A stretch of 64,000 nucleotides of DNA from Actinoplanes sp. M2I2 (GTDB taxonomy: Bacteria; Actinomycetota; Actinomycetes; Mycobacteriales; Micromonosporaceae), in contig NZ_JALPVJ010000004.1 in assembly GCF_023544445.1 (NCBI RefSeq), forward strand, positions 124,001 to 188,000, in the 5' to 3' direction. How positions within the stretch are numbered: position 1 is the stretch's first letter; each line of letters opens with the position of its first letter. The translations under genes and the position numbers were made by a program. Positions 1-64,000 of the stretch are shown here, one piece after another. The notes below the pieces were generated by a model, which worked only from the letters and a program-made list of their open reading frames with translations, did not search any database and was not told the origin of the DNA.

Positions 1-3000
1 CGGCACCCGCCATACCCCCGCCGGCCTGGCCACCGCCGCCCGCCGATCCAGCGGCTCCCCGCGCCGCACCGGCCGCCCGGGCAGCGTTGACTCCCGCCCG
101 AGCCGCCGCGGCTCCCGCCCCCACAGCACCGGACCCACCCGAGCCCGCATCACCTGATCCCGCAGCGCCGGCCCCGCCTCCGGATCCACCCGACCCGGCA
201 CCAGCCGACCCCACAGCACCGATCCCGACGCCGGCTGCACCCGAGCCGGAGCCATCAGGCCCAACTCTCGCGGCGTCGACGGTCGGGGTCTGGCCGGAGG
301 CGGTAGCGCCGCTACTTCCGCCCTGCTGATTCCAGCCGCCGGCCGCGTCAACGTTCGCCGAGCCTCCGCTCGCGGCGGCAGAGCGCCCCTCGACACCGCT
401 TTCCCAGCCCGAGGCGCCGCCGACCTGACCCTCGCCGCCGACGTCACGGCTCGGTGCGGCACTCACCGCGGAATCGTCCGGCCGTTGACCGGCCGCGCCG
501 ACACCGCTGGTGGCATCGACGGAGACGCCGGCGCCCCTGACCGCATTGTCCGCCTGCGGGTCGGCGCCGCTCAGAGCCGCGCTGCCGCCGGGAGCCGACC
601 CATCAACGGCTTGGCCCATGCCGTCTCGGTGCTCCGACCGAGCAGGCAGGCTCGCACGGTCGGCTCCAGCCTGCGGGCTCGCCTGGCCGGACGCGGCCGA
701 CGAGCCGGACTGATCCCGCGCGGCTGACAAGCCGGACTGATCCCGCGCAGCCGACGAGCCGGACTGATCCCGCTCGGCCGACAAGCCGGACTGGCTCTGC
801 CCGGCCGGCGAACCGGACGGATTCCGCGCAGCCGACGAGCCGGACTGGCTCTGCCCGGCCGGCGAACCGGACGGATTTCGCGCGGCTGACGAGCCGGACT
901 GGTCCGAGCCGGCCGACGAGCCCAGCTGGTCAGACCCGGCCGGCGAGCCGGACTGGTCAGACTGGGCCGGGCTCGACGGGATCGCGCGCACCTCGGGCCA
1001 GTCTTCGTCGTCGTCCTCGGCCGCCGCCGGCGAGGCGGTGGCAAGGCCGCCCGGTCGAACCGGCTCCGGCCACTCGTCGTCGCTGCCGGAGGACGGAGCC
1101 TCAGGCTGACGTCGTTGAGTGTGCGGAGCTCGTCCGGCCGCCGCGGGTTGAGCCGCCTGCTGCGCCGCGCCGGAGGGCGCCGCACCGGAAGGATCGACGC
1201 CCGACGGAGCAGTAGCAGCCCGGGCCGAAGCTGGGCGCTGCCCACCCGAGTCGGGCCGCTGGCCGGGCGCGGCCTGATTACGGCCTCGTCCGCCACCCCC
1301 GGGCGCGGAGCCGTAAGGCGTCGCCCCCGCGGCTCCCGCGACCTCACAGCGAACCTGCCACTGACCACCGAGCACTTCGTAGAGCGCGTTGACGATGAGC
1401 GCCGCCCCTTGAGTGATCCCCTGCGCGTGCCGCGGCGACGGCACGGTCAGAACCACCGTCTCGCCGTCCAGCTCGCGCACAGTGGCGTCGGCAGCCATCG
1501 CCCGCAGCACCACGCCGCGAGGCTGCTTCCTGACCTCGGCCAGCACCTCCGGCCACACCTGCCGAATGGCCTGCGCCGTCAACTGCCCCGGCCCAGCCGC
1601 AACAGCCTCGACCGCCGCGGCGCCCGGCTCCTCAGGCGCATCCGGCAACACCCCGGCCGGCTCACCCCGCCGCCCAGGCGAAGCCCCCGACGGCCCACCC
1701 CGCCCCGCAGGCGCGGCATCGAGCCCGGCCTGACTCTCCGCTCCGGCGCGGCTCTCGGACTCGGCGTGGCTCTCAGACCCGGCGCCCACAAGAGCGGCAC
1801 CAGAACCAGCGCCGCCCTGAGACGCAGCACCAGACTCGTCCGGGTGCGCCGGAGCAGCTTCGGCGTCGGTAGCGTCGGCGGCAGGTTCGAGCCGGCGTGC
1901 CGTTTGAGCGTCGACAACCGGCTCGGCACGTGGCGTCAGCGCCTCGTCGTCGGCAGGACGGCTTGGCGTCTGTGCGCTGGACACGTCAGCAGCAGTCGAC
2001 GCGGAGACATCTGCGGTCGCCTCGGACCCGTGAGGGTGAGCCGCGGTGGCGGGCTCGGGCTCGTCGTCCCACGGCGGTTCGTCGTCATCGGGCTCGGAGA
2101 TCGGCTCGCCTTGGTCAGCCGCAGGCACGGAGACTGACGCACCCTGGTCCGCCGCACGCATGGAGACCGTCGCACCCTGGTCCGCCGCCGGCACGGAGTC
2201 TGACCCACCTTGGCCCGCCGCAGTCGCGGAGACCGGCTCGCTCTGGTGTGTCGCAGGCTCGGAGACCGGCGCGCCGTGGCCCGCAGCCGTGGTAGTTGTC
2301 GCCGACCCGGCCGAACCGTCCGCTACGTCGTTCCAGTCGATGGCCTCAGCCCCGTCCGCCTGCCCAGAGGCGGTCGGCGCAGGGCTGACCGGCGCAGCCA
2401 CGGCAGAGACCGGGGCCGCGCTCACGGGCGCCGCAGCCGGCCGCCCGCCGCTGCCCGCAGCCCGCCGCGCAGCAGCCGCGGCAGCCGCCCGCGCCGCCGA
2501 GCGGCCACGGCCGTCAGCCGTTCCGGCACCGGCCTCGACCGCGTCCGGCAATGCGGAAGCGGAACCCGACAGTGCGGGGCCGCCGGCCGACAGCGTGGAG
2601 CCGTCGGCCGGGAGGGCAGCCCCCGACGGCGCAGCGGCGATCGGCTCCCCGGCCGCGGATTGTGGCAGCGGCTCGCCGCCGAGGGACATTCGGCGTTCCA
2701 TGCGTTCGAGACGCTGCAGCAGCGCGCCGGTCGAGTCTTCGGCGCCGGGCAGGAGCATGCGGGCCGTGACCAGCTCGAGCAGCAGGCGTGGCGCCGTCGT
2801 GCCGCGCATCTCGACCAGGCCGTTGTGCACGATGTCGGCGCACCGCGAGAGCGTCGCCGGACCGAGCCGCGCTGCCTGGGCGCCCATGGTCTCGAGCTGG
2901 TCGGCCGGGCCGTCGATCAGGCCCTTGGACACCGCGTCGGGCACCTGCTGCAGCACGATCAGATCGCGGAAGCGCTCGAGCAGATCGGACGCGAACCGGC

Positions 3001-3841
3001 GCGGGTCGTGACCGGCCTCGGCCACGCGGTCGATCGTCGAATAGGCCGCCGCGCCGTCGCCCGCCGCCAGCGCGTCGCACATCTCGTCGAGCAGCGTGAC
3101 GTCGGTGACCCCGAGCAGCGCGACCGCCCGGGAATAGCTGACCCCCTCGGGGCCCGCGCCGGCGATCAGCTGATCGAGCACCGAAAGCGTGTCGCGCGCG
3201 CTGCCGCCGCCGGCCCGCACCACGAGCGGGAAGACGGCCGGCTCGATCTGGACGCCCTCGGCGTCGGTGAGCTGCTGCAGGTAGGGACGCAGCACCGCGG
3301 GCGGGATCAGCCGGAACGGGTAGTGGTGGGTGCGCGACCGGATGGTGCCGAGCACCTTTTCCGGCTCGGTGGTGGCGAAGATGAACTTCACATAATCCGG
3401 GGGCTCCTCGACGAGCTTGAGCAGCGCGTTGAAGCCGGCCGGCGAGACCATGTGGGCCTCGTCGATCACGTAGATCTTGTAGCGGCTGCTGACCGGCGCG
3501 AAGAACGCCTTTTCCCGCAGCTCACGGGCGTCGTCGACGCCACCGTGGCTGGCCGCGTCGATCTCGATGACGTCGATCGACCCGGTGCCGTCGTTGGCGA
3601 GCGAGCGGCAGGAGCCGCACACCCCGCACGGCTCGGGCGTCGGGCCCTGCTCGCAGTTGAGCGAGCGGGCCAGGATGCGGGCACTGGATGTCTTGCCGCA
3701 GCCACGCGGACCCGAGAACAGATAGGCGTGGTGCAGCCGGCCGCTGCGCAGAGCCTGCGACAACGGCTCGGTGACGTGCTCCTGGCCGATGACCTCCGCG
3801 AACGTGCGCGGCCGGTACTTGCGGTATAGCGCGAGTGCCAC
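1..3841 (-). CDS. dnaX: DNA polymerase III subunit gamma/tau, 3' end beyond window
   Basis: Clamp-loader ATPase of the replicative polymerase. The GTG start at 3841 opens an N-terminus beginning MALALYRKYRPRTF. An AAA+ module follows with Walker A GPRGCGKTS, a four-cysteine zinc knuckle (CEQGPTPEPCGVCGSC), Walker B VIDEAH and the IRSR sensor. After about 400 residues come a long Ala/Pro/Ser/Gly-rich linker, then a second ordered block (about positions 1560-1390, QVWPEVLAEVRKQPRG...) that looks like the tau C-terminal domain, and then a second low-complexity tail. The frame stays open to base 1, so the protein exceeds 1,280 residues, much longer than E. coli tau (643). The tail has about 12-residue repeats near 2100-2250 and QSGSSAARD-type repeats at about 690-960. 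The SRP RNA lies just upstream, as in other actinobacteria. Confidence 0.96.
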   Translation of the reverse strand, partial: MALALYRKYRPRTFAEVIGQEHVTEPLSQALRSGRLHHAYLFSGPRGCGKTSSARILARSLNCEQGPTPEPCGVCGSCRSLANDGTGSIDVIEIDAASHGGVDDARELREKAFFAPVSSRYKIYVIDEAHMVSPAGFNALLKLVEEPPDYVKFIFATTEPEKVLGTIRSRTHHYPFRLIPPAVLRPYLQQLTDAEGVQIEPAVFPLVVRAGGGSARDTLSVLDQLIAGAGPEGVSYSRAVALLGVTDVTLLDEMCDALAAGDGAAAYSTIDRVAEAGHDPRRFASDLLERFRDLIVLQQVPDAVSKGLIDGPADQLETMGAQAARLGPATLSRCADIVHNGLVEMRGTTAPRLLLELVTARMLLPGAEDSTGALLQRLERMERRMSLGGEPLPQSAAGEPIAAAPSGAALPADGSTLSAGGPALSGSASALPDAVEAGAGTADGRGRSAARAAAAAAARRAAGSGGRPAAAPVSAAPVSAVAAPVSPAPTASGQADGAEAIDWNDVADGSAGSATTTTAAGHGAPVSEPATHQSEPVSATAAGQGGSDSVPAADQGATVSMRAADQGASVSVPAADQGEPISEPDDDEPPWDDEPEPATAAHPHGSEATADVSASTAADVSSAQTPSRPADDEALTPRAEPVVDAQTARRLEPAADATDAEAAPAHPDESGAASQGGAGSGAALVGAGSESHAESESRAGAESQAGLDAAPAGRGGPSGASPGRRGEPAGVLPDAPEEPGAAAVEAVAAGPGQLTAQAIRQVWPEVLAEVRKQPRGVVLRAMAADATVRELDGETVVLTVPSPRHAQGITQGAALIVNALYEVLGGQWQVRCEVAGAAGATPYGSAPGGGGRGRNQAAPGQRPDSGGQRPASARAATAPSGVDPSGAAPSGAAQQAAQPAAAGRAPHTQRRQPEAPSSGSDDEWPEPVRPGGLATASPAAAEDDDEDWPEVRAIPSSPAQSDQSGSPAGSDQLGSSAGSDQSGSSAARNPSGSPAGQSQSGSSAARNPSGSPAGQSQSGLSAERDQSGSSAARDQSGLSAARDQSGSSAASGQASPQAGADRASLPARSEHRDGMGQAVDGSAPGGSAALSGADPQADNAVRGAGVSVDATSGVGAAGQRPDDSAVSAAPSRDVGGEGQVGGASGWESGVEGRSAAASGGSANVDAAGGWNQQGGSSGATASGQTPTVDAARVGPDGSGSGAAGVGIGAVGSAGAGSGGSGGGAGAAGSGDAGSGGSGAVGAGAAAARAGVNAARAAGAARGAAGSAGGGGQAGGGMAGA

Positions 3842-3929
3842 TCCAGCCCCTCCTCGACGACCGCGCCATTGTCCGTCGGGGGTACGACAAGAACCAACCC
3901 CGGTATCGCTGGGGTGGTGGGAGGGCAAA

Positions 3930-4022
3930 AAAGGGCCTCCCGTGCACCCGTCAGAGCCCGCTTATCCTTGCTGCCTTCCGGCCCTGGGGAGGTTCACGAG
4001 ATGCACGCCGCACGAGAGGCTG
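3930..4022 (-). ncRNA. ffs: small bacterial signal recognition particle RNA (4.5S-like)
   Basis: On the minus strand the conserved SRP tip GGGCCGGAAGGCAGCAAGG is present with the paired CUCGUGAACCUCCCC side. The 5' GCCUCUCGUGC and 3' GCACGGGAGGC ends can pair, closing one long hairpin of about 90 nt, the small (Alu-less) type. The T-run that follows (A-run 3927-3932 on the plus strand) would terminate transcription. It lies about 90 bp upstream of dnaX on the same strand. The RNA binds Ffh for co-translational membrane targeting. End positions are estimated from pairing and are uncertain by a few bases. Confidence 0.93.
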
Positions 4023-4103
4023 TCCAAAGCTTACCCGGCGCCCGGGCGACGCGGGCAGGGACCCTGCGTCTGCGGACACGCACTCGTCTGTATCCTGGCT
4101 GAC

Positions 4104-4188
4104 GGAGGATTCGCCTAGTGGCCTAGGGCGCACGCTTGGAAAGCGTGTTGGGGGAAACCCCTCACGAGTTCGAATCTCGTATCCTCCG
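4104..4188 (+). tRNA. tRNA-Ser (anticodon GGA)
   Basis: Cloverleaf with acceptor GGAGGAT pairing with ATCCTCC, a long class II variable arm (TTGGGGGAAACCCCTC), anticodon loop containing GGA and T-arm ACGAGTTCGAATCTCGT. The discriminator is G and CCA is not encoded. It is divergent from ffs/dnaX and is followed by a strong hairpin. Confidence 0.96.
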
Positions 4189-4227
4189 CACCGCTCACCT
4201 GGGCAAACACTTCCCTGAGCAAACGTG

Positions 4228-4263
4228 GTAGGGCCGGACCTGATGGTCCGGCCCTACGTCTTT
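4228..4263 (+). terminator. terminator after tRNA-Ser(GGA)
   Basis: Perfect 13-bp stem (4228-4240 with 4245-4257) closing a TGAT tetraloop, followed by a pyrimidine stretch (CTTTCTCC). It lies 40 bp after the tRNA. Confidence 0.8.
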
Positions 4264-4474
4264 CTCCGTCACAGGGCTTCCCCGGGCGGTTCCGTCTCCG
4301 CCTCCCGGAGTCAGGCACCCGGCCGCGATCGCCGGACCGGTCCGGGCGGCCGCCGGGGCCGGTGCCCCGGCCACCAGTACCGTCCCGGCCCTGGCGCTGC
4401 CGGCTCCGACCGGCCCCGTCCCGGTCGGCCGCGTCGTCCTCGACCTGGTCGACCGTCATCGGGCCGACCCCTGG

Positions 4475-5476
4475 GTGCCGGCCGAGCGGCGGGAGCTGAT
4501 GGTCTCGATCTGGTATCCGGCCCAGCGGGCCACCGGACGGCCCGCCCCCTACATGACAGCGGCGGAGTCCCGGCTCACCCTGCAGGGCACTGCCTTTCCA
4601 CCCGAGGCTCTGACCACCGTTGTCACCCACGCCCGGGACGACGCCGCGCCGCAGCGTGGCCGCCACCGGTTTCCCTTGGTCGTGCTCTCGCCCGGCTTGG
4701 GTTCCTCGCGAGCGACTCTCACCGGGCTGGCCGAGGAGCTGGCCAGCCGGGGGTACGTCGTCGCCGGTATCGATCACACCTACGAGGCCGCCGGGATCAG
4801 CTTCGCGGACGGGCGCGTCGCCACCTGCTCGGTCTGCGAAGATCCCGCACCTGTAGCGGCGAAGATCACCTCCGGCCGGGCCCGCGATGTCTCGTTCGTG
4901 CTGGACCGTTTACTCGCCCGGCATTCGGCCTGGTCCGGCGGCGAGGCGATCGACCCGGCCCGGATCGCGATGGCCGGCCACTCGATCGGTGGGGCGAGCG
5001 CGCTCGCCACGATGCTGACCGATCACCGGGTGGACGCCGGGGTGAACCTGGACGGCTCGTTCCACCCCGCCCCGACCCGGCCCCTGCGCCGGCCGTTCCT
5101 GATGGTCGGCAACCAGGACCATGGCCCGGGCAGCGATCCGAGCTGGACCGGCACCTGGACGCAATTGCGCGGTGCCCGGCACTGGCTCGGGGTGACCGGC
5201 ACCGTGCACAACTCCTTCACCGATCTCGCGGTGCTGTCCGACCAGGCCGGCGCCCCGATTTCCACCAACTCCGGTGCCCGCGCCGGCCAGATCACCCGGG
5301 CCTACGTCACTGCTTTCCTGGAGAAGTACCTCGGCACCGCCCTCAACCACTGCTCGCCGGCCCCACCCGGGAGTACTCGGAAGTGCGCTTCTTCACTTCC
5401 TCCTAGGAGACGACGAGCTAGGAGACGACGAGAAGCCGTGCCCTTCAGGCCCGGCTTCGGTCTTGCACTGCTCTAG
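4475..5476 (+). CDS. alpha/beta hydrolase of the PAF-acetylhydrolase/lipase type, probably decayed at both ends
   Basis: The core is intact: RELMVSIWYPAQ, oxyanion region VVLSPGLGSS, nucleophile elbow GHSIGG, an acidic residue near NLDGSF and a downstream HN. Family members are secreted or membrane-linked esterases. Two defects are visible. The family's conserved N-terminus (LPAPTGPVPVGRV...RADPW) is in frame upstream, at about 4391-4474, but no ATG or GTG lies between the in-frame stop at 4241 and the GTG at 4475. At the 3' end the expected tail (PLLAGPTREYSEVRF) continues in the other frame to a stop at 5404-5406. The annotated frame instead reads arginine-rich nonsense to 5476 after about 5350. 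A one-base deletion near 5348 would explain this. Either a pseudogene or a sequencing error; the start is unresolved. Confidence 0.6.
   Translation: MPAERRELMVSIWYPAQRATGRPAPYMTAAESRLTLQGTAFPPEALTTVVTHARDDAAPQRGRHRFPLVVLSPGLGSSRATLTGLAEELASRGYVVAGIDHTYEAAGISFADGRVATCSVCEDPAPVAAKITSGRARDVSFVLDRLLARHSAWSGGEAIDPARIAMAGHSIGGASALATMLTDHRVDAGVNLDGSFHPAPTRPLRRPFLMVGNQDHGPGSDPSWTGTWTQLRGARHWLGVTGTVHNSFTDLAVLSDQAGAPISTNSGARAGQITRAYVTAFLEKYLGTALNHCSPAPPGSTRKCASSLPPRRRRARRRREAVPFRPGFGLALL
5403..5432. repeat. 15-bp tandem duplication
   Basis: CTAGGAGACGACGAG occurs twice back to back, spanning the frame-1 stop codon of the hydrolase remnant. Confidence 0.7.
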
Positions 5477-5485
5477 TTGCAAAGC

Positions 5486-5827
5486 TCAGAGCTGAGCGGC
5501 GGCGATGGCGTCGTCGACCTCCGGAAAAATGGCGAAATATCGGCTGAGACCGACCGTCTCCATCAACTGACTGAGGAACGGGTTGGCGCCGGCGAAGCTG
5601 AGCCAACCACCACGCGCTGTGATCACCTGCTTGCTGGTGATGAAGGCGCTCAGACCCACCGAGTCGCAGAACTTGAGGTCGTTCAGGTCGACCACTATGC
5701 GTGGCACCGGTCGCTCCAGCAGCTCCGCCAGGGTCGCGTGGAGTTGGCCCGCGGTGTCCGCGTCCAGCTCGCCGCGAAGGTGGAGAACGGCGATGTCACT
5801 ACGGTGATCAGTAACGGAGGACTGCAT
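5486..5827 (-). CDS. STAS-domain anti-sigma factor antagonist-like protein
   Basis: A 113-residue single STAS domain protein like SpoIIAA/RsbV, which bind anti-sigma kinases in partner-switching circuits. Visible features are the beta-strand IAVLHLRGELDADTA, the core RIVVDLNDLKFCDSVG and the C-terminal helix. The start is the ATG at 5827 because AGGAAG lies just before it; the frame extends upstream, but only through arginine-rich repeat DNA. By motif alignment, the position occupied by the phospho-acceptor serine of SpoIIAA (DSSG) is valine here (DSVG), so classic phosphoregulation may be lost. No kinase or phosphatase gene is adjacent, so its partner is unknown. Confidence 0.85.
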   Translation of the reverse strand: MQSSVTDHRSDIAVLHLRGELDADTAGQLHATLAELLERPVPRIVVDLNDLKFCDSVGLSAFITSKQVITARGGWLSFAGANPFLSQLMETVGLSRYFAIFPEVDDAIAAAQL

Positions 5828-5947
5828 GGGAATCGCTTCCTGGCGATGGTGATGGCATCCCAGGCTAGAACTGCGGCAACAATTGCTCCCGGACAATCGG
5901 TCCGCCGGAACGTACGCAACGGGGCCGCGCGCAAGGGGCCGGCGCAC

Positions 5948-6043
5948 CGAGGCTGGGCGACGAGGCCAGACGCGACGAGGCCGGACGCAGCAGGGCTGGA
6001 CACCGAGGCGCGGACGCAACGAGGTCGGACGCAGCGAGGGCCG
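5948..6043. repeat. degenerate 15-bp tandem repeat
   Basis: About six or seven imperfect units of the form CGAGGCCGGACGCAG. The tract sits upstream of the STAS gene and ends inside the hairpin at 6038-6064. No coding function is evident. Confidence 0.7.
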
Positions 6044-6064
6044 GATCCCCAAAGGATCCGGCCC
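6038..6064. terminator. hairpin, probable terminator for the 6129-6338 gene
   Basis: Perfect 11-bp arms (GGGCCGGATCC, 6038-6048, and its complement 6054-6064) with a 5-nt loop. It lies about 65 bp past the stop of the minus-strand gene. There is no clear U-run. Confidence 0.5.
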
Positions 6065-6128
6065 CCGTTGAAAAGTTCGGCTGGCCGATGAAGTCAAGCG
6101 TGCGGCGCAGCCTGGGCTCCTGGCGCAA

Positions 6129-6338
6129 TTACAGCTTGCGCCACCGCCAGCGTGGTCCACGCCACGCGTCCGCCAGGATCATGGCCGAGGCCCGTCCTGG
6201 ACACTGCTGCACCTTCGACTTGCCCTCGGGTCCGCCCATCTGAGCTTCCACTTCCCAGGCCTGGCCGTCGGTGCGGACGTAGACGTCACGGCGCGCAAGC
6301 CGGACGTCACCATTCCACCAGTGACTGTCAACTCTCAC
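6129..6338 (-). CDS. small conserved hypothetical protein
   Basis: A 69-residue basic, tryptophan-rich protein (WWNGDVRLARRDVYVR, DGQAWEVEAQMGG, RWRWRKL). I do not recognise a named domain. The balanced composition, an ATG start and the isolated setting with a hairpin downstream suggest a real gene. It looks like the short single-gene hypotheticals common in Micromonosporaceae. No membrane segment or signal peptide. Confidence 0.65.
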   Translation of the reverse strand: MRVDSHWWNGDVRLARRDVYVRTDGQAWEVEAQMGGPEGKSKVQQCPGRASAMILADAWRGPRWRWRKL

Positions 6339-6704
6339 CAGTCAAATCTAGGACAGTTAGCAGGCATCGGCGCAGGGCTATCTTGTGAAAGTTTCTCACC
6401 AGGTGGTTAAAAGCGCATTGTCTGATCCGGTGGTTTTCCTCTACGTGACTTGCGCTACAGCGCAGGTCTTTGAGCCGTCCTCCCACCGCTACTTTGCGTC
6501 ATCAAACCAGGTGGCGATGGCCACCCCCGAAGGACGAAACGGCCCCGTTACCTTGGCGATATGTGATCTTGGAGGAGAACGACGCAAGGTCACCCAACGT
6601 CACCGCCGCCCGAGGAACCGCAAAGGACCCGCGGAGGGACGCGGAGGGACCACGGAAAATCCGCGCAGGGGGACCGGCACACGACCGAGCCGACGGCAGA
6701 AACA
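6339..6704. other. intergenic flank left of the integrated element
   Basis: About 365 bp of less GC-biased sequence upstream of the 6129-6338 gene. Frames that cross it run into the tRNA fragment at 6740 and have atypical composition, so I see no supportable gene. Short repeats of GCGGAGGGAC occur near 6625-6650. Confidence 0.5.
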
Positions 6705-6740
6705 AGTCCGGCGGCTCCGTAGTTACGGAGCCGCCGGACT
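6705..6740 (-). terminator. original chromosomal terminator of tRNA-Ser(CGA), stranded at attL
   Basis: Near-perfect inverted repeat: 6705-6721 complements 6724-6740, about 15 usable base pairs. Read leftward it is followed by TTGTTTC. It abuts the duplicated tRNA 3' end, so before integration it would have terminated tRNA-Ser(CGA). Confidence 0.7.
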
Positions 6741-6801
6741 GGTGGCGGTGGTGAAGGGATTTGAACCCTTGGAGGGCTTGCACCCTCACACGCTTTCGAG
6801 G
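6740..6801. repeat. attL, 62-bp duplicate of the tRNA-Ser(CGA) 3' end
   Basis: Identical over 62 bp to 19287-19348, with the first mismatches at 6739/19286 and 6802/19349. It contains the T-arm, variable arm, anticodon loop and acceptor 3' strand of the tRNA but lacks the 5' half, so it is not a functional gene. Confidence 0.95.
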
Positions 6802-6858
6802 TCTGTGAGGCGACGTTCGCAGGAGTACGGCACCGTCCGTGACGAGCGGGTGAGGATG

Positions 6859-6880
6859 CTGTGCGGTACCGACCGCACAG
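6859..6880. terminator. hairpin downstream of the kinase operon
   Basis: Perfect 9-bp arms (CTGTGCGGT / ACCGCACAG) with a 4-nt ACCG loop, about 90 bp past the stop of the minus-strand gene at 6967. Without a U-run it may be a terminator or part of the att region architecture. Confidence 0.4.
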
Positions 6881-6898
6881 TCGCGGACGGCAGCGAAC

Positions 6899-6918
6899 GA
6901 GACCAGAACTGAGACCAG
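6899..6918. repeat. candidate arm-type recombinase site, left end
   Basis: GAGACCAGAACTGAGACCAG matches 19216-19235 at 19 of 20 bases in the same orientation. In the excised circle the two copies would flank the att core, as arm-type sites do for tyrosine integrases. Each copy holds an internal GAGACCA direct repeat. Confidence 0.5.
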
Positions 6919-6966
6919 CTCCCCGTCGCCGTTCCGGCTCAACTTCCGCTCCGCGGTACGGGCGCA

Positions 6967-7584
6967 TCAACGTCCCTGCCGCCACTCTGGCTCAGACAGC
7001 GGCCGGAGGCTGACGGCAGCCTTGCGCCGCGCCTCCCAGGACAAGGTTGCCCACGGATCTTCCCTCTGCACGGCTTGATCAATCTGGCGGGCGGCTCCAC
7101 CCGGTGAGACCGTCGCGGTATCGATGGTGATGGTGGCTGGCACGTGCTCGGTGTCATCCCAAATCGCCATGCGTTCAGCTACATCGCCCGTAGCCCGCTG
7201 AATGACACGCTGCTCGGCAAGGTCCCTCGGACACCATAGTTGGACGATTACCCAGCGCGTTTCGGGAAATGCTTCCGTCACCGCGTGAATGGCGGCCGGC
7301 TGGCCGAGATGTAACACCGGACACGCCTCCGACAAGTCCTGCGCGAGCGATGGTTGGTCGACGTAGTAGCTAGCCCCGTAACGCTCGTTCTCCCAGACGA
7401 TACCGCCCGTGGACTTCAGGTCGGCGATCTTTTCGGGGCTCGTTATCCGGTATCCGTCCGTTCGCCCACCTCCGACTTTTAGTCGACGGAAATGCCGGTA
7501 GAGCGGATTAGATTCCGTAAGCGCCTTCGTGACGGTGTCTTTACCTGACGCGGGCGGACCGTACATCAGAATTCCGACACTCAT
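6967..7584 (-). CDS. guanylate-kinase-like P-loop protein of the AICE
   Basis: A 205-residue P-loop kinase-fold protein. Walker A is MYGPPASGKD. The segment RLKVGGGRTDGYRITS followed by NERYGASYYV resembles the GMP-binding region of guanylate kinases (R..G...GY.F, then YG..Y). The ATG at 7584 overlaps the stop of the upstream GntR-kinase gene (ATGA), so the two are translationally coupled. A frame extension upstream exists but lies inside that gene. The true substrate is unknown; nucleotide kinase activity is inferred from motifs. It sits at the element's left end, outside the transfer and replication genes. Confidence 0.75.
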   Translation of the reverse strand: MSVGILMYGPPASGKDTVTKALTESNPLYRHFRRLKVGGGRTDGYRITSPEKIADLKSTGGIVWENERYGASYYVDQPSLAQDLSEACPVLHLGQPAAIHAVTEAFPETRWVIVQLWCPRDLAEQRVIQRATGDVAERMAIWDDTEHVPATITIDTATVSPGGAARQIDQAVQREDPWATLSWEARRKAAVSLRPLSEPEWRQGR

Positions 7585-8441
7585 GCAGGATCGCCACCGC
7601 CCAGAATCGAAGTGATGAGGTCGGCCGCCTGCTTCTGGAGTGGGGAACTTGACGTGCAATTGCTCACGACGTGATGAGGAACTGGCGGCCGGAAGTCGAG
7701 GTTGATTGAACTTACGTAGCCCTTCCAGTCGTTCAGCTTGAAGCCGTCCCGCGCCGCGCCGCGGTGGCGGATGTACTGGTGCATCGACTTGATGTCGCAG
7801 TAGACCCAGACCACCGAGACCTCAGCGTTCAGCGCTGCGAACATCGCCTCAGTGCGATCAAGCCATGCCTTCTCCGAGAACTCGCGGATGAACGGCGCCG
7901 TGACAATCACACTATTACCGCAAGATACATTCTCATTAGCCGCGGCCATCAGGGATTCGTACTCTCGCGGACGCATGGTTGTGACGTAGGCGTCAGACTC
8001 GCGATCGTGTGGCGAAAGCCCGAGCATTTCTAGAGCAGCTTCGAGGACTGGCCTCGTGAGCGTGTCCTTATCGAGCATGGACCAACCAGTCTGGCGGGCC
8101 AGAATTCGACCTAGTTCAGTCTTGCCGCTACCCGCATATCCACCGATTAAAATAACTCGCGGGTTGCGAACTCTCAATTCGACACGCTGCCGCGGTGATT
8201 CCGGCGCGCGTACAACCCTTTTTGAACGCGATTTATTCTCAACCAACCCTTCTGCCGCAAGCAACTTCATGGCTTCCGTAATGGTGAAAACGCTCACGTC
8301 CCATTTCGAGGCGAGTTCGCGAGTTGACTTGAGAGTCTCGCCGTCCCGGAGGATGCCGGCCTCAATGTCGTTGCGGATGTGCCGAGCGACTTGAACGTGC
8401 AGCGCTTCCGAGCGTGAAAGCCGTGGCTCATCGGAAGTCAT
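7581..8441 (-). CDS. GntR-family wHTH fused to a P-loop kinase domain
   Basis: Residues 1-75 form a GntR winged helix (HVQVARHIRNDIEAGIL, LKSTRELASKWDVS, LLAAEGLVEN). From about residue 90 a second domain has Walker A GGYAGSGKTE, a DKDTL turn, a kinase-like lid (RHRGAARDG) and a Walker B-like strand VSVVWVYCDI. The C-terminal part resembles zeta-toxin or chloramphenicol-phosphotransferase-like small kinases rather than the ligand domains usual for GntR proteins. pSAM2-type AICEs use a GntR repressor (KorSA) to control excision and transfer; here the regulator would sense or modify a phosphorylatable small molecule (inference). It is transcribed away from the transfer and replication genes, with operator-like repeats in between. 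Confidence 0.82.
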   Translation of the reverse strand: MTSDEPRLSRSEALHVQVARHIRNDIEAGILRDGETLKSTRELASKWDVSVFTITEAMKLLAAEGLVENKSRSKRVVRAPESPRQRVELRVRNPRVILIGGYAGSGKTELGRILARQTGWSMLDKDTLTRPVLEAALEMLGLSPHDRESDAYVTTMRPREYESLMAAANENVSCGNSVIVTAPFIREFSEKAWLDRTEAMFAALNAEVSVVWVYCDIKSMHQYIRHRGAARDGFKLNDWKGYVSSINLDFRPPVPHHVVSNCTSSSPLQKQAADLITSILGGGDPA

Positions 8442-8848
8442 CCCGGCCCACCCTCATCTCTTGGTTGGCGTAACTCACGTGGTCAGGCTATCAGCACCTA
8501 ACAGTTGTGATCACTTCAGAGCGCTGTTCCAGCAGCTCAACGGGCTTGTGTGCCATAACAGTTGACCCGTAAACCTATCAGTTGTTAGGTTGCATCCATC
8601 ACAGCCGGATGGCAACCGGCACGGCGAAGCGGCTCCGGCGGCTCCGTTCGTGACCGGCCCGCCGCGCGCTTGTTGGTTGAGAACTCAACAGAGCCGAGTG
8701 GGTCGCACCTCCCCCGGGTCGGAACCCCGAAAAGGTCGCCGCGCATGGGCGCTGGTCATCCATGCACTCACTTCTACTTCCGCCTGGTCAGCGCGGTATC
8801 AGCCGCTGTGTTGGCGCCGCGCTGACCCTCCACTTGGAGGAACCTCCC
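8442..8848 (+). promoter_or_regulatory. divergent control region of the AICE
   Basis: A non-coding 400 bp between the leftward GntR-kinase gene and the rightward transfer genes. It holds a strong candidate promoter with operator repeats (8497-8590) and a leader of about 260 nt before the first rightward gene. No gene is evident. Confidence 0.7.
8497..8590 (+). promoter_or_regulatory. promoter with three GntR-operator-like repeats
   Basis: TTGACC (8562-8567), a 17-bp spacer and TTAGGT (8585-8590) form a good sigma-70-type promoter facing the rightward genes. Related 11-mers CCTAACAGTTG (8497), CATAACAGTTG (8554) and CCTATCAGTTG (8574) surround it. The second overlaps the -35 box and the third the spacer, and TTAGG after the third makes a partial palindrome. 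Repression by the adjacent GntR-kinase is the simplest reading. Confidence 0.6.
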
Positions 8849-9100
8849 GTGAGGGATCACGACTTTGACACCGAGCCGACCGCTGCCGACCTGGCCGCGA
8901 TCGAGTCCGAGCAACCGCTGATCGATGCCGAGCTGACCTGGCTTGACGCCGAGATCACTCTGTTGGCTGCGATCGACCGCGGCCGGGTGAGCGAGCTGGA
9001 CGCTCGCCGCGTACGGCGGGCCGAGCACGCGGTGATCCGCGAGACGTTCACGCACGTGGCCCGGCTGACCCGCATGCCGAGCCCGCGCCGCGCGGCCTGA
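8849..9100 (+). CDS. DUF6284-like small AICE protein
   Basis: An 83-residue acidic protein with DFDTEPTAADLAAIESE and AELTWLDAEITLL, resembling the short DUF6284 proteins found next to the RRQRL-type zinc protein in Streptomyces AICEs. The GTG start at 8849 was chosen because GGAGG lies 8 bp upstream and the family starts here. It is the first gene of the rightward operon. Its stop overlaps the next ATG by one base (TGATG). Function unknown; a coiled-coil-like helical protein is likely. Confidence 0.75.
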   Translation: MRDHDFDTEPTAADLAAIESEQPLIDAELTWLDAEITLLAAIDRGRVSELDARRVRRAEHAVIRETFTHVARLTRMPSPRRAA

Positions 9101-9471
9101 TGGCCCGCATCCGGGCCGCGTTCCATGACCCGGACGGCGCCCGGTACGGCATCCCCACCTTCTGGTGGCAGGGCGCCCCGACCGGTTACGCCACTCGCCG
9201 GCAGCTACGCGAACGCGGTCTTTGCCCCGGCGGTCACCCGATCGCCGCCCAAGTCCTCTGGCAGGGCGTCGGTGGCACCCGAGCCGCCTACCTCTACCGC
9301 CTCGACCTGGCCCGGCCCAAACGCACCGCCACCCCGGCCGTGCGCGCCGCGCTCGCCAATGCGATGCGCGCCCGCCGGACCTGCCCGACCTGCCGCCGTG
9401 TGCGGCCCTACGTCATCCCGCGCTCGCTCGGCGAGTGCCTTTCCTGCGCACCCTCGGAGGCTGCCGCATGA
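9100..9471 (+). CDS. RRQRL-motif zinc-binding AICE protein
   Basis: A 123-residue protein with a TRRQLRERGLCPGG motif and a C-terminal four-cysteine knuckle: CPTCRRVRPYV then CLSC. It matches the 'RRQRL motif-containing zinc-binding protein' group that accompanies DUF6284 in actinomycete elements. Starts at ATG 9100, overlapping the previous stop by one base. Its stop overlaps the next start by four (ATGA). Role unknown, possibly nucleic-acid binding. Confidence 0.72.
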   Translation: MARIRAAFHDPDGARYGIPTFWWQGAPTGYATRRQLRERGLCPGGHPIAAQVLWQGVGGTRAAYLYRLDLARPKRTATPAVRAALANAMRARRTCPTCRRVRPYVIPRSLGECLSCAPSEAAA

Positions 9472-10322
9472 CCGCACCGACCCTGACCCACAGCGCCTAC
9501 CCGCCCGACGTTCAAGACCTCATCCCGCAGGCCCGCGACCTGGCCGCCGAACTCGGCGAGATCCCCTCGCAGAACCGGCTGAAGAAGGCCCTGCGGGTCG
9601 GCACACCGAAGGCCCGCGCCGTGCTCGCCGCGCTCACCGCCCCGCCCGCGCTGACCCCGGTCATCACCGCGCACGACGAACCGGCGCCGCTGCTCGACCG
9701 CCCGGCAGACCCGCCGGTCCCGGACAGCGAGCCCACCACAGAACCAGGTCCGGTGATCGACCTCGCCGAGGTTTTCGCCGCCCACGACCTGCTCGACAAC
9801 CCGCCCGCGCCGACGGCAACGCCGCAGGACAGCCCGGTCGCGGAACCGGTCCCCGCCGACCTTGACGACGTGCCCGCCGCCACGGTGGAGGCCGCGCCGC
9901 GGCGTAAGCCGATCGTGTGGCCGGTGCTGATCCTGTGCCTGCCCGCGTTCGTCGCGATCTGGGGCGGCTGGGTCGAGATGGGCCGGCTGACCGGGTTCGG
10001 CATGGTCAAGCTGCTGCCCGGCATCGCCGACGGGGTCGAGCTGAACAGCGCGATCACGCTGCCGATCGGGGTCGAGACCTACGCCGCATACGCGCTGTAC
10101 GCGTGGCTGTCGGGCCGCGCGGCCGGTGACGCCCGGAAGTTCGCCAAGTGGTCAGCGCTCGCCTCGCTCGGCCTCGGAGGGCTCGGGCAGGTCGCCTATC
10201 ACCTGATGGCCGCGGCCGGCTGGACCTCGGCGCCGTGGCCGATCACCGCCGCTGTGGCGTGCATCCCGGTCGCTGTGCTCGGCATGGGCGCCGCGCTCGC
10301 GCACCTGATGCACCGCAACTGA
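9468..10322 (+). CDS. Spd-like multi-TM membrane protein (conjugal spread)
   Basis: A 284-residue protein. A soluble N-terminal region of about 145 residues includes a helical DNA-binding-like stretch (SQNRLKKALRVGTPKARAVL, the usual shape of a short HTH). A Pro/Ala linker and about four hydrophobic segments follow, at residues 148-170, 185-210, 225-245 and 255-280. Similar proteins in AICEs are often listed as DUF2637 or ABC permease-like; no transporter motif is present. Its position upstream of traB and its membrane topology fit a Spd protein aiding intramycelial spread (inference). Starts at ATG 9468. Confidence 0.65.
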   Translation: MTAPTLTHSAYPPDVQDLIPQARDLAAELGEIPSQNRLKKALRVGTPKARAVLAALTAPPALTPVITAHDEPAPLLDRPADPPVPDSEPTTEPGPVIDLAEVFAAHDLLDNPPAPTATPQDSPVAEPVPADLDDVPAATVEAAPRRKPIVWPVLILCLPAFVAIWGGWVEMGRLTGFGMVKLLPGIADGVELNSAITLPIGVETYAAYALYAWLSGRAAGDARKFAKWSALASLGLGGLGQVAYHLMAAAGWTSAPWPITAAVACIPVAVLGMGAALAHLMHRN

Positions 10323-10412
10323 TTTCGCCCAGCGGCACGGCTACCAGGCCTGAGAAACCGTGCCGTGCCGCTGGTCCCCATCCAGTCACCAGACCTTCAG
10401 GAGGTCACCAGT

Positions 10413-10571
10413 ATGGCAAGCAACCAGTTCGGCCCGAGCCACGCCGGCTCCGAGCGCTCCGCCGCGGACATCCAGCGCGATCAGGACAACGCCCGAGCCG
10501 CCGACACCCAGCGCCAGCGCGCCGCCGCCGCGGCCGGCCGCGACCGCCGCTCGATCGGCTCCACTCGCTGA
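10413..10571 (+). CDS. small charged AICE protein
   Basis: A 52-residue hydrophilic peptide (MASNQFGPSHAGSERSAAD...) rich in Ala, Arg, Gln and Asp, with CAGGAGGT at 10398-10405 ahead of ATG 10413. The very good ribosome binding site is the main support. No recognisable domain, probably disordered or helical. Confidence 0.55.
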   Translation: MASNQFGPSHAGSERSAADIQRDQDNARAADTQRQRAAAAAGRDRRSIGSTR

Positions 10572-10630
10572 CCAAGCCCTCGCCCCCTCGCACATCCGAA
10601 CACCATCAACGGATCGGAGAGCACCGTCTG

Positions 10631-11161
10631 ATGAGAAAGTTGCAGCCCGAGCAATGGCGCGTCCTGGGTCGCCTGATCTACCTGTGCGGCGAACGGGCAC
10701 GCCTGAACGACATGATCAAAGGCCAGGAAGTCAGCCCCGAGGCGCTGTGCGACCTGGTCGAGCGGGGCCTGGTTGTCGCCAAGCTGAACGGTGAGGAACT
10801 CGATCTCACGCCGGGTCTGATCAAGACCTACCGCCGGTCGATTCACGTGCGACTGTCCAAGGCCGGCGAGAGCTGGTACTGGGACGATCCGCACCGCGTG
10901 CTGCGCTCGGTCGGTCAAGCCCGGATCGGCCTGACCCTGAGCTACCTGCTCGGCATGGTCGCCTTCGAAGACCTCGCCGAACTGCACCGCGCGGGCCTGA
11001 TCGAGGCCATAACCGCCGACGAGCCGATCGATCTCGGCAACGCCCGGCCCCGGTACGCCGGCAGCTTCAGGCTCGTCCTGCCCGGCGGCGGCGAGCTGTG
11101 GAACAGCGCCGTAGTCGTCAAGGCCACCAAGACCGGTCGCCTCTACGCCGAGCGCTACTGA
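10631..11161 (+). CDS. hypothetical AICE protein
   Basis: A 176-residue soluble protein (MRKLQPEQWRVLGRLIYLCGE...). It is well composed, with two hydrophobic-amphipathic halves and no named motif that I recognise. The N-terminal 60 residues could form a winged helix (ALCDLVERGLVVAKL). It lies between the small peptide and the traB operon genes. Start at ATG 10631; the GGAGAG upstream supports it. Confidence 0.62.
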   Translation: MRKLQPEQWRVLGRLIYLCGERARLNDMIKGQEVSPEALCDLVERGLVVAKLNGEELDLTPGLIKTYRRSIHVRLSKAGESWYWDDPHRVLRSVGQARIGLTLSYLLGMVAFEDLAELHRAGLIEAITADEPIDLGNARPRYAGSFRLVLPGGGELWNSAVVVKATKTGRLYAERY

Positions 11162-11265
11162 TCCCGCCCACACCCCACCCGCACTGCATCGAGGCGCGGC
11201 CCCGCACGCACGGGCCGCGCCTCGCATCCGTTACGTAGCCCCGTTTCTTGTTGGAAGGACGTGTG

Positions 11266-11628
11266 ATGGCACACCGCCTGATCCCGGATGTGGAGATCCG
11301 CGACGACGAAGACCTGCTCAACCTGCTGGAAGGTATCCGGCAGGTCGGCATCGCCGGTCACGATGAGATCGATGAGCTGGCCGGCATGGTCAGGATGAAG
11401 ATCGAACGCTACGGCCGGCGTAACGGCCTGTCCCGGATGCGGGCGAAGTTCTGGGGCCGGCAGGTCGCCCGCCCGCTGATCAAGTCCGCTGACGAAATGC
11501 TCGCGGTCGCCGCGTATGCGCGGGTGTGCCGCAACCGGTTCGAGGCGTTCCTGATCGCCCTGGACGACGAACAGCCCGGCGCGTCGGACTTCACCGTCCG
11601 CGGCCGCAAGGATCGGAAGGCCGCCTGA
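11266..11628 (+). CDS. conserved AICE protein preceding traB
   Basis: A 120-residue basic helical protein (VEIRDDEDLLNLLEGIRQ, RMKIERYGRRNGLSRM, ADEMLAVAAYARVCR). Start ATG 11266 with GGAAGG 8 bp before. Its stop overlaps the traB start (TGATG), so it is probably co-translated with the translocase. I do not recognise a domain. Its position just ahead of traB suggests an accessory role in transfer. Confidence 0.65.
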   Translation: MAHRLIPDVEIRDDEDLLNLLEGIRQVGIAGHDEIDELAGMVRMKIERYGRRNGLSRMRAKFWGRQVARPLIKSADEMLAVAAYARVCRNRFEAFLIALDDEQPGASDFTVRGRKDRKAA

Positions 11629-13628
11629 TGGCCCGCCAGACCCGCAACACCCGCGGCGCCGACTTGGCCCGCGGCGCCTCGTATGAAGTCCGCGGCAACC
11701 CGCTGCCGTATCTCGTGCCCCCGGCCGCCGGTCTGGCCAATTTGATCCTGGCCGGGGTGCTCTCGCGGATGTGGGGCGCCTACGCCGACCCCACCGTGTG
11801 GGAGGTCGCGTGGCGGGCCGGGCTGATCCTGGCCTGCTCCGCGGTCATCATCTGGGGCACCTGGGGCGTCGGCCGCGCCCGCAAGATCGAGCTACGGGCC
11901 GCGTCGATGCTGATGTCGGCCTGCTCGTGCGGTGGGTTGTTCGTGCTGACCTTCCGCGGGTTCTCCTTCGACTCCGTGATGGTCTACCTGCTGGTCATGG
12001 TCACCACCTCGGTGCTGCTGGCCGTGACCAAGCTGCTCCGCGGTGACGGCACCGACGCCCGCGCGAACCTGTTCGGTGAGCTCGGCGAGCGGGTGCGCGA
12101 GCTGCAAGACGTCGGCGCGACGGGCCGGCCGAAGGAGATCGAGGGCCGGATCGTCACCCACGCCGAGATGGTGCCGGGCGCCGACTTCGGCGCGATGGCC
12201 AAGCCGGAAGTCCGCACCGCGATCGCGTCGGCGCTGGATGTGCCGGTGGGCGGGGTGCGGATGATCCGCGACCGCAACACCCCTCGTACCGGACGGATGG
12301 AGGTGTCCCCGGTGGACATGCTCGAGAACCCGCCGGCGTGGCCGGGCCTGTCCGCCCCGGGCGGCTCGATCGGTGCGCCGATCCGGTTCGGGGTGTATCA
12401 GACCGGGGCGCCAATTCCGCTGATCCTGCCCGGTGACAGCCGGGCGGGGCGTAACGCGATCGGTGTGCTGATCCTGCTCGGCCAAGCCGGTTCCGGTAAG
12501 ACCGAGCTACAGCTCACCCTCGCCGCCGAAGCCCGGTCGCGCGTCGACGCCGAGGTGACCTACATCGATGGCCGCAAGGGCTTGCAGCTGCCCGCGGAGT
12601 TCCGCGACGCCATGCACACGTTCATCCACAACGCCGAGGAAGGCGAGCGCTACCTCGACGGCCTGATCCCCGAGGTCGGCAAGCGGGCCGGCGTCATCGG
12701 CGGTCACGGCCACGAGCAGTGGACCGCCGGATGCGGCAAGTGCCCACCGTTCAAGGTCGTCATCGTCGATGAGGCGTCGAAGTTCATCGAGGCCGAAGAC
12801 ACCCTTGTCGAGCTGGCCGAGTCGATCCGCTCGGTCGGCATGTTCCTGCTGCTCGGCATTCAGCGGGCGACCGGTGACCGGCTGCCGACCTCGGTCCGGA
12901 CCACGGTCGGCGGGGTGATCTGCATGGGCGTCAGGGACGTCGCCGAGGGCGGCCGGGTGCTGTCGGAAGAGACCATCGAGGCCGGCGCCGATCCGGGCTG
13001 GAAGAACCGCAAGCCCGGCGCCCTGTACGCCGAGCTGCCCGGCACCGACCCCGACGACTGGTCCCTGCCCGGCCGGACGTTCAGGCCGAACCGTGACGCG
13101 GTGATCGGCGAGCTGCTCGAAGTGCTCGCTGCCCGCGGCGAACACACCACCGACCGGCCCATGGTGCCCGCCGCGGCACCGACCGAGCCGGGGGGCACCT
13201 CGGAGCCGGCCGACGACCGCGACGACCCGGACATCGACAACGACCCCGATCTGGTGCCGCCGCCGATCGATCCGGACTGCCCACCCGATGAGGACCCGCA
13301 CGAGCCGATCACCGTCCCGGCCCGCCGGCGGGTGCCGCTCGACCTCGACCCCGAGGACGGCCGGCAGTACACCCCGACCGAGATCCGCGACATGTTCCGG
13401 ACCGCGATCCTGCACGCCCACGCCAACGGGGTGCGGGCGGTCCGACCGTCCAACTTCGCCCCGATCGTCGGCCGTGTCGGCGAGGAAGGGCTCAAGCCGC
13501 CCACCATCTCGAAGATTCTCAAGGAGTTCTGCAGCGGACCCGAGCCGCTGCTGCGCCGCTCCGATGACAAGGGCGTGTACGAGATCATCCTGCCCGAGCC
13601 GGTGCCCGCCTACGCGGGCGCTGCCTGA
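11628..13628 (+). CDS. traB: TraB/TraSA-type FtsK-like conjugal DNA translocase
   Basis: A 666-residue ATPase expected to move double-stranded element DNA between cells, as for pSAM2 TraSA. Three or four hydrophobic segments lie in residues 25-125. Walker A GQAGSGKTE is near residue 285 and Walker B VVIVDEASKF near 378, within an FtsK/SpoIIIE core. An acidic, proline-rich linker follows, then a C-terminal winged-helix-like domain of about 90 residues (YTPTEIRDMFRTAIL...GLKPPTISKILKEF) resembling the FtsK gamma DNA-recognition module. The start ATG 11628 overlaps the previous stop. A 9-bp repeat array lies about 95 bp past the stop, in the place where clt sites occur in related plasmids. Confidence 0.9.
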   Translation: MARQTRNTRGADLARGASYEVRGNPLPYLVPPAAGLANLILAGVLSRMWGAYADPTVWEVAWRAGLILACSAVIIWGTWGVGRARKIELRAASMLMSACSCGGLFVLTFRGFSFDSVMVYLLVMVTTSVLLAVTKLLRGDGTDARANLFGELGERVRELQDVGATGRPKEIEGRIVTHAEMVPGADFGAMAKPEVRTAIASALDVPVGGVRMIRDRNTPRTGRMEVSPVDMLENPPAWPGLSAPGGSIGAPIRFGVYQTGAPIPLILPGDSRAGRNAIGVLILLGQAGSGKTELQLTLAAEARSRVDAEVTYIDGRKGLQLPAEFRDAMHTFIHNAEEGERYLDGLIPEVGKRAGVIGGHGHEQWTAGCGKCPPFKVVIVDEASKFIEAEDTLVELAESIRSVGMFLLLGIQRATGDRLPTSVRTTVGGVICMGVRDVAEGGRVLSEETIEAGADPGWKNRKPGALYAELPGTDPDDWSLPGRTFRPNRDAVIGELLEVLAARGEHTTDRPMVPAAAPTEPGGTSEPADDRDDPDIDNDPDLVPPPIDPDCPPDEDPHEPITVPARRRVPLDLDPEDGRQYTPTEIRDMFRTAILHAHANGVRAVRPSNFAPIVGRVGEEGLKPPTISKILKEFCSGPEPLLRRSDDKGVYEIILPEPVPAYAGAA

Positions 13629-13721
13629 TGACCGCGCTGCCGCGCGGGGCGCACTGACGCGTCCCGCGCGGCCCCGCGGCACCCCTGCCGCGCTATACGC
13701 AGCGTCACACCGCGGGTGCGC

Positions 13722-13830
13722 CTTCACGCACTTCACGCACTTCACGCACCCGCCTGAAAGCGCATCTACGCGCGCGCCTGCACGCGCCCGCGCGCGCAAA
13801 CCTCGTGAAATCCGTGAAGTCCGTGAAGTT
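13722..13830. repeat. inverted pair of 3x9-bp arrays, candidate clt transfer locus
   Basis: CTTCACGCA is repeated three times without gaps (13722-13748). After 55 bp of GC-rich DNA, three 9-bp units CGTGAAATC, CGTGAAGTC and CGTGAAGTT follow (13804-13830), carrying the inverse complement of the CTTCACG core. No gene spans it. Streptomyces TraB proteins bind short direct repeats (TRS) in clt loci beside traB, so this is the best candidate binding site for the adjacent translocase. Confidence 0.65.
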
Positions 13831-13853
13831 CTACACACAGTAAGGAGTCCCTT

Positions 13854-14204
13854 ATGTCGTTTATCCGTGACGTACGCCGCGGCGCCGCCTACGAGATCGG
13901 CCGCCGGCTGTGGCGCTGGTTCGCCGCCTTCGAGATCATCCGATGGTTCTTCCGCATCGTCCTGCCCACCCTGTTGATCATCGCGTCGTTGGCTGTGGCG
14001 GTGTGGTTCGCCATCCGCTCGGCCGGCTGGTGGCTGCCTCGACTCACCGGCCTCGCCGTCATCGCGCTGACCCTCACCGCCGCGGTGTGGCTGGCCCGCC
14101 GGTACCGGTGGGAGATCCGCGCCGGGCTGCCGCGCACCGCGATCGCCGCCGCCGTCGTGGCTCTGGCCGGGGTACTCAGCACGGCCGTGTGGTGGCTGCG
14201 GTGA
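13854..14204 (+). CDS. small Spd-like membrane protein
   Basis: A 116-residue protein with an amphipathic basic start (IRDVRRGAAYEIGRRLWRW) and three hydrophobic segments, at about residues 28-55, 65-82 and 93-113. TAAGGAG precedes ATG 13854. Its location after traB and the repeat array fits a spread (Spd) protein of the conjugation module; the function is inferred from context. The GTG of the next gene overlaps its stop (GTGA). Confidence 0.65.
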   Translation: MSFIRDVRRGAAYEIGRRLWRWFAAFEIIRWFFRIVLPTLLIIASLAVAVWFAIRSAGWWLPRLTGLAVIALTLTAAVWLARRYRWEIRAGLPRTAIAAAVVALAGVLSTAVWWLR

Positions 14205-14887
14205 GCCGGCCGCGGCTGCTGGACCTGTACTGCTGCCAGGGCGGCGCCTCCGCCGGCTACACCGCAGCCGGGTTCGACGTCACCGGCGTCGACAAGGACC
14301 CGCAGCCGCGTTACCCGTACCGGTTCATCCAGGCCGACGCCCTGGCCTACCTGCGCCAGCTCATCCGTACCGGCGAGATCTATGAGTACACCGTGGTCAC
14401 GGGCTCGCCGCCCTGCCAGCGCAAGACCCGCTGCCAGAAGATCCGGGGCCGCGAACACCCTGCCCTGATCGCCCCCACCCGCGCCCTGATGCAGGCCACC
14501 GGCCTGCCATACGTGATCGAGAACGTGCCACCCGACGGCGACGATGACGACCCGCTGATCGACCCAATTGAACTCTGCGGCGCCATGTTCGGCCTGCACA
14601 CCTACCGCCACCGCCAGTTCGAATCCAACGTGGCACTCACAGCACCGCCGCACGACTACCGCGACGGGCCGACAGTGAAGATGGGCCGCCCGCTGGCCGA
14701 CGGCGACTGGTACCACGCCGTCGGCAACTTCTCGAACGTGCCGTACGTACGCCGGGACCTCGGCTTGCCCTGGATGAACCGTGACGGGCTACGCGAGTCC
14801 ATCCCACCGGCCTACACCGAGCACCTCGGCCAGCAGCTACGCCGCCACCTGCCCGCCCGCAGCACGGCCGAGCTCAAGGCAGCCTGA
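14201..14887 (+). CDS. orphan DNA cytosine-5 methyltransferase-like protein of the AICE
   Basis: A 228-residue SAM-dependent methyltransferase. Motif I is LLDLYCCQGGASAGYTAAGF, the acidic SAM-ribose loop is GVDKDP and the catalytic motif IV is TGSPPCQ. The motif VI region is IENVP. It is much shorter than bacterial C5 enzymes (300-420) and has little room for a target-recognition domain, as in actinophage and AICE orphan enzymes. No cognate nuclease is nearby, so self-protection or anti-restriction is the likely role. GTG start 14201 overlaps the preceding stop. Confidence 0.8.
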   Translation: MSRPRLLDLYCCQGGASAGYTAAGFDVTGVDKDPQPRYPYRFIQADALAYLRQLIRTGEIYEYTVVTGSPPCQRKTRCQKIRGREHPALIAPTRALMQATGLPYVIENVPPDGDDDDPLIDPIELCGAMFGLHTYRHRQFESNVALTAPPHDYRDGPTVKMGRPLADGDWYHAVGNFSNVPYVRRDLGLPWMNRDGLRESIPPAYTEHLGQQLRRHLPARSTAELKAA

Positions 14888-16164
14888 TGAGCGGCTCCGC
14901 CGCCCTGCCCATCGCATGCGCGGCCGGCTGCGGGGTCCCGCTGCATCCCGCGGCGGCGGCCGGCGGGCACGACCGGCACCCCGGCTGCGAACCCGCCACA
15001 GCCACCACGGTGGACCGGTGGCAGTGCTGGCGGTGCCTGATGACCGGAACCGCGCTGAACGCCGCCTACGGCCTCGCCATGGTGCGCATCCATGACCTGT
15101 TCGCCTGCCCGATGACCGCCGGCGACAACACGGAACTACTCAAGCGTCTCGGCCGACGGGCGCCGCTCACCCGGCTATACCCGACCGAGGTTCCCGCGCT
15201 GACCGCCCGGCGCACGCCCTCCGGGCGCCTGCAAGCCATAGCGGACGGCGTTCCGCCGCCTCATCCCCTGAAAGGACCTGTGCGCATGCCCGACACCGGC
15301 CCACTGCTGGCCGCCGCGCTCGCGCTGGCCGCCGAGGGCTACCCCGTGTTCCTGCTCGGCCGCACGAAACGCCCCGTCGCCAACTGCCCGGCCTGCCCCA
15401 AAGCCGACGCCGACCCGAGCCACGACCCCGAAACGTGCGAGTGCCTGACCTGCCACGGGTTCTACGCCGCGACCCGCGACCCCGACCGGATCACCGCCAT
15501 GCACCGCGCCGTACCCGCCGGCCTGCTCGCCATCCGCACCGGCACCGCCTCCGGTCTGGCAGTGGTCGACATCGACCCGCGCAACGGCGGGACGGTGCTG
15601 CCCGAGCTGATGCCGCCAACGCGCTGCGTGCGCACCGGCTCCGGCGGCTGGCACCTGTACTACCGCCACCCCGGCGGCACCCTCGCCGCAAAACTGCACG
15701 GCCACCCGGGCATCGACCTCAAGGCCGACGGCGGCTACGTCGTCGCCCCGCCCTCGATCCACCCGAGCACTCGCCAGCCGTACCGGTGGGTCGGTGACCG
15801 GCCAGTGATTGAGATGCCCCCGCCGCTGCTCGCCGCCTGCCGCCCGACCGAGGCGCCCGCGCCGCCGGCAGCCGGCCCAACCGAGACGAGCAACGGGCGG
15901 GGCATCTCATCACCGCCCGCCCTGCTCGCCGCGCACCTGGACGCCGTCACCCGGGCACCCGAAGGCCGCCGCCGCAACACGCTCTACGGCGCCGCCCGCG
16001 GCGTGGCCCGGATGGTCGCCGCCGGAGCACTCACCGCCACCGACGCCCATACCGCGCTCTACGCCGCGGGCCGGGCCGCCGGGCAAAGCGACCGCGACAC
16101 CCATGCCGCCATCACCGGCGGATTCCGCGCCGAATCCGTTGCCACAGAAGGGCTCGCCGCATGA
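14887..16164 (+). CDS. zinc-finger plus bifunctional primase-polymerase (prim-pol) replication protein
   Basis: Residues about 134-400 are an AEP-type prim-pol: LLAAALALAAEGYPVFLLG, catalytic acidic motif VVDIDPRNGG (near residue 225), TGSGGWHLYYR, and GIDLKADGGYVVAPPS. This is the replication initiator of RepPP-type AICEs. An unusual first 133 residues carry paired cysteines (CAAGC, CEP, CWRC) like a zinc ribbon. An internal ATG at 15286 with AAAGGACC upstream would give a conventional-length prim-pol, so the ORF may produce a fusion or a shorter form. Starts at ATG 14887, overlapping the methyltransferase stop. The helicase gene overlaps its end (ATGA). Confidence 0.87.
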   Translation: MSGSAALPIACAAGCGVPLHPAAAAGGHDRHPGCEPATATTVDRWQCWRCLMTGTALNAAYGLAMVRIHDLFACPMTAGDNTELLKRLGRRAPLTRLYPTEVPALTARRTPSGRLQAIADGVPPPHPLKGPVRMPDTGPLLAAALALAAEGYPVFLLGRTKRPVANCPACPKADADPSHDPETCECLTCHGFYAATRDPDRITAMHRAVPAGLLAIRTGTASGLAVVDIDPRNGGTVLPELMPPTRCVRTGSGGWHLYYRHPGGTLAAKLHGHPGIDLKADGGYVVAPPSIHPSTRQPYRWVGDRPVIEMPPPLLAACRPTEAPAPPAAGPTETSNGRGISSPPALLAAHLDAVTRAPEGRRRNTLYGAARGVARMVAAGALTATDAHTALYAAGRAAGQSDRDTHAAITGGFRAESVATEGLAA

Positions 16165-17405
16165 CCGACCCTGCCGACCGCGCCAACGAAGGCGCGGCCA
16201 TCCTCGATCGACTCCACGCCATCATCACCCGATACGTCATCCTGCCCGCGCCCGAAGCCATCGACGCCGTCGTGCTGTGGATCGCCGCCACCCACGCCCA
16301 GCCGGCATGGGCGCACGCCGCCCGGCTGGTCATCCGCGCACCAGAGAAGCGGTGCGGGAAGTCCCGGCTACTCGACGTGGTCGAGGGCACCTGCTACAAC
16401 CCGCTAATCACCGTCAACGCCTCCACCGCCGCGGTGTACCGCTCGATCGGCGAGGGCGAACCGCCCACCATCCTGCTCGATGAGGCCGACACGATTTTCG
16501 GCGCCAAAGCGGGCGAGACCAACGAAGACCTCCGCGGTCTGCTGAACGCCGGTCACCAGCGCAACCGGCCCACGATCCGCTGGAACAACGCCACCAACAA
16601 GGTCGAGAAAATCGCCACGTTCGCCATGGCCGCCCTAGCCGGGATCGGGCAGATGCCCGACACCATCGAAGACCGCGCCGTAGTCGTCAAAATGCGCCGC
16701 CGCACCACCACGGAGAAGGTGGCACCCTACCGGCAGCGCCGCGACGGCCCGGCCCTGCGCAAGCTCGCCGCCGACCTGACCACCTGGCTCCGGGCCAACC
16801 TCGTGGAGCTGGAACAGGCCGAGCCGAAGATGCCGCTGGAAGACCGAGCCGCCGACACCTGGGAACCGCTGATCGCCGTCGCCGACCTCGCCGGCGGGAA
16901 CTGGCCCGACCGCGGCCGGCGAGCCGCGCAAGCCCTCACCGCCGCCCGCGAGGGCGACACCGAGTTCTCCGACCGGCTCCGGCTACTGATCGACTGCCGG
17001 ACGGCGTTCGGCCCGTTCGACGCAATCCCCACCGCGGCCCTGATGGAACGGCTCAAGGCCGACCCGGAAGCGCCGTGGGCCGAGTACGGCGGCGCCGGCC
17101 TTTCCGGTGCCAAGCTCGGCGCGTTGCTGCGTGAGTACGACATACGGCCCGAGACGATCCGCTTCCCGCCACCGACCGGGCAGGTCAAGGGCTACCGCCG
17201 CGCCGACTTCCGCGACGCCTGGCACCGCTACGCCCCCGAAACCGCCGATCAAGTGCCCGAGGGGGAGCCGTACCAGCCGTACCAGCCGTACCAACCCAGC
17301 TCAGAGGCGGTACGGCTTGACAACGTGGTACGGCTCAAGCCGTACCAAGCCACCCTCGACGAGATGCCCCCGCCACCCGACGAAGATGCCACTGGTACGG
17401 CTTGA
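16161..17405 (+). CDS. DUF3631 replicative helicase/ATPase of the AICE
   Basis: A 414-residue ATPase. Walker A region APEKRCGKSRLL is near residue 60, Walker B ILLDEAD near 105, and an arginine-rich MRRR segment near 175. The C-terminal half (from about residue 190) matches the DUF3631 architecture seen downstream of prim-pols. It probably unwinds the origin or processes the replicating element. The final 50 residues (PYQPYQPYQP, VRLDNVVRLKPYQ) are translated from the iteron array. Overlaps the prim-pol stop by four bases. Confidence 0.83.
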   Translation: MTDPADRANEGAAILDRLHAIITRYVILPAPEAIDAVVLWIAATHAQPAWAHAARLVIRAPEKRCGKSRLLDVVEGTCYNPLITVNASTAAVYRSIGEGEPPTILLDEADTIFGAKAGETNEDLRGLLNAGHQRNRPTIRWNNATNKVEKIATFAMAALAGIGQMPDTIEDRAVVVKMRRRTTTEKVAPYRQRRDGPALRKLAADLTTWLRANLVELEQAEPKMPLEDRAADTWEPLIAVADLAGGNWPDRGRRAAQALTAAREGDTEFSDRLRLLIDCRTAFGPFDAIPTAALMERLKADPEAPWAEYGGAGLSGAKLGALLREYDIRPETIRFPPPTGQVKGYRRADFRDAWHRYAPETADQVPEGEPYQPYQPYQPSSEAVRLDNVVRLKPYQATLDEMPPPPDEDATGTA

Positions 17406-17498
17406 GCCGTACCACCCCAAGATCCGTACCGCCTCTGACCTGCACTGGTACGGCTGGTACGGCTGGTACGGCTTACCCCCTCAAAACTGAGCCGTACC
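17266..17498. repeat. 12-copy 9-bp iteron array, candidate replication origin
   Basis: AGCCGTACC occurs exactly at 17266, 17275, 17284, 17338, 17405 and 17490. Its complement GGTACGGCT occurs at 17309, 17327, 17394, 17447, 17456 and 17465. Tandem triplets face each other at the two sides, and two 20-bp palindromes lie between (17327-17346, 17394-17413). The array covers the 3' end of the DUF3631 gene and continues past its stop. Iteron origins beside initiator genes are a known plasmid design. Confidence 0.75.
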
Positions 17499-17727
17499 GG
17501 CTCGCCGCCGAGCGAGGAACGCGACCCGCTCAGAGCCACGCTGCCGCATCCGGGCATCCAACCACTCTTACCCACCCCGGATCTTGGCTCTACGGCGCCC
17601 TCAGCGGCCCGGCGTAAGGCTCTCCACTCCCATCCGGCTCGAACCCTCGGCCGAGCTGCCGCATGGCCGGAACGGACCTCATGTGGCGCCTCATCACCCT
17701 GCCGCACCCACCCACGGGGAGACCGTC
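17499..17727. other. leader between iterons and xis
   Basis: About 230 bp without a supportable gene. It contains the xis ribosome binding site (GGGGAGA, about 17715-17721). Confidence 0.5.
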
Positions 17728-17934
17728 ATGGCAACCGACCCCGCCCCTCTCGTATTGACCATCGAGCAAGCAGCGAAGCGACTAGGAATCGGCCGGACCC
17801 TCATGTACGCGCTCATCACCAGCGGCGAAATCGAATCTGTCGCCATTGGCCGACTGCGGCGCATTCCGGCCGAATGCCTTACTGAATACATCAACCGGCT
17901 ACGCGAACAGAAAACACAATTGCCCGCCGCTTGA
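17728..17934 (+). CDS. xis: excisionase-like winged-helix DNA-binding protein
   Basis: A 68-residue MerR/excisionase-type wHTH: VLTIEQAAKRLGIGRTLMYA, a wing GRLRRIPAECL and a final helix YINRLREQK. Such proteins bind the att region and steer the integrase toward excision. The ATG at 17728 follows GGGGAGACC. It lies 14 bp before the integrase ATG, and its stop overlaps a possible TTG start for int (TTGA), so the pair is one operon. Confidence 0.88.
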   Translation: MATDPAPLVLTIEQAAKRLGIGRTLMYALITSGEIESVAIGRLRRIPAECLTEYINRLREQKTQLPAA

Positions 17935-17948
17935 TTAGGGAGACACGA

Positions 17949-19217
17949 ATGACGAAACGCCGCGGCAACGGCGAATCGTCCATCTACGAGGGTGCCGACG
18001 GTCGTTGGCACGGTCGCGTGACCGTCGGCACCCGAGATGATGGAAAGCCCGATCGCAGACATGTCACGGGAAAATCCGAAAAGATTGTAAAAGCAAAGGT
18101 CCGTGCTATTGAGCGTGAACGGGACGGAGGGACCCTGCGCAAGGCCGGCGAGACCTGGACGGTTGCGACATGGCTCACGCACTGGTTGGAGAACATTGCG
18201 ACGCCCAACGTCCGCGAGAACACGGCATCCGGTTATCGAGTCGCCGTGACCGTGCACCTGATTCCCGGACTCGGTGCTCACCGGCTCGAAAAGCTCACGC
18301 CCGAGCATGTCGAGAAGCTAACCCGCAAGATGCAGGAGAGCGGTAGCAAGCCAGCGACGGCACACCAAACACTTCGGACGCTGCGCACGGCGCTCAACGA
18401 AGCGATGCGCCGGGGGCATCTCAGCCGAAATCCCGCACGGCTCGCCAAGGCCCCGCGACTGGACGACACGGAAGTCGAGCCGTACTCGGTCGAGGAAGTG
18501 CAGCGGTTGCTCTTAGCGGCGGCCGAGCTGGAACGCAACGGCGCCCGATGGGCGATCGCGCTTGCACTCGGCCTACGGCAGGGCGAAGCGCTCGGGTTGC
18601 AATGGGAAGACGTGGATCTGGCCGTGGGAACGCTTTTCGTCCGACGGTCTCGACTCCGCCCACGCTGGGAACACGGTTGCACCAAGCCTTGCGGACGTAA
18701 ATACGGGGGCCATTGTCCTGACCGGAAACCTATTCGCGCGGCGACGGCCGACACCAAATCAAGAGCTGGCCGCCGTCGAATCGGCCTGCCGGATCAGCTC
18801 GTATCTCTCCTGCGGCAACACCAGATAGCGCAACAGGTCGATCGGCGGAGGGCCGCGCAATTGTGGTCTGATGGCGGTTGGGTATTCGCTGGCCCGACCG
18901 GGAACCCGCTAAATCCCCGGACAGACTACGACGAGTGGAAACGGCTACTCGCGACGGCCGGCCTACGTGACGCCCGGCTGCACGACGCCCGGCACACCGC
19001 GGCAACTGTGCTGCTGATCCTAGAGATTGCCGAGCGCGCTGTGATGGGGATCATGGGGTGGTCCAACTCCGCGATGGCGAAGCGTTACCAGCACATCACG
19101 GAGCAGGTGCGTCGAGACGTGGCCGAGAAGGTTGGCGGGCTGCTGTGGCAGCCATCCGCGAGGGACGTTGACGACCCGGACGACGGGGCAGCCGGGGTGC
19201 CGATTCAGGCGAACTGA
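17949..19217 (+). CDS. int: tyrosine integrase of the AICE
   Basis: A 422-residue site-specific recombinase. An SH3-like N-terminus (RGNGESSIYEGADGRW) is followed by a SAM-like core-binding domain (TVATWLTHWLENI). The catalytic domain has ALGLRQGEALGLQW (Arg near residue 209), HDARHTAAT (His/Arg near 344) and MGWSNSAMAKRYQH (nucleophile Tyr near 380). A cysteine-rich insertion (GCTKPCGRKYGGHC) is typical of actinomycete AICE integrases. ATG 17949 is preferred (GGGAGA upstream); a TTG at 17931 is possible. It ends about 70 bp from attR in the tRNA gene it targets. Confidence 0.95.
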   Translation: MTKRRGNGESSIYEGADGRWHGRVTVGTRDDGKPDRRHVTGKSEKIVKAKVRAIERERDGGTLRKAGETWTVATWLTHWLENIATPNVRENTASGYRVAVTVHLIPGLGAHRLEKLTPEHVEKLTRKMQESGSKPATAHQTLRTLRTALNEAMRRGHLSRNPARLAKAPRLDDTEVEPYSVEEVQRLLLAAAELERNGARWAIALALGLRQGEALGLQWEDVDLAVGTLFVRRSRLRPRWEHGCTKPCGRKYGGHCPDRKPIRAATADTKSRAGRRRIGLPDQLVSLLRQHQIAQQVDRRRAAQLWSDGGWVFAGPTGNPLNPRTDYDEWKRLLATAGLRDARLHDARHTAATVLLILEIAERAVMGIMGWSNSAMAKRYQHITEQVRRDVAEKVGGLLWQPSARDVDDPDDGAAGVPIQAN

Positions 19218-19235
19218 GACCAAAACTGAGACCAG
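19216..19235. repeat. candidate arm-type recombinase site, right end
   Basis: GAGACCAAAACTGAGACCAG differs by one base from 6899-6918 and overlaps the integrase stop codon. It lies 52 bp inside attR in the same orientation as the left copy. Confidence 0.5.
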
Positions 19236-19246
19236 ATACGAAACAG

Positions 19247-19273
19247 CCCGGCGACTCACTCAGAGTCGCCGGG
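19247..19273. terminator. element-borne terminator for tRNA-Ser(CGA) and int
   Basis: Perfect 11-bp stem (CCCGGCGACTC with GAGTCGCCGGG), 5-nt loop. Leftward it is followed by CTGTTTCG, so it can end the minus-strand tRNA transcript. It may also end int from the other side. It replaces the chromosomal terminator now isolated at 6705-6740. Confidence 0.7.
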
Positions 19274-19286
19274 CGTTCGCCCTGCA

Positions 19287-19348
19287 TGGTGGCGGTGGTG
19301 AAGGGATTTGAACCCTTGGAGGGCTTGCACCCTCACACGCTTTCGAGG
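19287..19348. repeat. attR, 62-bp repeat within the intact tRNA-Ser(CGA)
   Basis: Identical to 6740-6801. It forms the tRNA 3' portion including the encoded CCA, so integration preserves the gene. Confidence 0.95.
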
Positions 19349-19379
19349 CGTGCTCCTTAGGCCGCTCGGACACACCACC
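19290..19379 (-). tRNA. tRNA-Ser (anticodon CGA), AICE integration target
   Basis: The acceptor strands GGTGGTG and CACCACC pair, with discriminator G and encoded CCA. The anticodon loop CTCGAAA carries CGA, and a long class II variable arm is present. The 5' half (19349-19379) is chromosomal; the remainder was contributed by the element but is sequence-identical. Confidence 0.96.
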
Positions 19380-19512
19380 GCGAAGTAGGTTACCGGACGC
19401 CCGGCGGGGTCGGCAGCCGGGTTCCCCTTTGCCGCTCCCAGCCGGGCCGACCAGGGCGGACCTGGCAGGATCGCGGTATGAGCGGTATGAACCAGCGAGG
19501 AGACACAGGACG

Positions 19513-20229
19513 ATGAGCGTGCACATCGGCGGACAGCCGGGCGACATCGCCGAGCGGGTCCTGCTCCCGGGCGACCCGATGCGGGCGAAGTGGATCGCCG
19601 AGACCTTCCTGCAGGACGCCAAGTGCTACACCCAGGTGCGCGGGATGCTCGGTTTCACCGGCACCTACCAGGGCGTCCCGGTGTCCGTGCAGGGCTCCGG
19701 CATGGGCATGCCGTCGGCGTCCATCTACACCCACGAGCTGATCAACGAGTACGGCGTGAAGTCGATCATCCGGATCGGCTCGTGCGGGGCACTGGCGCCC
19801 GACCTCCAGCTGGGCGACGTGATCGCCGCGATCGGCTCGGCGACCGACTCGAACATGAACCGGTCCCGCTTCGACGGGCTGATCGACTATGCCCCGGTGG
19901 CCGACTTCAGCCTGCTGCGGACCGCGGTCGAGGTGGCCGAGCGGCAGGGCACGGCGCTGCGCGTGGGCCCCATCCTCGCCGCCGACGCCTTCTACACCGA
20001 CCGCCCCGACCTGTACGACTCCCTGGCCGACTACGGCGTGCTGGCGGTCGAGATGGAGTCGGCCGCGATCTACACGATCGCCGCCCGCTACGGAGCCCGC
20101 GCCCTGACCATCCTGACCGTCAGCGATCACATCAAGACCGGCGCCAAGATGGATGCGGTCCAGCGCGAACAGGGCTTCGGCGACATGGTGCGGATCGGCC
20201 TGGAAACCGCGATCGCCGGCGCGTCCTGA
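19513..20229 (+). CDS. deoD: purine-nucleoside phosphorylase, DeoD type
   Basis: A 238-residue hexameric-type phosphorylase cleaving purine (deoxy)nucleosides with phosphate in salvage. It begins [20 protein letters not shown] with the phosphate-binding RIGSCGAL and the base/ribose site VEMESAAIY. The closing aspartate motif is TVSDH. ATG 19513 matches the family start; a longer frame upstream lacks family residues. Monocistronic between tRNA-Ser and the terminator at 20349. Confidence 0.95.
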
Positions 20230-20348
20230 GCAGGACGCGTCCTGACCCGGACGCTTCCTGAGCCGGACTCACCCTGAACTGGGCGCGTCCGACGCTGGCA
20301 TGTCCTCAGCAGTTCGCCGGGCGGCTTCGGCCGGCGCCGCGTGTCGTT

Positions 20349-20381
20349 GTCGCGGCCTCCTTCCGTACGGGAGGCCGCGAC
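20349..20381. terminator. bidirectional terminator between deoD and tadA
   Basis: 12-bp perfect stem (GTCGCGGCCTCC / GGAGGCCGCGAC) with a 9-nt loop, lying between convergent genes. Confidence 0.75.
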
Positions 20382-20386
20382 CGAAG

Positions 20387-20839
20387 TCAGCGGAAGAAGC
20401 CGCGGAGCAGCTCGGCGCACTCGTCCGCGAGGACGCCGGAGTAGACCTCGGGCCGGTGGTTGAGCCGCCGATCCCGCACCACGTCCCAGAGCGACCCGAC
20501 CGCACCGGTCTTGGGCTCCCAGGCCCCGAAGACCAGCACCGACACCCGGGCCAGCACCAGCGCTCCCGCGCACATCGTGCACGGCTCGAGCGTCACCACC
20601 AGCGTGCTGCCGTCGAGGCGCCCGGTGCCGGCCTGTTCGGCGGCCCGTCTCAGCACCAGGATCTCGGCGTGAGCGGTCGGGTCGCCGGTGGCTTCGCGCT
20701 CGTTGCCCGCCGCGGCCAGCTCCCGGCCCCCGGCGTCGAGCAGCACGGCGCCCACCGGTACGTCGTCCCCGGTGGCGGCAGCCACGTCGAGGGCCCGTCG
20801 CATCCAGGCTTCGTGGCGCGGCGAAGCGACCAGGCTCAC
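20387..20839 (-). CDS. tadA: tRNA adenosine(34) deaminase
   Basis: A 150-residue zinc-dependent deaminase converting A34 to inosine in tRNA-Arg(ACG). Motifs are PTAHAEIL (zinc His and catalytic Glu) and LEPCTMCAGA (two zinc Cys). GTG 20839 overlaps the upstream stop as GTGA. The frame continues further upstream only inside that gene, so the shorter start is preferred. Confidence 0.94.
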   Translation of the reverse strand: MSLVASPRHEAWMRRALDVAAATGDDVPVGAVLLDAGGRELAAAGNEREATGDPTAHAEILVLRRAAEQAGTGRLDGSTLVVTLEPCTMCAGALVLARVSVLVFGAWEPKTGAVGSLWDVVRDRRLNHRPEVYSGVLADECAELLRGFFR

Positions 20840-21366
20840 GCCTCGCGCAACTCCTCCACCTCGTCGCCGCAGCCGATGCGCTGGCAGATCTCGGCGGTCA
20901 CGTCGGCCGGCAGCATGCCTTCCCGCCCGCACAGGCCGAGCAGCCGGTTGGCGTTGAGGCCGAGGTCGTTGAGCACGTCGGCGTCGCCCACCGGGTCGGC
21001 ATCGGGATCGGCCGCGGGCCGATCGGTCTCGTCATCGTCGTCGGCCGCCGCGGTCAGCTCGTCGATTTCGAGCGCCGGGGCCTCGATCTCGCCCAGCAGC
21101 ATCGCGCCGATCCGCGACTCGTCCGCGAACGCCGAGTCGGAGCCGAAGACCCGCAGGTCCTCGCCCTCGTCCAGACGCAGAATGGCCAGATACTGGTCAT
21201 CGCTCTCGACGAAGAGCAGTGTGACGTCGGCGTCCGGCTCGACGTCCCGCATCGCGTCGACAACCTCGTCGATGTCGGCCAGTCCGTTCAGGTCCACCTC
21301 GGACGCCGTCCACCCGTTCTTGCCCCGGCCCACGGCGGCAGCGAATGTCGACAACTTTCCCCCCAC
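20836..21366 (-). CDS. tRNA adenosine deaminase-associated protein
   Basis: A 176-residue acidic protein (WTASEVDLNGLADIDEVVDAMRD, LLGLCGREGMLPADVTAEIC) that is regularly coupled to tadA in actinobacteria; its biochemical role is not established. It overlaps tadA by four bases. The start is ambiguous: GTG at 21366, or TTG at 21354 preceded by GGGGGGA, which would give a family-like N-terminus. The middle section is an Asp/Ala-rich disordered linker. Confidence 0.85.
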   Translation of the reverse strand: MGGKLSTFAAAVGRGKNGWTASEVDLNGLADIDEVVDAMRDVEPDADVTLLFVESDDQYLAILRLDEGEDLRVFGSDSAFADESRIGAMLLGEIEAPALEIDELTAAADDDDETDRPAADPDADPVGDADVLNDLGLNANRLLGLCGREGMLPADVTAEICQRIGCGDEVEELREA

Positions 21367-21443
21367 GCGACGTATGTCCTCGCGAGTGACGGTAGCGGCA
21401 AGAACGGCGGGTGCGGCGCGCCACGCCTTGAGAGCGGCGGAAG

Positions 21444-21611
21444 TCAGTTGACCAGGCGACGACGCATGGCGATGAGCTCGCGCAGGCGCGCCCGCCGCAG
21501 CCGCTGGGGCTGCCTGGTCTCCCGGGCCGATTTCGCGCTGGCGAGCGCGGCGAGCAACTCGAGCCGGCGTCGGCGACGATCGGGATCGAGCCGTGGGGAT
21601 GCGGGGGGCAT
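21444..21611 (-). CDS. possible small arginine-rich protein
   Basis: A 55-codon frame, ATG 21611 to TGA 21444 (MPPASPRLDPDRRRRRLELLA...LREL), dominated by Arg, Leu and Ala. It would form one basic helix. There is no strong ribosome binding site, and it is supported only by an uninterrupted frame and its location upstream of the tadA pair. Confidence 0.3.
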   Translation of the reverse strand: MPPASPRLDPDRRRRRLELLAALASAKSARETRQPQRLRRARLRELIAMRRRLVN

Positions 21612-21734
21612 GAGCCGAGGTTGAACCTTTTCAAGTCTTTAAGTCAAGCCCCGGTGTTCTTTACATCAGCAGGAATGCTCACCGCGACGAAGACGGCACA
21701 TCGGGTCGCCGACAAGCCGGTCAGGACCGGACAA

Positions 21735-22145
21735 TCACCACAGCGGCCAGTCCTGTGTCGTGATCCACCGACCGGCCACGAACGCCATGGCGACGGACAA
21801 ACCGAGACCACTGGCCAGCGCCACGCCGACGGCCGTCCCGCGGTCGCCGATCACGGTCAGGACCAGCGCCACCGCCCACGCGCTGACCGCGGCCCCTATC
21901 GTCCACCAGGCATAACCGGCCAGGTCACGGCCGAGCGCGCCGAAGAGCGTCAGCCAGACCGCGCCGGCGCCCAGGCCGGCGAGCAGCGGACCGGCGCCGG
22001 CCGGGTGCGGCTCGCGGTACGTCGGCCGCGACGAGCCCGGGAAGAGCCCCGAGGGCGCCCGCATCGGGGCCACCGGCTGCTCGCCGTGCGGCCCCGGATA
22101 GGGCGACGGCGCGGTCGTCTGCCAGATGTCCTGCCGGTCCGCCAC
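21735..22145 (-). CDS. four-TM membrane protein of unknown function
   Basis: A 136-residue protein. A proline-rich cytosolic N-terminus of about 48 residues (MADRQDIWQTTAPSPYPGP) is followed by hydrophobic segments near residues 52-70, 74-86, 88-100 and 106-125, ending in DWPLW. GTG start 22145. I recognise no family. It is transcribed away from the M23 gene. Confidence 0.75.
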   Translation of the reverse strand: MADRQDIWQTTAPSPYPGPHGEQPVAPMRAPSGLFPGSSRPTYREPHPAGAGPLLAGLGAGAVWLTLFGALGRDLAGYAWWTIGAAVSAWAVALVLTVIGDRGTAVGVALASGLGLSVAMAFVAGRWITTQDWPLW

Positions 22146-22402
22146 GGCCCACCTCCGCCTCTACCGAGCGTTCGCCCACGTGCCAGCCTAGCGCCCGTTT
22201 CGTGGTGGGAGCCGGGCCCCGGCGTGGCCCAGCCGCCGTCTGGCCGCACGCCGCAATCACCCAGATACAACACCGGTATCCGGGCAATTCCGGCGCACAC
22301 CCAGACGACACCTGGACCGCACCGCGACTCGACCCCCACCACGAAGCAGGCGCTAGCCAGCACGGGTCGGCGGGACCGGTCGACTTCTGCCACGATGGCC
22401 CG

Positions 22403-23203
22403 GTGCCTTTGCTCCGTACCCTCTCCGGTCTGACCGTCCTGGTGGTCTGCCTGTCCGGCTGCGGCGGGAACGCCGGTGGCGGCAACGCCACCGCGACCCC
22501 GCAGTTCGTCGACCCCGCGGCCACCACGACGACCAGCCCGGCGGCCACCACCCCGGCGACGACCCGGGCGGCGGCCCAGGCTCCGGTCAAGACCAGCTCA
22601 CCGGCCGCGTCGCCGGCCGGCGGCCTGGCCAGCACCCGTCCCCCGGCGACCCGACCGGCGCCGTCGCGCACCACCACGGCGCCGGCGGCCAAGGCGGTGA
22701 AGTACGTCTTCCCGGTCAAGTCGTCGAACGTCGACTGGCACACCACCCACTCGAAATACAAGGCGACCGACATCTTCGCCGACTGCGGGCAGCCGGTGGT
22801 GGCCACGACCAGCGGCGTGGTCCTCGAGGTCAGCCTCACGGACAAGTACGTGAAGGGTTCGCCCGACGGCCCGAACAACGGCGGCATGTCGGTGTCGCTG
22901 CTCGGCGACGACGGTGTGCGCTACTACGGCTCGCATCTGAGCAAGGTGCAGTCCGGCGTCAAGAAGGGCGCCCGTGTCACCGCGGGCCAGCAGCTCGGCA
23001 AGGTCGGCCGGACGGGCAACGCCAACAACGTCTGTCACCTGCACTTCGGCATCTCGCCGCCGTGCGCCAAGGTCGGCGACTGGAAGGTCCGCCGCGGCGT
23101 GGTCTGGCCGTACTCGTACCTCGCCTCGTGGCGCAAGAAGGGCGCCAAGAGCCCGGTCAACGAGGTCGCCGCCTGGAAGCGCTCGCACAACTGCAAGGCC
23201 TGA
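22403..23203 (+). CDS. M23-family metallopeptidase-like lipoprotein
   Basis: A 266-residue exported protein with the signal/lipobox LVVCLSGC. A Thr/Pro/Ala-rich spacer to about residue 100 precedes an LytM/M23-like domain (KYVFPVKSSNVDW, YKATDIFADCGQPVVA, CHLHFGISPP). The HLHFG motif is kept, but the first zinc motif HxxxD reads HSKYKATD, so catalytic competence is uncertain. It would act on peptidoglycan or as an M23-fold binding protein. GTG 22403 is chosen because the signal peptide starts there. Confidence 0.85.
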   Translation: MPLLRTLSGLTVLVVCLSGCGGNAGGGNATATPQFVDPAATTTTSPAATTPATTRAAAQAPVKTSSPAASPAGGLASTRPPATRPAPSRTTTAPAAKAVKYVFPVKSSNVDWHTTHSKYKATDIFADCGQPVVATTSGVVLEVSLTDKYVKGSPDGPNNGGMSVSLLGDDGVRYYGSHLSKVQSGVKKGARVTAGQQLGKVGRTGNANNVCHLHFGISPPCAKVGDWKVRRGVVWPYSYLASWRKKGAKSPVNEVAAWKRSHNCKA

Positions 23204-23222
23204 AACGCGCCCTAGGTATACA

Positions 23223-23261
23223 CACGGGACCGCACCCTCGCCCGATGGGTGCGGTCCCGTG
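23223..23261 (+). terminator. terminator after M23 lipoprotein gene
   Basis: 15-bp perfect stem (23223-23237 with 23247-23261) with a 9-nt loop, 20 bp past the stop. Confidence 0.8.
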
Positions 23262-23527
23262 CTGCCGAGAGTAAAGAATCCGCGTGAACCGCTCCTGCCA
23301 GCAGACCGAGCTTGCGCCCGGCATGTCACGTGATCACCGTAGGCGCGGCTTGCTGACTCAACCTTGTGCGAAACGGACAAACCTGGCAGTCGCCCCGTCG
23401 TGCCGCGGCTGACCGAACGGCTGATCTTGAAGGTCGCCCAGACGCCCAGGCACGCGAGCGGCGGAGTGGCGGAGCGGCGGAGCGGCGGAGGCGCGTTGTC
23501 CACAGGGCATGTGGAAAAGTTCCCGGT
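23262..23527. other. tyrA upstream region with a short GC-rich repeat
   Basis: No gene is seen. A GCGGAGCGG-type 9-bp repeat runs at about 23460-23493. Confidence 0.5.
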
Positions 23528-24475
23528 ATGGATATCGCGGTCGTCGGACTCGGGCTCATCGGCGGATCCCTGCTGCGCGCCCTGGCCGCGGCCGGCCACC
23601 GGGTGACCGGCTACGACGCCGACCCGGCCACCCGCGAGCAGGCCGCCACCGCGGGCTTCCCGATCGCCGCCTCCGTCCCGGACGCCATCGCCGGCACCGA
23701 CCTCACCGTCCTCGCCGTGCCGCTCCCCGCCCTCCCGGCCGTCCTCGATCACCTGACCGCCTACCGCGGCCTGATCACCGACGTGACCTCCGTCAAGGGC
23801 CCCGTACGCGATCTGGCCCCACCCCGTTTCGTCGGCGGGCATCCGATGGCCGGCAAGGAGACCTCCGGTTTCGCCGCGTCCGACGCCACCCTGTTCGACG
23901 GCTGCGCGTGGGTCCTCTGCCTGGAGCCCGGGGTGACCGCCCTTCCCGACTGGCTCACCCTGGCCGCTCTGCTCACGCGGCTGGGCGCCCGGGTCGTCCC
24001 GCTCACCGCAGCCGAGCACGACCGCGTGGTCGCCCAGGTGAGCCACGTGCCCCACCTGTTCGCCGCCGCCCTGGCCGGCCAGCTGCGCGACAATCCACCG
24101 GCGGCCACGTTGGCCGCGGGCTCGTTCCGCGACGGCACCCGGGTGGCCGCGACCCGCGCCGAGCTGATCGCCGCCATGTGCGGGGGCAACGCCGCCGCGG
24201 TCAAGGACGAGCTCGACCACCTGCTCGCCGATCTGCACCGGATGCGCGCGCTGCTGGACGCTCCCGACCCGGTGGCGGCCCTGACGACGGCCCTGCGCCC
24301 GGCTGTCGAGCTGCGCCGGGCCTGGCCGGTCGCCGATCAGGTGCCCGCGGAGTTGCCGGCCGGGACCGACGTGCTGCTCGACCTGGGCCGTGCGGGCGGC
24401 TGGGTCACCGCCGTCGCCGAGGACCGGACCACGGTTTCGGCAATGCGGCCGGAAACTGACCGCAATCGTTCGTAG
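23528..24475 (+). CDS. tyrA: prephenate dehydrogenase
   Basis: A 315-residue NAD(P)-dependent enzyme of tyrosine synthesis. The Rossmann fold begins at once (AVVGLGLIGGSL), followed by TDVTSVKGPV, the catalytic-site GGHPMAGKETSGF, the LTAAEHDRVVAQVSHVPH helix and RDGTRVA. It ends without an ACT domain. ATG 23528 sits directly before the dinucleotide fold, as in homologues; the longer in-frame extension is Arg-rich and unlikely. Confidence 0.95.
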   Translation: MDIAVVGLGLIGGSLLRALAAAGHRVTGYDADPATREQAATAGFPIAASVPDAIAGTDLTVLAVPLPALPAVLDHLTAYRGLITDVTSVKGPVRDLAPPRFVGGHPMAGKETSGFAASDATLFDGCAWVLCLEPGVTALPDWLTLAALLTRLGARVVPLTAAEHDRVVAQVSHVPHLFAAALAGQLRDNPPAATLAAGSFRDGTRVAATRAELIAAMCGGNAAAVKDELDHLLADLHRMRALLDAPDPVAALTTALRPAVELRRAWPVADQVPAELPAGTDVLLDLGRAGGWVTAVAEDRTTVSAMRPETDRNRS

Positions 24476-24517
24476 CGTGGTGGCAGCCAGCGAAACCGCG
24501 TACCCAAGGAGCCCGCA

Positions 24518-25093
24518 ATGCCCGGTCAGGTCGGCGCCATCGACAACGAACAGCAGGGCCTTCTCGCCTATCTCGCCCAGATGCGCTACGTCCTGCGGCT
24601 GACCGCGTACGGCCTCACCGACGAGCAACTTCGTGCGACCCCTTCGGCCGGCTCGCTGAGCGTCGGCGGGCTCATCAAGCACTGCGCCTCGACCGAGGCC
24701 GGCTGGATGGGTCAGGTGCGCGGCGAGCAGGAGGTGCTCGACTACGAGAGGTATGCGAACAACTTCCGCCTGGCCGAGGGCGAGTCCATCGACGACGTGC
24801 TGGCCCGCTACGACAGCATCGCCGAGCAGACCGACAAGACGGTCACCGAGCTGAACGACCTCGGGCACCGCGTCGAGATCGACCACTCGGTGCCGTGGAA
24901 CAGCAAGGACATGACCCATTGGACGCTGCGCTGGATCCTGCTGCACCTGATCCAGGAGACCGCGCGGCACAGCGGCCACGCCGACATCGTCCGCGAGACG
25001 GTGGACGGCGCCACGGCGTACCCGCTGATGGCCGCGGCCGAGGGCTGGCCGGAGACCGACTGGCTCAAGCCCTGGCGACCGGCGCCGCGGTAA
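24518..25093 (+). CDS. DinB-family (DUF664-like) protein
   Basis: A 191-residue four-helix DinB-fold protein with metal-ligand histidines (GGLIKHCASTEAGW, LHLIQETARHSGHADI). The family includes mycothiol-dependent and other thiol transferases; the substrate is not evident. AAGGAG 8 bp before ATG 24518. Ends inside a 37-bp tandem repeat. Confidence 0.88.
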   Translation: MPGQVGAIDNEQQGLLAYLAQMRYVLRLTAYGLTDEQLRATPSAGSLSVGGLIKHCASTEAGWMGQVRGEQEVLDYERYANNFRLAEGESIDDVLARYDSIAEQTDKTVTELNDLGHRVEIDHSVPWNSKDMTHWTLRWILLHLIQETARHSGHADIVRETVDGATAYPLMAAAEGWPETDWLKPWRPAPR

Positions 25094-25186
25094 TCGAACT
25101 CGGCTCAAGCGGCGACCGGCGCCGCGGTAGCCGAACCCGGCTCAAGCGGCGACCGGCGCCGCGGTAGCCGAACCCGGCTCAGGCCA
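25076..25186. repeat. 37-bp tandem repeat between convergent genes
   Basis: About three units with phase-marking GGCGCCGCGGTA at 25081, 25118 and 25155 (exact 37-bp period). It includes the last codons of the DinB gene and reaches the stop of mtnA. Confidence 0.85.
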
Positions 25187-26141
25187 TGGCGGCCGGTGAC
25201 GCGGTGAGGACCCGCTGGTCGGTCACGATGGCGGTCACCAGGTCGTGCGGGGTCACGTCGAAGGCCGGGTTGACGGCCGCGGCCCACGGCGTGATCTCGG
25301 CCGGGCCGCGGTCCTCGATCGGCACCGCGCCGCCGTGGGGTGTGTCGAGGTCGATCGTCGACTCGGGCGCCACCACGACGAACGGGATCCCGGCCCGGCG
25401 GGCGCCGAGCGCGTGCGCGTACGTGCCGATCTTGTTGATGACGTCGCCGTTGGCGCAGATCCGGTCGGCGCCCAGGATGACCGCGTCGACCTCGCCCCGG
25501 GCCATCAGGAAGGGCCCGGCCGAGTCGACGGCCACCCGGTGCTCGATGCCCCACTGCGACAGCTCCCACGAGGTGAGCCGGGCACCCTGCAGCAACGGCC
25601 GGGTCTCGCTCGCGATCACCCCGGCCAGCTGGCCGCGCTGGTGCAGCTCGTGGACGACGCCCAGCGCGGTGCCGACGGTCACCGCCGCGAGCCCGCCGGT
25701 GTTGCAGTGGGTGAGCAGCCGTGGCCGGGCCCCGCACAGCTGGACCATCAGATCGGCGCCGCGCGCGGCCATGGCGGCGGAGGCGGCGATCTCCTCGTCG
25801 CGCACCCGGCAGGCCTCCTCCAGCACCGCCCGGGGCCCGTGGGGAAGCAGGGCGGCGGCCCGCCGGGCGCCCCGGGCCAGGTTGACCGCGGTGGGCCGGG
25901 CGTTCTCCACCCGGTGCACGGCGGCCGCCAGCGCCGGCGGATCGTCGGCGTGCACCCGGGCGGCCAGCGCCACCCCGAAGGCGCCCGCCACCCCCAGGGC
26001 CGGAGCCCCGCGTACGGCCAGCGACTGGATCGCCGCGACCAGCTCGCCCACCGTGTGCAGACGGAGAATCTTCAGCTCCCCGGGCAGCACCGTCTGATCG
26101 ATGATCTCAATGGCGCCGTCCACCCAGTCGATCGTCCGCAT
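25179..26141 (-). CDS. mtnA: S-methyl-5-thioribose-1-phosphate isomerase
   Basis: A 320-residue enzyme converting MTR-1-P to MTRu-1-P in methionine salvage. Visible motifs are IQSLAVRGAPALGVA, LTHCNTGGLA (catalytic Cys), SETRPLLQGARLT, VDAVILGADRI (catalytic Asp), NGDVINKIGT and AVNPAFDVTP. ATG 26141. Convergent with the DinB gene. Confidence 0.95.
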   Translation of the reverse strand: MRTIDWVDGAIEIIDQTVLPGELKILRLHTVGELVAAIQSLAVRGAPALGVAGAFGVALAARVHADDPPALAAAVHRVENARPTAVNLARGARRAAALLPHGPRAVLEEACRVRDEEIAASAAMAARGADLMVQLCGARPRLLTHCNTGGLAAVTVGTALGVVHELHQRGQLAGVIASETRPLLQGARLTSWELSQWGIEHRVAVDSAGPFLMARGEVDAVILGADRICANGDVINKIGTYAHALGARRAGIPFVVVAPESTIDLDTPHGGAVPIEDRGPAEITPWAAAVNPAFDVTPHDLVTAIVTDQRVLTASPAAMA

Positions 26142-26181
26142 GCCCGCGATGCTAGCTGTGGAGGGTCTCTAAGCTGGCGGC

Positions 26182-27273
26182 ATGCCGTCTCGTGATCCGG
26201 TGGCCGACCTGCGGCGCATCGCCTTCCTGCTGGAGCGCGCGAACGAGTCGACCTATCGGGTCCGATCGTTCCGCTCGGCCGCCACGACGGTCGCCGCGCT
26301 GCCGGTGACCGAGCTGGCCGAGCGCGCCGCCGCCGGCACGCTGGGCGAGCTGTCCGGTGTCGGCGAGGTGACCGCGCGTTGCATCGCCGAGTCGCTGGCC
26401 GGTGAGGAGCCGGTCTATCTGCGCCGGCTGGAGAGCACCGAGGGCACCGACCTGAACGGCGCGGCCCGCAAGCTGCGCGAGGCGCTGCGCGGCGACTGCC
26501 ACGCCCACTCGGACTGGTCGGACGGCGGCTCACCGATCGAGGAGATGGCGCTGGCCGCCGTCGAGCTGGGCCACGAATATCTCGTTCTCACCGATCACTC
26601 GCCGCGGCTCACCGTCGCCCGCGGGCTGCCCCCGGCCCGGCTGCGCCGCCAGCTCGACTACGTGGCCAAGCTGAACGACGCGCTGCCCGAGGGCTTCCGC
26701 ATCCTCACCGGCATCGAGGTCGACATCCTCGACGACGGCTCGCTCGACCAGGAGGACGCGCTGCTGGCCCGGCTCGACGTGGTGGTCGGCTCGGTGCACA
26801 GCAAACTGCGTGACGAGTCCCCGCGGATGACCCGGCGGATGGTGAACGCGATCGCCAACCCGCATCTGGACATCCTGGGTCACCTGACCGGCCGCAAGGT
26901 GGCCGCCGAGGGCGCGGGCGATCGGGGCCACCGCAAGGGCCACACCCGGCCGCCGAGCACCTTCGATCTCGACAAGGTGATCGCGGCCTGCCTCGAGCAC
27001 GGCAAGGCCATCGAGATCAACTCCCGGCCCGACCGGCTCGATCCGCCGAAGCGGATGCTGACCGTCGCGGTCGAGGCCGGCTGCCTGTTCAGCATCGACA
27101 CCGACGCGCACGCCCCGGGCCAGCTCGATTGGCTCCGGTACGGCTGTGAGCGAGCAGCCCTCTGCGGCGTGCCCCCGGAACGGGTGGTCAACACGTGGTC
27201 GATGGAGCGGCTGCTGGAGTGGGCCGCCGGGCACTCGGGAAAGGCCGTAGGGTCGGGCCGTGGGACGAATTGA
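26182..27273 (+). CDS. PolX-like PHP-domain phosphoesterase
   Basis: A 363-residue protein. The N-terminal 90 residues hold helix-hairpin-helix DNA-binding elements (LGELSGVGEVTARCIAE). A PHP domain follows with metal ligands HAHSDWSDGG, LTDHSP, ILTGIEVDIL, VGSVHSKL, EINSRPDRLDPP and DTDAHAPGQLD. It resembles the C-terminal half of bacterial PolX without the polymerase palm. Probably a nuclease or phosphatase in DNA repair. Overlaps the next gene by 14 bases. Confidence 0.88.
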   Translation: MPSRDPVADLRRIAFLLERANESTYRVRSFRSAATTVAALPVTELAERAAAGTLGELSGVGEVTARCIAESLAGEEPVYLRRLESTEGTDLNGAARKLREALRGDCHAHSDWSDGGSPIEEMALAAVELGHEYLVLTDHSPRLTVARGLPPARLRRQLDYVAKLNDALPEGFRILTGIEVDILDDGSLDQEDALLARLDVVVGSVHSKLRDESPRMTRRMVNAIANPHLDILGHLTGRKVAAEGAGDRGHRKGHTRPPSTFDLDKVIAACLEHGKAIEINSRPDRLDPPKRMLTVAVEAGCLFSIDTDAHAPGQLDWLRYGCERAALCGVPPERVVNTWSMERLLEWAAGHSGKAVGSGRGTN

Positions 27274-28930
27274 TGACCTCGCTGACCGCTATGTCACGGA
27301 GTGGGCCGAGCTGAGCCCGCTCGGCGCCACCTATGTGGGGATCGCCGGGCACGACGGCAAGACCGACGACCTCTCGCCCGACGGCTTCGACGCTCAGACC
27401 GAGCTGGCCCGCCGGACGCTCAACGACCTGGACCTGATCGACCCGGAGCACGAGTCCGAGGCGGTGGCCAAGGACGCGATGATGGAACGCGTCGGCCTCG
27501 AGCTGGCTCGCGACGAGGCCGGGGTCAGCCGCAGCGAGATCAGCGTCATCAGCAGCGGGCTGCACGTCCTGCGCGGTGTCTTCGACGTGATGCCGACCGA
27601 GGGCGAGGAGGCTGTCGCCAACATCTCGGCCCGGCTCAACGACCTGCCGCACGCGCTCGAGCAATACCGGCGCACCCTCCTCGAGGAGGCCGAGGCCGGC
27701 CGGATCAGCGCCCGCGCGCAGATGCTGGCCGTCGCCGAGCAGTGCGACGCGTGGACGGACCCCGATCGGGACGACTTCTATCGCGGGCTGGCCGGCCGGC
27801 TCGAGGCGAACGGCGCCCTCGCCGCCGAACTGGTCCGCGGCGCCGAGGCGGCCACCGCTGCCACCGCCGACTTCGCCGAGTTCCTGCGCCGCGATCTGGC
27901 GCCCCGCGGTCGCGACAAGGAGGCCGCCGGCCTCGAGCGGTACGAGCTGGCCTCGCAGTACTTCCTGGGGGCCAAGGTCGACCTGCAGGAGACGTACGAG
28001 TGGGGCTTCGCCGAGCTGTTCCGCCTCGAGCAGGAGATGCGGGCGACGTCGGCCGTGATCGCCGGCTCGGGCGCGTCGATCGACGAGGCGGTCGCCAAGC
28101 TCGACGCCGACCCGGCCCGCAACATCGCGGGCAAGGAGGCTTTCCGCGACTGGATGCAGGCGCTCGCCGACAAGGCGATCACCGAGCTGAACGGCACCCA
28201 CTTCGACATCGAGCCGCCGGCCCGCACGATCGAGTGCTGCCTGACCCCGACCAGCGACGGCAGCATCTACTACACCGGCCCGAGCGAGGACTTCAGCCGG
28301 CCCGGCCGCATGTGGTGGGCCGTGCCCGAGGGGGTCACGGAGTTCTCCACCTGGCGCGAGGTCACCACCGTCTATCACGAGGGCGTTCCCGGCCATCACC
28401 TGCAGATCAGCCAGACGCTGCTGCGGGCCGACACGCTCAACCGCTGGCAGCGCCTGCTCTGCTGGTGCTCCGGTCACGGCGAGGGCTGGGCCCTGTACGC
28501 CGAGCGACTGATGGAGGAGCTCGGCTATCTCGCCGACCCGGGCGAACGGCTGGGCATGCTCGACGGCCAGGCGCTGCGGGCGACCCGGGTGATCGTGGAC
28601 ATCGGCATGCACCTGGAGCTGGAGATCCCGCGCGACAACCCGTTCGGCTTCCACCCGGGCGAGCGCTGGACGCCGGAACTGGGCTGGGAGTTCCTGCGGG
28701 CGCACACCCGCATGGAGGAGAAGACGCTGCGCTTCGAGTGGAAGCGCTACCTCGGGTGGCCGGGTCAGGCCCCGTCGTACAAGATCGGTGAGCGCATCTG
28801 GCTCCAGGCCCGCGAGGAGACCCGCCGGCGCAAGGGCGCTGATTTCGATTTGAAAACGTTCCACCGCGACGCCCTGAACCTGGGTTCGCTGGGTCTCGAC
28901 CCCCTTCGTAAGGCACTTGCCCGCATCTGA
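27260..28930 (+). CDS. DUF885-family zinc metallopeptidase-like protein
   Basis: A 556-residue protein with YHEGVPGHHLQ, the HExxH-like zinc motif of DUF885 proteins (HEGVPGHH), a downstream HGEGWALYAERL glutamate motif and the C-terminal QAPSYKIGE that characterises the family. Cytoplasmic, no signal. Substrate unknown. GTG 27260 overlaps the PHP gene. Confidence 0.9.
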   Translation: MGRIDDLADRYVTEWAELSPLGATYVGIAGHDGKTDDLSPDGFDAQTELARRTLNDLDLIDPEHESEAVAKDAMMERVGLELARDEAGVSRSEISVISSGLHVLRGVFDVMPTEGEEAVANISARLNDLPHALEQYRRTLLEEAEAGRISARAQMLAVAEQCDAWTDPDRDDFYRGLAGRLEANGALAAELVRGAEAATAATADFAEFLRRDLAPRGRDKEAAGLERYELASQYFLGAKVDLQETYEWGFAELFRLEQEMRATSAVIAGSGASIDEAVAKLDADPARNIAGKEAFRDWMQALADKAITELNGTHFDIEPPARTIECCLTPTSDGSIYYTGPSEDFSRPGRMWWAVPEGVTEFSTWREVTTVYHEGVPGHHLQISQTLLRADTLNRWQRLLCWCSGHGEGWALYAERLMEELGYLADPGERLGMLDGQALRATRVIVDIGMHLELEIPRDNPFGFHPGERWTPELGWEFLRAHTRMEEKTLRFEWKRYLGWPGQAPSYKIGERIWLQAREETRRRKGADFDLKTFHRDALNLGSLGLDPLRKALARI

Positions 28931-28940
28931 TCCGTTTCGG

Positions 28941-28970
28941 GCTTTTCCCCGGTTCGCGCCGGGGAAAAGC
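28941..28970 (+). terminator. terminator after DUF885 gene
   Basis: 12-bp stem GCTTTTCCCCGG / CCGGGGAAAAGC with a 6-nt loop, 11 bp past the stop. Confidence 0.75.
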
Positions 28971-29401
28971 CGCGGGAATGGCGCACCCGGGCAGAAGCGG
29001 GACCGAAATGCGGTGACCGGTCCAGCACTTTCAGCCATGTCATTGCTGTGAGCAATCGGCTGACTACTGATCGCTTCATCGATACCGGTCTTATCGTCAA
29101 TGTTTATGGATCTTGTGGCTTTTCGTCCGGCCGCTCTGCCGTTACCATCGCCGCGATAACTCTCACGTCTTCCGAAACCAGTCTGGGCTGGGGCTTCTGA
29201 CCCAGGTATCGGAACTGAACGCTCGTTACAACGACGACGACGGCGCCTTGTATCCCCCGATCAGCCGAGACAGAACTGGCCCTTGGAAAGGGGTTCCTTG
29301 AGGTTTTCTCGGATAGATTGGCCCGGATCCGTGCGCCCGACGGCTACGGAACGTAGCCACTTTAGCGGCTCAGTATGCGTGCATGGCGGAGGACTAAAGC
29401 A
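28971..29401 (+). promoter_or_regulatory. upstream region of the conservon-type operon
   Basis: About 430 bp, visibly less GC-rich in places. A short hairpin (GGCTACG/CGTAGCC near 29341) and GGAGGACTAAAGCA before the first ATG are seen. No convincing gene; the operon promoter should lie here. Confidence 0.5.
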
Positions 29402-30550
29402 ATGAACAGCCGGCGAACCCGTTTAGGCTCCGCACTCGCGGTGATTCTGACGGTCCTAGTTCTCGTGCCTACAGCGGTCCTGTTCGGGAGAGTCTGGACG
29501 GACAACTCCGACAAGCGGGACAGCACTCAGCTGGAGAAGAAGGGCGTCGAATACATCACCGCCCTCACCCCGCTGGTGAGTGCCCTCGCCGAGTCGCAGT
29601 CGACGAGCATCCAGGGGGTCAGCGAGCCGCCCGAGTCCCTGGCCTCGGCGGTGACCCGGGTCTCGGCCGTCGACGCCGAGCTGGGCGACGAGCTGCGCAC
29701 CAAGGAACGCTGGGCCGATCTGAAAGACAAGATCAGCAAGCTGCCCAAGGTGACCGGCGCGGTCAACATCCTCAACGCCCACGTGCAGGCCAGCGACCTC
29801 ACCCTGGCGCTGTACGCCGCCGTCCGGCGCAACGCCGACCTCAACCGCGACCCCGACGGCGACATCTCGAACCTCCAGCAGGCCGTGGCCGTCGACATGC
29901 CCTCCACGGTGATGGGGGTGAACCGGATGGGCGACTACGCCAACCTGCTGCAGGGCCTGCCGGCCGCCAGCCGGGCCCAGGTGCAGGCGCAGTTCGCGTA
30001 CGAGGTCCTCACTGTGCAGAACTCGGTCAAGCAGCTCACCGAGAACCTGCAGGCCGCGGTCGACAACACCGAGAGCGACACGCTCAGCGGCAGCCTGGTC
30101 AGCGCGCTCGACTCGTTCCGCCGCGGGGTCGAGGCGATGAACCGCGGCGCCAACCCGGCCGGCACCCCGAACGCCGCGACCATGTCCACCGCGCAGACCA
30201 CCCTGCAGACCGCGCTGAGCAACCTCGCGGGCATCACCTTGCGCGAGATGGACCGGCTGCTCGACGACCGGCTCGACTCGCTCGACTACCGCCGCATCGA
30301 GGCCGTCGTCATGGGCGCTCTCGCCCTGCTGCTGGTGCTGGGCGCGCTGACCTGGCCGGCGTTCACCCGCCGCCGCGAGGCCGAGCCGGCGCCGGAGCGG
30401 CCGAGCGGGGTCGGCGAGTCCACCCGCGACGTCGCTCCCCACCGAGCGGGCCCCGGCCCGGTCGGCCCGTACGGCAACCCGTACGACCAGGCGCCCGGCT
30501 ACGGCGACCTCGACCCGACACGGCGGGAGCGGTCCGGTGCTGTTCGGTAA
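29402..30550 (+). CDS. membrane-anchored extracytoplasmic sensor-like protein of the conservon
   Basis: A 382-residue protein with TM1 at about residues 10-32 (LAVILTVLVLVPTAVLF), an extracytoplasmic helical domain of about 270 residues, TM2 at about 305-322 (VVMGALALLLVLGALTW) and a proline-rich cytoplasmic tail. The topology equals the sensor half of the NIT-domain histidine kinase that follows, but there is no kinase. It overlaps the kinase gene by 14 bases, suggesting a partner or decoy sensor. ATG 29402 is preceded by GGAGGACTAAAGCA. Confidence 0.8.
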   Translation: MNSRRTRLGSALAVILTVLVLVPTAVLFGRVWTDNSDKRDSTQLEKKGVEYITALTPLVSALAESQSTSIQGVSEPPESLASAVTRVSAVDAELGDELRTKERWADLKDKISKLPKVTGAVNILNAHVQASDLTLALYAAVRRNADLNRDPDGDISNLQQAVAVDMPSTVMGVNRMGDYANLLQGLPAASRAQVQAQFAYEVLTVQNSVKQLTENLQAAVDNTESDTLSGSLVSALDSFRRGVEAMNRGANPAGTPNAATMSTAQTTLQTALSNLAGITLREMDRLLDDRLDSLDYRRIEAVVMGALALLLVLGALTWPAFTRRREAEPAPERPSGVGESTRDVAPHRAGPGPVGPYGNPYDQAPGYGDLDPTRRERSGAVR

Positions 30551-33533
30551 GTTCCGCATCCTGGGCAAGCTCGCCCTGCTGGTGCTCGTGCCGCTGCTCG
30601 GCGTCGTGGCGCTGAGCGTGCCGATCATCGTCAACCGCGTCCAGGCCGCGACGGACGCCCAGAACACGTCGAACACCGTGGCGCTGGCCGGCCGGGTCGG
30701 CACCGCCGTGCAGGAGCTCCAGGAGGAGCGCCTGCTGTCCGTCGGCTTCCTCTTCGGCCTGGTCGACCAGGCCGACCTGGTGGTGCAGAGCGCCGCCGCC
30801 CGCGATGCCGTGGCCCGCGTGGACGACGACAACGACGTCTCCCGCGAGCTCGCCCGGGCCCTGCGCAACGCGGCCCGGCTCGACAACACCCGGCAGAACG
30901 TGCTGAACCGGGCGATCCTGCCGAACAACCTGGTCACCGAGTTCACGGCCCGGATCACGCCGATCATCAACGGGCTCGCGCTCTCGTCGAGCGCCGACCT
31001 CAAGACCGGTGTCGGACGGCAGCTCTTCGCGCTCGAGCAGGCGCTGCGCAGTGACGACCTGATCAGCCAGGCCTCCGGTTATCTGACCGCGGCCGTGGTC
31101 ACCAAGCAGCCGGGGTTCATCGGCCTGTTCTCGCAGTCGCTGATCCAGCTCCAGCAGGTGATCGCCAACGCGGAGGCGTTCTTCAGCGACAGCCAGTACA
31201 AGCTTTACCTCGGCGCACAGGACGCGTTCTCGTCCCGCGTCGGCAGCCAGTTCCTCCAGCTGGCCGCCACCGACCCGGCCACGGCCATCGGTCAGCTGCA
31301 GATCCAGACCCTGTTCCCCTCGCTGCAGTCCGTGCTCGTCCTGGGCGGCTTCGTCGAGAAGCGCGTCGCCGCCGACGTGGACGCGATCGTGACCAACAAC
31401 CGCGACACCGCCATCCGGGATGCCTTCCTGATCGGTGGCGGCTCGCTGCTGCTGCTGCTCATCGTGATCGCGCTGAGCCTGTTCATGGCCCGCGCGGTAG
31501 CCCGGCCGCTGCGCCGCCTCACCACCTCGGCCGACCGGATCGCCCGCGCCGCCGAGGCCGAGCTCGAGAGGGTGGCCGACGACGACGCCGAGTCGGTCCG
31601 CCCGATCCGCCTCGACCCGGTCGACGTCGAGGCCCAGGACGAGATCGGCGACCTGGCCCGCGCGTTCGACCGGGTCCAGACCACCGCCGTGCGGCTGGTG
31701 GAACGGCAGGTGCTGGGCCGGCGCAACGTGGCCCAGATGTTCGCCCACGTCGGCCGGCGTACGCAGAACCTGGTCGGCCGTCAGCTGGCCCTGATCGACA
31801 ACCTGGAGCGCCGCGAGACCGACAGCGACCGTCTGTCGGAGCTCTACCGCCTCGACCACATGTCCAGCCGTCTGCGCCGGAACGCGTCCAGCCTCGTCGT
31901 CATCTCCGGCGCGGCCGGCGCGGACGAGCACATGGCCCCGCTGCCGCTGCAGGACGTCGTCCGTCTCGCCCTCGGTGAGATCGAGGACTACACCCGGGTG
32001 GACGTGGACGTCCCGGAGGAGATCGTGGTCGTGCCGGCCGTGCTGGCCGACCTCACGCTGCTGCTCGCCGAGCTGATGGAGAACGCGACCGCGTTCTCGC
32101 CGCCGCACACCCGGGTCGTGATCACCGCCAACGAGTTGCGGGGCGGCGCCCGGCTGGCGATCGTCGACCAGGGCCTGGGCATGCCGCCCGAGCGCCTGGC
32201 CGAGGAGAACGCCCGGCTCACCCGCCGCGAGCGACTCGACCTGGCCCCCAGTGAGGTGCTCGGCCTGTTCGTGGTCGGGCGGCTCGCCCGCCGGCACGGC
32301 ATCGAGGTCACCCTGACCGAGACGCCCGGCGGCGGCATCACCGCGTGGGTCGACCTCAACCCGTCGCACCTGATCGCCCGGGTTCTCAGCACCACGGCGC
32401 CGGACGTCCCGCCGTTCCCCTCGATGGTCACGCCGGCCCAGACCAGCTATCACACCTCCGAGTTCGCGCAGGTCATCGCCGGCTCGGCGGCCCGGGCCTC
32501 GGTCCCCGGCAGCCAGCAGCCGTTCGACGCCAACGTGCTCACCCGGGCCACCCAGACCCTCGAGACCGGGCAGTCGTGGAACGCCTTCGCGCCGATCAAG
32601 GCCACCGCCCAGGTGACCGCCGGCCCGGCCGAGACGTACGCCGACCAGCCGGTCTACGACGCGGAGCCGGTCTATTCGCCCGGCCCGGCCTGGCAGCAGC
32701 CGACAGGTTTCCAGCAGCCGACGGGTTTCCAGCAGCCGACGGGCCTCCAGCAGCCCACCAGTTACCAGCAGCCCACCGGTTACCAGCAGCCGACGAATTA
32801 CCAGGAGCCGGTGGCCTTCCAGCAGCCGGTGGCCGCCCCCGACTACGACCTGAACGCCCCGGTCGCCGGCCGGGTTCCGGCGGCGATGCCGGAGCTTCCG
32901 GCGGCCGGCCCGGGCGCGTGGCGCCAGCAGCCGTCCCCGCCGCAGACCACCTGGTCCCAGCCGGTCGACGAGACCCCGGCGCCGGCCCCGGTCGAATGGT
33001 CGCAGCCGGCGGTCGAACCGCCGCCGGCCCGGCCGGCCATCCCGCAGCAGCGTTCGAGCGAAGAGGACTACCGGTACGCCCCCCAGGCCTACCAGCAGCC
33101 GTCCGCGCCCGAGACGCGACCGGCCGAGACCCCGCAGCCCAGCGTGGGCAACACCGGTCCACTGCGTCGCCGGGTGCCGGGCAGTCAGCTGCCGGCCGAG
33201 GGTGGCCGGACGCTGCCGGCCCGGCCCCCGTCCCAGGACGACGCGGTCGCCGCCCGGGCCGCCTTCGACGACTTCGAGGCCGGGGTCAGCCGGGCGCAGT
33301 GGGATGTCGCCGAGACCCAGATGTCCTCGCCTCCGTCAGCCGGGCACGCGCCGCTCGCTCGCCGGGTGCCCGGCGCCACCCTGCCGCTGGACGAGCCCAA
33401 CTACCCCCCGCCGGCCTCGCCGAGCCTGCCCCTGGACCCGGATGAAGCCCGAGCCCTTATGGAACAGTTCGAGTACGGCGTCGCACTCGCGCTGAACGAA
33501 ACGAAGCCACAACCCGAGGGACAACCGCGATGA
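30537..33533 (+). CDS. conservon histidine kinase with nitrate/nitrite-sensor-like domain (CvnA-type)
   Basis: A 998-residue membrane kinase. TM1 is at residues 8-30, an extracytoplasmic NIT-like helical domain extends to about residue 295, and TM2 lies at 297-318. A HAMP region follows, then a phospho-acceptor-like helix (MFAHVGRRTQNLV, near 400) and a HATPase_c domain (N box ELMENATAFSPP near 510, DQGLGMP near 543). The last 370 residues are Pro/Gln-rich and disordered, with QQPTGF/QQPTSY heptad-like repeats at about 718-760. It heads a cvnA-B-C-D gene order known in Streptomyces. GTG 30537. Confidence 0.92.
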   Translation: MLFGKFRILGKLALLVLVPLLGVVALSVPIIVNRVQAATDAQNTSNTVALAGRVGTAVQELQEERLLSVGFLFGLVDQADLVVQSAAARDAVARVDDDNDVSRELARALRNAARLDNTRQNVLNRAILPNNLVTEFTARITPIINGLALSSSADLKTGVGRQLFALEQALRSDDLISQASGYLTAAVVTKQPGFIGLFSQSLIQLQQVIANAEAFFSDSQYKLYLGAQDAFSSRVGSQFLQLAATDPATAIGQLQIQTLFPSLQSVLVLGGFVEKRVAADVDAIVTNNRDTAIRDAFLIGGGSLLLLLIVIALSLFMARAVARPLRRLTTSADRIARAAEAELERVADDDAESVRPIRLDPVDVEAQDEIGDLARAFDRVQTTAVRLVERQVLGRRNVAQMFAHVGRRTQNLVGRQLALIDNLERRETDSDRLSELYRLDHMSSRLRRNASSLVVISGAAGADEHMAPLPLQDVVRLALGEIEDYTRVDVDVPEEIVVVPAVLADLTLLLAELMENATAFSPPHTRVVITANELRGGARLAIVDQGLGMPPERLAEENARLTRRERLDLAPSEVLGLFVVGRLARRHGIEVTLTETPGGGITAWVDLNPSHLIARVLSTTAPDVPPFPSMVTPAQTSYHTSEFAQVIAGSAARASVPGSQQPFDANVLTRATQTLETGQSWNAFAPIKATAQVTAGPAETYADQPVYDAEPVYSPGPAWQQPTGFQQPTGFQQPTGLQQPTSYQQPTGYQQPTNYQEPVAFQQPVAAPDYDLNAPVAGRVPAAMPELPAAGPGAWRQQPSPPQTTWSQPVDETPAPAPVEWSQPAVEPPPARPAIPQQRSSEEDYRYAPQAYQQPSAPETRPAETPQPSVGNTGPLRRRVPGSQLPAEGGRTLPARPPSQDDAVAARAAFDDFEAGVSRAQWDVAETQMSSPPSAGHAPLARRVPGATLPLDEPNYPPPASPSLPLDPDEARALMEQFEYGVALALNETKPQPEGQPR

Positions 33534-34000
33534 CTTCCCCCTACAGCACCGACACCGGCAACGGCCGCGATTACGCCCAGTCCCAGCTGAGCGCCGAGGC
33601 CAAGACGTTCAACTGGCTGCTCGACTCCTTCACCTCGGGCACCGCCGGGGTGATCGAGGCCATCGCGGTGTCGTCCGACGGTCTGCTCATGGCGATGTCG
33701 GCGATCAAGGACCGGCCCAACGCGGAGCGCCTGGCCGCCGTGGTCTCGGGCCTGACCAGCCTGGCCGGCGGCGCGGCGAGCTGGTATCGGCTCGGCTCGC
33801 TCAACCGCGTCATCATCGACATGGCCGACGGATACCTCCTGGTCACCGCGATCAGCGCGGGATCAGTGCTCGGTGTCATCGCGGACCGCTCGGCCAACCT
33901 GGGCACGCTGGCGTACGAGATGACGCTGTTCGCGACGCGCGCCGGCGGCGCGCTGAGCCCGCGCCTGATCGCCGAGTTGAAGAACGCCGTTCAGCAATGA
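33530..34000 (+). CDS. roadblock/LC7-domain protein (CvnB-type)
   Basis: A 156-residue roadblock/LC7 fold (FNWLLDSFTSGTAGVIEAIA, SSDGLLMAMS, GYLLVTAISAGSVLGVIA). Such proteins dimerise and bind the Ras-like GTPase of the conservon. ATGA overlap with the kinase gene. Confidence 0.94.
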   Translation: MTSPYSTDTGNGRDYAQSQLSAEAKTFNWLLDSFTSGTAGVIEAIAVSSDGLLMAMSAIKDRPNAERLAAVVSGLTSLAGGAASWYRLGSLNRVIIDMADGYLLVTAISAGSVLGVIADRSANLGTLAYEMTLFATRAGGALSPRLIAELKNAVQQ

Positions 34001-34458
34001 CCTATCCGGACCCCGACGACCCGGCACACCCGGCTCGGCCGAGTGTCCGCCCGTTCCTGCAGTCCGGCCCGCTTGCGGCCGGCGGCTACCGTCCCGCGCA
34101 CACGGACGAGGAACCGCCGGCCACCGAGCAGACCGCTGCTCTGCGCCCGTTCGTCATCACGTCCGGGCGCACCGACGGCACCGATCCCGACATCGGGATG
34201 GAAACCCAGGTGACCGTCCACCCCGGCGCCGGCCCGGTCCGCCTCTCCCCCGAGATGCGGGCCATCGTGGGCCTGTGCCTGGAACCCGTGTCCGTGGCCG
34301 AGATCTCGGCCCGGCTGCGCCTGCATCTCGGCGTCACGCGCATCCTCGTCGGCGATCTACGGGCCGCCGGCCAACTGGACGTCCATGTGCTGAACAACGA
34401 GACCCCTGACCCCGAAACCATCATGCGAGTGATCCGTGGACTTCGAGCAATCACCTGA
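33997..34458 (+). CDS. DUF742 protein (CvnC-type)
   Basis: A 153-residue protein with the DUF742 winged-helix-like region RLSPEMRAIVGLC, PVSVAEISARLRLHLGVTR and LVGDLRAAGQL. The N-terminus is Pro-rich. Third gene of the conservon; it bridges the kinase or roadblock protein and the GTPase. Overlaps both neighbours. Confidence 0.93.
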   Translation: MTYPDPDDPAHPARPSVRPFLQSGPLAAGGYRPAHTDEEPPATEQTAALRPFVITSGRTDGTDPDIGMETQVTVHPGAGPVRLSPEMRAIVGLCLEPVSVAEISARLRLHLGVTRILVGDLRAAGQLDVHVLNNETPDPETIMRVIRGLRAIT

Positions 34459-35062
34459 CCGCGTCGTCGGCACCGCCGCGGTGGGCACCGGCGGCCGTCC
34501 GAAGAAGGCACCGGTCCCAGTCAAGATCATCGTGGCCGGTGGCTTCGGCGTCGGCAAGACCACCACCGTCGGCGCCATCTCGGAGATCTCGCCGCTGACC
34601 ACCGAGGCCGAGATGACCTCGGCCTCCGTCGGCATCGACGATCCCGGGCAGGCCACGTCCAAGACGACGACGACCATCGCGATGGACTTCGGCGTGCTCA
34701 CGATCGACCAGACGCTGAAGCTGTACATCTTCGGCACGCCCGGGCAGTCGCGTTTCGCCTTCATGTGGGACGACCTGATCAAGGGTGCGCTGGGCGCCCT
34801 GGTCGTGGTCGACACCAACCGGATCGACGACTGCTATCCCGCGGTGGACTACTTCGAGCGGGCCGGGCTGCCGTTCGTGGTCGGCGTCAACACGTTCAAC
34901 GGGCAGATGAGCTACAGCCTCGACGAGGTGCGCTGGGCCCTGGCGGTCCGCGAGGACGTGCCCGTGCTGTCCTTCGATGCCCGTTTTCGCGGGTCGGTCC
35001 GGGACGCGCTTCTGGTCGTCCTGGATCAAGCTCTCGACAAGGCAATCCGGCAGAAGTCGTAG
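34436..35062 (+). CDS. Ras/MglA-like GTPase (CvnD-type)
   Basis: A 208-residue small GTP-binding protein: P-loop GGFGVGKTTT, switch II FGTPGQSRF, the VDTNRIDD region in place of NKxD-like elements, and VNTFNG. It is the output switch of conservons. GTG 34436 overlaps DUF742 by 23 bases. Confidence 0.94.
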   Translation: MDFEQSPDRVVGTAAVGTGGRPKKAPVPVKIIVAGGFGVGKTTTVGAISEISPLTTEAEMTSASVGIDDPGQATSKTTTTIAMDFGVLTIDQTLKLYIFGTPGQSRFAFMWDDLIKGALGALVVVDTNRIDDCYPAVDYFERAGLPFVVGVNTFNGQMSYSLDEVRWALAVREDVPVLSFDARFRGSVRDALLVVLDQALDKAIRQKS

Positions 35063-35170
35063 CACAACCGGCGGCTGATGTGCGGCGGGTCGCTGAGATC
35101 GAGGTTCCCAAATCAGCCTCCGAGCGGGCAGAGTGGTGAACGGCGAGACCCGCTACGGAAGGACGGTCAC

Positions 35171-36421
35171 GTGCGAGGCGGATTGGATGACGCTCTCGAC
35201 AAGCTCGCGCGCCGTGACGAGCTGCGCCGACGAGCGACCGGTGAGGCACCCGGCACCACCCCGGCGGCCGTGACCGAACTGGTCGAGGCGGTCGCGGCGG
35301 TCGTCGCCCGTCATCCCGAGCTGGGGGTGAGCGTGGGCGTCGAGGGCGCGGGCGACCCGCTCCTGCTGCACTTCTATCTGGCCGAGGGTCAGGTGCAGGT
35401 CAACGCCGAGAACGCGGCGGCTCTGGCCCCCGAGCCCAGCGGTCCGCGGCACGCCGATTCCGACCTCGATGCCGACGAGCCGGCCGACCGGCCCTATTCG
35501 GCTGTGCCCCACTCGGCGGTGCCTCACTCATCGGTGCCTCACTCAGCGGTGCCTCACTCGGCGGTGCCCTACTCGGCGGCGCCCGCGCCGTCCGCCGACC
35601 AGATGGGTGGAGACACCCGCCGGCTCAGCCACGACGATCAGGACAGGTTCGGCCCGGCCTCGTTCGGCTACAACTCCCCGCCACCGGCCGAGCCGGCCCA
35701 CTACGCCGATGCGGACACGGCCGAGCGGCGCTACGCCGACTCCGAGACAACCCGGCTGAGCTACGCCGACTCCGACACAACGCGGCGCTACGGCAACTCC
35801 GACCCAACTCAGCCGCGCTACGACGACTCGGAGTCGACCCAGCCGCGCTACGGCAGCTCCGACACCCAGCCGCGCTACGGCGACCCCGACACGACCCAGC
35901 CGCGCTACGGCGATTCCGACACGGCCGAGCGGCGCTACGGCGGGTCGGACGCCCAGGCCCAGGCCCGGGCCGGCGATTCCGGCTACCCCCGGTCCGATCC
36001 CGGCGAGTCCTCGCGTGACCTGGGCGCCCGCCTGCGCGACCTGGGCATGGCCACGAGCGGACAGCCGCCGGCCTATCCGCCGCACCCGTTCGCCGCCACG
36101 CCACCACCCCCGGTCCCGCCGCAGTCGTCGGCCGAGACGATGCCGCCGCAGCCGCGCCCGGCGGTGCCACCCCAGGACGACTCGGCCGGTCCGACCCGTC
36201 GCATCCGCCCCGACCATCACCGTCCGCCGGCCGAGCCGTCCGCGGCCGAGCGCGGCGCTTCGGCGCGCGGACCGGTGCCCGAGCAGCGCGGCATGCCGGC
36301 GCCGCTGCCCCACCCGATCCCGCTGCAGGTGGAGCGGCCGGAGGAGACCGAGATCGCGGCCCGTCGTCTGGCCGCGCTGCTGCGCGACGACCCGTCGCTG
36401 CTTGATCAGCCCCGCAGTTGA
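35171..36421 (+). CDS. repeat-rich hypothetical protein of the conservon
   Basis: A 416-residue protein. A folded N-terminal 80 residues (LDDALDKLARRDELRRRA, VVARHPELGVSVGVEG, LLLHFYLAEGQVQV) precede about 300 residues of low complexity: a VPHSA run and about ten RYGDSDTTQP-like decapeptides, then a Pro-rich stretch. The C-terminal helix EIAARRLAALLRDDPSLL looks ordered. GGAAGGA lies 8 bp before GTG 35171. It is probably part of the conservon operon; no family recognised. The repeats may be expandable linkers. Confidence 0.78.
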   Translation: MRGGLDDALDKLARRDELRRRATGEAPGTTPAAVTELVEAVAAVVARHPELGVSVGVEGAGDPLLLHFYLAEGQVQVNAENAAALAPEPSGPRHADSDLDADEPADRPYSAVPHSAVPHSSVPHSAVPHSAVPYSAAPAPSADQMGGDTRRLSHDDQDRFGPASFGYNSPPPAEPAHYADADTAERRYADSETTRLSYADSDTTRRYGNSDPTQPRYDDSESTQPRYGSSDTQPRYGDPDTTQPRYGDSDTAERRYGGSDAQAQARAGDSGYPRSDPGESSRDLGARLRDLGMATSGQPPAYPPHPFAATPPPPVPPQSSAETMPPQPRPAVPPQDDSAGPTRRIRPDHHRPPAEPSAAERGASARGPVPEQRGMPAPLPHPIPLQVERPEETEIAARRLAALLRDDPSLLDQPRS

Positions 36422-36630
36422 ACGCTGCGTGATGTTCACCTCCGCACGATCAGCGGAGACTTTGCGCCCTAAAAGCCCGATTGAGGCGTCTGGAATGGGC
36501 CTTTCGGCCAGATCCACGCTCCCGCTCTTGAATCACGCTGCGTAACTGAATTAGCTTCCAAGGCGTCCCCACTACGGCGCGTAACCTCGACCGGTTTCGC
36601 GACCCTCCTGCGTACGCCCCGGAGTCGTCG

Positions 36631-37662
36631 ATGTCGCTGCCCGAAGTACACCTGGTCGCCGGAACGGTGGCCGAGGCCGTGCGGCTGGCCCCCGTCGCGC
36701 TCGCCATGCGCGAGCAGGGCCGCCTGGTTCCCGTCCCGGTGGCCACCGGCGACGATCCCGACGCGGTCGGCCAGGCCCTCGCGGCGTTCGGGATCACTCC
36801 CCGGATCACGGTGCCCTCCGGTGACGACCACACCGCGACGATGCGCCGCTTCGACGAGCTCTGGGCCATCCGTACGCCGGGAGCCGTGGTCGTGCGGGAC
36901 GGAGTCGCCCCGGCGCTCGCGGCGTTCTGGCGACGCGTGCCGGTGATGACGATCGACGCCGGGCGCCGTTCGGGCGATCTCGGGTCGGCCTCGGTCCTGG
37001 AGGCCCAGCGACGTCTGCTCGCCCAGGTCACCACCGTGCACCTGGCCGCCACCCCGCTCGCCGCGATGAACCTGCTGGACGAGCGCGTGGTCGCCGGCGA
37101 CACGCTGCTGACCGGGGGCACCGCCCAGGACGCCGCCCAGTTGCTCGCGGCCAAGGTCCTGGCCGCCCCCTCGCGAGGCCGCCGCACGATCGTGCTGGGC
37201 CTGCCGGCCGAGCGGGCCGAGGCGATCGGCCCGGCGCTGCGCTATCTCGGTGGCCGCTATCCCGATCTCGAGGTCGTCCGGGCCGCCGACTTCGCGCCCG
37301 GTCTCGAGTTCGCCACCCTGCTCGCCCAGGCCTACCTGGTGGTCACCGATGACGAGGACCTGGTCGAGGAGTCGCTCGCGGCCTACTGCCCCGTACTGAT
37401 GATCGGCTCCGCCGCCCGGCACGCCGAAGCCCTGCACGCCGGCAGCACCCGGCTGGTCGAGCCCGACCCGGCCGCGATCACCAGTGAGGTGGCCGGGCTG
37501 CTGGAGCACCGGGTGCGCCGCGACGCGATGGCGCTCGGCGGGAACCCGTACGGCGACGGCCTGGCCGCCTACCGCGTCGCGCAGGCCACGGCGGCCCTGC
37601 TGGGGCACGGACAGTTCCCCGACCCGATGCCCGCCAAGCCCACGGCGGGAGTCGCCCGATGA
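36631..37662 (+). CDS. degenerate UDP-GlcNAc 2-epimerase-like (WecB-fold) protein
   Basis: A 343-residue GT-B fold resembling WecB: VHLVAGTVAEAVRLAPVALA, a PGAVVVRDGVAPALAAFW segment, VVTDDEDLVEESLAAYCP and GGNPYGDGLAAYRV. The usual catalytic signatures GTRPE, QGDT and DSGG are altered (AGTVAE, RDGV, DDED), so epimerase activity is doubtful. It overlaps the NTF2-like frame. Confidence 0.72.
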   Translation: MSLPEVHLVAGTVAEAVRLAPVALAMREQGRLVPVPVATGDDPDAVGQALAAFGITPRITVPSGDDHTATMRRFDELWAIRTPGAVVVRDGVAPALAAFWRRVPVMTIDAGRRSGDLGSASVLEAQRRLLAQVTTVHLAATPLAAMNLLDERVVAGDTLLTGGTAQDAAQLLAAKVLAAPSRGRRTIVLGLPAERAEAIGPALRYLGGRYPDLEVVRAADFAPGLEFATLLAQAYLVVTDDEDLVEESLAAYCPVLMIGSAARHAEALHAGSTRLVEPDPAAITSEVAGLLEHRVRRDAMALGGNPYGDGLAAYRVAQATAALLGHGQFPDPMPAKPTAGVAR

Positions 37663-37673
37663 AGGAGAGCGCC

Positions 37674-38024
37674 ATGGACGTCGCCGGTTTCTGGAACAAG
37701 TCGTGGACCAGCGACGACCGGATCGCGGTGCGGCAGCTGCTCGCACCGGACGCCGAGATCGAGTGGAATCTGGACGCCCCGGTCGACGACGAGGAGCTGG
37801 TGCAGGTGCTGCACCGGATCGCCGTCTTCGCCGACGCGGTCACGGTCGTGGGCGAGACCCGGGCCGACGACGGCGCCGCGCTGATCTACGACCTCGAGGC
37901 GCCGTTCGGCACGGTGCGGATGGTGGAGTTCCTGACCGTGGCCGACGGCCGGATCACCGAGGTGCGTCAGGTCTACGACGTGACCGCCACCGACCGGTTC
38001 TTCCCCGGGCTCTACGCCAACTGA
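37674..38024 (+). CDS. NTF2-like/SnoaL-like protein
   Basis: A 116-residue cone-fold protein (FWNKSWTSDDRIAVRQLLAP, EFLTVADGRITEVRQVYD). ATG 37674 is preferred over 37659 because AAGGAG precedes it. Function unknown; it may be a binding or polyketide-cyclase-like protein. Confidence 0.78.
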   Translation: MDVAGFWNKSWTSDDRIAVRQLLAPDAEIEWNLDAPVDDEELVQVLHRIAVFADAVTVVGETRADDGAALIYDLEAPFGTVRMVEFLTVADGRITEVRQVYDVTATDRFFPGLYAN

Positions 38025-38036
38025 GGCGAACGCGTC

Positions 38037-38786
38037 TCAGCCGGCGGTGCGGTCGAGCAGGGCGAAGAGGTTGACCCAGTGCCGCTGCTCGGCCTCGCGG
38101 TCGTACATGGCCGTGTCGGACATGGTGAACCCGTGCGGCGCTCCGGAGTAGACCTCGGACGTGTATTTCACGCCGGCGTCGTCGAGCGCGGTCTCGAGCG
38201 TCCGAATCTGGTCGGCGGTCATCGACGAGTCGTTGTCGGCGTGCGCGAAGTACGCCTCACCGGTGATCGCGCCGACCGCGAGGTGCGGGCTGTCCGGCTG
38301 GTCGGTGGCGAGCCGCCCGGCGTGGAAGGTGGCGACCGCCTTGATCCGGTCCGGGTGCGCCTCGATCGCCCGCAACGCGTTGGTGCCGCCCATGCAGTAG
38401 CCCACGATCACCACCGGCCGGTCGGCCACGCCGTCCTGCGCCGTGAAGAAGTCGAGGTAGCTGCCGGTGTCGGCGGCGACGCGGTCGGCGGTCAGCCCCT
38501 GGATCAGCGGCATCAGCCGGCCGAACGCGGCGCCCCGCTTCTCCTCGTCCTGCAACTCCTCGGACGTGACCAGGGGAGACGGCCCGCCGCGGTAGAGGAT
38601 GTTGGGCGCGAGCACGGCGTAGCCCCGCTCGGCGATCCGCTCGGCCATCTCGGCGATCCGGGGCCGCAGCCCGAAGGCGTCCATGAACATCAGCACGCCG
38701 GGGAACGGCCCGTCACCGTCGGGCCGCACGAGGTAGGCGTCCGCCGCCCCGTCCGTCGTCGGGATCTGCACGGTGGTCGTCTGCAT
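38037..38786 (-). CDS. dienelactone hydrolase family protein
   Basis: A 249-residue alpha/beta hydrolase with Cys nucleophile GYCMGGTNALR, HADND and the catalytic His in SGAPHGFTM. Acts on lactones or esters of unknown identity. Divergent from the TetR gene at 38871, which may regulate it. Confidence 0.9.
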   Translation of the reverse strand: MQTTTVQIPTTDGAADAYLVRPDGDGPFPGVLMFMDAFGLRPRIAEMAERIAERGYAVLAPNILYRGGPSPLVTSEELQDEEKRGAAFGRLMPLIQGLTADRVAADTGSYLDFFTAQDGVADRPVVIVGYCMGGTNALRAIEAHPDRIKAVATFHAGRLATDQPDSPHLAVGAITGEAYFAHADNDSSMTADQIRTLETALDDAGVKYTSEVYSGAPHGFTMSDTAMYDREAEQRHWVNLFALLDRTAG

Positions 38787-38870
38787 GGTTCGCCTCCGGG
38801 GATCGGTCGATCATGGCGACCGTAGCACCAACCGGGGATCCGTCCCCGCTCGCGTCGTACCCTGTCACCC

Positions 38871-39428
38871 ATGGCAGATCGACTGCGCGCCGACGCGCAG
38901 CGTAACCGGGTCGCGCTTCTCGCCGCCGCCCGTGAGGTGTTCGGCGAGCACGGTCTCGACGCCTCCCTCGATGAGATCGCACGCCGGGCCGGGGTCGGCA
39001 ACGCCACGCTGTACCGGCGCTTCCCGACCCGCCGGGACCTGATCGCCGAGGTCTTCGCGGGGCAGATGACCGGGTACGTCGAACTGGCCGAGAACGCCCT
39101 GGCCGAGCCCAACCCGTGGGCCGCCTTCGTGACGTACCTGACCCGGCTCTTCGAGATCCAGGCGTCCGATCGGGGCCTCTCCGAGTTGCTGGTGACCAGC
39201 GGCTTCGACGACGACGACCGGCTCGCCGAGTTGCTCGCGACCGCCCAGCGCGGCGCCACCGAGGTGATCGAGCGGGCGCAGGCGGCCGGCCGGTTGCGCC
39301 CCGACTTCACCCGTCGGGACATCAGCCTGCTGATGCGCGCGAACGCCGGCGTCCTGCGCAGCTCGGCCGACCCGCACGCCTGGCGCCGCCAGCTCAGCCT
39401 GGTGCTGGACGGCCTCGGAGCGCGCTGA
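38871..39428 (+). CDS. TetR-family transcriptional regulator
   Basis: A 185-residue repressor: HTH ASLDEIARRAGVGNATLYRRF, with a ligand-binding C-terminal domain containing RRDISLLMRANAGVL, typical of TetR proteins near dienelactone hydrolases. ATG 38871. The 84-bp divergent gap probably holds its operator. Confidence 0.92.
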   Translation: MADRLRADAQRNRVALLAAAREVFGEHGLDASLDEIARRAGVGNATLYRRFPTRRDLIAEVFAGQMTGYVELAENALAEPNPWAAFVTYLTRLFEIQASDRGLSELLVTSGFDDDDRLAELLATAQRGATEVIERAQAAGRLRPDFTRRDISLLMRANAGVLRSSADPHAWRRQLSLVLDGLGAR

Positions 39429-40025
39429 TCACCGGAAACCCCGGCCGGCCTCGGCCAGCGCCTCGGACACCAGCTCCCACAGGTTGGTGCCGGGCGGCTT
39501 GTCGAGCCAGATGTGCAGCGCCACCCGCAGCGAGGCCAGGAACGCGGCGGAGGTCATCTTCACCCGTATGCCGCCCGGGTCGTCACCGGACCGCGCGGCG
39601 ATCTCGGCCGAGAGCTCGCGCTCGAGCGCGGCGAACGTCTGGACCTGGGCGGCCACCAGCCCCGGCTGGGTGCGCACGAGGCGGCTCTGGGCGACCCAGT
39701 GCGGGTCGAGATCGCCGAGCTTGAGATAGAACTGCTCGGCGGCCGCGGTGAGCGCCGCCCACGGCGCCTCGCCCGGCGGGCGCGCCCGCACCTGCTCGAT
39801 CAGCAGGTGGATGCGCTGGTAGTCCCCGTACAGCAGGGCTTCTTCCTTGCTGCCGAAGTAGTTCGAGAACGTCCGCCGGGACACCCCGGCCTCGTCGGCG
39901 ATGGCCTCGACGGTGACGCGGTCCGGGCCGTGCTCGATTGCCAGGCGCATGGCCGCGGCGTGCAGGGACTGCCGGGTGGCGGCCTTTTTGCGCTCACGGA
40001 GTCCGGGCTCGGCGGTGGTGCTCAT
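39429..40025 (-). CDS. TetR-family regulator of the adjacent MFS exporter
   Basis: A 198-residue regulator; HTH VTVEAIADEAGVSRRTFSNYF. M27 of the open frame (ATG 40025, MSTTAEPGLRERK) is the natural TetR start; the upstream part is intergenic. Divergent from the MFS gene with palindromic DNA between. Confidence 0.92.
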   Translation of the reverse strand: MSTTAEPGLRERKKAATRQSLHAAAMRLAIEHGPDRVTVEAIADEAGVSRRTFSNYFGSKEEALLYGDYQRIHLLIEQVRARPPGEAPWAALTAAAEQFYLKLGDLDPHWVAQSRLVRTQPGLVAAQVQTFAALERELSAEIAARSGDDPGGIRVKMTSAAFLASLRVALHIWLDKPPGTNLWELVSEALAEAGRGFR

Positions 40026-40096
40026 GGGTTGAGCGTACCGGCGTGTGATTCCCTTCTCAAAGTGCAAACTTGCGCAATGAGAAGCGTTCGCCGATA

Positions 40097-40111
40097 GTTG
40101 CATGAGGCAAC
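40097..40111. promoter_or_regulatory. TetR operator candidate upstream of MFS gene
   Basis: GTTGC-ATGAG-GCAAC palindrome in the divergent gap. It is flanked by a wider inverted pair, TGAGAAGCG and CTTCTCGCA. Confidence 0.5.
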
Positions 40112-40144
40112 CACTTCTCGCATCACCACGATGGAGGCTGCGCG

Positions 40145-41857
<1,713 letters not shown>

Positions 41858-42099
41858 TCCACTCCAGGCCGCGACGAGCGGCTGCTCACCCCGATCGACC
41901 GACCCTGAGACGCGGCGTCCGCCCCGGCGGGCGCCGCTTCCGGTGCTGGTGGGGCGAGATTGCTCACCTGAGTGAACATGGAACGGTGGCCTCACGCAGA
42001 GCTAACCTTCGAAAGCGGAGCGCTGATCATGGCGGTTTTCCTCAACACCCGGGCGGCGCTGTCGATCAGTGGCCCAGAAGCAGAAAGGGGGCTGGCCAC
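41858..42099. other. intergenic region before the TPR-GGDEF gene
   Basis: About 240 bp with no gene seen; it should carry the promoter of the GGDEF gene. AAAGGGGG precedes its GTG. Confidence 0.4.
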
Positions 42100-43710
42100 G
42101 TGGATCCGGACCGGGAAGTGCTCGACGCTGAGCGGCTGGACGCCGCCCTCCTCGAGTTGGAAGACGAGATCCACTGGGACGCCATCCCCATGCTCGAGCT
42201 GGCCGAACGCTACGAGCGTCAGGCCCGCCTGCTCGGTGATGACATGCTCGTCGCCCGGGCCCAGCTCAGCCAGGCCAACATGCGCATGCGCTCCGGTGAC
42301 GTCGCCGAGGCCGCTCAGCGCATCTGGCAGATCCACCAGTGGGCGATCGACCACGACGCCCGGCGGCTCACCGCCCGTACCCATCTGATCTGGTCGGCCA
42401 TCCACCGCCACCTCGGCGACGCGGCCCAGAGTCTCGAGCACGCCCTGCTCAGCGTCGAGTTGCTCGACGACACGGCCACCGCGCACATGCAGATCTGGCA
42501 CCGGGCCAAGCTGGCCGACGCGCTGGCCTTCGCCGGCTCGTTCGAGACCGCCCGCGAGCGTTTCGACCAGGCCGAGCGGCTGACGACCGACCTCGACCGG
42601 CCCTTTCTCCGGCTGTACGTGCTCAACAACTACGCCTACTCGGAGCACGCCGCCGGCAACTACGAGCATGCCGAGCAGGTCGCGCAGCGGCTGCGCGCGC
42701 TGGCCGACACGCACAGCTTCGAGCTCGACGCCACCGTGCTCGACACGATCGGCGCCATCGAGCTGGGCAACGGCCGCTACGCCGAGGCCGAGCAGACCAT
42801 GCTGCAGTGCATCGAGAAATACAGCCTCATCCGGCGCGACGACGCCGACGCGATGCCCGAGTACCTGCTCAACCTGGCCCGGGCCCAGCGCGGCCTCGGC
42901 GCGTACGAACGAGCGCAGCGCAGCCTCGACGAGTCCCGCCGGCTCTGCGCCGACCGCGAGCTGGGCCACTTCATGGTCCAGGTGTACCAGGAGCAGGCCG
43001 AGCTGCACGCCGCCCGCGGCGAGTTCGCCGAGGCGTACGAGGCGCACAAGGCGTTCTTCGCGGCCTACATCGCCCTCCGCTCCCGCCAGCGCGAGGCTCA
43101 GGCCCGCACCCGGCAGGCGATGTTCGAGACGGCCGAGGCCCGCCAGGAGGCCGAACGCTTCCGCGAGCAGGCCCGCCGCGACCCGCTGACCGGGCTGCGC
43201 AACCGTCGCTTCATCGACGAGCAGCTGCCCCGCCTGATCGGCACCGACCCCGACCTGACCGTCGCCCTGGTCGACCTCGACCACTTCAAGCGGATCAACG
43301 ACCAGCTCTCCCACGACGTCGGCGACCAGGTTCTGGTCCAGGTGGCGAAACTGCTCGAGGCCGAGCTCGCGGCCGTCTCGCCCGACGGGTTCGTCGCCCG
43401 GATGGGTGGCGAGGAGTTCCTCATGGTGCTGCCCGGCTGCCCGACGCCCCGCGCCGGCCGTGAGCTCGACCGCATCCGCCGCGCCGTCGGCGCCCACAAC
43501 TGGGCCGGCATCACGCACGGCCTACCGGTCACGATCAGCATCGGCGTCGCCTGTGTGAGCGAATCGGAGAAACTGACCCAGCCCGGCCTGCTGTCCACAG
43601 CCGACCGCAACCTGTACGCCGCCAAGCACGGCGGACGCGACCGGGTGGTCTGCGGCATCCCCAGCCCCGACCGCGCCCGCCCCTACCGTGATCGCGCCTC
43701 AGCGGCGTGA
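42100..43710 (+). CDS. TPR-repeat diguanylate cyclase (GGDEF)
   Basis: A 536-residue cytosolic protein. Residues 1-340 are helical TPR-like repeats (AEAAQRIWQIHQWAI, YEHAEQVAQRLRALAD, YAEAEQTMLQCIEKY). A GGDEF domain follows with RDPLTGLRNRRFIDE, DLDHFKRIND and the active MGGEEF loop. No RxxD inhibitory site precedes GGEEF (SPDGFVAR). It would make c-di-GMP, which controls development in filamentous actinobacteria. GTG 42100 with AAAGGGGG upstream. Confidence 0.88.
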   Translation: MDPDREVLDAERLDAALLELEDEIHWDAIPMLELAERYERQARLLGDDMLVARAQLSQANMRMRSGDVAEAAQRIWQIHQWAIDHDARRLTARTHLIWSAIHRHLGDAAQSLEHALLSVELLDDTATAHMQIWHRAKLADALAFAGSFETARERFDQAERLTTDLDRPFLRLYVLNNYAYSEHAAGNYEHAEQVAQRLRALADTHSFELDATVLDTIGAIELGNGRYAEAEQTMLQCIEKYSLIRRDDADAMPEYLLNLARAQRGLGAYERAQRSLDESRRLCADRELGHFMVQVYQEQAELHAARGEFAEAYEAHKAFFAAYIALRSRQREAQARTRQAMFETAEARQEAERFREQARRDPLTGLRNRRFIDEQLPRLIGTDPDLTVALVDLDHFKRINDQLSHDVGDQVLVQVAKLLEAELAAVSPDGFVARMGGEEFLMVLPGCPTPRAGRELDRIRRAVGAHNWAGITHGLPVTISIGVACVSESEKLTQPGLLSTADRNLYAAKHGGRDRVVCGIPSPDRARPYRDRASAA

Positions 43711-43820
43711 CCAGCGCATCTGAATATCAACGTCCGAATTTTACGGTGATCGTTCTCGCCCGCTACTCTTTACCGCACTGACGAAGGTCGGCCCGGTGCG
43801 GGTCGGACGAGGAGGCGGAC

Positions 43821-44633
43821 GTGGATCCCTCGGTGCCGGAGGTCGCGCCCGCGGGCGTGAACATCAACGTGCCGCACTCGGCTCGCATCTACGACTACTG
43901 GCTCGGCGGCAAGGACAACTTCGCAGTCGACCGCGCGGTCGGCGAAGCCATGATCAAGGCGATCCCCGGCATGCGCTACATGGCCGCCGAAAACCGCAAG
44001 TTCGTCCACCGTGTCGCCCGCGACCTGGTCGCCGAGGAGGGCATCCGCCAGTTCCTCGACGTCGGCACGGGCATCCCGACCCGGCCCAACCTGCACGAGA
44101 TCGCCCAGCGGATCGCCCCGGAGTCCCGGGTGGTCTATGTGGACAACGACCCGATCGTGCTGGTCCACGCGCGAGCCCTCATGATCAGCACAGAGCAGGG
44201 CCGCAGCGAGTACATCTCGGCCGACCTGCGCGCCCCCGAGTCGATCCTCACCGACAAGGTCCTGGGCGACACCCTGGATCTCGACAAGCCGGTCGGCCTC
44301 ACGCTGATCGCCGTCCTGATGCTGATCGCCGACGAGGACGACCCTTGGTCCACCGTCGACGCTCTCCGCGACGCGATGCCCTCCGGCAGCCTCCTGGCCA
44401 TCACGCACCCGACGGCCGACTTCGCCCCCGACCAGGTGAACGAGGCAGTCGCCGCGGCCACCGGCGCCGGCATGACCCTGGTGGCCCGGCCCGAGGCCGA
44501 CGTACGGCGCTTCTTCGGCGACTGGGAGCTGCTCGACCCCGGCCTGGTGCCGGTGTCGAACTGGCGCCCCGACGAGCAGGTCGACAACCCCCAGGCCGCC
44601 TACTACTGGGCCGGCGTCGCCCGCAAGCCCTGA
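43821..44633 (+). CDS. SAM-dependent methyltransferase, DUF574 family
   Basis: A 270-residue protein with the family start NVPHSARIYDYWLGGKDNF, FLDVGTGIPTRPNLHE (SAM loop) and YVDNDPIVLVHARALM, plus the terminal YYWAGVARK. Substrate unknown. Such genes are numerous in Actinoplanes and Streptomyces. GTG 43821. Confidence 0.93.
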   Translation: MDPSVPEVAPAGVNINVPHSARIYDYWLGGKDNFAVDRAVGEAMIKAIPGMRYMAAENRKFVHRVARDLVAEEGIRQFLDVGTGIPTRPNLHEIAQRIAPESRVVYVDNDPIVLVHARALMISTEQGRSEYISADLRAPESILTDKVLGDTLDLDKPVGLTLIAVLMLIADEDDPWSTVDALRDAMPSGSLLAITHPTADFAPDQVNEAVAAATGAGMTLVARPEADVRRFFGDWELLDPGLVPVSNWRPDEQVDNPQAAYYWAGVARKP

Positions 44634-44682
44634 CCCTTCGCCGCAAGCCTGACCCTTATCGGGCACATGCCCAGTTTCCCTG

Positions 44683-44925
44683 CCGCGCGGACGACACCGC
44701 GGCCCACTCCGCCTCGCGGACGACACCGCGGCCCACTCCGCCTCGCAGACGACACCGCGGCCCACCCCGCCTCGCAGACGACACCACGGCCCACCCCGCC
44801 TCGCAGACGGCGTCACGGTCTCGATCGCCTCGCAGACGGGCGCCGCGGCCCACCCCGCCTCTCAGACGGGCGCCGCGGCCCACCCCGCCTCGTACGGGCG
44901 CCACGGTCTCGATTGCCTCGCCGAA
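44683..44925. repeat. 29-bp tandem repeat tract
   Basis: About eight units of GACACCGCGGCCCACCCCGC-type sequence with phase marks ACG(A/G) at 44691, 44720, 44749, 44778, 44807, 44836, 44866 and 44894 (28-30 bp steps). It is non-coding downstream of the methyltransferase; frames through it are repeat artefacts. Confidence 0.85.
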
Positions 44926-45077
44926 GACACCTCGACGCGCCATGCAGAGCGATGGCTTGCCTGGTTGCGAGCGCCGCACCATCGACGACGGTGCCGGAAG
45001 TCAACCGGCCGGGCCGCCCGGCACGGGGGAACCGGACGACCCGGCCGGAGCCGGGGAAAGTTTTCATCAACTGAGGT
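44926..45077. other. intergenic
   Basis: Nothing supportable seen between the repeat tract and the small minus-strand gene. Confidence 0.3.
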
Positions 45078-45296
45078 TTAGAAAACTCCAGCGTTGGGCA
45101 CTTCTGCTATACGAAGAAGACCGTGGAGCCGGTGGTCGGCGCTCACGTTGAGGCAACGCGGTGTGACCATGCGCCCGCTAGCCGTCGCGATGAGCGTTCC
45201 GCGACCGCGATATTGACTTTCACCCACAGTGATCACTGCTGACGCCGCGTCAACAAAGAGGCGAGAAGCCCGGTAGACATCACCGTGATCAATCAC
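45078..45296 (-). CDS. small hypothetical protein, second of a coupled pair
   Basis: A 72-residue mixed alpha/beta composition (VYRASRLFVDAASAVITVGE, RMVTPRCLNVSADHRLHG). Its GTG at 45296 sits across the stop of the upstream gene (GTGATTGA), suggesting coupling. No domain recognised. Confidence 0.5.
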   Translation of the reverse strand: MIDHGDVYRASRLFVDAASAVITVGESQYRGRGTLIATASGRMVTPRCLNVSADHRLHGLLRIAEVPNAGVF

Positions 45297-45528
45297 GGGC
45301 ACCGGAGTCTCCCTCCTCATCGGCCGGCCGCGGGTTGCCGGGCCGGGACAGCACATGCCTCACGCCCCCGAAACGGTGCGATACCACCGCCGCTCGTGCC
45401 GTCGCGGCACTCACGTCGTCTGTTATCGACTCATCCCGGTAGAGCGGCGCCGGGTTGCCCCGGCGCTGGTCCGACGAGTCGGCATCGCCCTGGTCGAAGT
45501 GATCGGGACCGATATTGGGAACGGCCAT
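45289..45528 (-). CDS. small hypothetical protein, first of a coupled pair
   Basis: A 79-residue hydrophilic protein (MAVPNIGPDHFDQGDADSSD...). GAGAGGTAACGAG precedes ATG 45528. Mostly disordered, no motif recognised. It lies divergent from the palindrome and DUF397 gene. Confidence 0.5.
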   Translation of the reverse strand: MAVPNIGPDHFDQGDADSSDQRRGNPAPLYRDESITDDVSAATARAAVVSHRFGGVRHVLSRPGNPRPADEEGDSGARD

Positions 45529-45688
45529 CTCGTTACCTCTCGCTAGGACGCCCCCGCCAAGGAGCCTTCGCCGAGACCGCCGACGCCGTTTCCGCGACCG
45601 ACCCGTCACTCAAAGATGTCACCCTAAGTGACACCCGCAAGATGTGTACGTGCGTTATCATGCTCACAATCACGTGAGTACGCAAGGC

Positions 45689-45706
45689 CAAATGCACGTG
45701 CATTTG
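45689..45706. promoter_or_regulatory. 18-bp palindrome upstream of DUF397 gene
   Basis: CAAATGCACGTGCATTTG is a perfect palindrome. The core ATGCACGTGCAT recurs at 47491-47502 upstream of the XRE gene. Probable operator. Confidence 0.6.
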
Positions 45707-45792
45707 CACAAGGTGTGAGGCAATGATTGCTCACGAGAGAGCAACTGACTCCGGACGATCCTCGCCCGGAGGAGAAACTAGGGAGCTTCAAC

Positions 45793-46029
45793 ATGACGTA
45801 CGCGGTCAACGGCATCCCCGCCGGCCAGTTGGAAGGTGTCACCTGGCAGAAGAGCCGGCGCAGCAACCCCAGCGGCAACTGCGTCGAGTGCGCCGTCCTC
45901 CCCAACGGCGAGGTGGCCATGCGCAACTCCCGCGACCCCGAGGGTCCGGCTCTCATCTACACCCCGGCCGAGATCGAGGCTTTCCTCGGCGGCGTTCGCG
46001 ACGGCGACTTCGACAACCTGCTCGCCTGA
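45793..46029 (+). CDS. DUF397 protein
   Basis: A 78-residue protein with WQKSRRSNPSGNCVECAVLP, MRNSRDPEGPALIYTPAE and FLGGVRDGDFD, the DUF397 hallmark. These proteins pair with XRE-DUF5753 regulators, as a BldB/WhiJ-like partner in Streptomyces. GGGAG precedes ATG 45793. Convergent with the XRE gene at 46479. Confidence 0.92.
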   Translation: MTYAVNGIPAGQLEGVTWQKSRRSNPSGNCVECAVLPNGEVAMRNSRDPEGPALIYTPAEIEAFLGGVRDGDFDNLLA

Positions 46030-46478
46030 GCCGACGTACCCGAAAGCCTGAATCTCTTTCCGGCCGAGATCGAGTCGGATGACAGCCAGAAACCCCGAAC
46101 CGGCGCGGGATGAGCCGGCTCGACGGGGACAGCGCCGGCCGATGGCCGGCCGTCTCGAGTGCGACGTGCCCATCTCCACGTCCCGCTCGGAGCAGATCAA
46201 CCGCCGGACGGATCGCCACGGCCCGCACTCGGGCGGTGAGACCGGACCGGCAGCACCGAAGCAGTGGCCGGGCAACGCGCCGATGAGCGAGCGCCCGGAG
46301 AAGAGATGGTCCTGCCTAGCGGTTCAAGCCAGGCAGGACCCGAGACGGTGAAAGGTCTCGTCCACGGACGTCGGCAGCGGGCGTGGACGAGCCCACCGAT
46401 GCTCGCCCTTCGCAGACGCTCAGGCGAATTCGCAGAGCCTACCGCGCGTCGGGGCGCGGCTCCAGACAGTCGTGAAGA
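46030..46478. other. intergenic between convergent DUF397 and XRE genes
   Basis: About 450 bp. Two hairpins (GTCCTGCCT/AGGCAGGAC at 46309-46339 and CTCGTCCACG/CGTGGACGAG at 46357-46391) could terminate both genes. No credible gene. Confidence 0.5.
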
Positions 46479-47372
46479 TCAGGCCGGACGGCCGACCTCG
46501 TGAAGCAGCTTGCCGAGGATCTCGGGCGTGTGGCCGGGCGGCTCGGCGTCGATGCAGACCCGCTCCATCGCCATCGCGTACTGGTCGACGTCCTCACGCT
46601 TGTCGAGGTAGATGGCGCTGGTGAGCTGCTCGACGTAGACGACGTCGGGGAGCTCGGGCTCGGGGAAACGCAAAATCGCGAACGGACCGCCCGCGGCGGC
46701 GTGACCACCGGCGTGAAAAGGGATGATCTGCAGCCGTACGTTGGGCTTCTTGGCCGCCTCGATCAGAAACTCGATCTGCGCCTTCATGACCTCGACGCCG
46801 CCGATGGGCCGGCGCAGGACCGCCTCGTCGATGACCGCCCACAGCTGCGGGCCCTCGGGACGGTCCAGAATCGCCTGCCGCTGACGGCGCAGCTCGACCC
46901 GCTTGTTCATCTCTTCCGGGGTGACACCGGCGTGGCCCAGCATGATGACCGCGCGGGCGTAGTCGGGAGTCTGCAGCAGACCCGGGACGAACTGGATCTC
47001 GTACGTACGGATCAGCGTCGCGGCGGCCTCGAGCCCCAGGTACGACTGGAACCAGCCGGGCATCACGTCGCTGAACTGTTGCCACCAGCCCGGGTTGTTG
47101 GCCTGACGAGCCAGGACGAGCAGCGCCTCACGCTCGTTGGGCTCGTTCACGCCGTACAGGGTCAGCAGGTCGCTGACGTCGCGCTCCTTGAAGCTGACCC
47201 GCCCCAGCTCCATGCGACTGATCTTGGATCCCGAAGCTCGGATCTCCCACCCGGCGTCCTCACGAGTGATGCCCTTGGCCTCGCGCAGGCGGCGGAGTTG
47301 AGCCCCGAGCAGGATGCGCAGGACGGTAGGGCCGCCGGTCGGCGCCTCCTCCTGCTGCGTACCCGCGCTCAC
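46479..47372 (-). CDS. XRE-family regulator with DUF5753 domain
   Basis: A 297-residue protein: N-terminal HTH (LRRLREAKGITREDAGWEIR, ISRMELGR), then DUF5753 (YEIQFVPGLLQTPDYARAVI, QAILDRPEGPQLWAVIDEAV, AGGHAAAGGPFAILRFPEPE, VVYVEQLT). The usual partner of the DUF397 protein; both upstream regions hold the same palindrome core. GTG start 47372. Confidence 0.94.
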   Translation of the reverse strand: MSAGTQQEEAPTGGPTVLRILLGAQLRRLREAKGITREDAGWEIRASGSKISRMELGRVSFKERDVSDLLTLYGVNEPNEREALLVLARQANNPGWWQQFSDVMPGWFQSYLGLEAAATLIRTYEIQFVPGLLQTPDYARAVIMLGHAGVTPEEMNKRVELRRQRQAILDRPEGPQLWAVIDEAVLRRPIGGVEVMKAQIEFLIEAAKKPNVRLQIIPFHAGGHAAAGGPFAILRFPEPELPDVVYVEQLTSAIYLDKREDVDQYAMAMERVCIDAEPPGHTPEILGKLLHEVGRPA

Positions 47373-47487
47373 CTGACTCCTCGTCGTCGCTGTGTGGGGG
47401 CTGCCCGGACGCAGTCCCTCAGCATCCTAAAGGGGAGATCGTCCACAACGAAACAGCACAAGCCCACGCCCGAGCGTTCGCCCAATG

Positions 47488-47505
47488 CGGATGCACGTGC
47501 ATCCG
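47488..47505. promoter_or_regulatory. 18-bp palindrome upstream of XRE gene
   Basis: CGGATGCACGTGCATCCG, with core ATGCACGTGCAT as at 45692. Flanked by GCGTTCGC (about 47474) and GCGAACGC (about 47511), forming a wider inverted repeat. It lies in the divergent gap between the XRE gene and the 47668 gene. Confidence 0.6.
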
Positions 47506-47667
47506 GCCTTGCGAACGCCTTGGTACGCGAGCATGATAGCTGACAGACACGCACCGTCTGCTGACACAGCGTGCTGAAAGTTCGGCTTCTCGGCCGACCC
47601 GGCCGGCCCGGTGGCGTTCCCCCGCCACCCGGACGCCCGAGTCCCGAGATCTTGGAGGGTCATCTCG

Positions 47668-47991
47668 ATGTCCACGGCACCGACGTCCGCCCCGACCACC
47701 GCCCCGCCCCAGCGTGACCCGGCGGACGTGGCACCCGCCGACAGCTACCACCCCTCCGACCGCGTCTGGGTCTACCGCGACGGCTGGCGCGCCGGCGTCA
47801 TCGAGGCAGCCTCCCCCCGCGCCGTCACCGTCACCTACCGCCCCGGCGCCCACCTCGGCACCGGAGTCGACACCTTCACGGCGCCGTACGTGACCGCCCG
47901 CGCCGGCGAAGACCCGGCCGTCGACCGGCGCCACGTCGGGCGCGGCTTCTACACTCCCTCTGGCCTGCCCGTACGGCACTCCGCGGCGTGA
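47668..47991 (+). CDS. hypothetical protein, SH3-like small domain
   Basis: A 107-residue protein. A Thr/Pro-rich start leads to a beta-rich region (DRVWVYRDGWRAGVIEAASP, AVTVTYRPGA) and an RRHVGRGFYTPSG tail. CTTGGAGGG precedes ATG 47668. Family not recognised. The shared control region with the XRE gene suggests regulation by it. Confidence 0.6.
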   Translation: MSTAPTSAPTTAPPQRDPADVAPADSYHPSDRVWVYRDGWRAGVIEAASPRAVTVTYRPGAHLGTGVDTFTAPYVTARAGEDPAVDRRHVGRGFYTPSGLPVRHSAA

Positions 47992-48069
47992 CCCGCGCGG
48001 TCGCGGCGCAGCCGTCACCGGCCTGCTGAGCCCGCTCGCCGCCGCAGCCCCCGGGTGGCACGTCCGCCG

Positions 48070-48220
48070 CACCAACAAGAGGTGCAACTCCTGCACACCA
48101 AGAAGGGGTGCAGCTCCTGCACCAAAGAGGCACCGCCCCTGAGCACCAAGCAAAGCGTGTCACTCCTCAGTACCAAGCAAGGCGTGCCGCTCCTGAGCAC
48201 CAAGCAAGGCGTGCCGCTGC
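48070..48220. repeat. 27-bp tandem repeat tract
   Basis: Three clean units of CTGAGCACCAAGCAAGGCGT-type sequence at 48139, 48166 and 48193 (27-bp period). They are preceded by more degenerate 21-26 bp relatives. Confidence 0.8.
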
Positions 48221-48860
48221 TGCGGCGACCGACTGACCTGTCTATCTGTGGCCGCGAGGCTGTGTCCCGCCTGAGCGCGACGGCCGTTCGCCCCGGGGAT
48301 GATCTCTTCTTGGTACGGCTGGCTTGCCCCGGTGGCCTGCAGTCCACAGCCACTCGACGACCAGCCCTACCTGTCTGCCACGTTCTCGGACGACCTTGCT
48401 GTTCGGTAGCCCGGCCCGGAAACGATCAACGTCCTAGCGGCCGCCGCCACACCTTTATCGCGTTCAGCCCATCGATGGCCGAACCACACCCTGCAGCGGG
48501 CGCAGCTTGAAAGTGACGAACGGCCAGGGTGAGCTCGGCCGGCGCTGAACGACGGTCAGAGCCAAGTGAGCTCCGAGCCCGTGCTGGCCCCGCCGCCGAC
48601 CACCTGCAGGAACATAGCCTCGGGCATTCCTGCGGGGCCGCCCCCCGCCTCGGGTTAAGCAGTCCAGTTTCCGGCCGCCGCCATGCGCGGGTCGAGACCA
48701 CGAACTCCACGTTTGTTTGGCCGTCGCGCACGAGCAGCGGCCACAGCAGACGGCCGGCGCCGCGAGATCGCCGCCTCACGTGCGAGCAGTCTTCCTGCTC
48801 CACGACCGCGCTTCGCAATCCACTGTCAGTACCCCACCGCCCGCGTCTGCCTACGTCCAA

Positions 48861-49011
48861 GGACTCGGCGCCCGCCCGAGGACTCGGCACCCGCCCGAAC
48901 ATTCGGCACCCGCCCGATGACTCGGCACCCGCCCGATGACTCGGCCCCGCCAGAGGGTTCGGCACCCGCCCGAGGGTTCGGCGCCCGTTCAAGGACTCGG
49001 CGTCGGCTCAA
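48861..49011. repeat. 19-bp tandem repeat tract
   Basis: Eight units of GGACTCGGCACCCGCCCGA starting at 48861, 48880, 48899, 48918, 48937, 48955, 48974 and 48993. Confidence 0.88.
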
Positions 49012-49769
49012 CGGGTTCTTGTCGGCCGGCACCTTGGCCGCGCGTCCGCCATCACATCGGCGTTCGAGCTCTTGCCTGCATAGTCCCGTCCTGCGCGTGC
49101 AGAGCCGGTTCGCACGCCACTGCCGCTGTCGTCCATTATTTTCCACCCGTGACTTTTGCGCCGCAGACATTTGGTACCGAAGATGCAATAACCAATACGC
49201 GTTACCGCTCTCACCAGGCTGAACGGAACAAGCCTCGGCCTTACGGGCAAGCCGGCGCCTCCAACAGCACCTTCGGCGCAGAGAGGAACGCGCTCGCTCC
49301 ACATTGATCGGCGCAACTGCACCAATCCGGTCCCTGCCGGAAACCGCGGTGGAATCGCCCGGAAGAGGCCGTCCGGCCGCATCGGCGCCGCCGCGTTTCT
49401 CAGCCACGCTTCGTATAGGTGTTGGAAATTCGTAGCGGTATCGAAAGGGGGATACCGATCTCGGCGATGTGACCGCATACCGGCGCATCATCGACCGGCT
49501 TCCACCAGTACGCGATCCAATGTCCGGACTGAGAAGTTCTGCAGCACATGAAATCGGCGGCTGTCCTTTGGGGACTTCGATGATCGTCCGCCGCAGACCA
49601 GGACTACGCCTCACCGCGAACGGGCCCTCACGGACGTCCCACAGAACTCGCCGATGTCCCACGGAAGGAGTACGGCTCCGAAGGCGCACGAACGGCACCG
49701 CGGCGAGATGCCCAGTCATCCCAACCGCGTAGGCAGATGGCCTTCGGGCACCGAACTGGCCAGCTCGAG

Positions 49770-49970
49770 CCACCCGACGTGGGTCGCTCCGGCCGTCCAC
49801 GGTTGGCAGCTGAGACCACCCGACGTGGGCAGCTCCGGCCACCCGAGGTGGGTAGCTTCGACCGTCGAAGTGGCCGCTGGAGCCACCTGCGGTGAGCAGC
49901 TTCGAGCACAAGACGTCGCCGTCCCGGCCATCCGACGTGGGCCGCCCGGGCCACAACAGTGGGCCGCCGA
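49770..49970. repeat. degenerate 23-bp tandem repeat tract
   Basis: Units like CCACCCGACGTGGGCAGCTC start at 49770, 49793, 49816 and 49839. More diverged copies run to about 49970. Confidence 0.75.
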
Positions 49971-50109
49971 TCTCGTACAGCGAAGCGTTCCCGGCCCTGA
50001 CTCCGGCCACCGGTGTGAGCGTCATCGCGTACAGCAATCAGCGGGTTACCTCTCCGCAACGCCGGGTATCAATCCGCCGTCGAGCGGCAGGCACTCGGAG
50101 GTGGTCATC

Positions 50110-50412
50110 GTGCTCGATCCTCAGGAGAAGGCAGAATTCGACGGCTTGGTGACGCTTTTGCGGGCGTCCGACCCGAAGTTCTGCCGCCGCGTGGACCGCA
50201 TGAGCAGGCCCCGCCCGTTGCTTTACACGACGGCCGCGTTGGCGCTCTGGATTCTCGCGCCGATATGCATCGTGTTCGGCGGTTGGACCGGCGCATTGTT
50301 CGCGGTCGTCCTCACCGGATACGCGTTCCGCCTGTACGCCAAGCGCAACGGCCACAAGCCCGAGCCGGCGTGGTGGGTGGCGACGCGAGGCCGCCCAGCC
50401 CATCCCGCTTAG
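50110..50412 (+). CDS. DUF3040-like small membrane protein
   Basis: A 100-residue protein with an amphipathic start (DPQEKAEFDGLVTLLRASDPKF) and two TM segments (YTTAALALWILAPICIVFG, WTGALFAVVLTGYAFRLY), the DUF3040 layout. GGAGG at 50096-50100 favours GTG 50110 over 50101. Confidence 0.75.
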   Translation: MLDPQEKAEFDGLVTLLRASDPKFCRRVDRMSRPRPLLYTTAALALWILAPICIVFGGWTGALFAVVLTGYAFRLYAKRNGHKPEPAWWVATRGRPAHPA

Positions 50413-50477
50413 CCGAGCCGCCCCGCCATCCCGCTCAGATCAGACCGCCTCGAACCGGCCGATCCCCGCGTATCACT

Positions 50478-51317
50478 TCAGACCCACTTGTCTCCGGTGA
50501 GGCGCTCGTAGACCTCGACGTACCGGTTGCGGGTCGCCTCGACGACCTCCTCCGGGATCTCCGGCCCCGGCGCCGTGCGGTCCCAGTCGGTCAGGGTCGA
50601 CGACCAGTCCCGCAGGAACTGCTTGTCCAGGTAGCGCTGCGTGCCGCCCGGCTTCCACTCGTCGGCCGCCCAGAACCGTGACGAGTCCGGGGTGAGCAGT
50701 TCGTCCCCCAGGGTGAGCGTGCCGTCCTGCGCGTATCCCAGCTCGATCTTGGTGTCCGCGATGATGATCCCCTGAGCGGCGGCGACCTGCTGCCCACGCC
50801 GGTACACCTCGAGCGTGATCCTCTTCAGCTCGGCCGCGACCTCAGGGCTGGTAGCGCTTTCCACATCGGCGTAGGTCATGAACTCGTCATGCCCCTCACC
50901 CGGCGGCACTTTGGTCGTGGGCGTGAAGATCGCCTCAGGCAGCTGCGACCCCTCGATCAGCCCCGCCGGCAGCGCCACCCCCGACACAGCCCCGTCCCGC
51001 TCATACTCCTTGAGCCCCGACCCGGCGAGATACCCCCGCGCGATGCACTCCACCATGACCATCTCGAGCCGCTCACACCGGACAGCGCGCCCGGCCCACT
51101 CCGCGGGCACGTCGGTGCTGGAGATGACATGGTTCGGCACCACGTCGGCGAGCTGCTCGAACCACCAGAGCGAAAGCTGCGTGAGGATCTTGCCCTTGTC
51201 CGGGATGGCAGTGGGCAGAACCACGTCATAGATCGAGATCCGGTCGGACGCAACAAGCAGGATGTCCCGCCCGTCGGCATAGACCTCACGAACCTTCCCC
51301 GAGTGCAACAGCTCCAC
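50478..51317 (-). CDS. purC: phosphoribosylaminoimidazole-succinocarboxamide synthase
   Basis: A 279-residue SAICAR synthetase of purine synthesis: LLHSGKVREVYADGRDILL, ASDRISIYDVVLPTAIPDKG, FTPTTKVPPGEGHDEFMT, IIIADTKIELG and LTPDSSRFW. GTG 51317. It marks the core-chromosome border of the next island. Confidence 0.96.
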   Translation of the reverse strand: MELLHSGKVREVYADGRDILLVASDRISIYDVVLPTAIPDKGKILTQLSLWWFEQLADVVPNHVISSTDVPAEWAGRAVRCERLEMVMVECIARGYLAGSGLKEYERDGAVSGVALPAGLIEGSQLPEAIFTPTTKVPPGEGHDEFMTYADVESATSPEVAAELKRITLEVYRRGQQVAAAQGIIIADTKIELGYAQDGTLTLGDELLTPDSSRFWAADEWKPGGTQRYLDKQFLRDWSSTLTDWDRTAPGPEIPEEVVEATRNRYVEVYERLTGDKWV

Positions 51318-51416
51318 GTGCTCCCCTTAGCTCCGCCGGGCGTACGGCCTCACGCTATCTGACCGGGATGGCGGCGATCAGCATGGTCCGAGCAGGACAA
51401 GGCAACAGCAGCGGGC

Positions 51417-52085
51417 CTATCTCCCCTCGAGTCCTGAGGCGAAGACACGTCGCTGAGAATCAGACAATCGGCTGTAACGCGCCCAGATCGCCAGCAGTGG
51501 CTTCCTGCGTTGCCGGCCGTGCAGTACCCACCGCCTCAGCACAGCGAGTTCTTCAGCGGATAGATCCTTCGTCGCCGCCAGGACATCGTCGGCCGTACCC
51601 ACTTGCGGCTCTGCCGCTCGGCACCGATCGCAGCAAGTCACGTAGCTGGGTCCTGTCCTGGACACGGTCAACTTCGCGGTCCGCAGTGCATCTTCTGGGT
51701 ACGTCTCGCCCGCCCCGATACCGCAGAAGCGGCACACGAAGTCATCGGCGGCGAACGTCTGCTGGCGTTCCTTCGCCGTAGGAAGCTTCGGCTTACGGGA
51801 CTGGTAGCCGTCTTGCCAAACCGCACCGCCCTCGCGCACCAACCGGAGCTCCCGGAGCGCCAGGGACTTGTCCTCACGATTGGTGGCTATGACCCATCCC
51901 TCGTCACGCAGGTCTCGCATTCGGCGATCTAGCTGCTCATCTTGCTCCTCCTTCTCAGAAGTGCTCAACGCTGTACGCATCTGCTGCTTGGTGAACACGC
52001 CGTCAGCGGTCACTTCAGCGTGTAACCACAGCGCAATGCGCTTGATGCCGGAGAGCTTGGCGTTACGCCAATCGGGTCGGGTCAT
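51417..52085 (-). CDS. wHTH plus HNH-like zinc-finger protein of the defence-type island
   Basis: A 222-residue protein. The N-terminal half is a winged-helix candidate (KRIALWLHAEVTADGVFTKQ, RMRDLRDEGWVIATN). The C-terminal half has treble-clef cysteines FVCRFCG and CCDRC spaced as in HNH nucleases, but the usual central HxxH is not evident, so nuclease activity is uncertain. ATG 52085 was chosen; the gap to the divergent ParB-like gene is only 65 bp and carries a CGACCGGTCG palindrome, suggesting a regulator or effector of that operon. Confidence 0.7.
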   Translation of the reverse strand: MTRPDWRNAKLSGIKRIALWLHAEVTADGVFTKQQMRTALSTSEKEEQDEQLDRRMRDLRDEGWVIATNREDKSLALRELRLVREGGAVWQDGYQSRKPKLPTAKERQQTFAADDFVCRFCGIGAGETYPEDALRTAKLTVSRTGPSYVTCCDRCRAAEPQVGTADDVLAATKDLSAEELAVLRRWVLHGRQRRKPLLAIWARYSRLSDSQRRVFASGLEGR

Positions 52086-52104
52086 GACGACCATAATTTC
52101 ATTA

Positions 52105-52114
52105 CGACCGGTCG
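52105..52114. promoter_or_regulatory. palindrome in divergent gap of the island
   Basis: CGACCGGTCG between the start codons of the HNH-like and ParB-like genes; the surroundings are AT-richer (ATAATTTCATTA). Confidence 0.4.
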
Positions 52115-52150
52115 AACGACACGACCTTGACCGCCGATGTGGGAGCAACG

Positions 52151-53617
52151 ATGATCTCGGAGCAAACCAGCGCCGCCCCGAACGGAGATACGTCCGTGAT
52201 CCTGCCTGGCCCAGCGAACTCCATGGATGTCAAGCAGGTAGTTGACCTGCGGCTTAAGGCCCTTGACAAGACCAGCTTGCTGGAAACGCTTTCGATCGAT
52301 TTTCGCGATCGACCGACACCACTCCCCGTTATCCAGATGCCGATCAATTTACTAACCTACAACCCCAATACCCACCGCATCCGCGCGCAACGGGCACTTG
52401 ATCCGGAGCGCAACAAGGCGCTCGACTCCGATCCATTCGGTCAAACCGCCCAAAAGTACTTGCACGACCTCCTCATGGGGAGTCCGACCGACCCGGGCAA
52501 GACAGACCCCAGTTTTGAAGCGCTGAGGGAAGATCTCCGCGACCACGGCCAGAACGAGCCGGGCATCATCACCCGCTCGGGCATCTTGATCAACGGCAAT
52601 ACACGCAGGGCGGCATTGAAGGAGCTGGGCGCCGAGAACATCCGCGTAGCTGTGCTGCCGGAAGACGCTGGCCTCGACGACATACAGAACATCGAACTTG
52701 CGTTACAGCTGCGCAGGGACCACAGACGTGACTACTCGTTCATGAATCTACTGCTGGCGATTGACGAACGAGTGGCGGCAGGACATCAGCCATCCAAGAT
52801 TCAGCGCGCATTCCGCATGAAGGCAGCGACCTTCGAGCGTAACGTGTGGATCTTGCATTTCGTCCGGGAGGCGATCGAGCGCAGTCGCGCAGACGGAGTC
52901 GCGGGAGCAGAACTTTCGATGCGCTTGATTGACTTCGAAGCTGATCAGGGTCAGCTGGAGGAGCTTTATCGAGCGTGGAACGTGCTAAAAGGCAAGTCGC
53001 CTGACCAGGCGGAAGCTCTCAAAGAGCAACGGCTGGTCGCCATGGTCTTAGACAAGTCGAAGACGGACCTCCGCCTCATCGAAGCCGACTTCGCCAAAAA
53101 ATATCTGAAGGATCTGGTTCCCAAGGTCAGCACGCTGGCTGCACCGAAGTCGATTCCAGGCACGTCGATCAAGACTGCTGCACCAAGCGCAGACCTCGAA
53201 TCTTTGAAGTCTTTCACAACGTCGATCTTGAAGGCCAAGGCTGCTGAGCTCTCGCCGTCCCTAGTAACGTCGGATCAGCTTACACAGGCGACGGCAACCT
53301 TGAAGAATGTCGATACGGCATTCGATTCAGCACTCGACAAGGCCGGCAAGAACAGCCGCGTCACCAAGCGGCGCTTCGCCGCTGTGGAACGCCTAACCGA
53401 TGCTGCGGAAAGCCTCGACCTTGCCACCTCCGCAGTCGCTGACGCCCGCGCAACTGCGAACTTCGACGCCGACGACCTAGACGACGCGCTCGGGCAGATT
53501 CAGCGCAGCATCACCAAGTTGGCCCAGCTGGTCTTGCGTTCGGCCGACAGTCCTGCGGAGCGGCCCGGGTTAACCTGGCTCCGCGAGGCGGCGACCGTCA
53601 AAGACACCGATTCCTGA
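52151..53617 (+). CDS. ParB/Srx-fold N-terminal domain protein
   Basis: A 488-residue protein. Around residues 60-190 it has ParB-like elements: LPVIQMPINLLTYNPNTHRI, FEALREDLRDHGQNEPGIIT, and the nucleotide-binding-like INGNTRRAALKELGA, followed by HTH-like QPSKIQRAFRMKAATFERN. The C-terminal 200 residues are helical and unlike chromosomal ParB. Not near oriC, so partitioning is unlikely. It is the first gene of a three-gene operon with a SNF2 helicase. ATG 52151 with GGGAG upstream. Confidence 0.82.
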   Translation: MISEQTSAAPNGDTSVILPGPANSMDVKQVVDLRLKALDKTSLLETLSIDFRDRPTPLPVIQMPINLLTYNPNTHRIRAQRALDPERNKALDSDPFGQTAQKYLHDLLMGSPTDPGKTDPSFEALREDLRDHGQNEPGIITRSGILINGNTRRAALKELGAENIRVAVLPEDAGLDDIQNIELALQLRRDHRRDYSFMNLLLAIDERVAAGHQPSKIQRAFRMKAATFERNVWILHFVREAIERSRADGVAGAELSMRLIDFEADQGQLEELYRAWNVLKGKSPDQAEALKEQRLVAMVLDKSKTDLRLIEADFAKKYLKDLVPKVSTLAAPKSIPGTSIKTAAPSADLESLKSFTTSILKAKAAELSPSLVTSDQLTQATATLKNVDTAFDSALDKAGKNSRVTKRRFAAVERLTDAAESLDLATSAVADARATANFDADDLDDALGQIQRSITKLAQLVLRSADSPAERPGLTWLREAATVKDTDS

Positions 53618-55434
53618 TGCTTGAGCTGCGCTTCTCGACTGCGGCCGGACGGATCGAGCTCAGCTGCGACGAAAACCACATCAGATTCCTGCAAAGGCTG
53701 CGGAGCAAACTGCCCACCGCATCCAGCATCAGTCCTACGACCGTCGATGTCGACATCGACGACTTTCTCGTCAATCTTGCCGAGCTGGCTCAGTGGCCAG
53801 ACGACGACTACGAGAACGTTCACTGGCAAGCGGAGCTGCTAGCGCTGGTCGAACAGAACAATGCGGATGCCAACATCGCGGCGTCTAGTTTGTCCGATGG
53901 TGACGATGCAACCGTCTCGCATCCGTCGACGGTGGCCCCGCTGCTCGGCGGAGGCTGGATTGGAAACCTCAACGATCGGCAACGCGGGCACCTCGCAAAA
54001 CTGCTCAACCTGTCCCACGGCGCCAACTTCAGTGTTCCCGGCGCAGGAAAGACACGAGTTGGGCTAGCTGTCTACCAAGCGAGACGCGATCAGGGCCTCA
54101 TTCAGCGGATGCTCGTCGTCTGCCCCAAGTCGGCATACGAAAGCTGGTATGACGAGACAACCGCCTGCTACTCGGCGGGGATGGCGCCGAAGGTAGCTGC
54201 GATGGACTCCTCAGCGGTGCCATCGGCTGACATTGTCTTAATCAACTATGAACGACTGCCGGATGCACGTGCCGCCTTGCTGGCGTGGCTCCGCGCGAAG
54301 CCCTCCATGCTGATCCTTGATGAAGCGCACCGGATGAAGCTTGGAGCGGCCGGAGCATGGGGAGCTGCATGCCTTGCACTCGGGCCCTATGCAGCTCATC
54401 GCCTGATCCTCACAGGGACACCGGCGCCAAACGGTTCTCGAGATCTTGAAAACCTGATGTCCTTTGTCTGGCCTGGACAGGGCCGTTTAGCAGTCTCTCG
54501 GGCAGTCGCGGGCGATGACCTTCGTGCGGCGAGCCAGAAGCTCCGGCCCCTATTCGTACGAACCACGAAGGCGCAATTGCAGTTGCCGCCCATCGACGTC
54601 AAGACTGTCCCGGTCGAATTGCCGCCTCTCCACAGGGAGCTCTATGACGCACTACTCGGGCAGATGTCTAGGCGAGTTCGGGCGGGCGCGGACGAGATTG
54701 AATCTCTTGGCAGAGTCACTCTCTACCTTTTGATGGCCGCGACGACACCAGCACTCCTCGCACCCGGAGCAAGCAGGTATGATCCGCTGCCTTACCAAGT
54801 CCCACCGCTTGCGCCCCCGGGTGACTCTTCGCTGGTCGAACTGATGCGTGACCTTCCTGCGTACGAGATGTCACCCAAGTACCAGGCCGCCCTTAAAATA
54901 GTTTCGGACAACGCGAAACGCCAGCGCAAGACGATTGTTTGGTCGACATTCGTCCGAAACCTGACATCGCTCGAGGACTTGCTCAAGCCCTTCTCGCCGG
55001 CGCTGATCCATGGCGGTACCCCAGACCGGGCTGAACAGCTCGGAAGATTTCGTGAAGACGAGAGCTGCATGGTATTGCTTTCCAACCCGGCCACGCTTGG
55101 CGAGGGAGTCAGCTTGCATCAGGTTTGCCACGAAGCGGTATATGTAGACCGTGATTTCGCAGCCGGTCGATTTTTGCAGAGCCAGGATCGCATTCACCGC
55201 CTCGGCCTTCCATCCCAGACAATGACCCGGATCCGTATACTCGTGGCGAACCAAACGATCGACGAGCTGGTTGCCACTCGCCTCTCCGCCAAGCTCAATT
55301 TTATGGGCGGCGTGCTTGACGACCCCGAAGTCCTGCAACTAGGTGAGCTGGATGAGGAGCCGGATTCCTCCGTCGGCATGAACAGCGCAGACATCGCAGC
55401 GCTGCTGACCTACTTGTCCGATGCTTCCGCCTGA
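53617..55434 (+). CDS. SNF2-family DEAH helicase
   Basis: A 605-residue superfamily 2 ATPase: motif I FSVPGAGKTRVGL, motif Ia LVVCPKSAYESW, motif II LILDEAHRMK, motif III LTGTPAPNGSRDLENL, and C-terminal motifs LLSNPATLGEGVSLH and QSQDRIHRLG. DNA translocation or remodelling is expected. The N-terminal 110 residues are family-specific. Overlaps the ParB-like stop by one base; the next gene starts 14 bases before its end. Confidence 0.93.
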   Translation: MLELRFSTAAGRIELSCDENHIRFLQRLRSKLPTASSISPTTVDVDIDDFLVNLAELAQWPDDDYENVHWQAELLALVEQNNADANIAASSLSDGDDATVSHPSTVAPLLGGGWIGNLNDRQRGHLAKLLNLSHGANFSVPGAGKTRVGLAVYQARRDQGLIQRMLVVCPKSAYESWYDETTACYSAGMAPKVAAMDSSAVPSADIVLINYERLPDARAALLAWLRAKPSMLILDEAHRMKLGAAGAWGAACLALGPYAAHRLILTGTPAPNGSRDLENLMSFVWPGQGRLAVSRAVAGDDLRAASQKLRPLFVRTTKAQLQLPPIDVKTVPVELPPLHRELYDALLGQMSRRVRAGADEIESLGRVTLYLLMAATTPALLAPGASRYDPLPYQVPPLAPPGDSSLVELMRDLPAYEMSPKYQAALKIVSDNAKRQRKTIVWSTFVRNLTSLEDLLKPFSPALIHGGTPDRAEQLGRFREDESCMVLLSNPATLGEGVSLHQVCHEAVYVDRDFAAGRFLQSQDRIHRLGLPSQTMTRIRILVANQTIDELVATRLSAKLNFMGGVLDDPEVLQLGELDEEPDSSVGMNSADIAALLTYLSDASA

Positions 55435-55945
55435 GGGAACCTTGCGTGCGGCTTTACGATGGCTGCACCTGCTGGCACGTTCCTCATATGATCAGGCAGC
55501 GGCACTCATCAGCGCGGATCCGCAGTATGCCGATCTCACTCGGACCCAGTATGCCTCCGCTATCGACTGGCTGTTAGCGCTCGACCTGATTGTGTGGACG
55601 GCGGATGGAAGTGTTACACCGAATCCGTCGGCGCACGGTCGATCGACTAACGTCGCACGCGCATTACTCAGTGCGGCACTTGAGCAAGCTCGTCCGCCCT
55701 GGCTCTTCGTGGCTGACAGCTACCTTGCCGACGCAGATGATCTTCCTAGCGATCTCGCACAGCTCGCTAATGTGCTAGGAATGCAGAGTGCCGAAGCGGT
55801 GCTGACGGTTCATCAAGTTCATCAGAAGATTGATCTAGCTGAGCGCGCGCGGATTGGGGCAGCTGGCGAGTCGGCTCTGGTTGATCTATTAATAAGGTCG
55901 TGCCGGGTTCTGCCGACCATGTCGCGCTCGATAGTGACGGGCTAG
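55421..55945 (+). CDS. N-terminal part of a DUF3883-type nuclease-like protein (frameshifted)
   Basis: 174 residues: helical-bundle N-terminus (LRWLHLLARSSYDQAAALIS, YADLTRTQYASAIDWLLAL), ending with the entry to the DUF3883 domain (RIGAAGESALVDLLI). It then loses homology (RSCRVLPTM...) and stops at 55945. The missing remainder is the next frame. A single extra base near 55900 would join them. Last gene of the ParB-SNF2 operon. Confidence 0.75.
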   Translation: MLPPEGTLRAALRWLHLLARSSYDQAAALISADPQYADLTRTQYASAIDWLLALDLIVWTADGSVTPNPSAHGRSTNVARALLSAALEQARPPWLFVADSYLADADDLPSDLAQLANVLGMQSAEAVLTVHQVHQKIDLAERARIGAAGESALVDLLIRSCRVLPTMSRSIVTG

Positions 55946-56304
55946 GCTATGACATCGAGCTATCCGCCGGGCCAGCCGTCTGGCATGTGGAAGTCAAGAG
56001 CACGAAACGCCGTGGACGACTTGACGTCTACCTCAGCCGGCATGAGTTCGAAGTTGCGCGTCTAGATCCTGCCTGGCGCTTGGTGACCGTCGGTCTCGAC
56101 GAGGACGGCCACATCGGCGCGATTGCCACCGTTCCAACAGATGCGCTGCTCGTGCAAGCACCGGCGGATCGCGCCACCACGGCGCGCTGGGAAAGTGCGA
56201 AATTTAGTCTAAGGCCCACTGACCTCCGACCCGGTATTCCCTTCTTTGACCTCGATGTATCAGTGGCTAATTCGAGACGATTTGCCTGGATGCCGCTCAG
56301 CTAA
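55900..56304 (+). CDS. C-terminal part of a DUF3883-type nuclease-like protein
   Basis: 134 residues holding the domain core GLGYDIELSAG and WHVEVKSTKRRG, a PD-(D/E)xK-like DxE...ExK arrangement, then SRHEFEVARLDPAWRLVTVG. A GTG at 55900 with AAGG only a few bases before allows re-initiation, but the expected protein begins in the preceding frame. Its end overlaps the convergent methyltransferase gene by 8 bp. Confidence 0.72.
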   Translation: MPGSADHVALDSDGLGYDIELSAGPAVWHVEVKSTKRRGRLDVYLSRHEFEVARLDPAWRLVTVGLDEDGHIGAIATVPTDALLVQAPADRATTARWESAKFSLRPTDLRPGIPFFDLDVSVANSRRFAWMPLS

Positions 56305-57538
56305 TCCGGGTGCGGTGTTTGTGGAACTGCTCGTGCCTGGTGTGCTCCGCCTGCCCTAGAAAGGCTTTGAAACCGCCGAGCCGATAAGCCACCACAGGTC
56401 CGCTCGCCTCGATCTCGATTTCAAAGTCACGGCTCAGCATGCTGATCCGTCGCTCGAGCTCGGGTGTGTCGGTTACGCCTGCGAGGCGCCCCAGCCGTTC
56501 AGCCGTGATGAACTCGTCTGCCGAGCGCAATGCCTTGTAGATCGGATCGTGTTCGACATCACGCCGTTCGGCTCGCTCACCCTCGAGATTGAACGCTCGC
56601 ATGATGGCACCGCCCACTGCAGCCGCCACGGGGGGCGGAAAGGCGTTGCCGATCTGGCGGTACCTGGTGGTCTTCCGCCCGGTAAAGGTCCATTGGTAGT
56701 CATCCGACCAACCCTGGATCCGAGCCACCATCTCGGTAGTGAGCTTGGGGCCAACTTTGTACGTGTCGCCGGCCTTCGGCGGCGCATCAGCGACGCCCAG
56801 CGCGTCGACGCCAAGTTCCGCCCACGCTCTCTTCGCGCGTGTAGGACCGAGATCCGCGCCGCCGTGCTTCTTGGAACCACCGACGATCGTGGGCGCGATG
56901 CGGTCGGCCTTGCTTGCCCATGCCCCGGCGCCCTCCCACCCATCGGAAGCCATCAGCTCTTCGAGCGACTCGCCGACGGTCGTTACATGCCCTACCGTGG
57001 CCGGCCACGCGAAATGCGCGGCTTCATCGGCCTCACGCATGGCAACCAAGACGAAACGTGGCCGGAGCTGTGGTACTCCAAAGTCGGATGCTTGCAGGAG
57101 CTGCCACGATGCTTGATAGCCGAAAGCAGCGAGCCGGTCGAGCACATGCTGGCGGTATCCGGCGAAGCGCGGAAGGCTGAGACCCCGGACGTTCTCTAGG
57201 AGGAGCGCACGCGGTTTAACCACGTTGACCAGCTCGACGGCCCATGCAAACAGGTCCCGCTCGTCAGTCGCCCCAAGCTGCTTTCCCGCGATAGTGAAAG
57301 GCGGGCATGGGACACCGCCAGCCAGAAGTGCAACCCCCTCATAAGCCGCGGGGTTCCACGTCTCCGGGTCCGCTACGTCGCCCTGAGCCACCTTCCAGGA
57401 AGGTCGGTTCTCACGCAACGTGTTGCACGCGTTGGTGTCGAGCTCCACTGCTAGAGCGTGCTCGAATCCGGCCTTTTCCAGGCCCAGAGCCTGTCCACCG
57501 GCACCTGCACAGATCTCTACGACCTCGAGGTCGCCCAT
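56297..57538 (-). CDS. DNA (cytosine-5) methyltransferase of the NaeI-type system
   Basis: A 413-residue enzyme: motif I EICAGAGGQALGLEKAGF, catalytic motif IV GGVPCPPFTIAGKQLG, motif VI LLENVRGL, motif VIII QLRPRFVLVAM and motif X GNAFPPPVAAAV. The last 75 residues (ADEFITAERLGRLAGVTDTP) look like an added winged helix. The NaeI-like endonuclease is 0.7 kb away, so GCCGGC is the predicted target (inference). Confidence 0.93.
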   Translation of the reverse strand: MGDLEVVEICAGAGGQALGLEKAGFEHALAVELDTNACNTLRENRPSWKVAQGDVADPETWNPAAYEGVALLAGGVPCPPFTIAGKQLGATDERDLFAWAVELVNVVKPRALLLENVRGLSLPRFAGYRQHVLDRLAAFGYQASWQLLQASDFGVPQLRPRFVLVAMREADEAAHFAWPATVGHVTTVGESLEELMASDGWEGAGAWASKADRIAPTIVGGSKKHGGADLGPTRAKRAWAELGVDALGVADAPPKAGDTYKVGPKLTTEMVARIQGWSDDYQWTFTGRKTTRYRQIGNAFPPPVAAAVGGAIMRAFNLEGERAERRDVEHDPIYKALRSADEFITAERLGRLAGVTDTPELERRISMLSRDFEIEIEASGPVVAYRLGGFKAFLGQAEHTRHEQFHKHRTRIS

Positions 57539-57633
57539 GAGGCCTCCTTACCGGACTAGGCGCGCACGCCGATTGCTGCGGGAGTATCTTGCACCAAGGT
57601 GCGGCGCGAGGGGAGTAGCCGTGTGGTGGTGGG

Positions 57634-58098
57634 ATGTTGGTGGCTAGGAACGACGCTGCAGAGACCCGTAAGCGTGCGCACGCAGAGGGGCTGTATCCAG
57701 CGCCCCTGAACCCGGGTCGTTCCCGGAACATGCAGGCCAATCGGCGACGGGACACCAAACCGGAAGTCGTGCTCCGTCGCGCCTTGCACCGCCTCGGGTA
57801 TCGGTACCGCAAAGACCTTTTGCTTCGGCTCGAGGACGTCAAGGTGCGCCCGGACATCGTCTTCACGAGGAGGAAGGTGGCTGTCTTCGTCGACGGCTGC
57901 TTCTGGCACGTTTGCCCTCAACATGGCCGGCAACCCACCACAAACGAGTGGTACTGGACACCCAAGCTTCGCCGGAACATGGAGCGAGATGAGCGCGCCA
58001 ATGAAGCGTTACGGCAGGAGGGATGGTCGGTCGTCCGCGTCTGGGAGCACGAAGCGCTCGACGAGGCAATAGCCTCGGTGCAGGCCGCGCTCCATTGA
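57634..58098 (+). CDS. vsr: very short patch repair endonuclease
   Basis: A 154-residue Vsr nickase that corrects T:G mismatches from deaminated 5mC: RRRDTKPEVVLRRALHRLGY, RPDIVFTRRKVAVFVDGCFW, HVCPQHG and WSVVRVWEHE. Divergent from the methyltransferase by 95 bp. GGTGGTGGG precedes ATG 57634. Confidence 0.93.
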   Translation: MLVARNDAAETRKRAHAEGLYPAPLNPGRSRNMQANRRRDTKPEVVLRRALHRLGYRYRKDLLLRLEDVKVRPDIVFTRRKVAVFVDGCFWHVCPQHGRQPTTNEWYWTPKLRRNMERDERANEALRQEGWSVVRVWEHEALDEAIASVQAALH

Positions 58099-58213
58099 CC
58101 GAACATGTGTACGACCCTACATCCTCTGGCTGGCAGCGGCTAGCCGACACGCTGGGATTCTGTTGAACCCCTAGCCTGGGTGACAGAGCCGGCAAGGACA
58201 GCTCAACGAATCT

Positions 58214-59245
58214 TCACACCCGCGGCAACTTCGGAGCTGGTTCGGTCACTTCCTCACCGTCTTGGGCGACCCGCCACCAACGGCCTCCAATCTCGACTGC
58301 AGGGAACTCGCCGACTTGGGCGGGTACGACCCGGATGCTGACGATTTCCCCCGCTTGCGGGAGCGGCTGGTCCAGTGCACGCGCTACATTGCGATGGGCC
58401 GCATATTCACCGGGAATGAGGTAGCCCTCTTTACGCAACCTGGTCCGAGCACCATGACCGTTGTCTCTCACCCGCGCCATGTAATCGTCCTGCTGAGCAA
58501 CAGTAGCGATGGTGTTGCGGCCGATTCTCCGGCCAGTGACGAGCCGGCATAGCTGGAGAATCCTGGCTTGACCGGTCTTGAGGCTAAAGATTCTCCGAAT
58601 GATCTCGGGGTCGAGGGTCAGTAAAATGTTCGGCGGCAGCGGTTGATCTCGGAATATCCACCGGATCTGCGCGGTTCCCCGCTGGTTGAGCTGCGTTTTC
58701 CCGTCCCGATTTTCCGTCTTGCGACGGTTTACCTCACTAGCCCGCACAACGCCGAGGCTCCATAACCCTTTTTCGTCGTTTGCGGTCGCGACCAGCAAGA
58801 GATGACCAAAGCATTCTGGCGGGAGCATCCAGCCGTGCATCTTCTGGGAGTACTTGCAGTCGATGTCGTAGCCAGAAACCCGGTAGTCCAGCACGCTGCT
58901 TTCGTCTGGAACATCGTCGATGACGTCATCAAAAGCGCGACGCAAGTTGATCTCGAAGAGGCTTCCGTAGTGGGTCTTCTCGGTCTTCATTAGCTGGTCC
59001 CAGCGGTAACGCCCAGTGTGCTGGCCGTCGTAGAGCAAATCGAAGGTCTGGCGGAACACAGCAGAGAGACGGGCGCCGTCAGGGTCGGCCAGCAGGAACT
59101 TCGCGGCGATAGCTTCCCGAGCCGGATCGGGGTCGAGGCCGGTCTGTGAAAGGTTGGCGAAGAGTCCCTCGGTCATGCCAGCAAGATATGCCAAAGCGTG
59201 CGACCCTGCGCTGGACGTAAGTAGTGGGCTTGTTCCGTCGGCCAT
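58214..59245 (-). CDS. NaeI-family type II restriction endonuclease
   Basis: A 343-residue enzyme, near NaeI's 317. Signature blocks in order: YRWDQLMKTEKTHYGSLFEI, catalytic-region YRVSGYDIDCKYSQ (D...DxK-like), WMLPPECFGHLLLVATAND, then the second DNA-binding (CAP-like) half GRRIGRNTIATVAQQDDYM. NaeI-type enzymes need two GCCGGC sites. ATG 59245 follows AGGGAG; the longer frame adds 35 untypical residues. Confidence 0.92.
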   Translation of the reverse strand: MADGTSPLLTSSAGSHALAYLAGMTEGLFANLSQTGLDPDPAREAIAAKFLLADPDGARLSAVFRQTFDLLYDGQHTGRYRWDQLMKTEKTHYGSLFEINLRRAFDDVIDDVPDESSVLDYRVSGYDIDCKYSQKMHGWMLPPECFGHLLLVATANDEKGLWSLGVVRASEVNRRKTENRDGKTQLNQRGTAQIRWIFRDQPLPPNILLTLDPEIIRRIFSLKTGQARILQLCRLVTGRRIGRNTIATVAQQDDYMARVRDNGHGARTRLRKEGYLIPGEYAAHRNVARALDQPLPQAGEIVSIRVVPAQVGEFPAVEIGGRWWRVAQDGEEVTEPAPKLPRV

Positions 59246-59553
59246 GCAGGCTCCCTGCCTGCTAACCCGCCAGCCCCCCGCGGCTAGTGACGCCTTGAAA
59301 CTGACCCGAACGCGGAGCAGATTTACTAGCCCCGTACCGGCTGATAGCACTGGCAGGCTTAGGTGTCAGGAACTTGGTGTGGTGAGCGATCGCGGCGTAC
59401 CAGGAGCGCTGTTGCCCAGAGGTCTGCGCCGGTCGCCGGGAACGCGGCTAAAGCCTTCAACTGCCTGCAGTCAGAACGATCCGGCCAGGGAACGAGGCGA
59501 TGGAACATCGGCGTCGGCCAGGAGCAGGGATGGCGATGCCCGGGATGCCGGAA
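59246..59553. other. intergenic right edge of the island
   Basis: About 300 bp, mixed composition and no credible gene. The transition back to high-GC core sequence occurs here. Confidence 0.4.
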
Positions 59554-59578
59554 AGGGCGGCCCGCCAGGCCGCCCTTC
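59554..59578 (-). terminator. terminator for the DUF305/LPMO operon
   Basis: 10-bp stem AAGGGCGGCC / GGCCGCCCTT with a 5-nt loop, 14 bp past the minus-strand stop at 59592. Confidence 0.7.
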
Positions 59579-59591
59579 CGGAGTACGTGAG

Positions 59592-60191
59592 TTACCCGTT
59601 CATCAGTTTGAGCATCTGCTGGATCTCGCCCTGGCGAGACTCCTGCACCCGTTCCGCGAACTTCTTGGCCTCGCCGTTCTTGCCGCCGGTCAGTTCGACC
59701 TTCGACATCTCCATCGCCTGGTGCTGGTGGGCCAGGAAGAGGTTGAGGAACGCAGTGTCGAAGGAGGCGGCCTTCACCGTGGTCAGCGCCTTGATCTCGG
59801 CCTCGCCGGTGCCGGGCAGGCCGCCGTGGTCGGCGTGCAGGCTGGGCGCCTGGTCCACCTCGGTGGACGCGTTCCAATCTTCGAGCCAGGACTGCATCAT
59901 CGCCAGCTCGTCCTTCTCGGTGGCCTGGATGGCCTGGGCCAGCGTCTTCAGTTCGGGGCTCTGCGCCCGCTCGACGGCTGTGGTGGTCATCCGCAGGCCC
60001 TGCTTCTGGTGGTAGGCCAGCATCTGCAGGAACATCACGTCGGTGTCGTTGTGCTCGTCGCCGGCCTTGATCTCGGCCACCGCCTCGGCCGCCACGGTGG
60101 GCTTGTCGGCCACGGGGGCCTCTTTCGCCGTACCGCAGGCTCCGAGCACGAACGGCGTGAGCAGGACGACTGCCAGGAGGCGGCGGTTCAC
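59592..60191 (-). CDS. DUF305 lipoprotein
   Basis: A 199-residue lipoprotein; lipobox FVLGAC near residue 19. DUF305 helices with Met/His repeats: DVMFLQMLAYHQKQGLRMT, LAMMQSWLEDW and NLFLAHQHQAMEM. Such His/Met-rich helices bind metal in related proteins, often copper. GTG 60191 overlaps the stop of the LPMO gene (GTGA), so both are made together. Confidence 0.9.
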   Translation of the reverse strand: MNRRLLAVVLLTPFVLGACGTAKEAPVADKPTVAAEAVAEIKAGDEHNDTDVMFLQMLAYHQKQGLRMTTTAVERAQSPELKTLAQAIQATEKDELAMMQSWLEDWNASTEVDQAPSLHADHGGLPGTGEAEIKALTTVKAASFDTAFLNLFLAHQHQAMEMSKVELTGGKNGEAKKFAERVQESRQGEIQQMLKLMNG

Positions 60192-61057
60192 AGCGGCAGC
60201 CAGAGGGCGAGGGTGTAGATCGACGGCTCCCAGCTGTTGATCGCGGTGTGGCCCTGGCGGCACTGGAACTTCTTGCCGTTGAAGGTGACCACGTCGCCGG
60301 TCTTGTACGCCGTCCCGGCGGCCCAGCTGCCACCGGCGGGGGCGGCCGGGGGCTTGGTGGCGGTCGGGGGCTTGGTGGCGGTCGGGGGCTTGGTGGCGGT
60401 CGGGGGCTTGGTGGCGGTCGGGGGCTTGGTGGCGGTCGGCGCCGCTGCCGTCGGGGCCTTGGTCGGCGGAGTGGTGGGTGCCTTGGTCGGCGGGGTGGTC
60501 GCCACGGGCGGAGGAGTCGCGCCCCCGCCGCCCGAGGAGGCGCCGCCGCCCACGTTCAGGTCGACGCAGTTGTAAAAGGCGTTCCCGGTGTCCGCGATGT
60601 TCCACACGGCCAGCACCTTCTGGCGGCCGGGGAACTTGCTCAGGTTGATCGTGTGGTTGACCACCGCGGCCGGCTGGGCGCCGCCGTCGTCGAACGAGGC
60701 GACCTTGGTGTTGCCGATGAAGTAGTCCCAGGTAGAGGTCTTGTGCCGGGCGGTGAGCACCCAGCTGAACGTCGTCGAGCTGCCGACCGACTTGGCCGGC
60801 CAGTTGCGCGACTCGTCGGCCAGCGCCGAGAACTGGCCCACCCCGCCGTCACACGACTTGAGACCCTTGGGGCCCTCGACGCTCTGCGGCTCGAACTGGA
60901 TCTGGCCGCAGTTGGCGACGGCGCCGGACGCGCACAGCGCCTGGCGGCTGGGCGGGGACGACACGTACCCGTGGGCCAGGGCGGGTGAGGCGACCGCCAG
61001 GGTCGTGCCCGCTGTGATGCCGAGGGCGACCAGGGGGTAGGCGATCTTCCTTCGCAT
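60188..61057 (-). CDS. AA10 lytic polysaccharide monooxygenase with chitin-binding module
   Basis: A 289-residue secreted copper enzyme oxidising chitin or cellulose. The signal peptide ends ASPALA, leaving His1 (HGYVSSPPSRQALC). The second His-brace residue is in TARHKTSTWDYF, and AFYNCVDL ends the catalytic domain near residue 165. A PPTATK hexapeptide linker (five copies) joins a CBM5/12 domain (SWAAGTAYKTGDVVTFNGKK). Upstream of the coupled DUF305 gene. Confidence 0.95.
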   Translation of the reverse strand: MRRKIAYPLVALGITAGTTLAVASPALAHGYVSSPPSRQALCASGAVANCGQIQFEPQSVEGPKGLKSCDGGVGQFSALADESRNWPAKSVGSSTTFSWVLTARHKTSTWDYFIGNTKVASFDDGGAQPAAVVNHTINLSKFPGRQKVLAVWNIADTGNAFYNCVDLNVGGGASSGGGGATPPPVATTPPTKAPTTPPTKAPTAAAPTATKPPTATKPPTATKPPTATKPPTATKPPAAPAGGSWAAGTAYKTGDVVTFNGKKFQCRQGHTAINSWEPSIYTLALWLPL

Positions 61058-61146
61058 GTCGTTCTCCGTACTGTCTCGTCGCGGCAGTTACGGCGGCGAC
61101 GCTACGGAGAGCTTCCATAACAGAGCCTTAAAGGCCCCGAAAACAA

Positions 61147-62448
61147 TCATGAAACCGTACGGCGGTCCCGCCGCGGGCGCGCCGGCGTCCGCAGATGGAT
61201 CCCGACCCGCGCCCCGCCGAGCGGACTGCGCGTGATGACCATCTCGCCGCCGACCATTTCGGCCGCGCGGCGCACGATGTCGAGGCCCAATCCGGTGGAG
61301 CCGGCCCCGCTCACTCCCCGGCGGACCGACGTGGCCGGGTCGGCGATGCCCGGCCCGGCGTCGTCGACGAGCAGCCCGGCCGGCGACACGCTGACCCGGA
61401 ATCCGACGCGCTCGGGGGTGTGCGAGAAGACGTTGCCGAGCATGGCGTCGACCACCCCGATCAGCTCGCTGCGGGGCACCGGCACCATCACCGGTTCGTC
61501 GCCGCCGACGACCTCCCACGGTCGTTCCTGGTCCTCGGCCAGCACCGACCAGAACGCGAGCCGGTCGGCCAGCACCTCGACCAGGTCGGTCTGTTCCCGG
61601 CCGCGGGCGGCGACGCCGAGCCGGGCGCCCTTGATGATCGCCTCGAGCTCCTCGTCGAGCAGGTCGCAGGCCTGGCGCATCCGTTCGCCGATCGGGCCGG
61701 CCGGCATCGCCTCGGCGTCCAGCCGCAGCGCCGTCAACGGGGTGCGCAGGCGGTGCGACAGGTCGGCGGCCAGCTCCCGTTCCCGGTCGAGCAGGCTCTT
61801 GAGGTCGTCGGCCATCGTGTTGAAGGCGTTCGCCGCGTCGCGCAGCTCGCTCGGGCCGTCGGGAGTGACCCGGGTGCCCAGCTCGCCGCCGCCCAGTCGC
61901 CGGGCCGAGCCGGCCAGCTCGCGGGTCGCGCGCACCAGGCGGCTGCCGAGCCGGTCGGCGAACAGGGTCGAGCCCACGACGAGCACGATCGCCAGGCCGC
62001 CGAGAACGAACCAGGCGGCCCACACGCCGCGGGTCAGTTCGGTGTCGGGCACGAAGACCTCGACGACGACCGTCCGGCCGTCGGTGAGCACGGTCGGCTG
62101 CAGATAGACCATGCCGTCGGCGACGGGGGCCAGCGCCGAGCGGCGGTCCTCCGCGGCGATCGCGATCTGGGCCGGTGAGGTGTGCGAGACGCCGATCGCG
62201 GCGACGTCGGGCAGGTGGACGGCGAGCCGGCTCTCGCTGCCCGCGGTCGTGCTGGCCACCGCGTTGGTCAGCAGGGTCGGGTCGGCGTCGACGCCGAGGA
62301 CGGTGACCAGCGACGTGGCCTGCTGGCGGGCGTCGGTCACGGCCCGGTCGTGCGCGATCTGGCGGGTCGCGACGGCCAGCGGCACGAGGAAGGCCAGCGC
62401 CACCATCGACGTGATCGCGAGGGCCAGCCGGTTGAGGGCCCACCTCAT
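61147..62448 (-). CDS. sensor histidine kinase
   Basis: A 433-residue kinase: TM1 (LALAITSMVALAFLVPLAVA), extracytoplasmic loop of about 120 residues, TM2 (WAAWFVLGGLAIVLVVG), HAMP, H-box LSHRLRTPLTALRLD, N-box MLGNVFSHTPE and G-boxes DDAGPGI and GSTGLGLDIV. ATG 62448 overlaps the response-regulator stop (ATGA). Confidence 0.94.
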   Translation of the reverse strand: MRWALNRLALAITSMVALAFLVPLAVATRQIAHDRAVTDARQQATSLVTVLGVDADPTLLTNAVASTTAGSESRLAVHLPDVAAIGVSHTSPAQIAIAAEDRRSALAPVADGMVYLQPTVLTDGRTVVVEVFVPDTELTRGVWAAWFVLGGLAIVLVVGSTLFADRLGSRLVRATRELAGSARRLGGGELGTRVTPDGPSELRDAANAFNTMADDLKSLLDRERELAADLSHRLRTPLTALRLDAEAMPAGPIGERMRQACDLLDEELEAIIKGARLGVAARGREQTDLVEVLADRLAFWSVLAEDQERPWEVVGGDEPVMVPVPRSELIGVVDAMLGNVFSHTPERVGFRVSVSPAGLLVDDAGPGIADPATSVRRGVSGAGSTGLGLDIVRRAAEMVGGEMVITRSPLGGARVGIHLRTPARPRRDRRTVS

Positions 62449-63131
62449 CGCGGATCGACCATCATGACCCCGACTCCCCGTACGGTGTGCAGGAAGCGCG
62501 GCTGGGCGGCGGTCTCCCCGAGCTTGCGACGCAGCCACGAGATGTGCACGTCGATCGTCTGCTCCTCACCGATGCGGGCCTGGTTCCAGACCTCGTTCAT
62601 CAGCTCGCGCCGGCTGATCACCTGACCCACCCGCTCGGCCAGGTAGGCCAGCACGTCGAACTCGCGCCGGGTGAGCTGCAGCGGCTCGCCCCGCAGCTCG
62701 GCGCGGCGCTGGCGGGGGCTGATGACCAGGTCGCCGACGGTGATCGCGCTCGGCGTCTCGTTGGTCGTGGCGCGGGAGCGGCGCAGCACGGCGGCGATGC
62801 GGGCCAGGATGTGGCCGCCCGAGAACGGCTTGGTCACGTAGTCGTCGGCGCCGGCGCTGAGCAGGCTGATGATGTCGGCCTCGGAGCGGCGGGCGGTGGC
62901 CACGATGACCGGCACGTCGGACACCGAGCGCATCATCCGCAGCGCGTCGGTGCCGTCGATGTCGGGCAGCCCGAGATCGAGGATGACCAGGTCGGGTCGC
63001 TCGTCGGTGACGATCTTGAGGGCCTCCGCGGCCCGGCCGACCGGTCGCACCACGTGTCCCGCATCGGTCAGCGCGCGGGAGAGCGCCGCCGTGATGATGC
63101 GGTCGTCCTCGACGAGCAGGATCATCGCCAT
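62445..63131 (-). CDS. OmpR-family response regulator
   Basis: A 228-residue regulator: receiver MAMILLVEDD, phospho-Asp in VILDLGLPDIDG, TAR/S-like VATARRSE and the Lys in DDYVTKPFSGG. The winged-helix domain has ELRGEPLQLTRREFDVLAYL and IDVHISWLRRKLGE. Start 63131 (MAM...) or 63125. Paired with the kinase; the proximity to the LPMO operon may be functional. Confidence 0.94.
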   Translation of the reverse strand: MAMILLVEDDRIITAALSRALTDAGHVVRPVGRAAEALKIVTDERPDLVILDLGLPDIDGTDALRMMRSVSDVPVIVATARRSEADIISLLSAGADDYVTKPFSGGHILARIAAVLRRSRATTNETPSAITVGDLVISPRQRRAELRGEPLQLTRREFDVLAYLAERVGQVISRRELMNEVWNQARIGEEQTIDVHISWLRRKLGETAAQPRFLHTVRGVGVMMVDPR

Positions 63132-63167
63132 GGCGTACACCATAGGGGCAGATGAGACGATGTCCTC

Positions 63168-63770
63168 GTGCGATCTTCTCGGTGGGCGCCGATCGCGGGG
63201 TGGTGCGCCGCCACCGCGACGAGCATCGTGCTGGCCTCGGTGGCTCTGCTGCCCGTTCTGCGCACGTCCTCGCCCGACGACAGGGCGCTCGCGCAGCTGC
63301 CCGCGGCCGACTCGAGCGCCTTTCCGGCGCCGCTGCCCAGCGTGACCACGCCGGCCGGCCCGGCCACGCGAAAGCCGCCGCCGGCCACGACGAGACCCAC
63401 CACCACGAAGCCGGCCACGACCACGACACCGCCGCGGCCGACGACCACGACGCCCCGGCCGGACGCGACCACCACCACCGCACCGGCCACGACCGAGGAC
63501 GGCTGGACGGTCACCACCGACGGTGACGGGAAGCGCACCTATGTGCGGTCGTTCCGGGTCGAGGGCGGGCAGGCGGTCATCCGGACGACCTCGGACGGGG
63601 TGGTGTCACTGGTGACCGCGACCCCGGCCGACGGCTGGTCGGTGCAGAAGGTGCAGGACTCGCCGGGCAACCTCGCGGTGTACTTCAACGAGACCCAGCA
63701 CAGCTTCATCATTCATGCCACCTGGTTCAACGACCGCCCGTTCGTGCAGGTGAGCGAGGTCGGTTCCTGA
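63168..63770 (+). CDS. membrane-anchored hypothetical protein with Thr/Pro-rich stalk
   Basis: A 200-residue protein. TM anchor at about residues 10-32 (AATATSIVLASVALLPVL), a Thr/Pro/Lys stalk of about 60 residues and a beta-rich C-terminal domain (DGDGKRTYVRSFRVEGGQAV, AVYFNETQHSFIIHATWF). GTG 63168, divergent from the response regulator, so it could be a target. Domain not recognised. Confidence 0.75.
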   Translation: MRSSRWAPIAGWCAATATSIVLASVALLPVLRTSSPDDRALAQLPAADSSAFPAPLPSVTTPAGPATRKPPPATTRPTTTKPATTTTPPRPTTTTPRPDATTTTAPATTEDGWTVTTDGDGKRTYVRSFRVEGGQAVIRTTSDGVVSLVTATPADGWSVQKVQDSPGNLAVYFNETQHSFIIHATWFNDRPFVQVSEVGS

Positions 63771-63821
63771 TTATCCGTCCGATAGGCGGGTAATTGAGCT
63801 CCAGACGAAGGGAGCTCACTG

Positions 63822-64000
63822 ATGACGACGCACACCGAGCAGCAGCCGGTCGGCCAGTTGGTCAGCCAGCTGAGCGAACAGGTTTCGACGCTGGTCCGCG
63901 ACGAACTGACGCTCGCCCGGATCGAGATGGTCGAGAAGGGCAAGCGCGCCGGCGCCGGAGCCGGACTGCTCGGCGGGGCCGGGGTAATCGCCCTGTACGG
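63822..64000 (+). CDS. phage holin superfamily III/DUF1469-like protein, 3' end beyond window
   Basis: The first 59 residues (PVGQLVSQLSEQVSTLVRDE, LTLARIEMVEKGKRAGAGA) match the amphipathic start of the Phage_holin_3_6/DUF1469 membrane proteins common in actinobacteria; a TM helix is just beginning at the edge. AGGGAG precedes ATG 63822. Confidence 0.82.
   Translation, partial: MTTHTEQQPVGQLVSQLSEQVSTLVRDELTLARIEMVEKGKRAGAGAGLLGGAGVIALY

Follow-up and report, generated by a model that had tools for sequence, protein, structure and literature searches.

A predicted dead restriction-enzyme homologue linked to ParB-like and SNF2 genes: a putative ATP-dependent restriction set in Actinoplanes

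In restriction, the same enzyme or holoenzyme normally both recognises and cuts the DNA. In a 64,000-nucleotide stretch of DNA from Actinoplanes sp. M2I2 (the window), a wHTH-HNH-like gene, a ParB-like gene, an SNF2 gene and a DUF3883 gene lie beside restriction-modification (RM) genes, which raises the question of what such a set does there and which of its proteins, if any, cuts DNA. An earlier note had described the four genes, in this order, as tightly packed, with a divergent first gene, in a lower-GC island near RM genes. We found all of this to hold: the ParB-like and SNF2 frames share base 53617, the SNF2 and DUF3883 frames overlap by 14 bases, the wHTH-HNH-like gene is divergent, and GC is 58–64% per kb over 51–59 kb, most of the window having about 70%. 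The note had also taken the four genes for a module apart from the RM system. Comparison with relatives did not bear this out and places both in the same island.

An island adjoining purC

The bounds of the island were set by blastn against eight Actinoplanes relatives. On the left, homology ended at window positions 51327–51364 in all eight; on the right, it returned at 59534–59721 in the seven relatives whose fetched stretch includes the right flank. The inserted island as a whole (51365 to 59533, no strand assigned) has seven genes occupying 7,701 of 8,169 bases (94%). Judged from these alignments, the four genes noted earlier form one island with a C5-cytosine DNA methyltransferase (56297 to 57538, minus strand; PF00145, 5e-58), a Vsr mismatch endonuclease (57634 to 58098, plus strand; TIGR00632, 7e-50) and a NaeI-family restriction endonuclease (58214 to 59350, minus strand; PF09126, 6e-105). 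It adjoins purC, the SAICAR synthetase gene (50478 to 51317, minus strand; cluster c61, PF01259), which is the left flank of an insertion hotspot and adjoins RM cargo in relatives. The NaeI-family domain indicates a NaeI-type Type II system, and the C5 methylase is a candidate cognate for GCCGGC, the NaeI site. A phage origin was rejected: a viral_contigs scan gave 22 pattern matches with no confirmed relatives, and tblastn of phages gave none either.

The proposed reader and its partners

The first gene (51417 to 52094, minus strand) encodes, by model and motif comparison, a catalytically dead wHTH-HNH restriction-enzyme homologue that we propose as a site reader. It had no Pfam match over cutoff and no significant PADLOC or NCBIfam match. 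Its predicted model has a winged helix and a weak match to EcoKMcrA, with no confident fold match for the C-terminal half. We found that the four zinc cysteines are kept in all 80 cassette copies examined, and that the catalytic His which would mark an HNH endonuclease is absent from all 80, the window's copy included. No column of the family reaches 40% His; at the catalytic position, 72 of 80 copies have Arg and one has a gap. An active HNH nuclease was thus ruled out at the level of sequence; the gene described earlier does encode a winged helix, and has the zinc cysteines, but its part as nuclease supplier does not stand. One cassette copy (G203) retains an Asn after the last Cys pair. Outside cassettes, the His is kept in eight of nine HNH relatives (the exception is L027), and among 200 genomes the nine relatives beside ParB lack it and three elsewhere have it. 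Two His-bearing relatives resemble a PADLOC Type II endonuclease (3e-5 and 8e-7), and in L022 and L028 a His-bearing relative is present in the locus itself. Because of common ancestry, the many dead copies count as a single loss.

The ParB-like protein (52172 to 53617, plus strand) is modelled as an N domain, an HTH and a helical tail. It likewise had no Pfam match over cutoff and no significant PADLOC or NCBIfam match. Its predicted model matched ParB, Noc and KorB structures, with KorB among the tied best, which bears out the ParB-like domain claimed earlier; a ParB N-domain fold followed by an HTH probably places it in the ParB-Noc-KorB branch of the ParB/Srx superfamily. Three boxes, NPxTHR, GNTRRAA and ELxLQLR, were noted by eye and compared with known CTP motifs; CTP binding and clamp closure are putative. 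PDB sequence searches with the ParB and reader profiles returned one chance-level match each, so both folds rest on predicted models. The next gene (53617 to 55434, plus strand; PF00176 SNF2-rel_dom, 3.1e-16) encodes an SNF2-family ATPase with intact Walker A (GAGKT) and DEAH motifs, both conserved in 81 of 81 sequences.

In the DUF3883 gene, a frameshift of one base net near 55,890, overlooked in the earlier note, interrupts the reading frame. The first half of the gene (55421 to 55945, plus strand) can be aligned with the N-terminal half of a 303-aa protein of locus L007, where the counterpart is a single frame, and the second half (55900 to 56304, plus strand; PF13020, 4.3e-7) carries the NOV_C domain with the D...ExK motif. 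On either side of the frameshift, third codon positions still show the most mismatches to L007, and the break is therefore either recent or a sequence error. The D, E and K are conserved in 42 of 43 aligned rows; the remaining row is the window's first half, which does not include that region.

Linkage and possible function

We counted linkage in 80 retrieved loci and found it far beyond chance. The ParB-like and SNF2 genes overlap or lie at most 10 bp apart in all 80, and the HNH-like gene is present in every one. A 5mC methyltransferase occurs in 78 loci (within 3 kb in 75), Vsr in 70, a separate HTH-type gene family in 56, DUF3883 in 41 and a conventional NaeI/NgoMIV-type endonuclease in 36. 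No methyltransferase was found within 10 kb in L061. Among 200 Micromonosporaceae genomes, eight of the nine full-length ParB-like genes have the methyltransferase at a distance of about 5 kb or less; weak ParB matches occur in G145 and G157. The set thus travels together, as had been proposed, across many genera and together with RM genes. Scattered homologues or an identical operon already catalogued had been named as grounds against the proposal, and neither turned up in the libraries and literature searched. Distances between readers and methyltransferases correlated weakly (0.28 raw, 0.13 allowing for ParB; matched in 17 of 2,000 permutations) in a comparison limited by nearly all methyltransferases belonging to one family, and we set covariation aside as proof of site matching. 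SNF2 proteins were similar (distance <0.25) in 153 pairs of loci, and in 79 of these the methyltransferases were distant (>0.45).

Neither DUF3883 nor a NaeI/NgoMIV endonuclease is present in 18 of the 80 loci, and no common cutter was found among the neighbouring unknown genes, which were scanned in part. The scan of 7 of these 18 loci covered ten genes, mostly housekeeping, two without a family and eight with one (DsbA, PrsW, tRNA-methyltransferase-like, thioesterase, hydrolase, RNA-ligase-like, DUF6882 and SEC-C). Neighbours in DUF3883-bearing loci included transporters, amidohydrolase, peptidase, TPR, HTH, HATPase, GmrSD, AAA, UvrD-like and thymidylate synthase genes.

Related ParB-SNF2 pairs accompany other restriction-enzyme folds that, from their residues, also look dead. 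An alphaproteobacterial reader of a PD-(D/E)xK family has lost both catalytic D and E in 119 of 119 aligned homologues (from the best 120 of 410), and both are present in 120 of 120 members of its paralogous endonuclease family (the best 120 of 3066). Among 17 plasmid records with this family, the four nearest to the reader are the four with this ParB. In Paracoccus, a BglII/BamHI-like protein with Gln replacing two Glu, a single sequence with sub-threshold matches, lies beside an N6_N4 methyltransferase; the ParB (E <= 1e-5) and SNF2 (E <= 1e-40) there matched on the same 6 of 72,556 plasmids. In Lactiplantibacillus, the C-terminal half of Sau3AI stands alone beside the pair, and the SNF2 protein bears an N-terminal PLD domain. 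On Enterococcus plasmids a ParB-SNF2 pair is accompanied by a large Sigma70_r4/HhH protein, and a search of 5.5 kb found no methyltransferase; the ParB-SNF2 pair therefore also exists outside RM.

The cassette is likely an anti-invader system. We judge the chances to be about even that the RM-linked set is an ATP-dependent restriction complex guided by a dead enzyme, with the ParB-like protein, the SNF2 ATPase and, in 41 loci, DUF3883. The methyltransferase, assigned to its family by sequence, would mark host DNA at a putative target, and the dead enzyme would bind the same site solely when it is unmodified. There it may recruit or load the ParB-like protein, whose modelled fold suggests a nucleotide-gated DNA clamp, and the SNF2 motor, judging by its family, would travel along or remodel DNA from the site. 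DUF3883, with its D...ExK residues intact in relatives, may then cut; in loci without it, some other nuclease would have to do so. Vsr, whose family repairs deaminated 5mC, would do the same here.

The reader might instead, with the ParB-like protein, repress the RM genes in a methylation-sensitive manner, the SNF2 and DUF3883 proteins having another role or being passengers. It is a winged-helix protein, divergently transcribed in 24 of the 80 loci, and KorB, among the tied best matches of its partner, is an example of a ParB-type protein that works as a repressor. However, near the divergent starts of those 24 loci GCCGGC sites numbered 5 against 10.6 expected, with no enrichment, and a GCCGGC-binding autoregulator was rejected. 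A separate HTH-type gene family is already present in 56 loci, and repression needs neither an SNF2 motor nor a nuclease-like protein, so we regard expression control as unlikely. An equally unlikely reading is restriction alleviation or self-protection: with the dead enzyme sitting on sites, the ParB-SNF2 pair would clear the active endonuclease from host or replicating DNA and so lower the cost of a NaeI-type system. SNF2-family proteins often strip proteins off DNA, methyltransferase/NaeI sets occur without the cassette, and the 36 loci with NaeI/NgoMIV-type endonucleases would offer a target. The other 44 have no such target (although L022 and L028 have the His-bearing HNH relative, and other endonuclease families were searched in part), DUF3883 relatives retain nuclease residues, and the fused PLD domain of the Lactiplantibacillus SNF2 also argues against it.

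The set could also be a defence module in its own right, found at the same hotspots as RM systems but functionally uncoupled from them. Five of 14 close methyltransferases in the 200 Micromonosporaceae genomes are in genomes without the ParB, 23 of 29 NaeI-family places have no ParB within 10 kb, and the Enterococcus pair has no methyltransferase. Reader, ParB and SNF2 distances moreover intercorrelate (r 0.83–0.90) far above their correlation with the methyltransferase (r 0.18–0.28). Such hitchhiking nevertheless seems quite improbable: a cassette without a methyltransferase is rare (two of 80 loci, one at a contig end), and the readers, homologous to restriction enzymes, span several unrelated folds.

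If the set is a restriction complex guided by a dead enzyme, its restriction logic would have swappable specificity, reusing dead restriction enzymes as readers and coupling them to a chromosome-segregation-type ParB and a chromatin-remodeller-type motor. More tentatively, and with some doubt, we suggest a general RM class in which dead enzymes, recruited independently from four or more nuclease families (HNH, a PD-(D/E)xK family, BglII/BamHI-like and Sau3AI/MutH-like), serve as interchangeable site readers and load a ParB-type clamp together with an SNF2 motor, while a separate nuclease (DUF3883 or PLD) does the cutting. A role for ParB clamps in immunity would become testable, there would be an explanation for the ParB-, SNF2- and HNH-like genes that many Actinomycetota carry next to methyltransferases, and DUF3883 would gain a concrete context.

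Comparison with known systems

The earlier view that the set does not match known systems was supported for DISARM, Dpd, Zorya and Druantia. The SNF2 protein or the methyltransferase resembles the DrmD, ZorD, DpdE or DruM2 models of DISARM, Zorya, Dpd and Druantia, but no other hallmark gene of these was found among the island's proteins. For DISARM (DrmB DUF1998 and DrmC PLD with DrmA and DrmD/DrmE), none of the eight scanned ORFs matched DUF1998 or PLD at E <= 1, and the DrmD model scored 38.9 bits against a cutoff of 610. ZorD reached 19.1 of 1,500 bits and DpdE 17.6 of 500. For Druantia type II (DruE/DruF/DruG with DruM), the methyltransferase alone matched (DruM2 4e-194, MTase_II 2e-192). 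For BREX (a BrxH/PglZ/BrxC-type core), SNF2 matched BrxH weakly (18.5 bits), with no other core gene among the eight ORFs. The island shares its methyltransferase, Vsr and NaeI-family endonuclease with NaeI-type Type II RM systems, but the relatives L106, L108 and L109 have these three genes at that site and no ParB-SNF2.

Other likenesses come from RM systems and predicted RM operons. In MORC/paraMORC operons, as far as the part of that survey used here goes, an SNF2 (SWI2/SNF2) ATPase, an HNH-superfamily protein, a cytosine methylase and Vsr also occur in one predicted operon type, but these are built round a GHKL (MORC) ATPase where ours has a ParB-like protein, and a dead-enzyme reader is not described there (PMC2292703). 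No HATPase match was found among the eight ORFs; in some other loci, GHKL/HATPase genes are found close to the cassette. The HEPN survey mentions DUF3883 as a novel REase domain in fusion with an SNF2 helicase, and also a ParB nuclease whose gene shares an operon with DNA methylases and proteins that contain ParB and HNH domains; its focus is on HEPN partners, and the portion drawn on does not describe the reader-ParB-SNF2 set (PMC3710099). ParBc, HNH and Vsr are likewise among the Type II R-M neighbours of response-regulator-like proteins, but two-component-like proteins and paraMORC ATPases are central in the section concerned, and this set is not described in it (PMC8011034). The ATP-dependent CglI and NgoAVII systems, from the passages cited, resemble the set in pairing a methyltransferase with an SF2 ATPase through which recognition of the site is coupled to cleavage. 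Their R protein is an endonuclease and their ATPase belongs to the DEAD family, whereas here the reader is predicted to be dead, without the catalytic His, the motor is of the SNF2 family, and a ParB-like protein is added (PMC4267653, PMC5737866).

A variable island at the purC site

By comparison with eight related Actinoplanes genomes (L105 to L112), we placed the island at 51,365-59,533, a length of 8169 bases, of which its seven genes span 7701. These are a divergent wHTH-HNH-like gene, a ParB-like gene, an SNF2 gene, a DUF3883 gene lying in two frames because a net one-base frameshift splits it, and genes for a C5 methyltransferase, Vsr and a NaeI-family endonuclease. We found that purC with its left side, and the genes beyond 59.5 kb, are conserved across the eight genomes. 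Homology breaks on the left at 51,327-51,364 in all eight and picks up again at 59,534-59,721 in seven of eight, the right-edge count resting on seven genomes because the stretch fetched for L107 came without the right flank.

The relatives carry different cargo at this site. L106, L108 and L109 lack ParB-SNF2 but have the methyltransferase, Vsr and a NaeI relative; L110 and L111 have variants of the cassette (the HNH-like gene, termed the reader, with ParB-like and SNF2 genes, with or without DUF3883); and L112 has 2.6 kb of other DNA. L105 has different restriction-modification (RM)-like cargo. Since cargo varies at one site among relatives, the purC side is an RM hotspot and the cassette a removable portion of its cargo. 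In the close relative L105 the site (L105:8611-17444) holds about 9 kb of other DNA, in which lie Vsr, an ORF resembling a C5 methylase and a number of long ORFs. The island has fewer GCCGGC motifs per kb (1.10) than the whole window (3.02).

A conserved gene set with an enzyme lacking its catalytic residues

Next, contigs were scanned with a ParB alignment and the best 80 of 223 relatives were taken (L007-L086), mostly from Actinomycetota, plus one Chloroflexi MAG and one Corallococcus. In these best 80 loci, SNF2 immediately followed ParB in all 80 and an HNH-like gene was present in all 80 (the L041 copy being a fragment at the contig start). The methyltransferase was present in 78, within 3 kb in 75, and missing at L040, a contig end, and L061; Vsr was found in 70, DUF3883 in 41, NaeI-like genes in 30 and NgoMIV-like genes in 6. 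Clustering of every ORF of at least 100 aa from the 80 loci, with the window genes left out, returned as top families SNF2 (80), ParB (80), HNH (79), methyltransferase (77) and Vsr (69). Two layouts were seen. In that of the window, the reader is divergent and DUF3883 is present; in the other, the reader is co-directional and most often follows a divergent HTH-type gene whose family occurs in 56/80 loci. This family of about 270 aa (L012:7995-8873 and relatives), with weak HTH_31 matches and divergent upstream of the co-directional reader, is possibly a controller. In two Streptomyces loci (L043:14103-16184 and L083:14235-16280; Pfam match from L043) a GmrSD_N (PF03235) protein, possibly an extra Type IV-like nuclease, lies between DUF3883 and Vsr, and in a Pseudosporangium locus (L059:11271-13144) the SNF2 gene is broken into two frames.

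Residue conservation shows the product of the first gene to be a dead restriction-enzyme homologue, one that has lost its catalytic residues. We scored 80 cassette HNH copies, namely 77 from the 80 loci and those of the window, L110 and L111, the last two from genomes that may duplicate others already in the set; the L041 copy was excluded as too short. All four zinc cysteines were kept in 80/80, and both the catalytic His (Arg in 72, one gap) and the Asn behind the last Cys pair were missing in 80/80. A 400-bp rule had assigned 11 copies, 8 with His, to an outside group, but those of L010 and L048 are the sole HNH of their own cassettes and were therefore grouped with the dead copies. The nine true outside copies, which are second copies near another methyltransferase (seven Streptomyces loci) or single copies beside a methyltransferase and NaeI (L108 and L109), kept His in 8/9 (L027 has Arg) and Asn in 9/9. 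Furthermore, a search of 200 Micromonosporaceae genomes gave 12 HNH relatives. The nine adjoining ParB all lacked His, with G203 alone retaining Asn; the three elsewhere (G006, G017 and G231) all had His. Two of the His-bearing relatives were matched by a Type II endonuclease model of PADLOC.

In the same 200 genomes, a full-length ParB-like gene occurred in nine, in eight of them no more than about 5 kb from the methyltransferase and in the ninth (G018) on a different contig from it. A close methyltransferase (E below 1e-130) was found in 14 genomes, five without ParB, and 6 of 29 NaeI-family places had ParB no more than 10 kb away. Dependence seems to run one way, with the cassette accompanying the methyltransferase and the methyltransferase able to do without the cassette.

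The ParB-like model (pLDDT 82.6, 28 sequences) matched KorB, ParB and Noc structures over residues 45-313, corresponding to the N-domain and HTH; structure comparison of the helical C-terminal part gave no informative match. DUF3883 is termed a novel REase domain in PMC3710099. Its D...ExK is kept by 42 of 43 rows; the exception is the window's first half, where the region is absent.

Other putative reader folds on plasmids

Four alphaproteobacterial plasmids carry X, a non-HNH putative reader, followed by ParB, SNF2 and DUF3883, with a C5 methyltransferase. Vsr is present in three, with none annotated in the Azospirillum stretch covered, and a transposase sits between SNF2 and DUF3883 on the Mesorhizobium plasmid. 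No similarity between X and the HNH reader was found. X is distantly paralogous to PDLC03501, a Type II endonuclease of PADLOC (2.8e-19), and the Rhizobium locus also has a proper PDLC03501 member (2e-137) beside the methyltransferase. Catalytic D and E were both lost in 119/119 aligned X proteins (best 120 of 410 homologues, one short protein dropped) and present in 120/120 PDLC03501-type endonucleases (best 120 of 3066); K was common to both. Of these X homologues, those at the four plasmid loci were examined for a neighbouring ParB. Among 17 plasmid records with the X family, the four closest to X are those carrying this ParB, and the remaining 13 (28-31% identical to X) gave no ParB match.

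A Paracoccus plasmid carries, in this order, an N6_N4 methyltransferase, a 156-aa BglII/BamHI-like protein, ParB, SNF2 and DUF3883. The BglII/BamHI-like protein has QLQ where BamHI has EFE, its assignment being below threshold, with PDB matches at E of about 0.5 and a Pfam score of 25.2 bits where the cutoff is 26. The plasmid's ParB (E <= 1e-5) and SNF2 (E <= 1e-40) matched the same 6 of 72,556 plasmids. A Lactiplantibacillus plasmid has ParB, SNF2 with an N-terminal PLD domain, a 247-aa protein and Vsr, with a C5 methylase upstream. The 247-aa protein matches only residues 261-509 of Sau3AI (3.6e-42), whose C-terminal half binds DNA without cutting. The first half of the 512-aa Priestia counterpart aligns with this same half and has no Glu at what we take, from the MutH motif, to be the ExK position. 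In all these loci, the SNF2 protein is recognised by the Actinomycetota SNF2 profile with an E-value no worse than 3e-60. Each reader family counts as an event of its own; the copies inside a family do not. The same logic, an apparently dead restriction-enzyme homologue with ParB and SNF2, recurs here with other folds.

The Lactiplantibacillus ParB matches 71 plasmid records, 52 of them Enterococcus. A distant ParB-SNF2 pair on Enterococcus plasmids (L130:2850-8545 and L131:2884-8559) lies behind a protein of about 865 aa with HhH- and Sigma70_r4-like matches; no methyltransferase was found in 5.5 kb. By eye, the second half of the Priestia protein (L129:9421-10959) resembles the C-terminus of this protein, hinting at a domain shared by ParB-SNF2 partners.

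A proposed mechanism and known systems

From the demonstrated composition, order and conservation of the set, its loss of catalytic residues and its ParB and SNF2 assignment, we propose that the dead enzyme would read the site, the ParB-like clamp would be loaded, SNF2 would translocate, and DUF3883 or PLD would cut. Several results count against this mechanism: reader-methyltransferase covariation is weak; 18 of 80 loci have neither DUF3883 nor a NaeI/NgoMIV-type endonuclease, the genes scanned there being mostly housekeeping; GCCGGC is not enriched at divergent starts; and the Enterococcus pair goes with a Sigma70_r4/HhH protein and no detected methyltransferase.

The ParB-like protein and the reader had no significant match in PADLOC, Pfam or NCBIfam. 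Within the literature covered, we found no description of the reader-ParB-SNF2 set, although one may exist in print. Several elements of the idea have been published: SNF2, HNH, methylase and Vsr occur together with MORC ATPases (PMC2292703), RM neighbours include ParBc, HNH and Vsr (PMC8011034), ParB accompanies methylase genes and SNF2 is fused to DUF3883 (PMC3710099), and CglI and NgoAVII are ATP-dependent RM systems (PMC4267653, PMC5737866).
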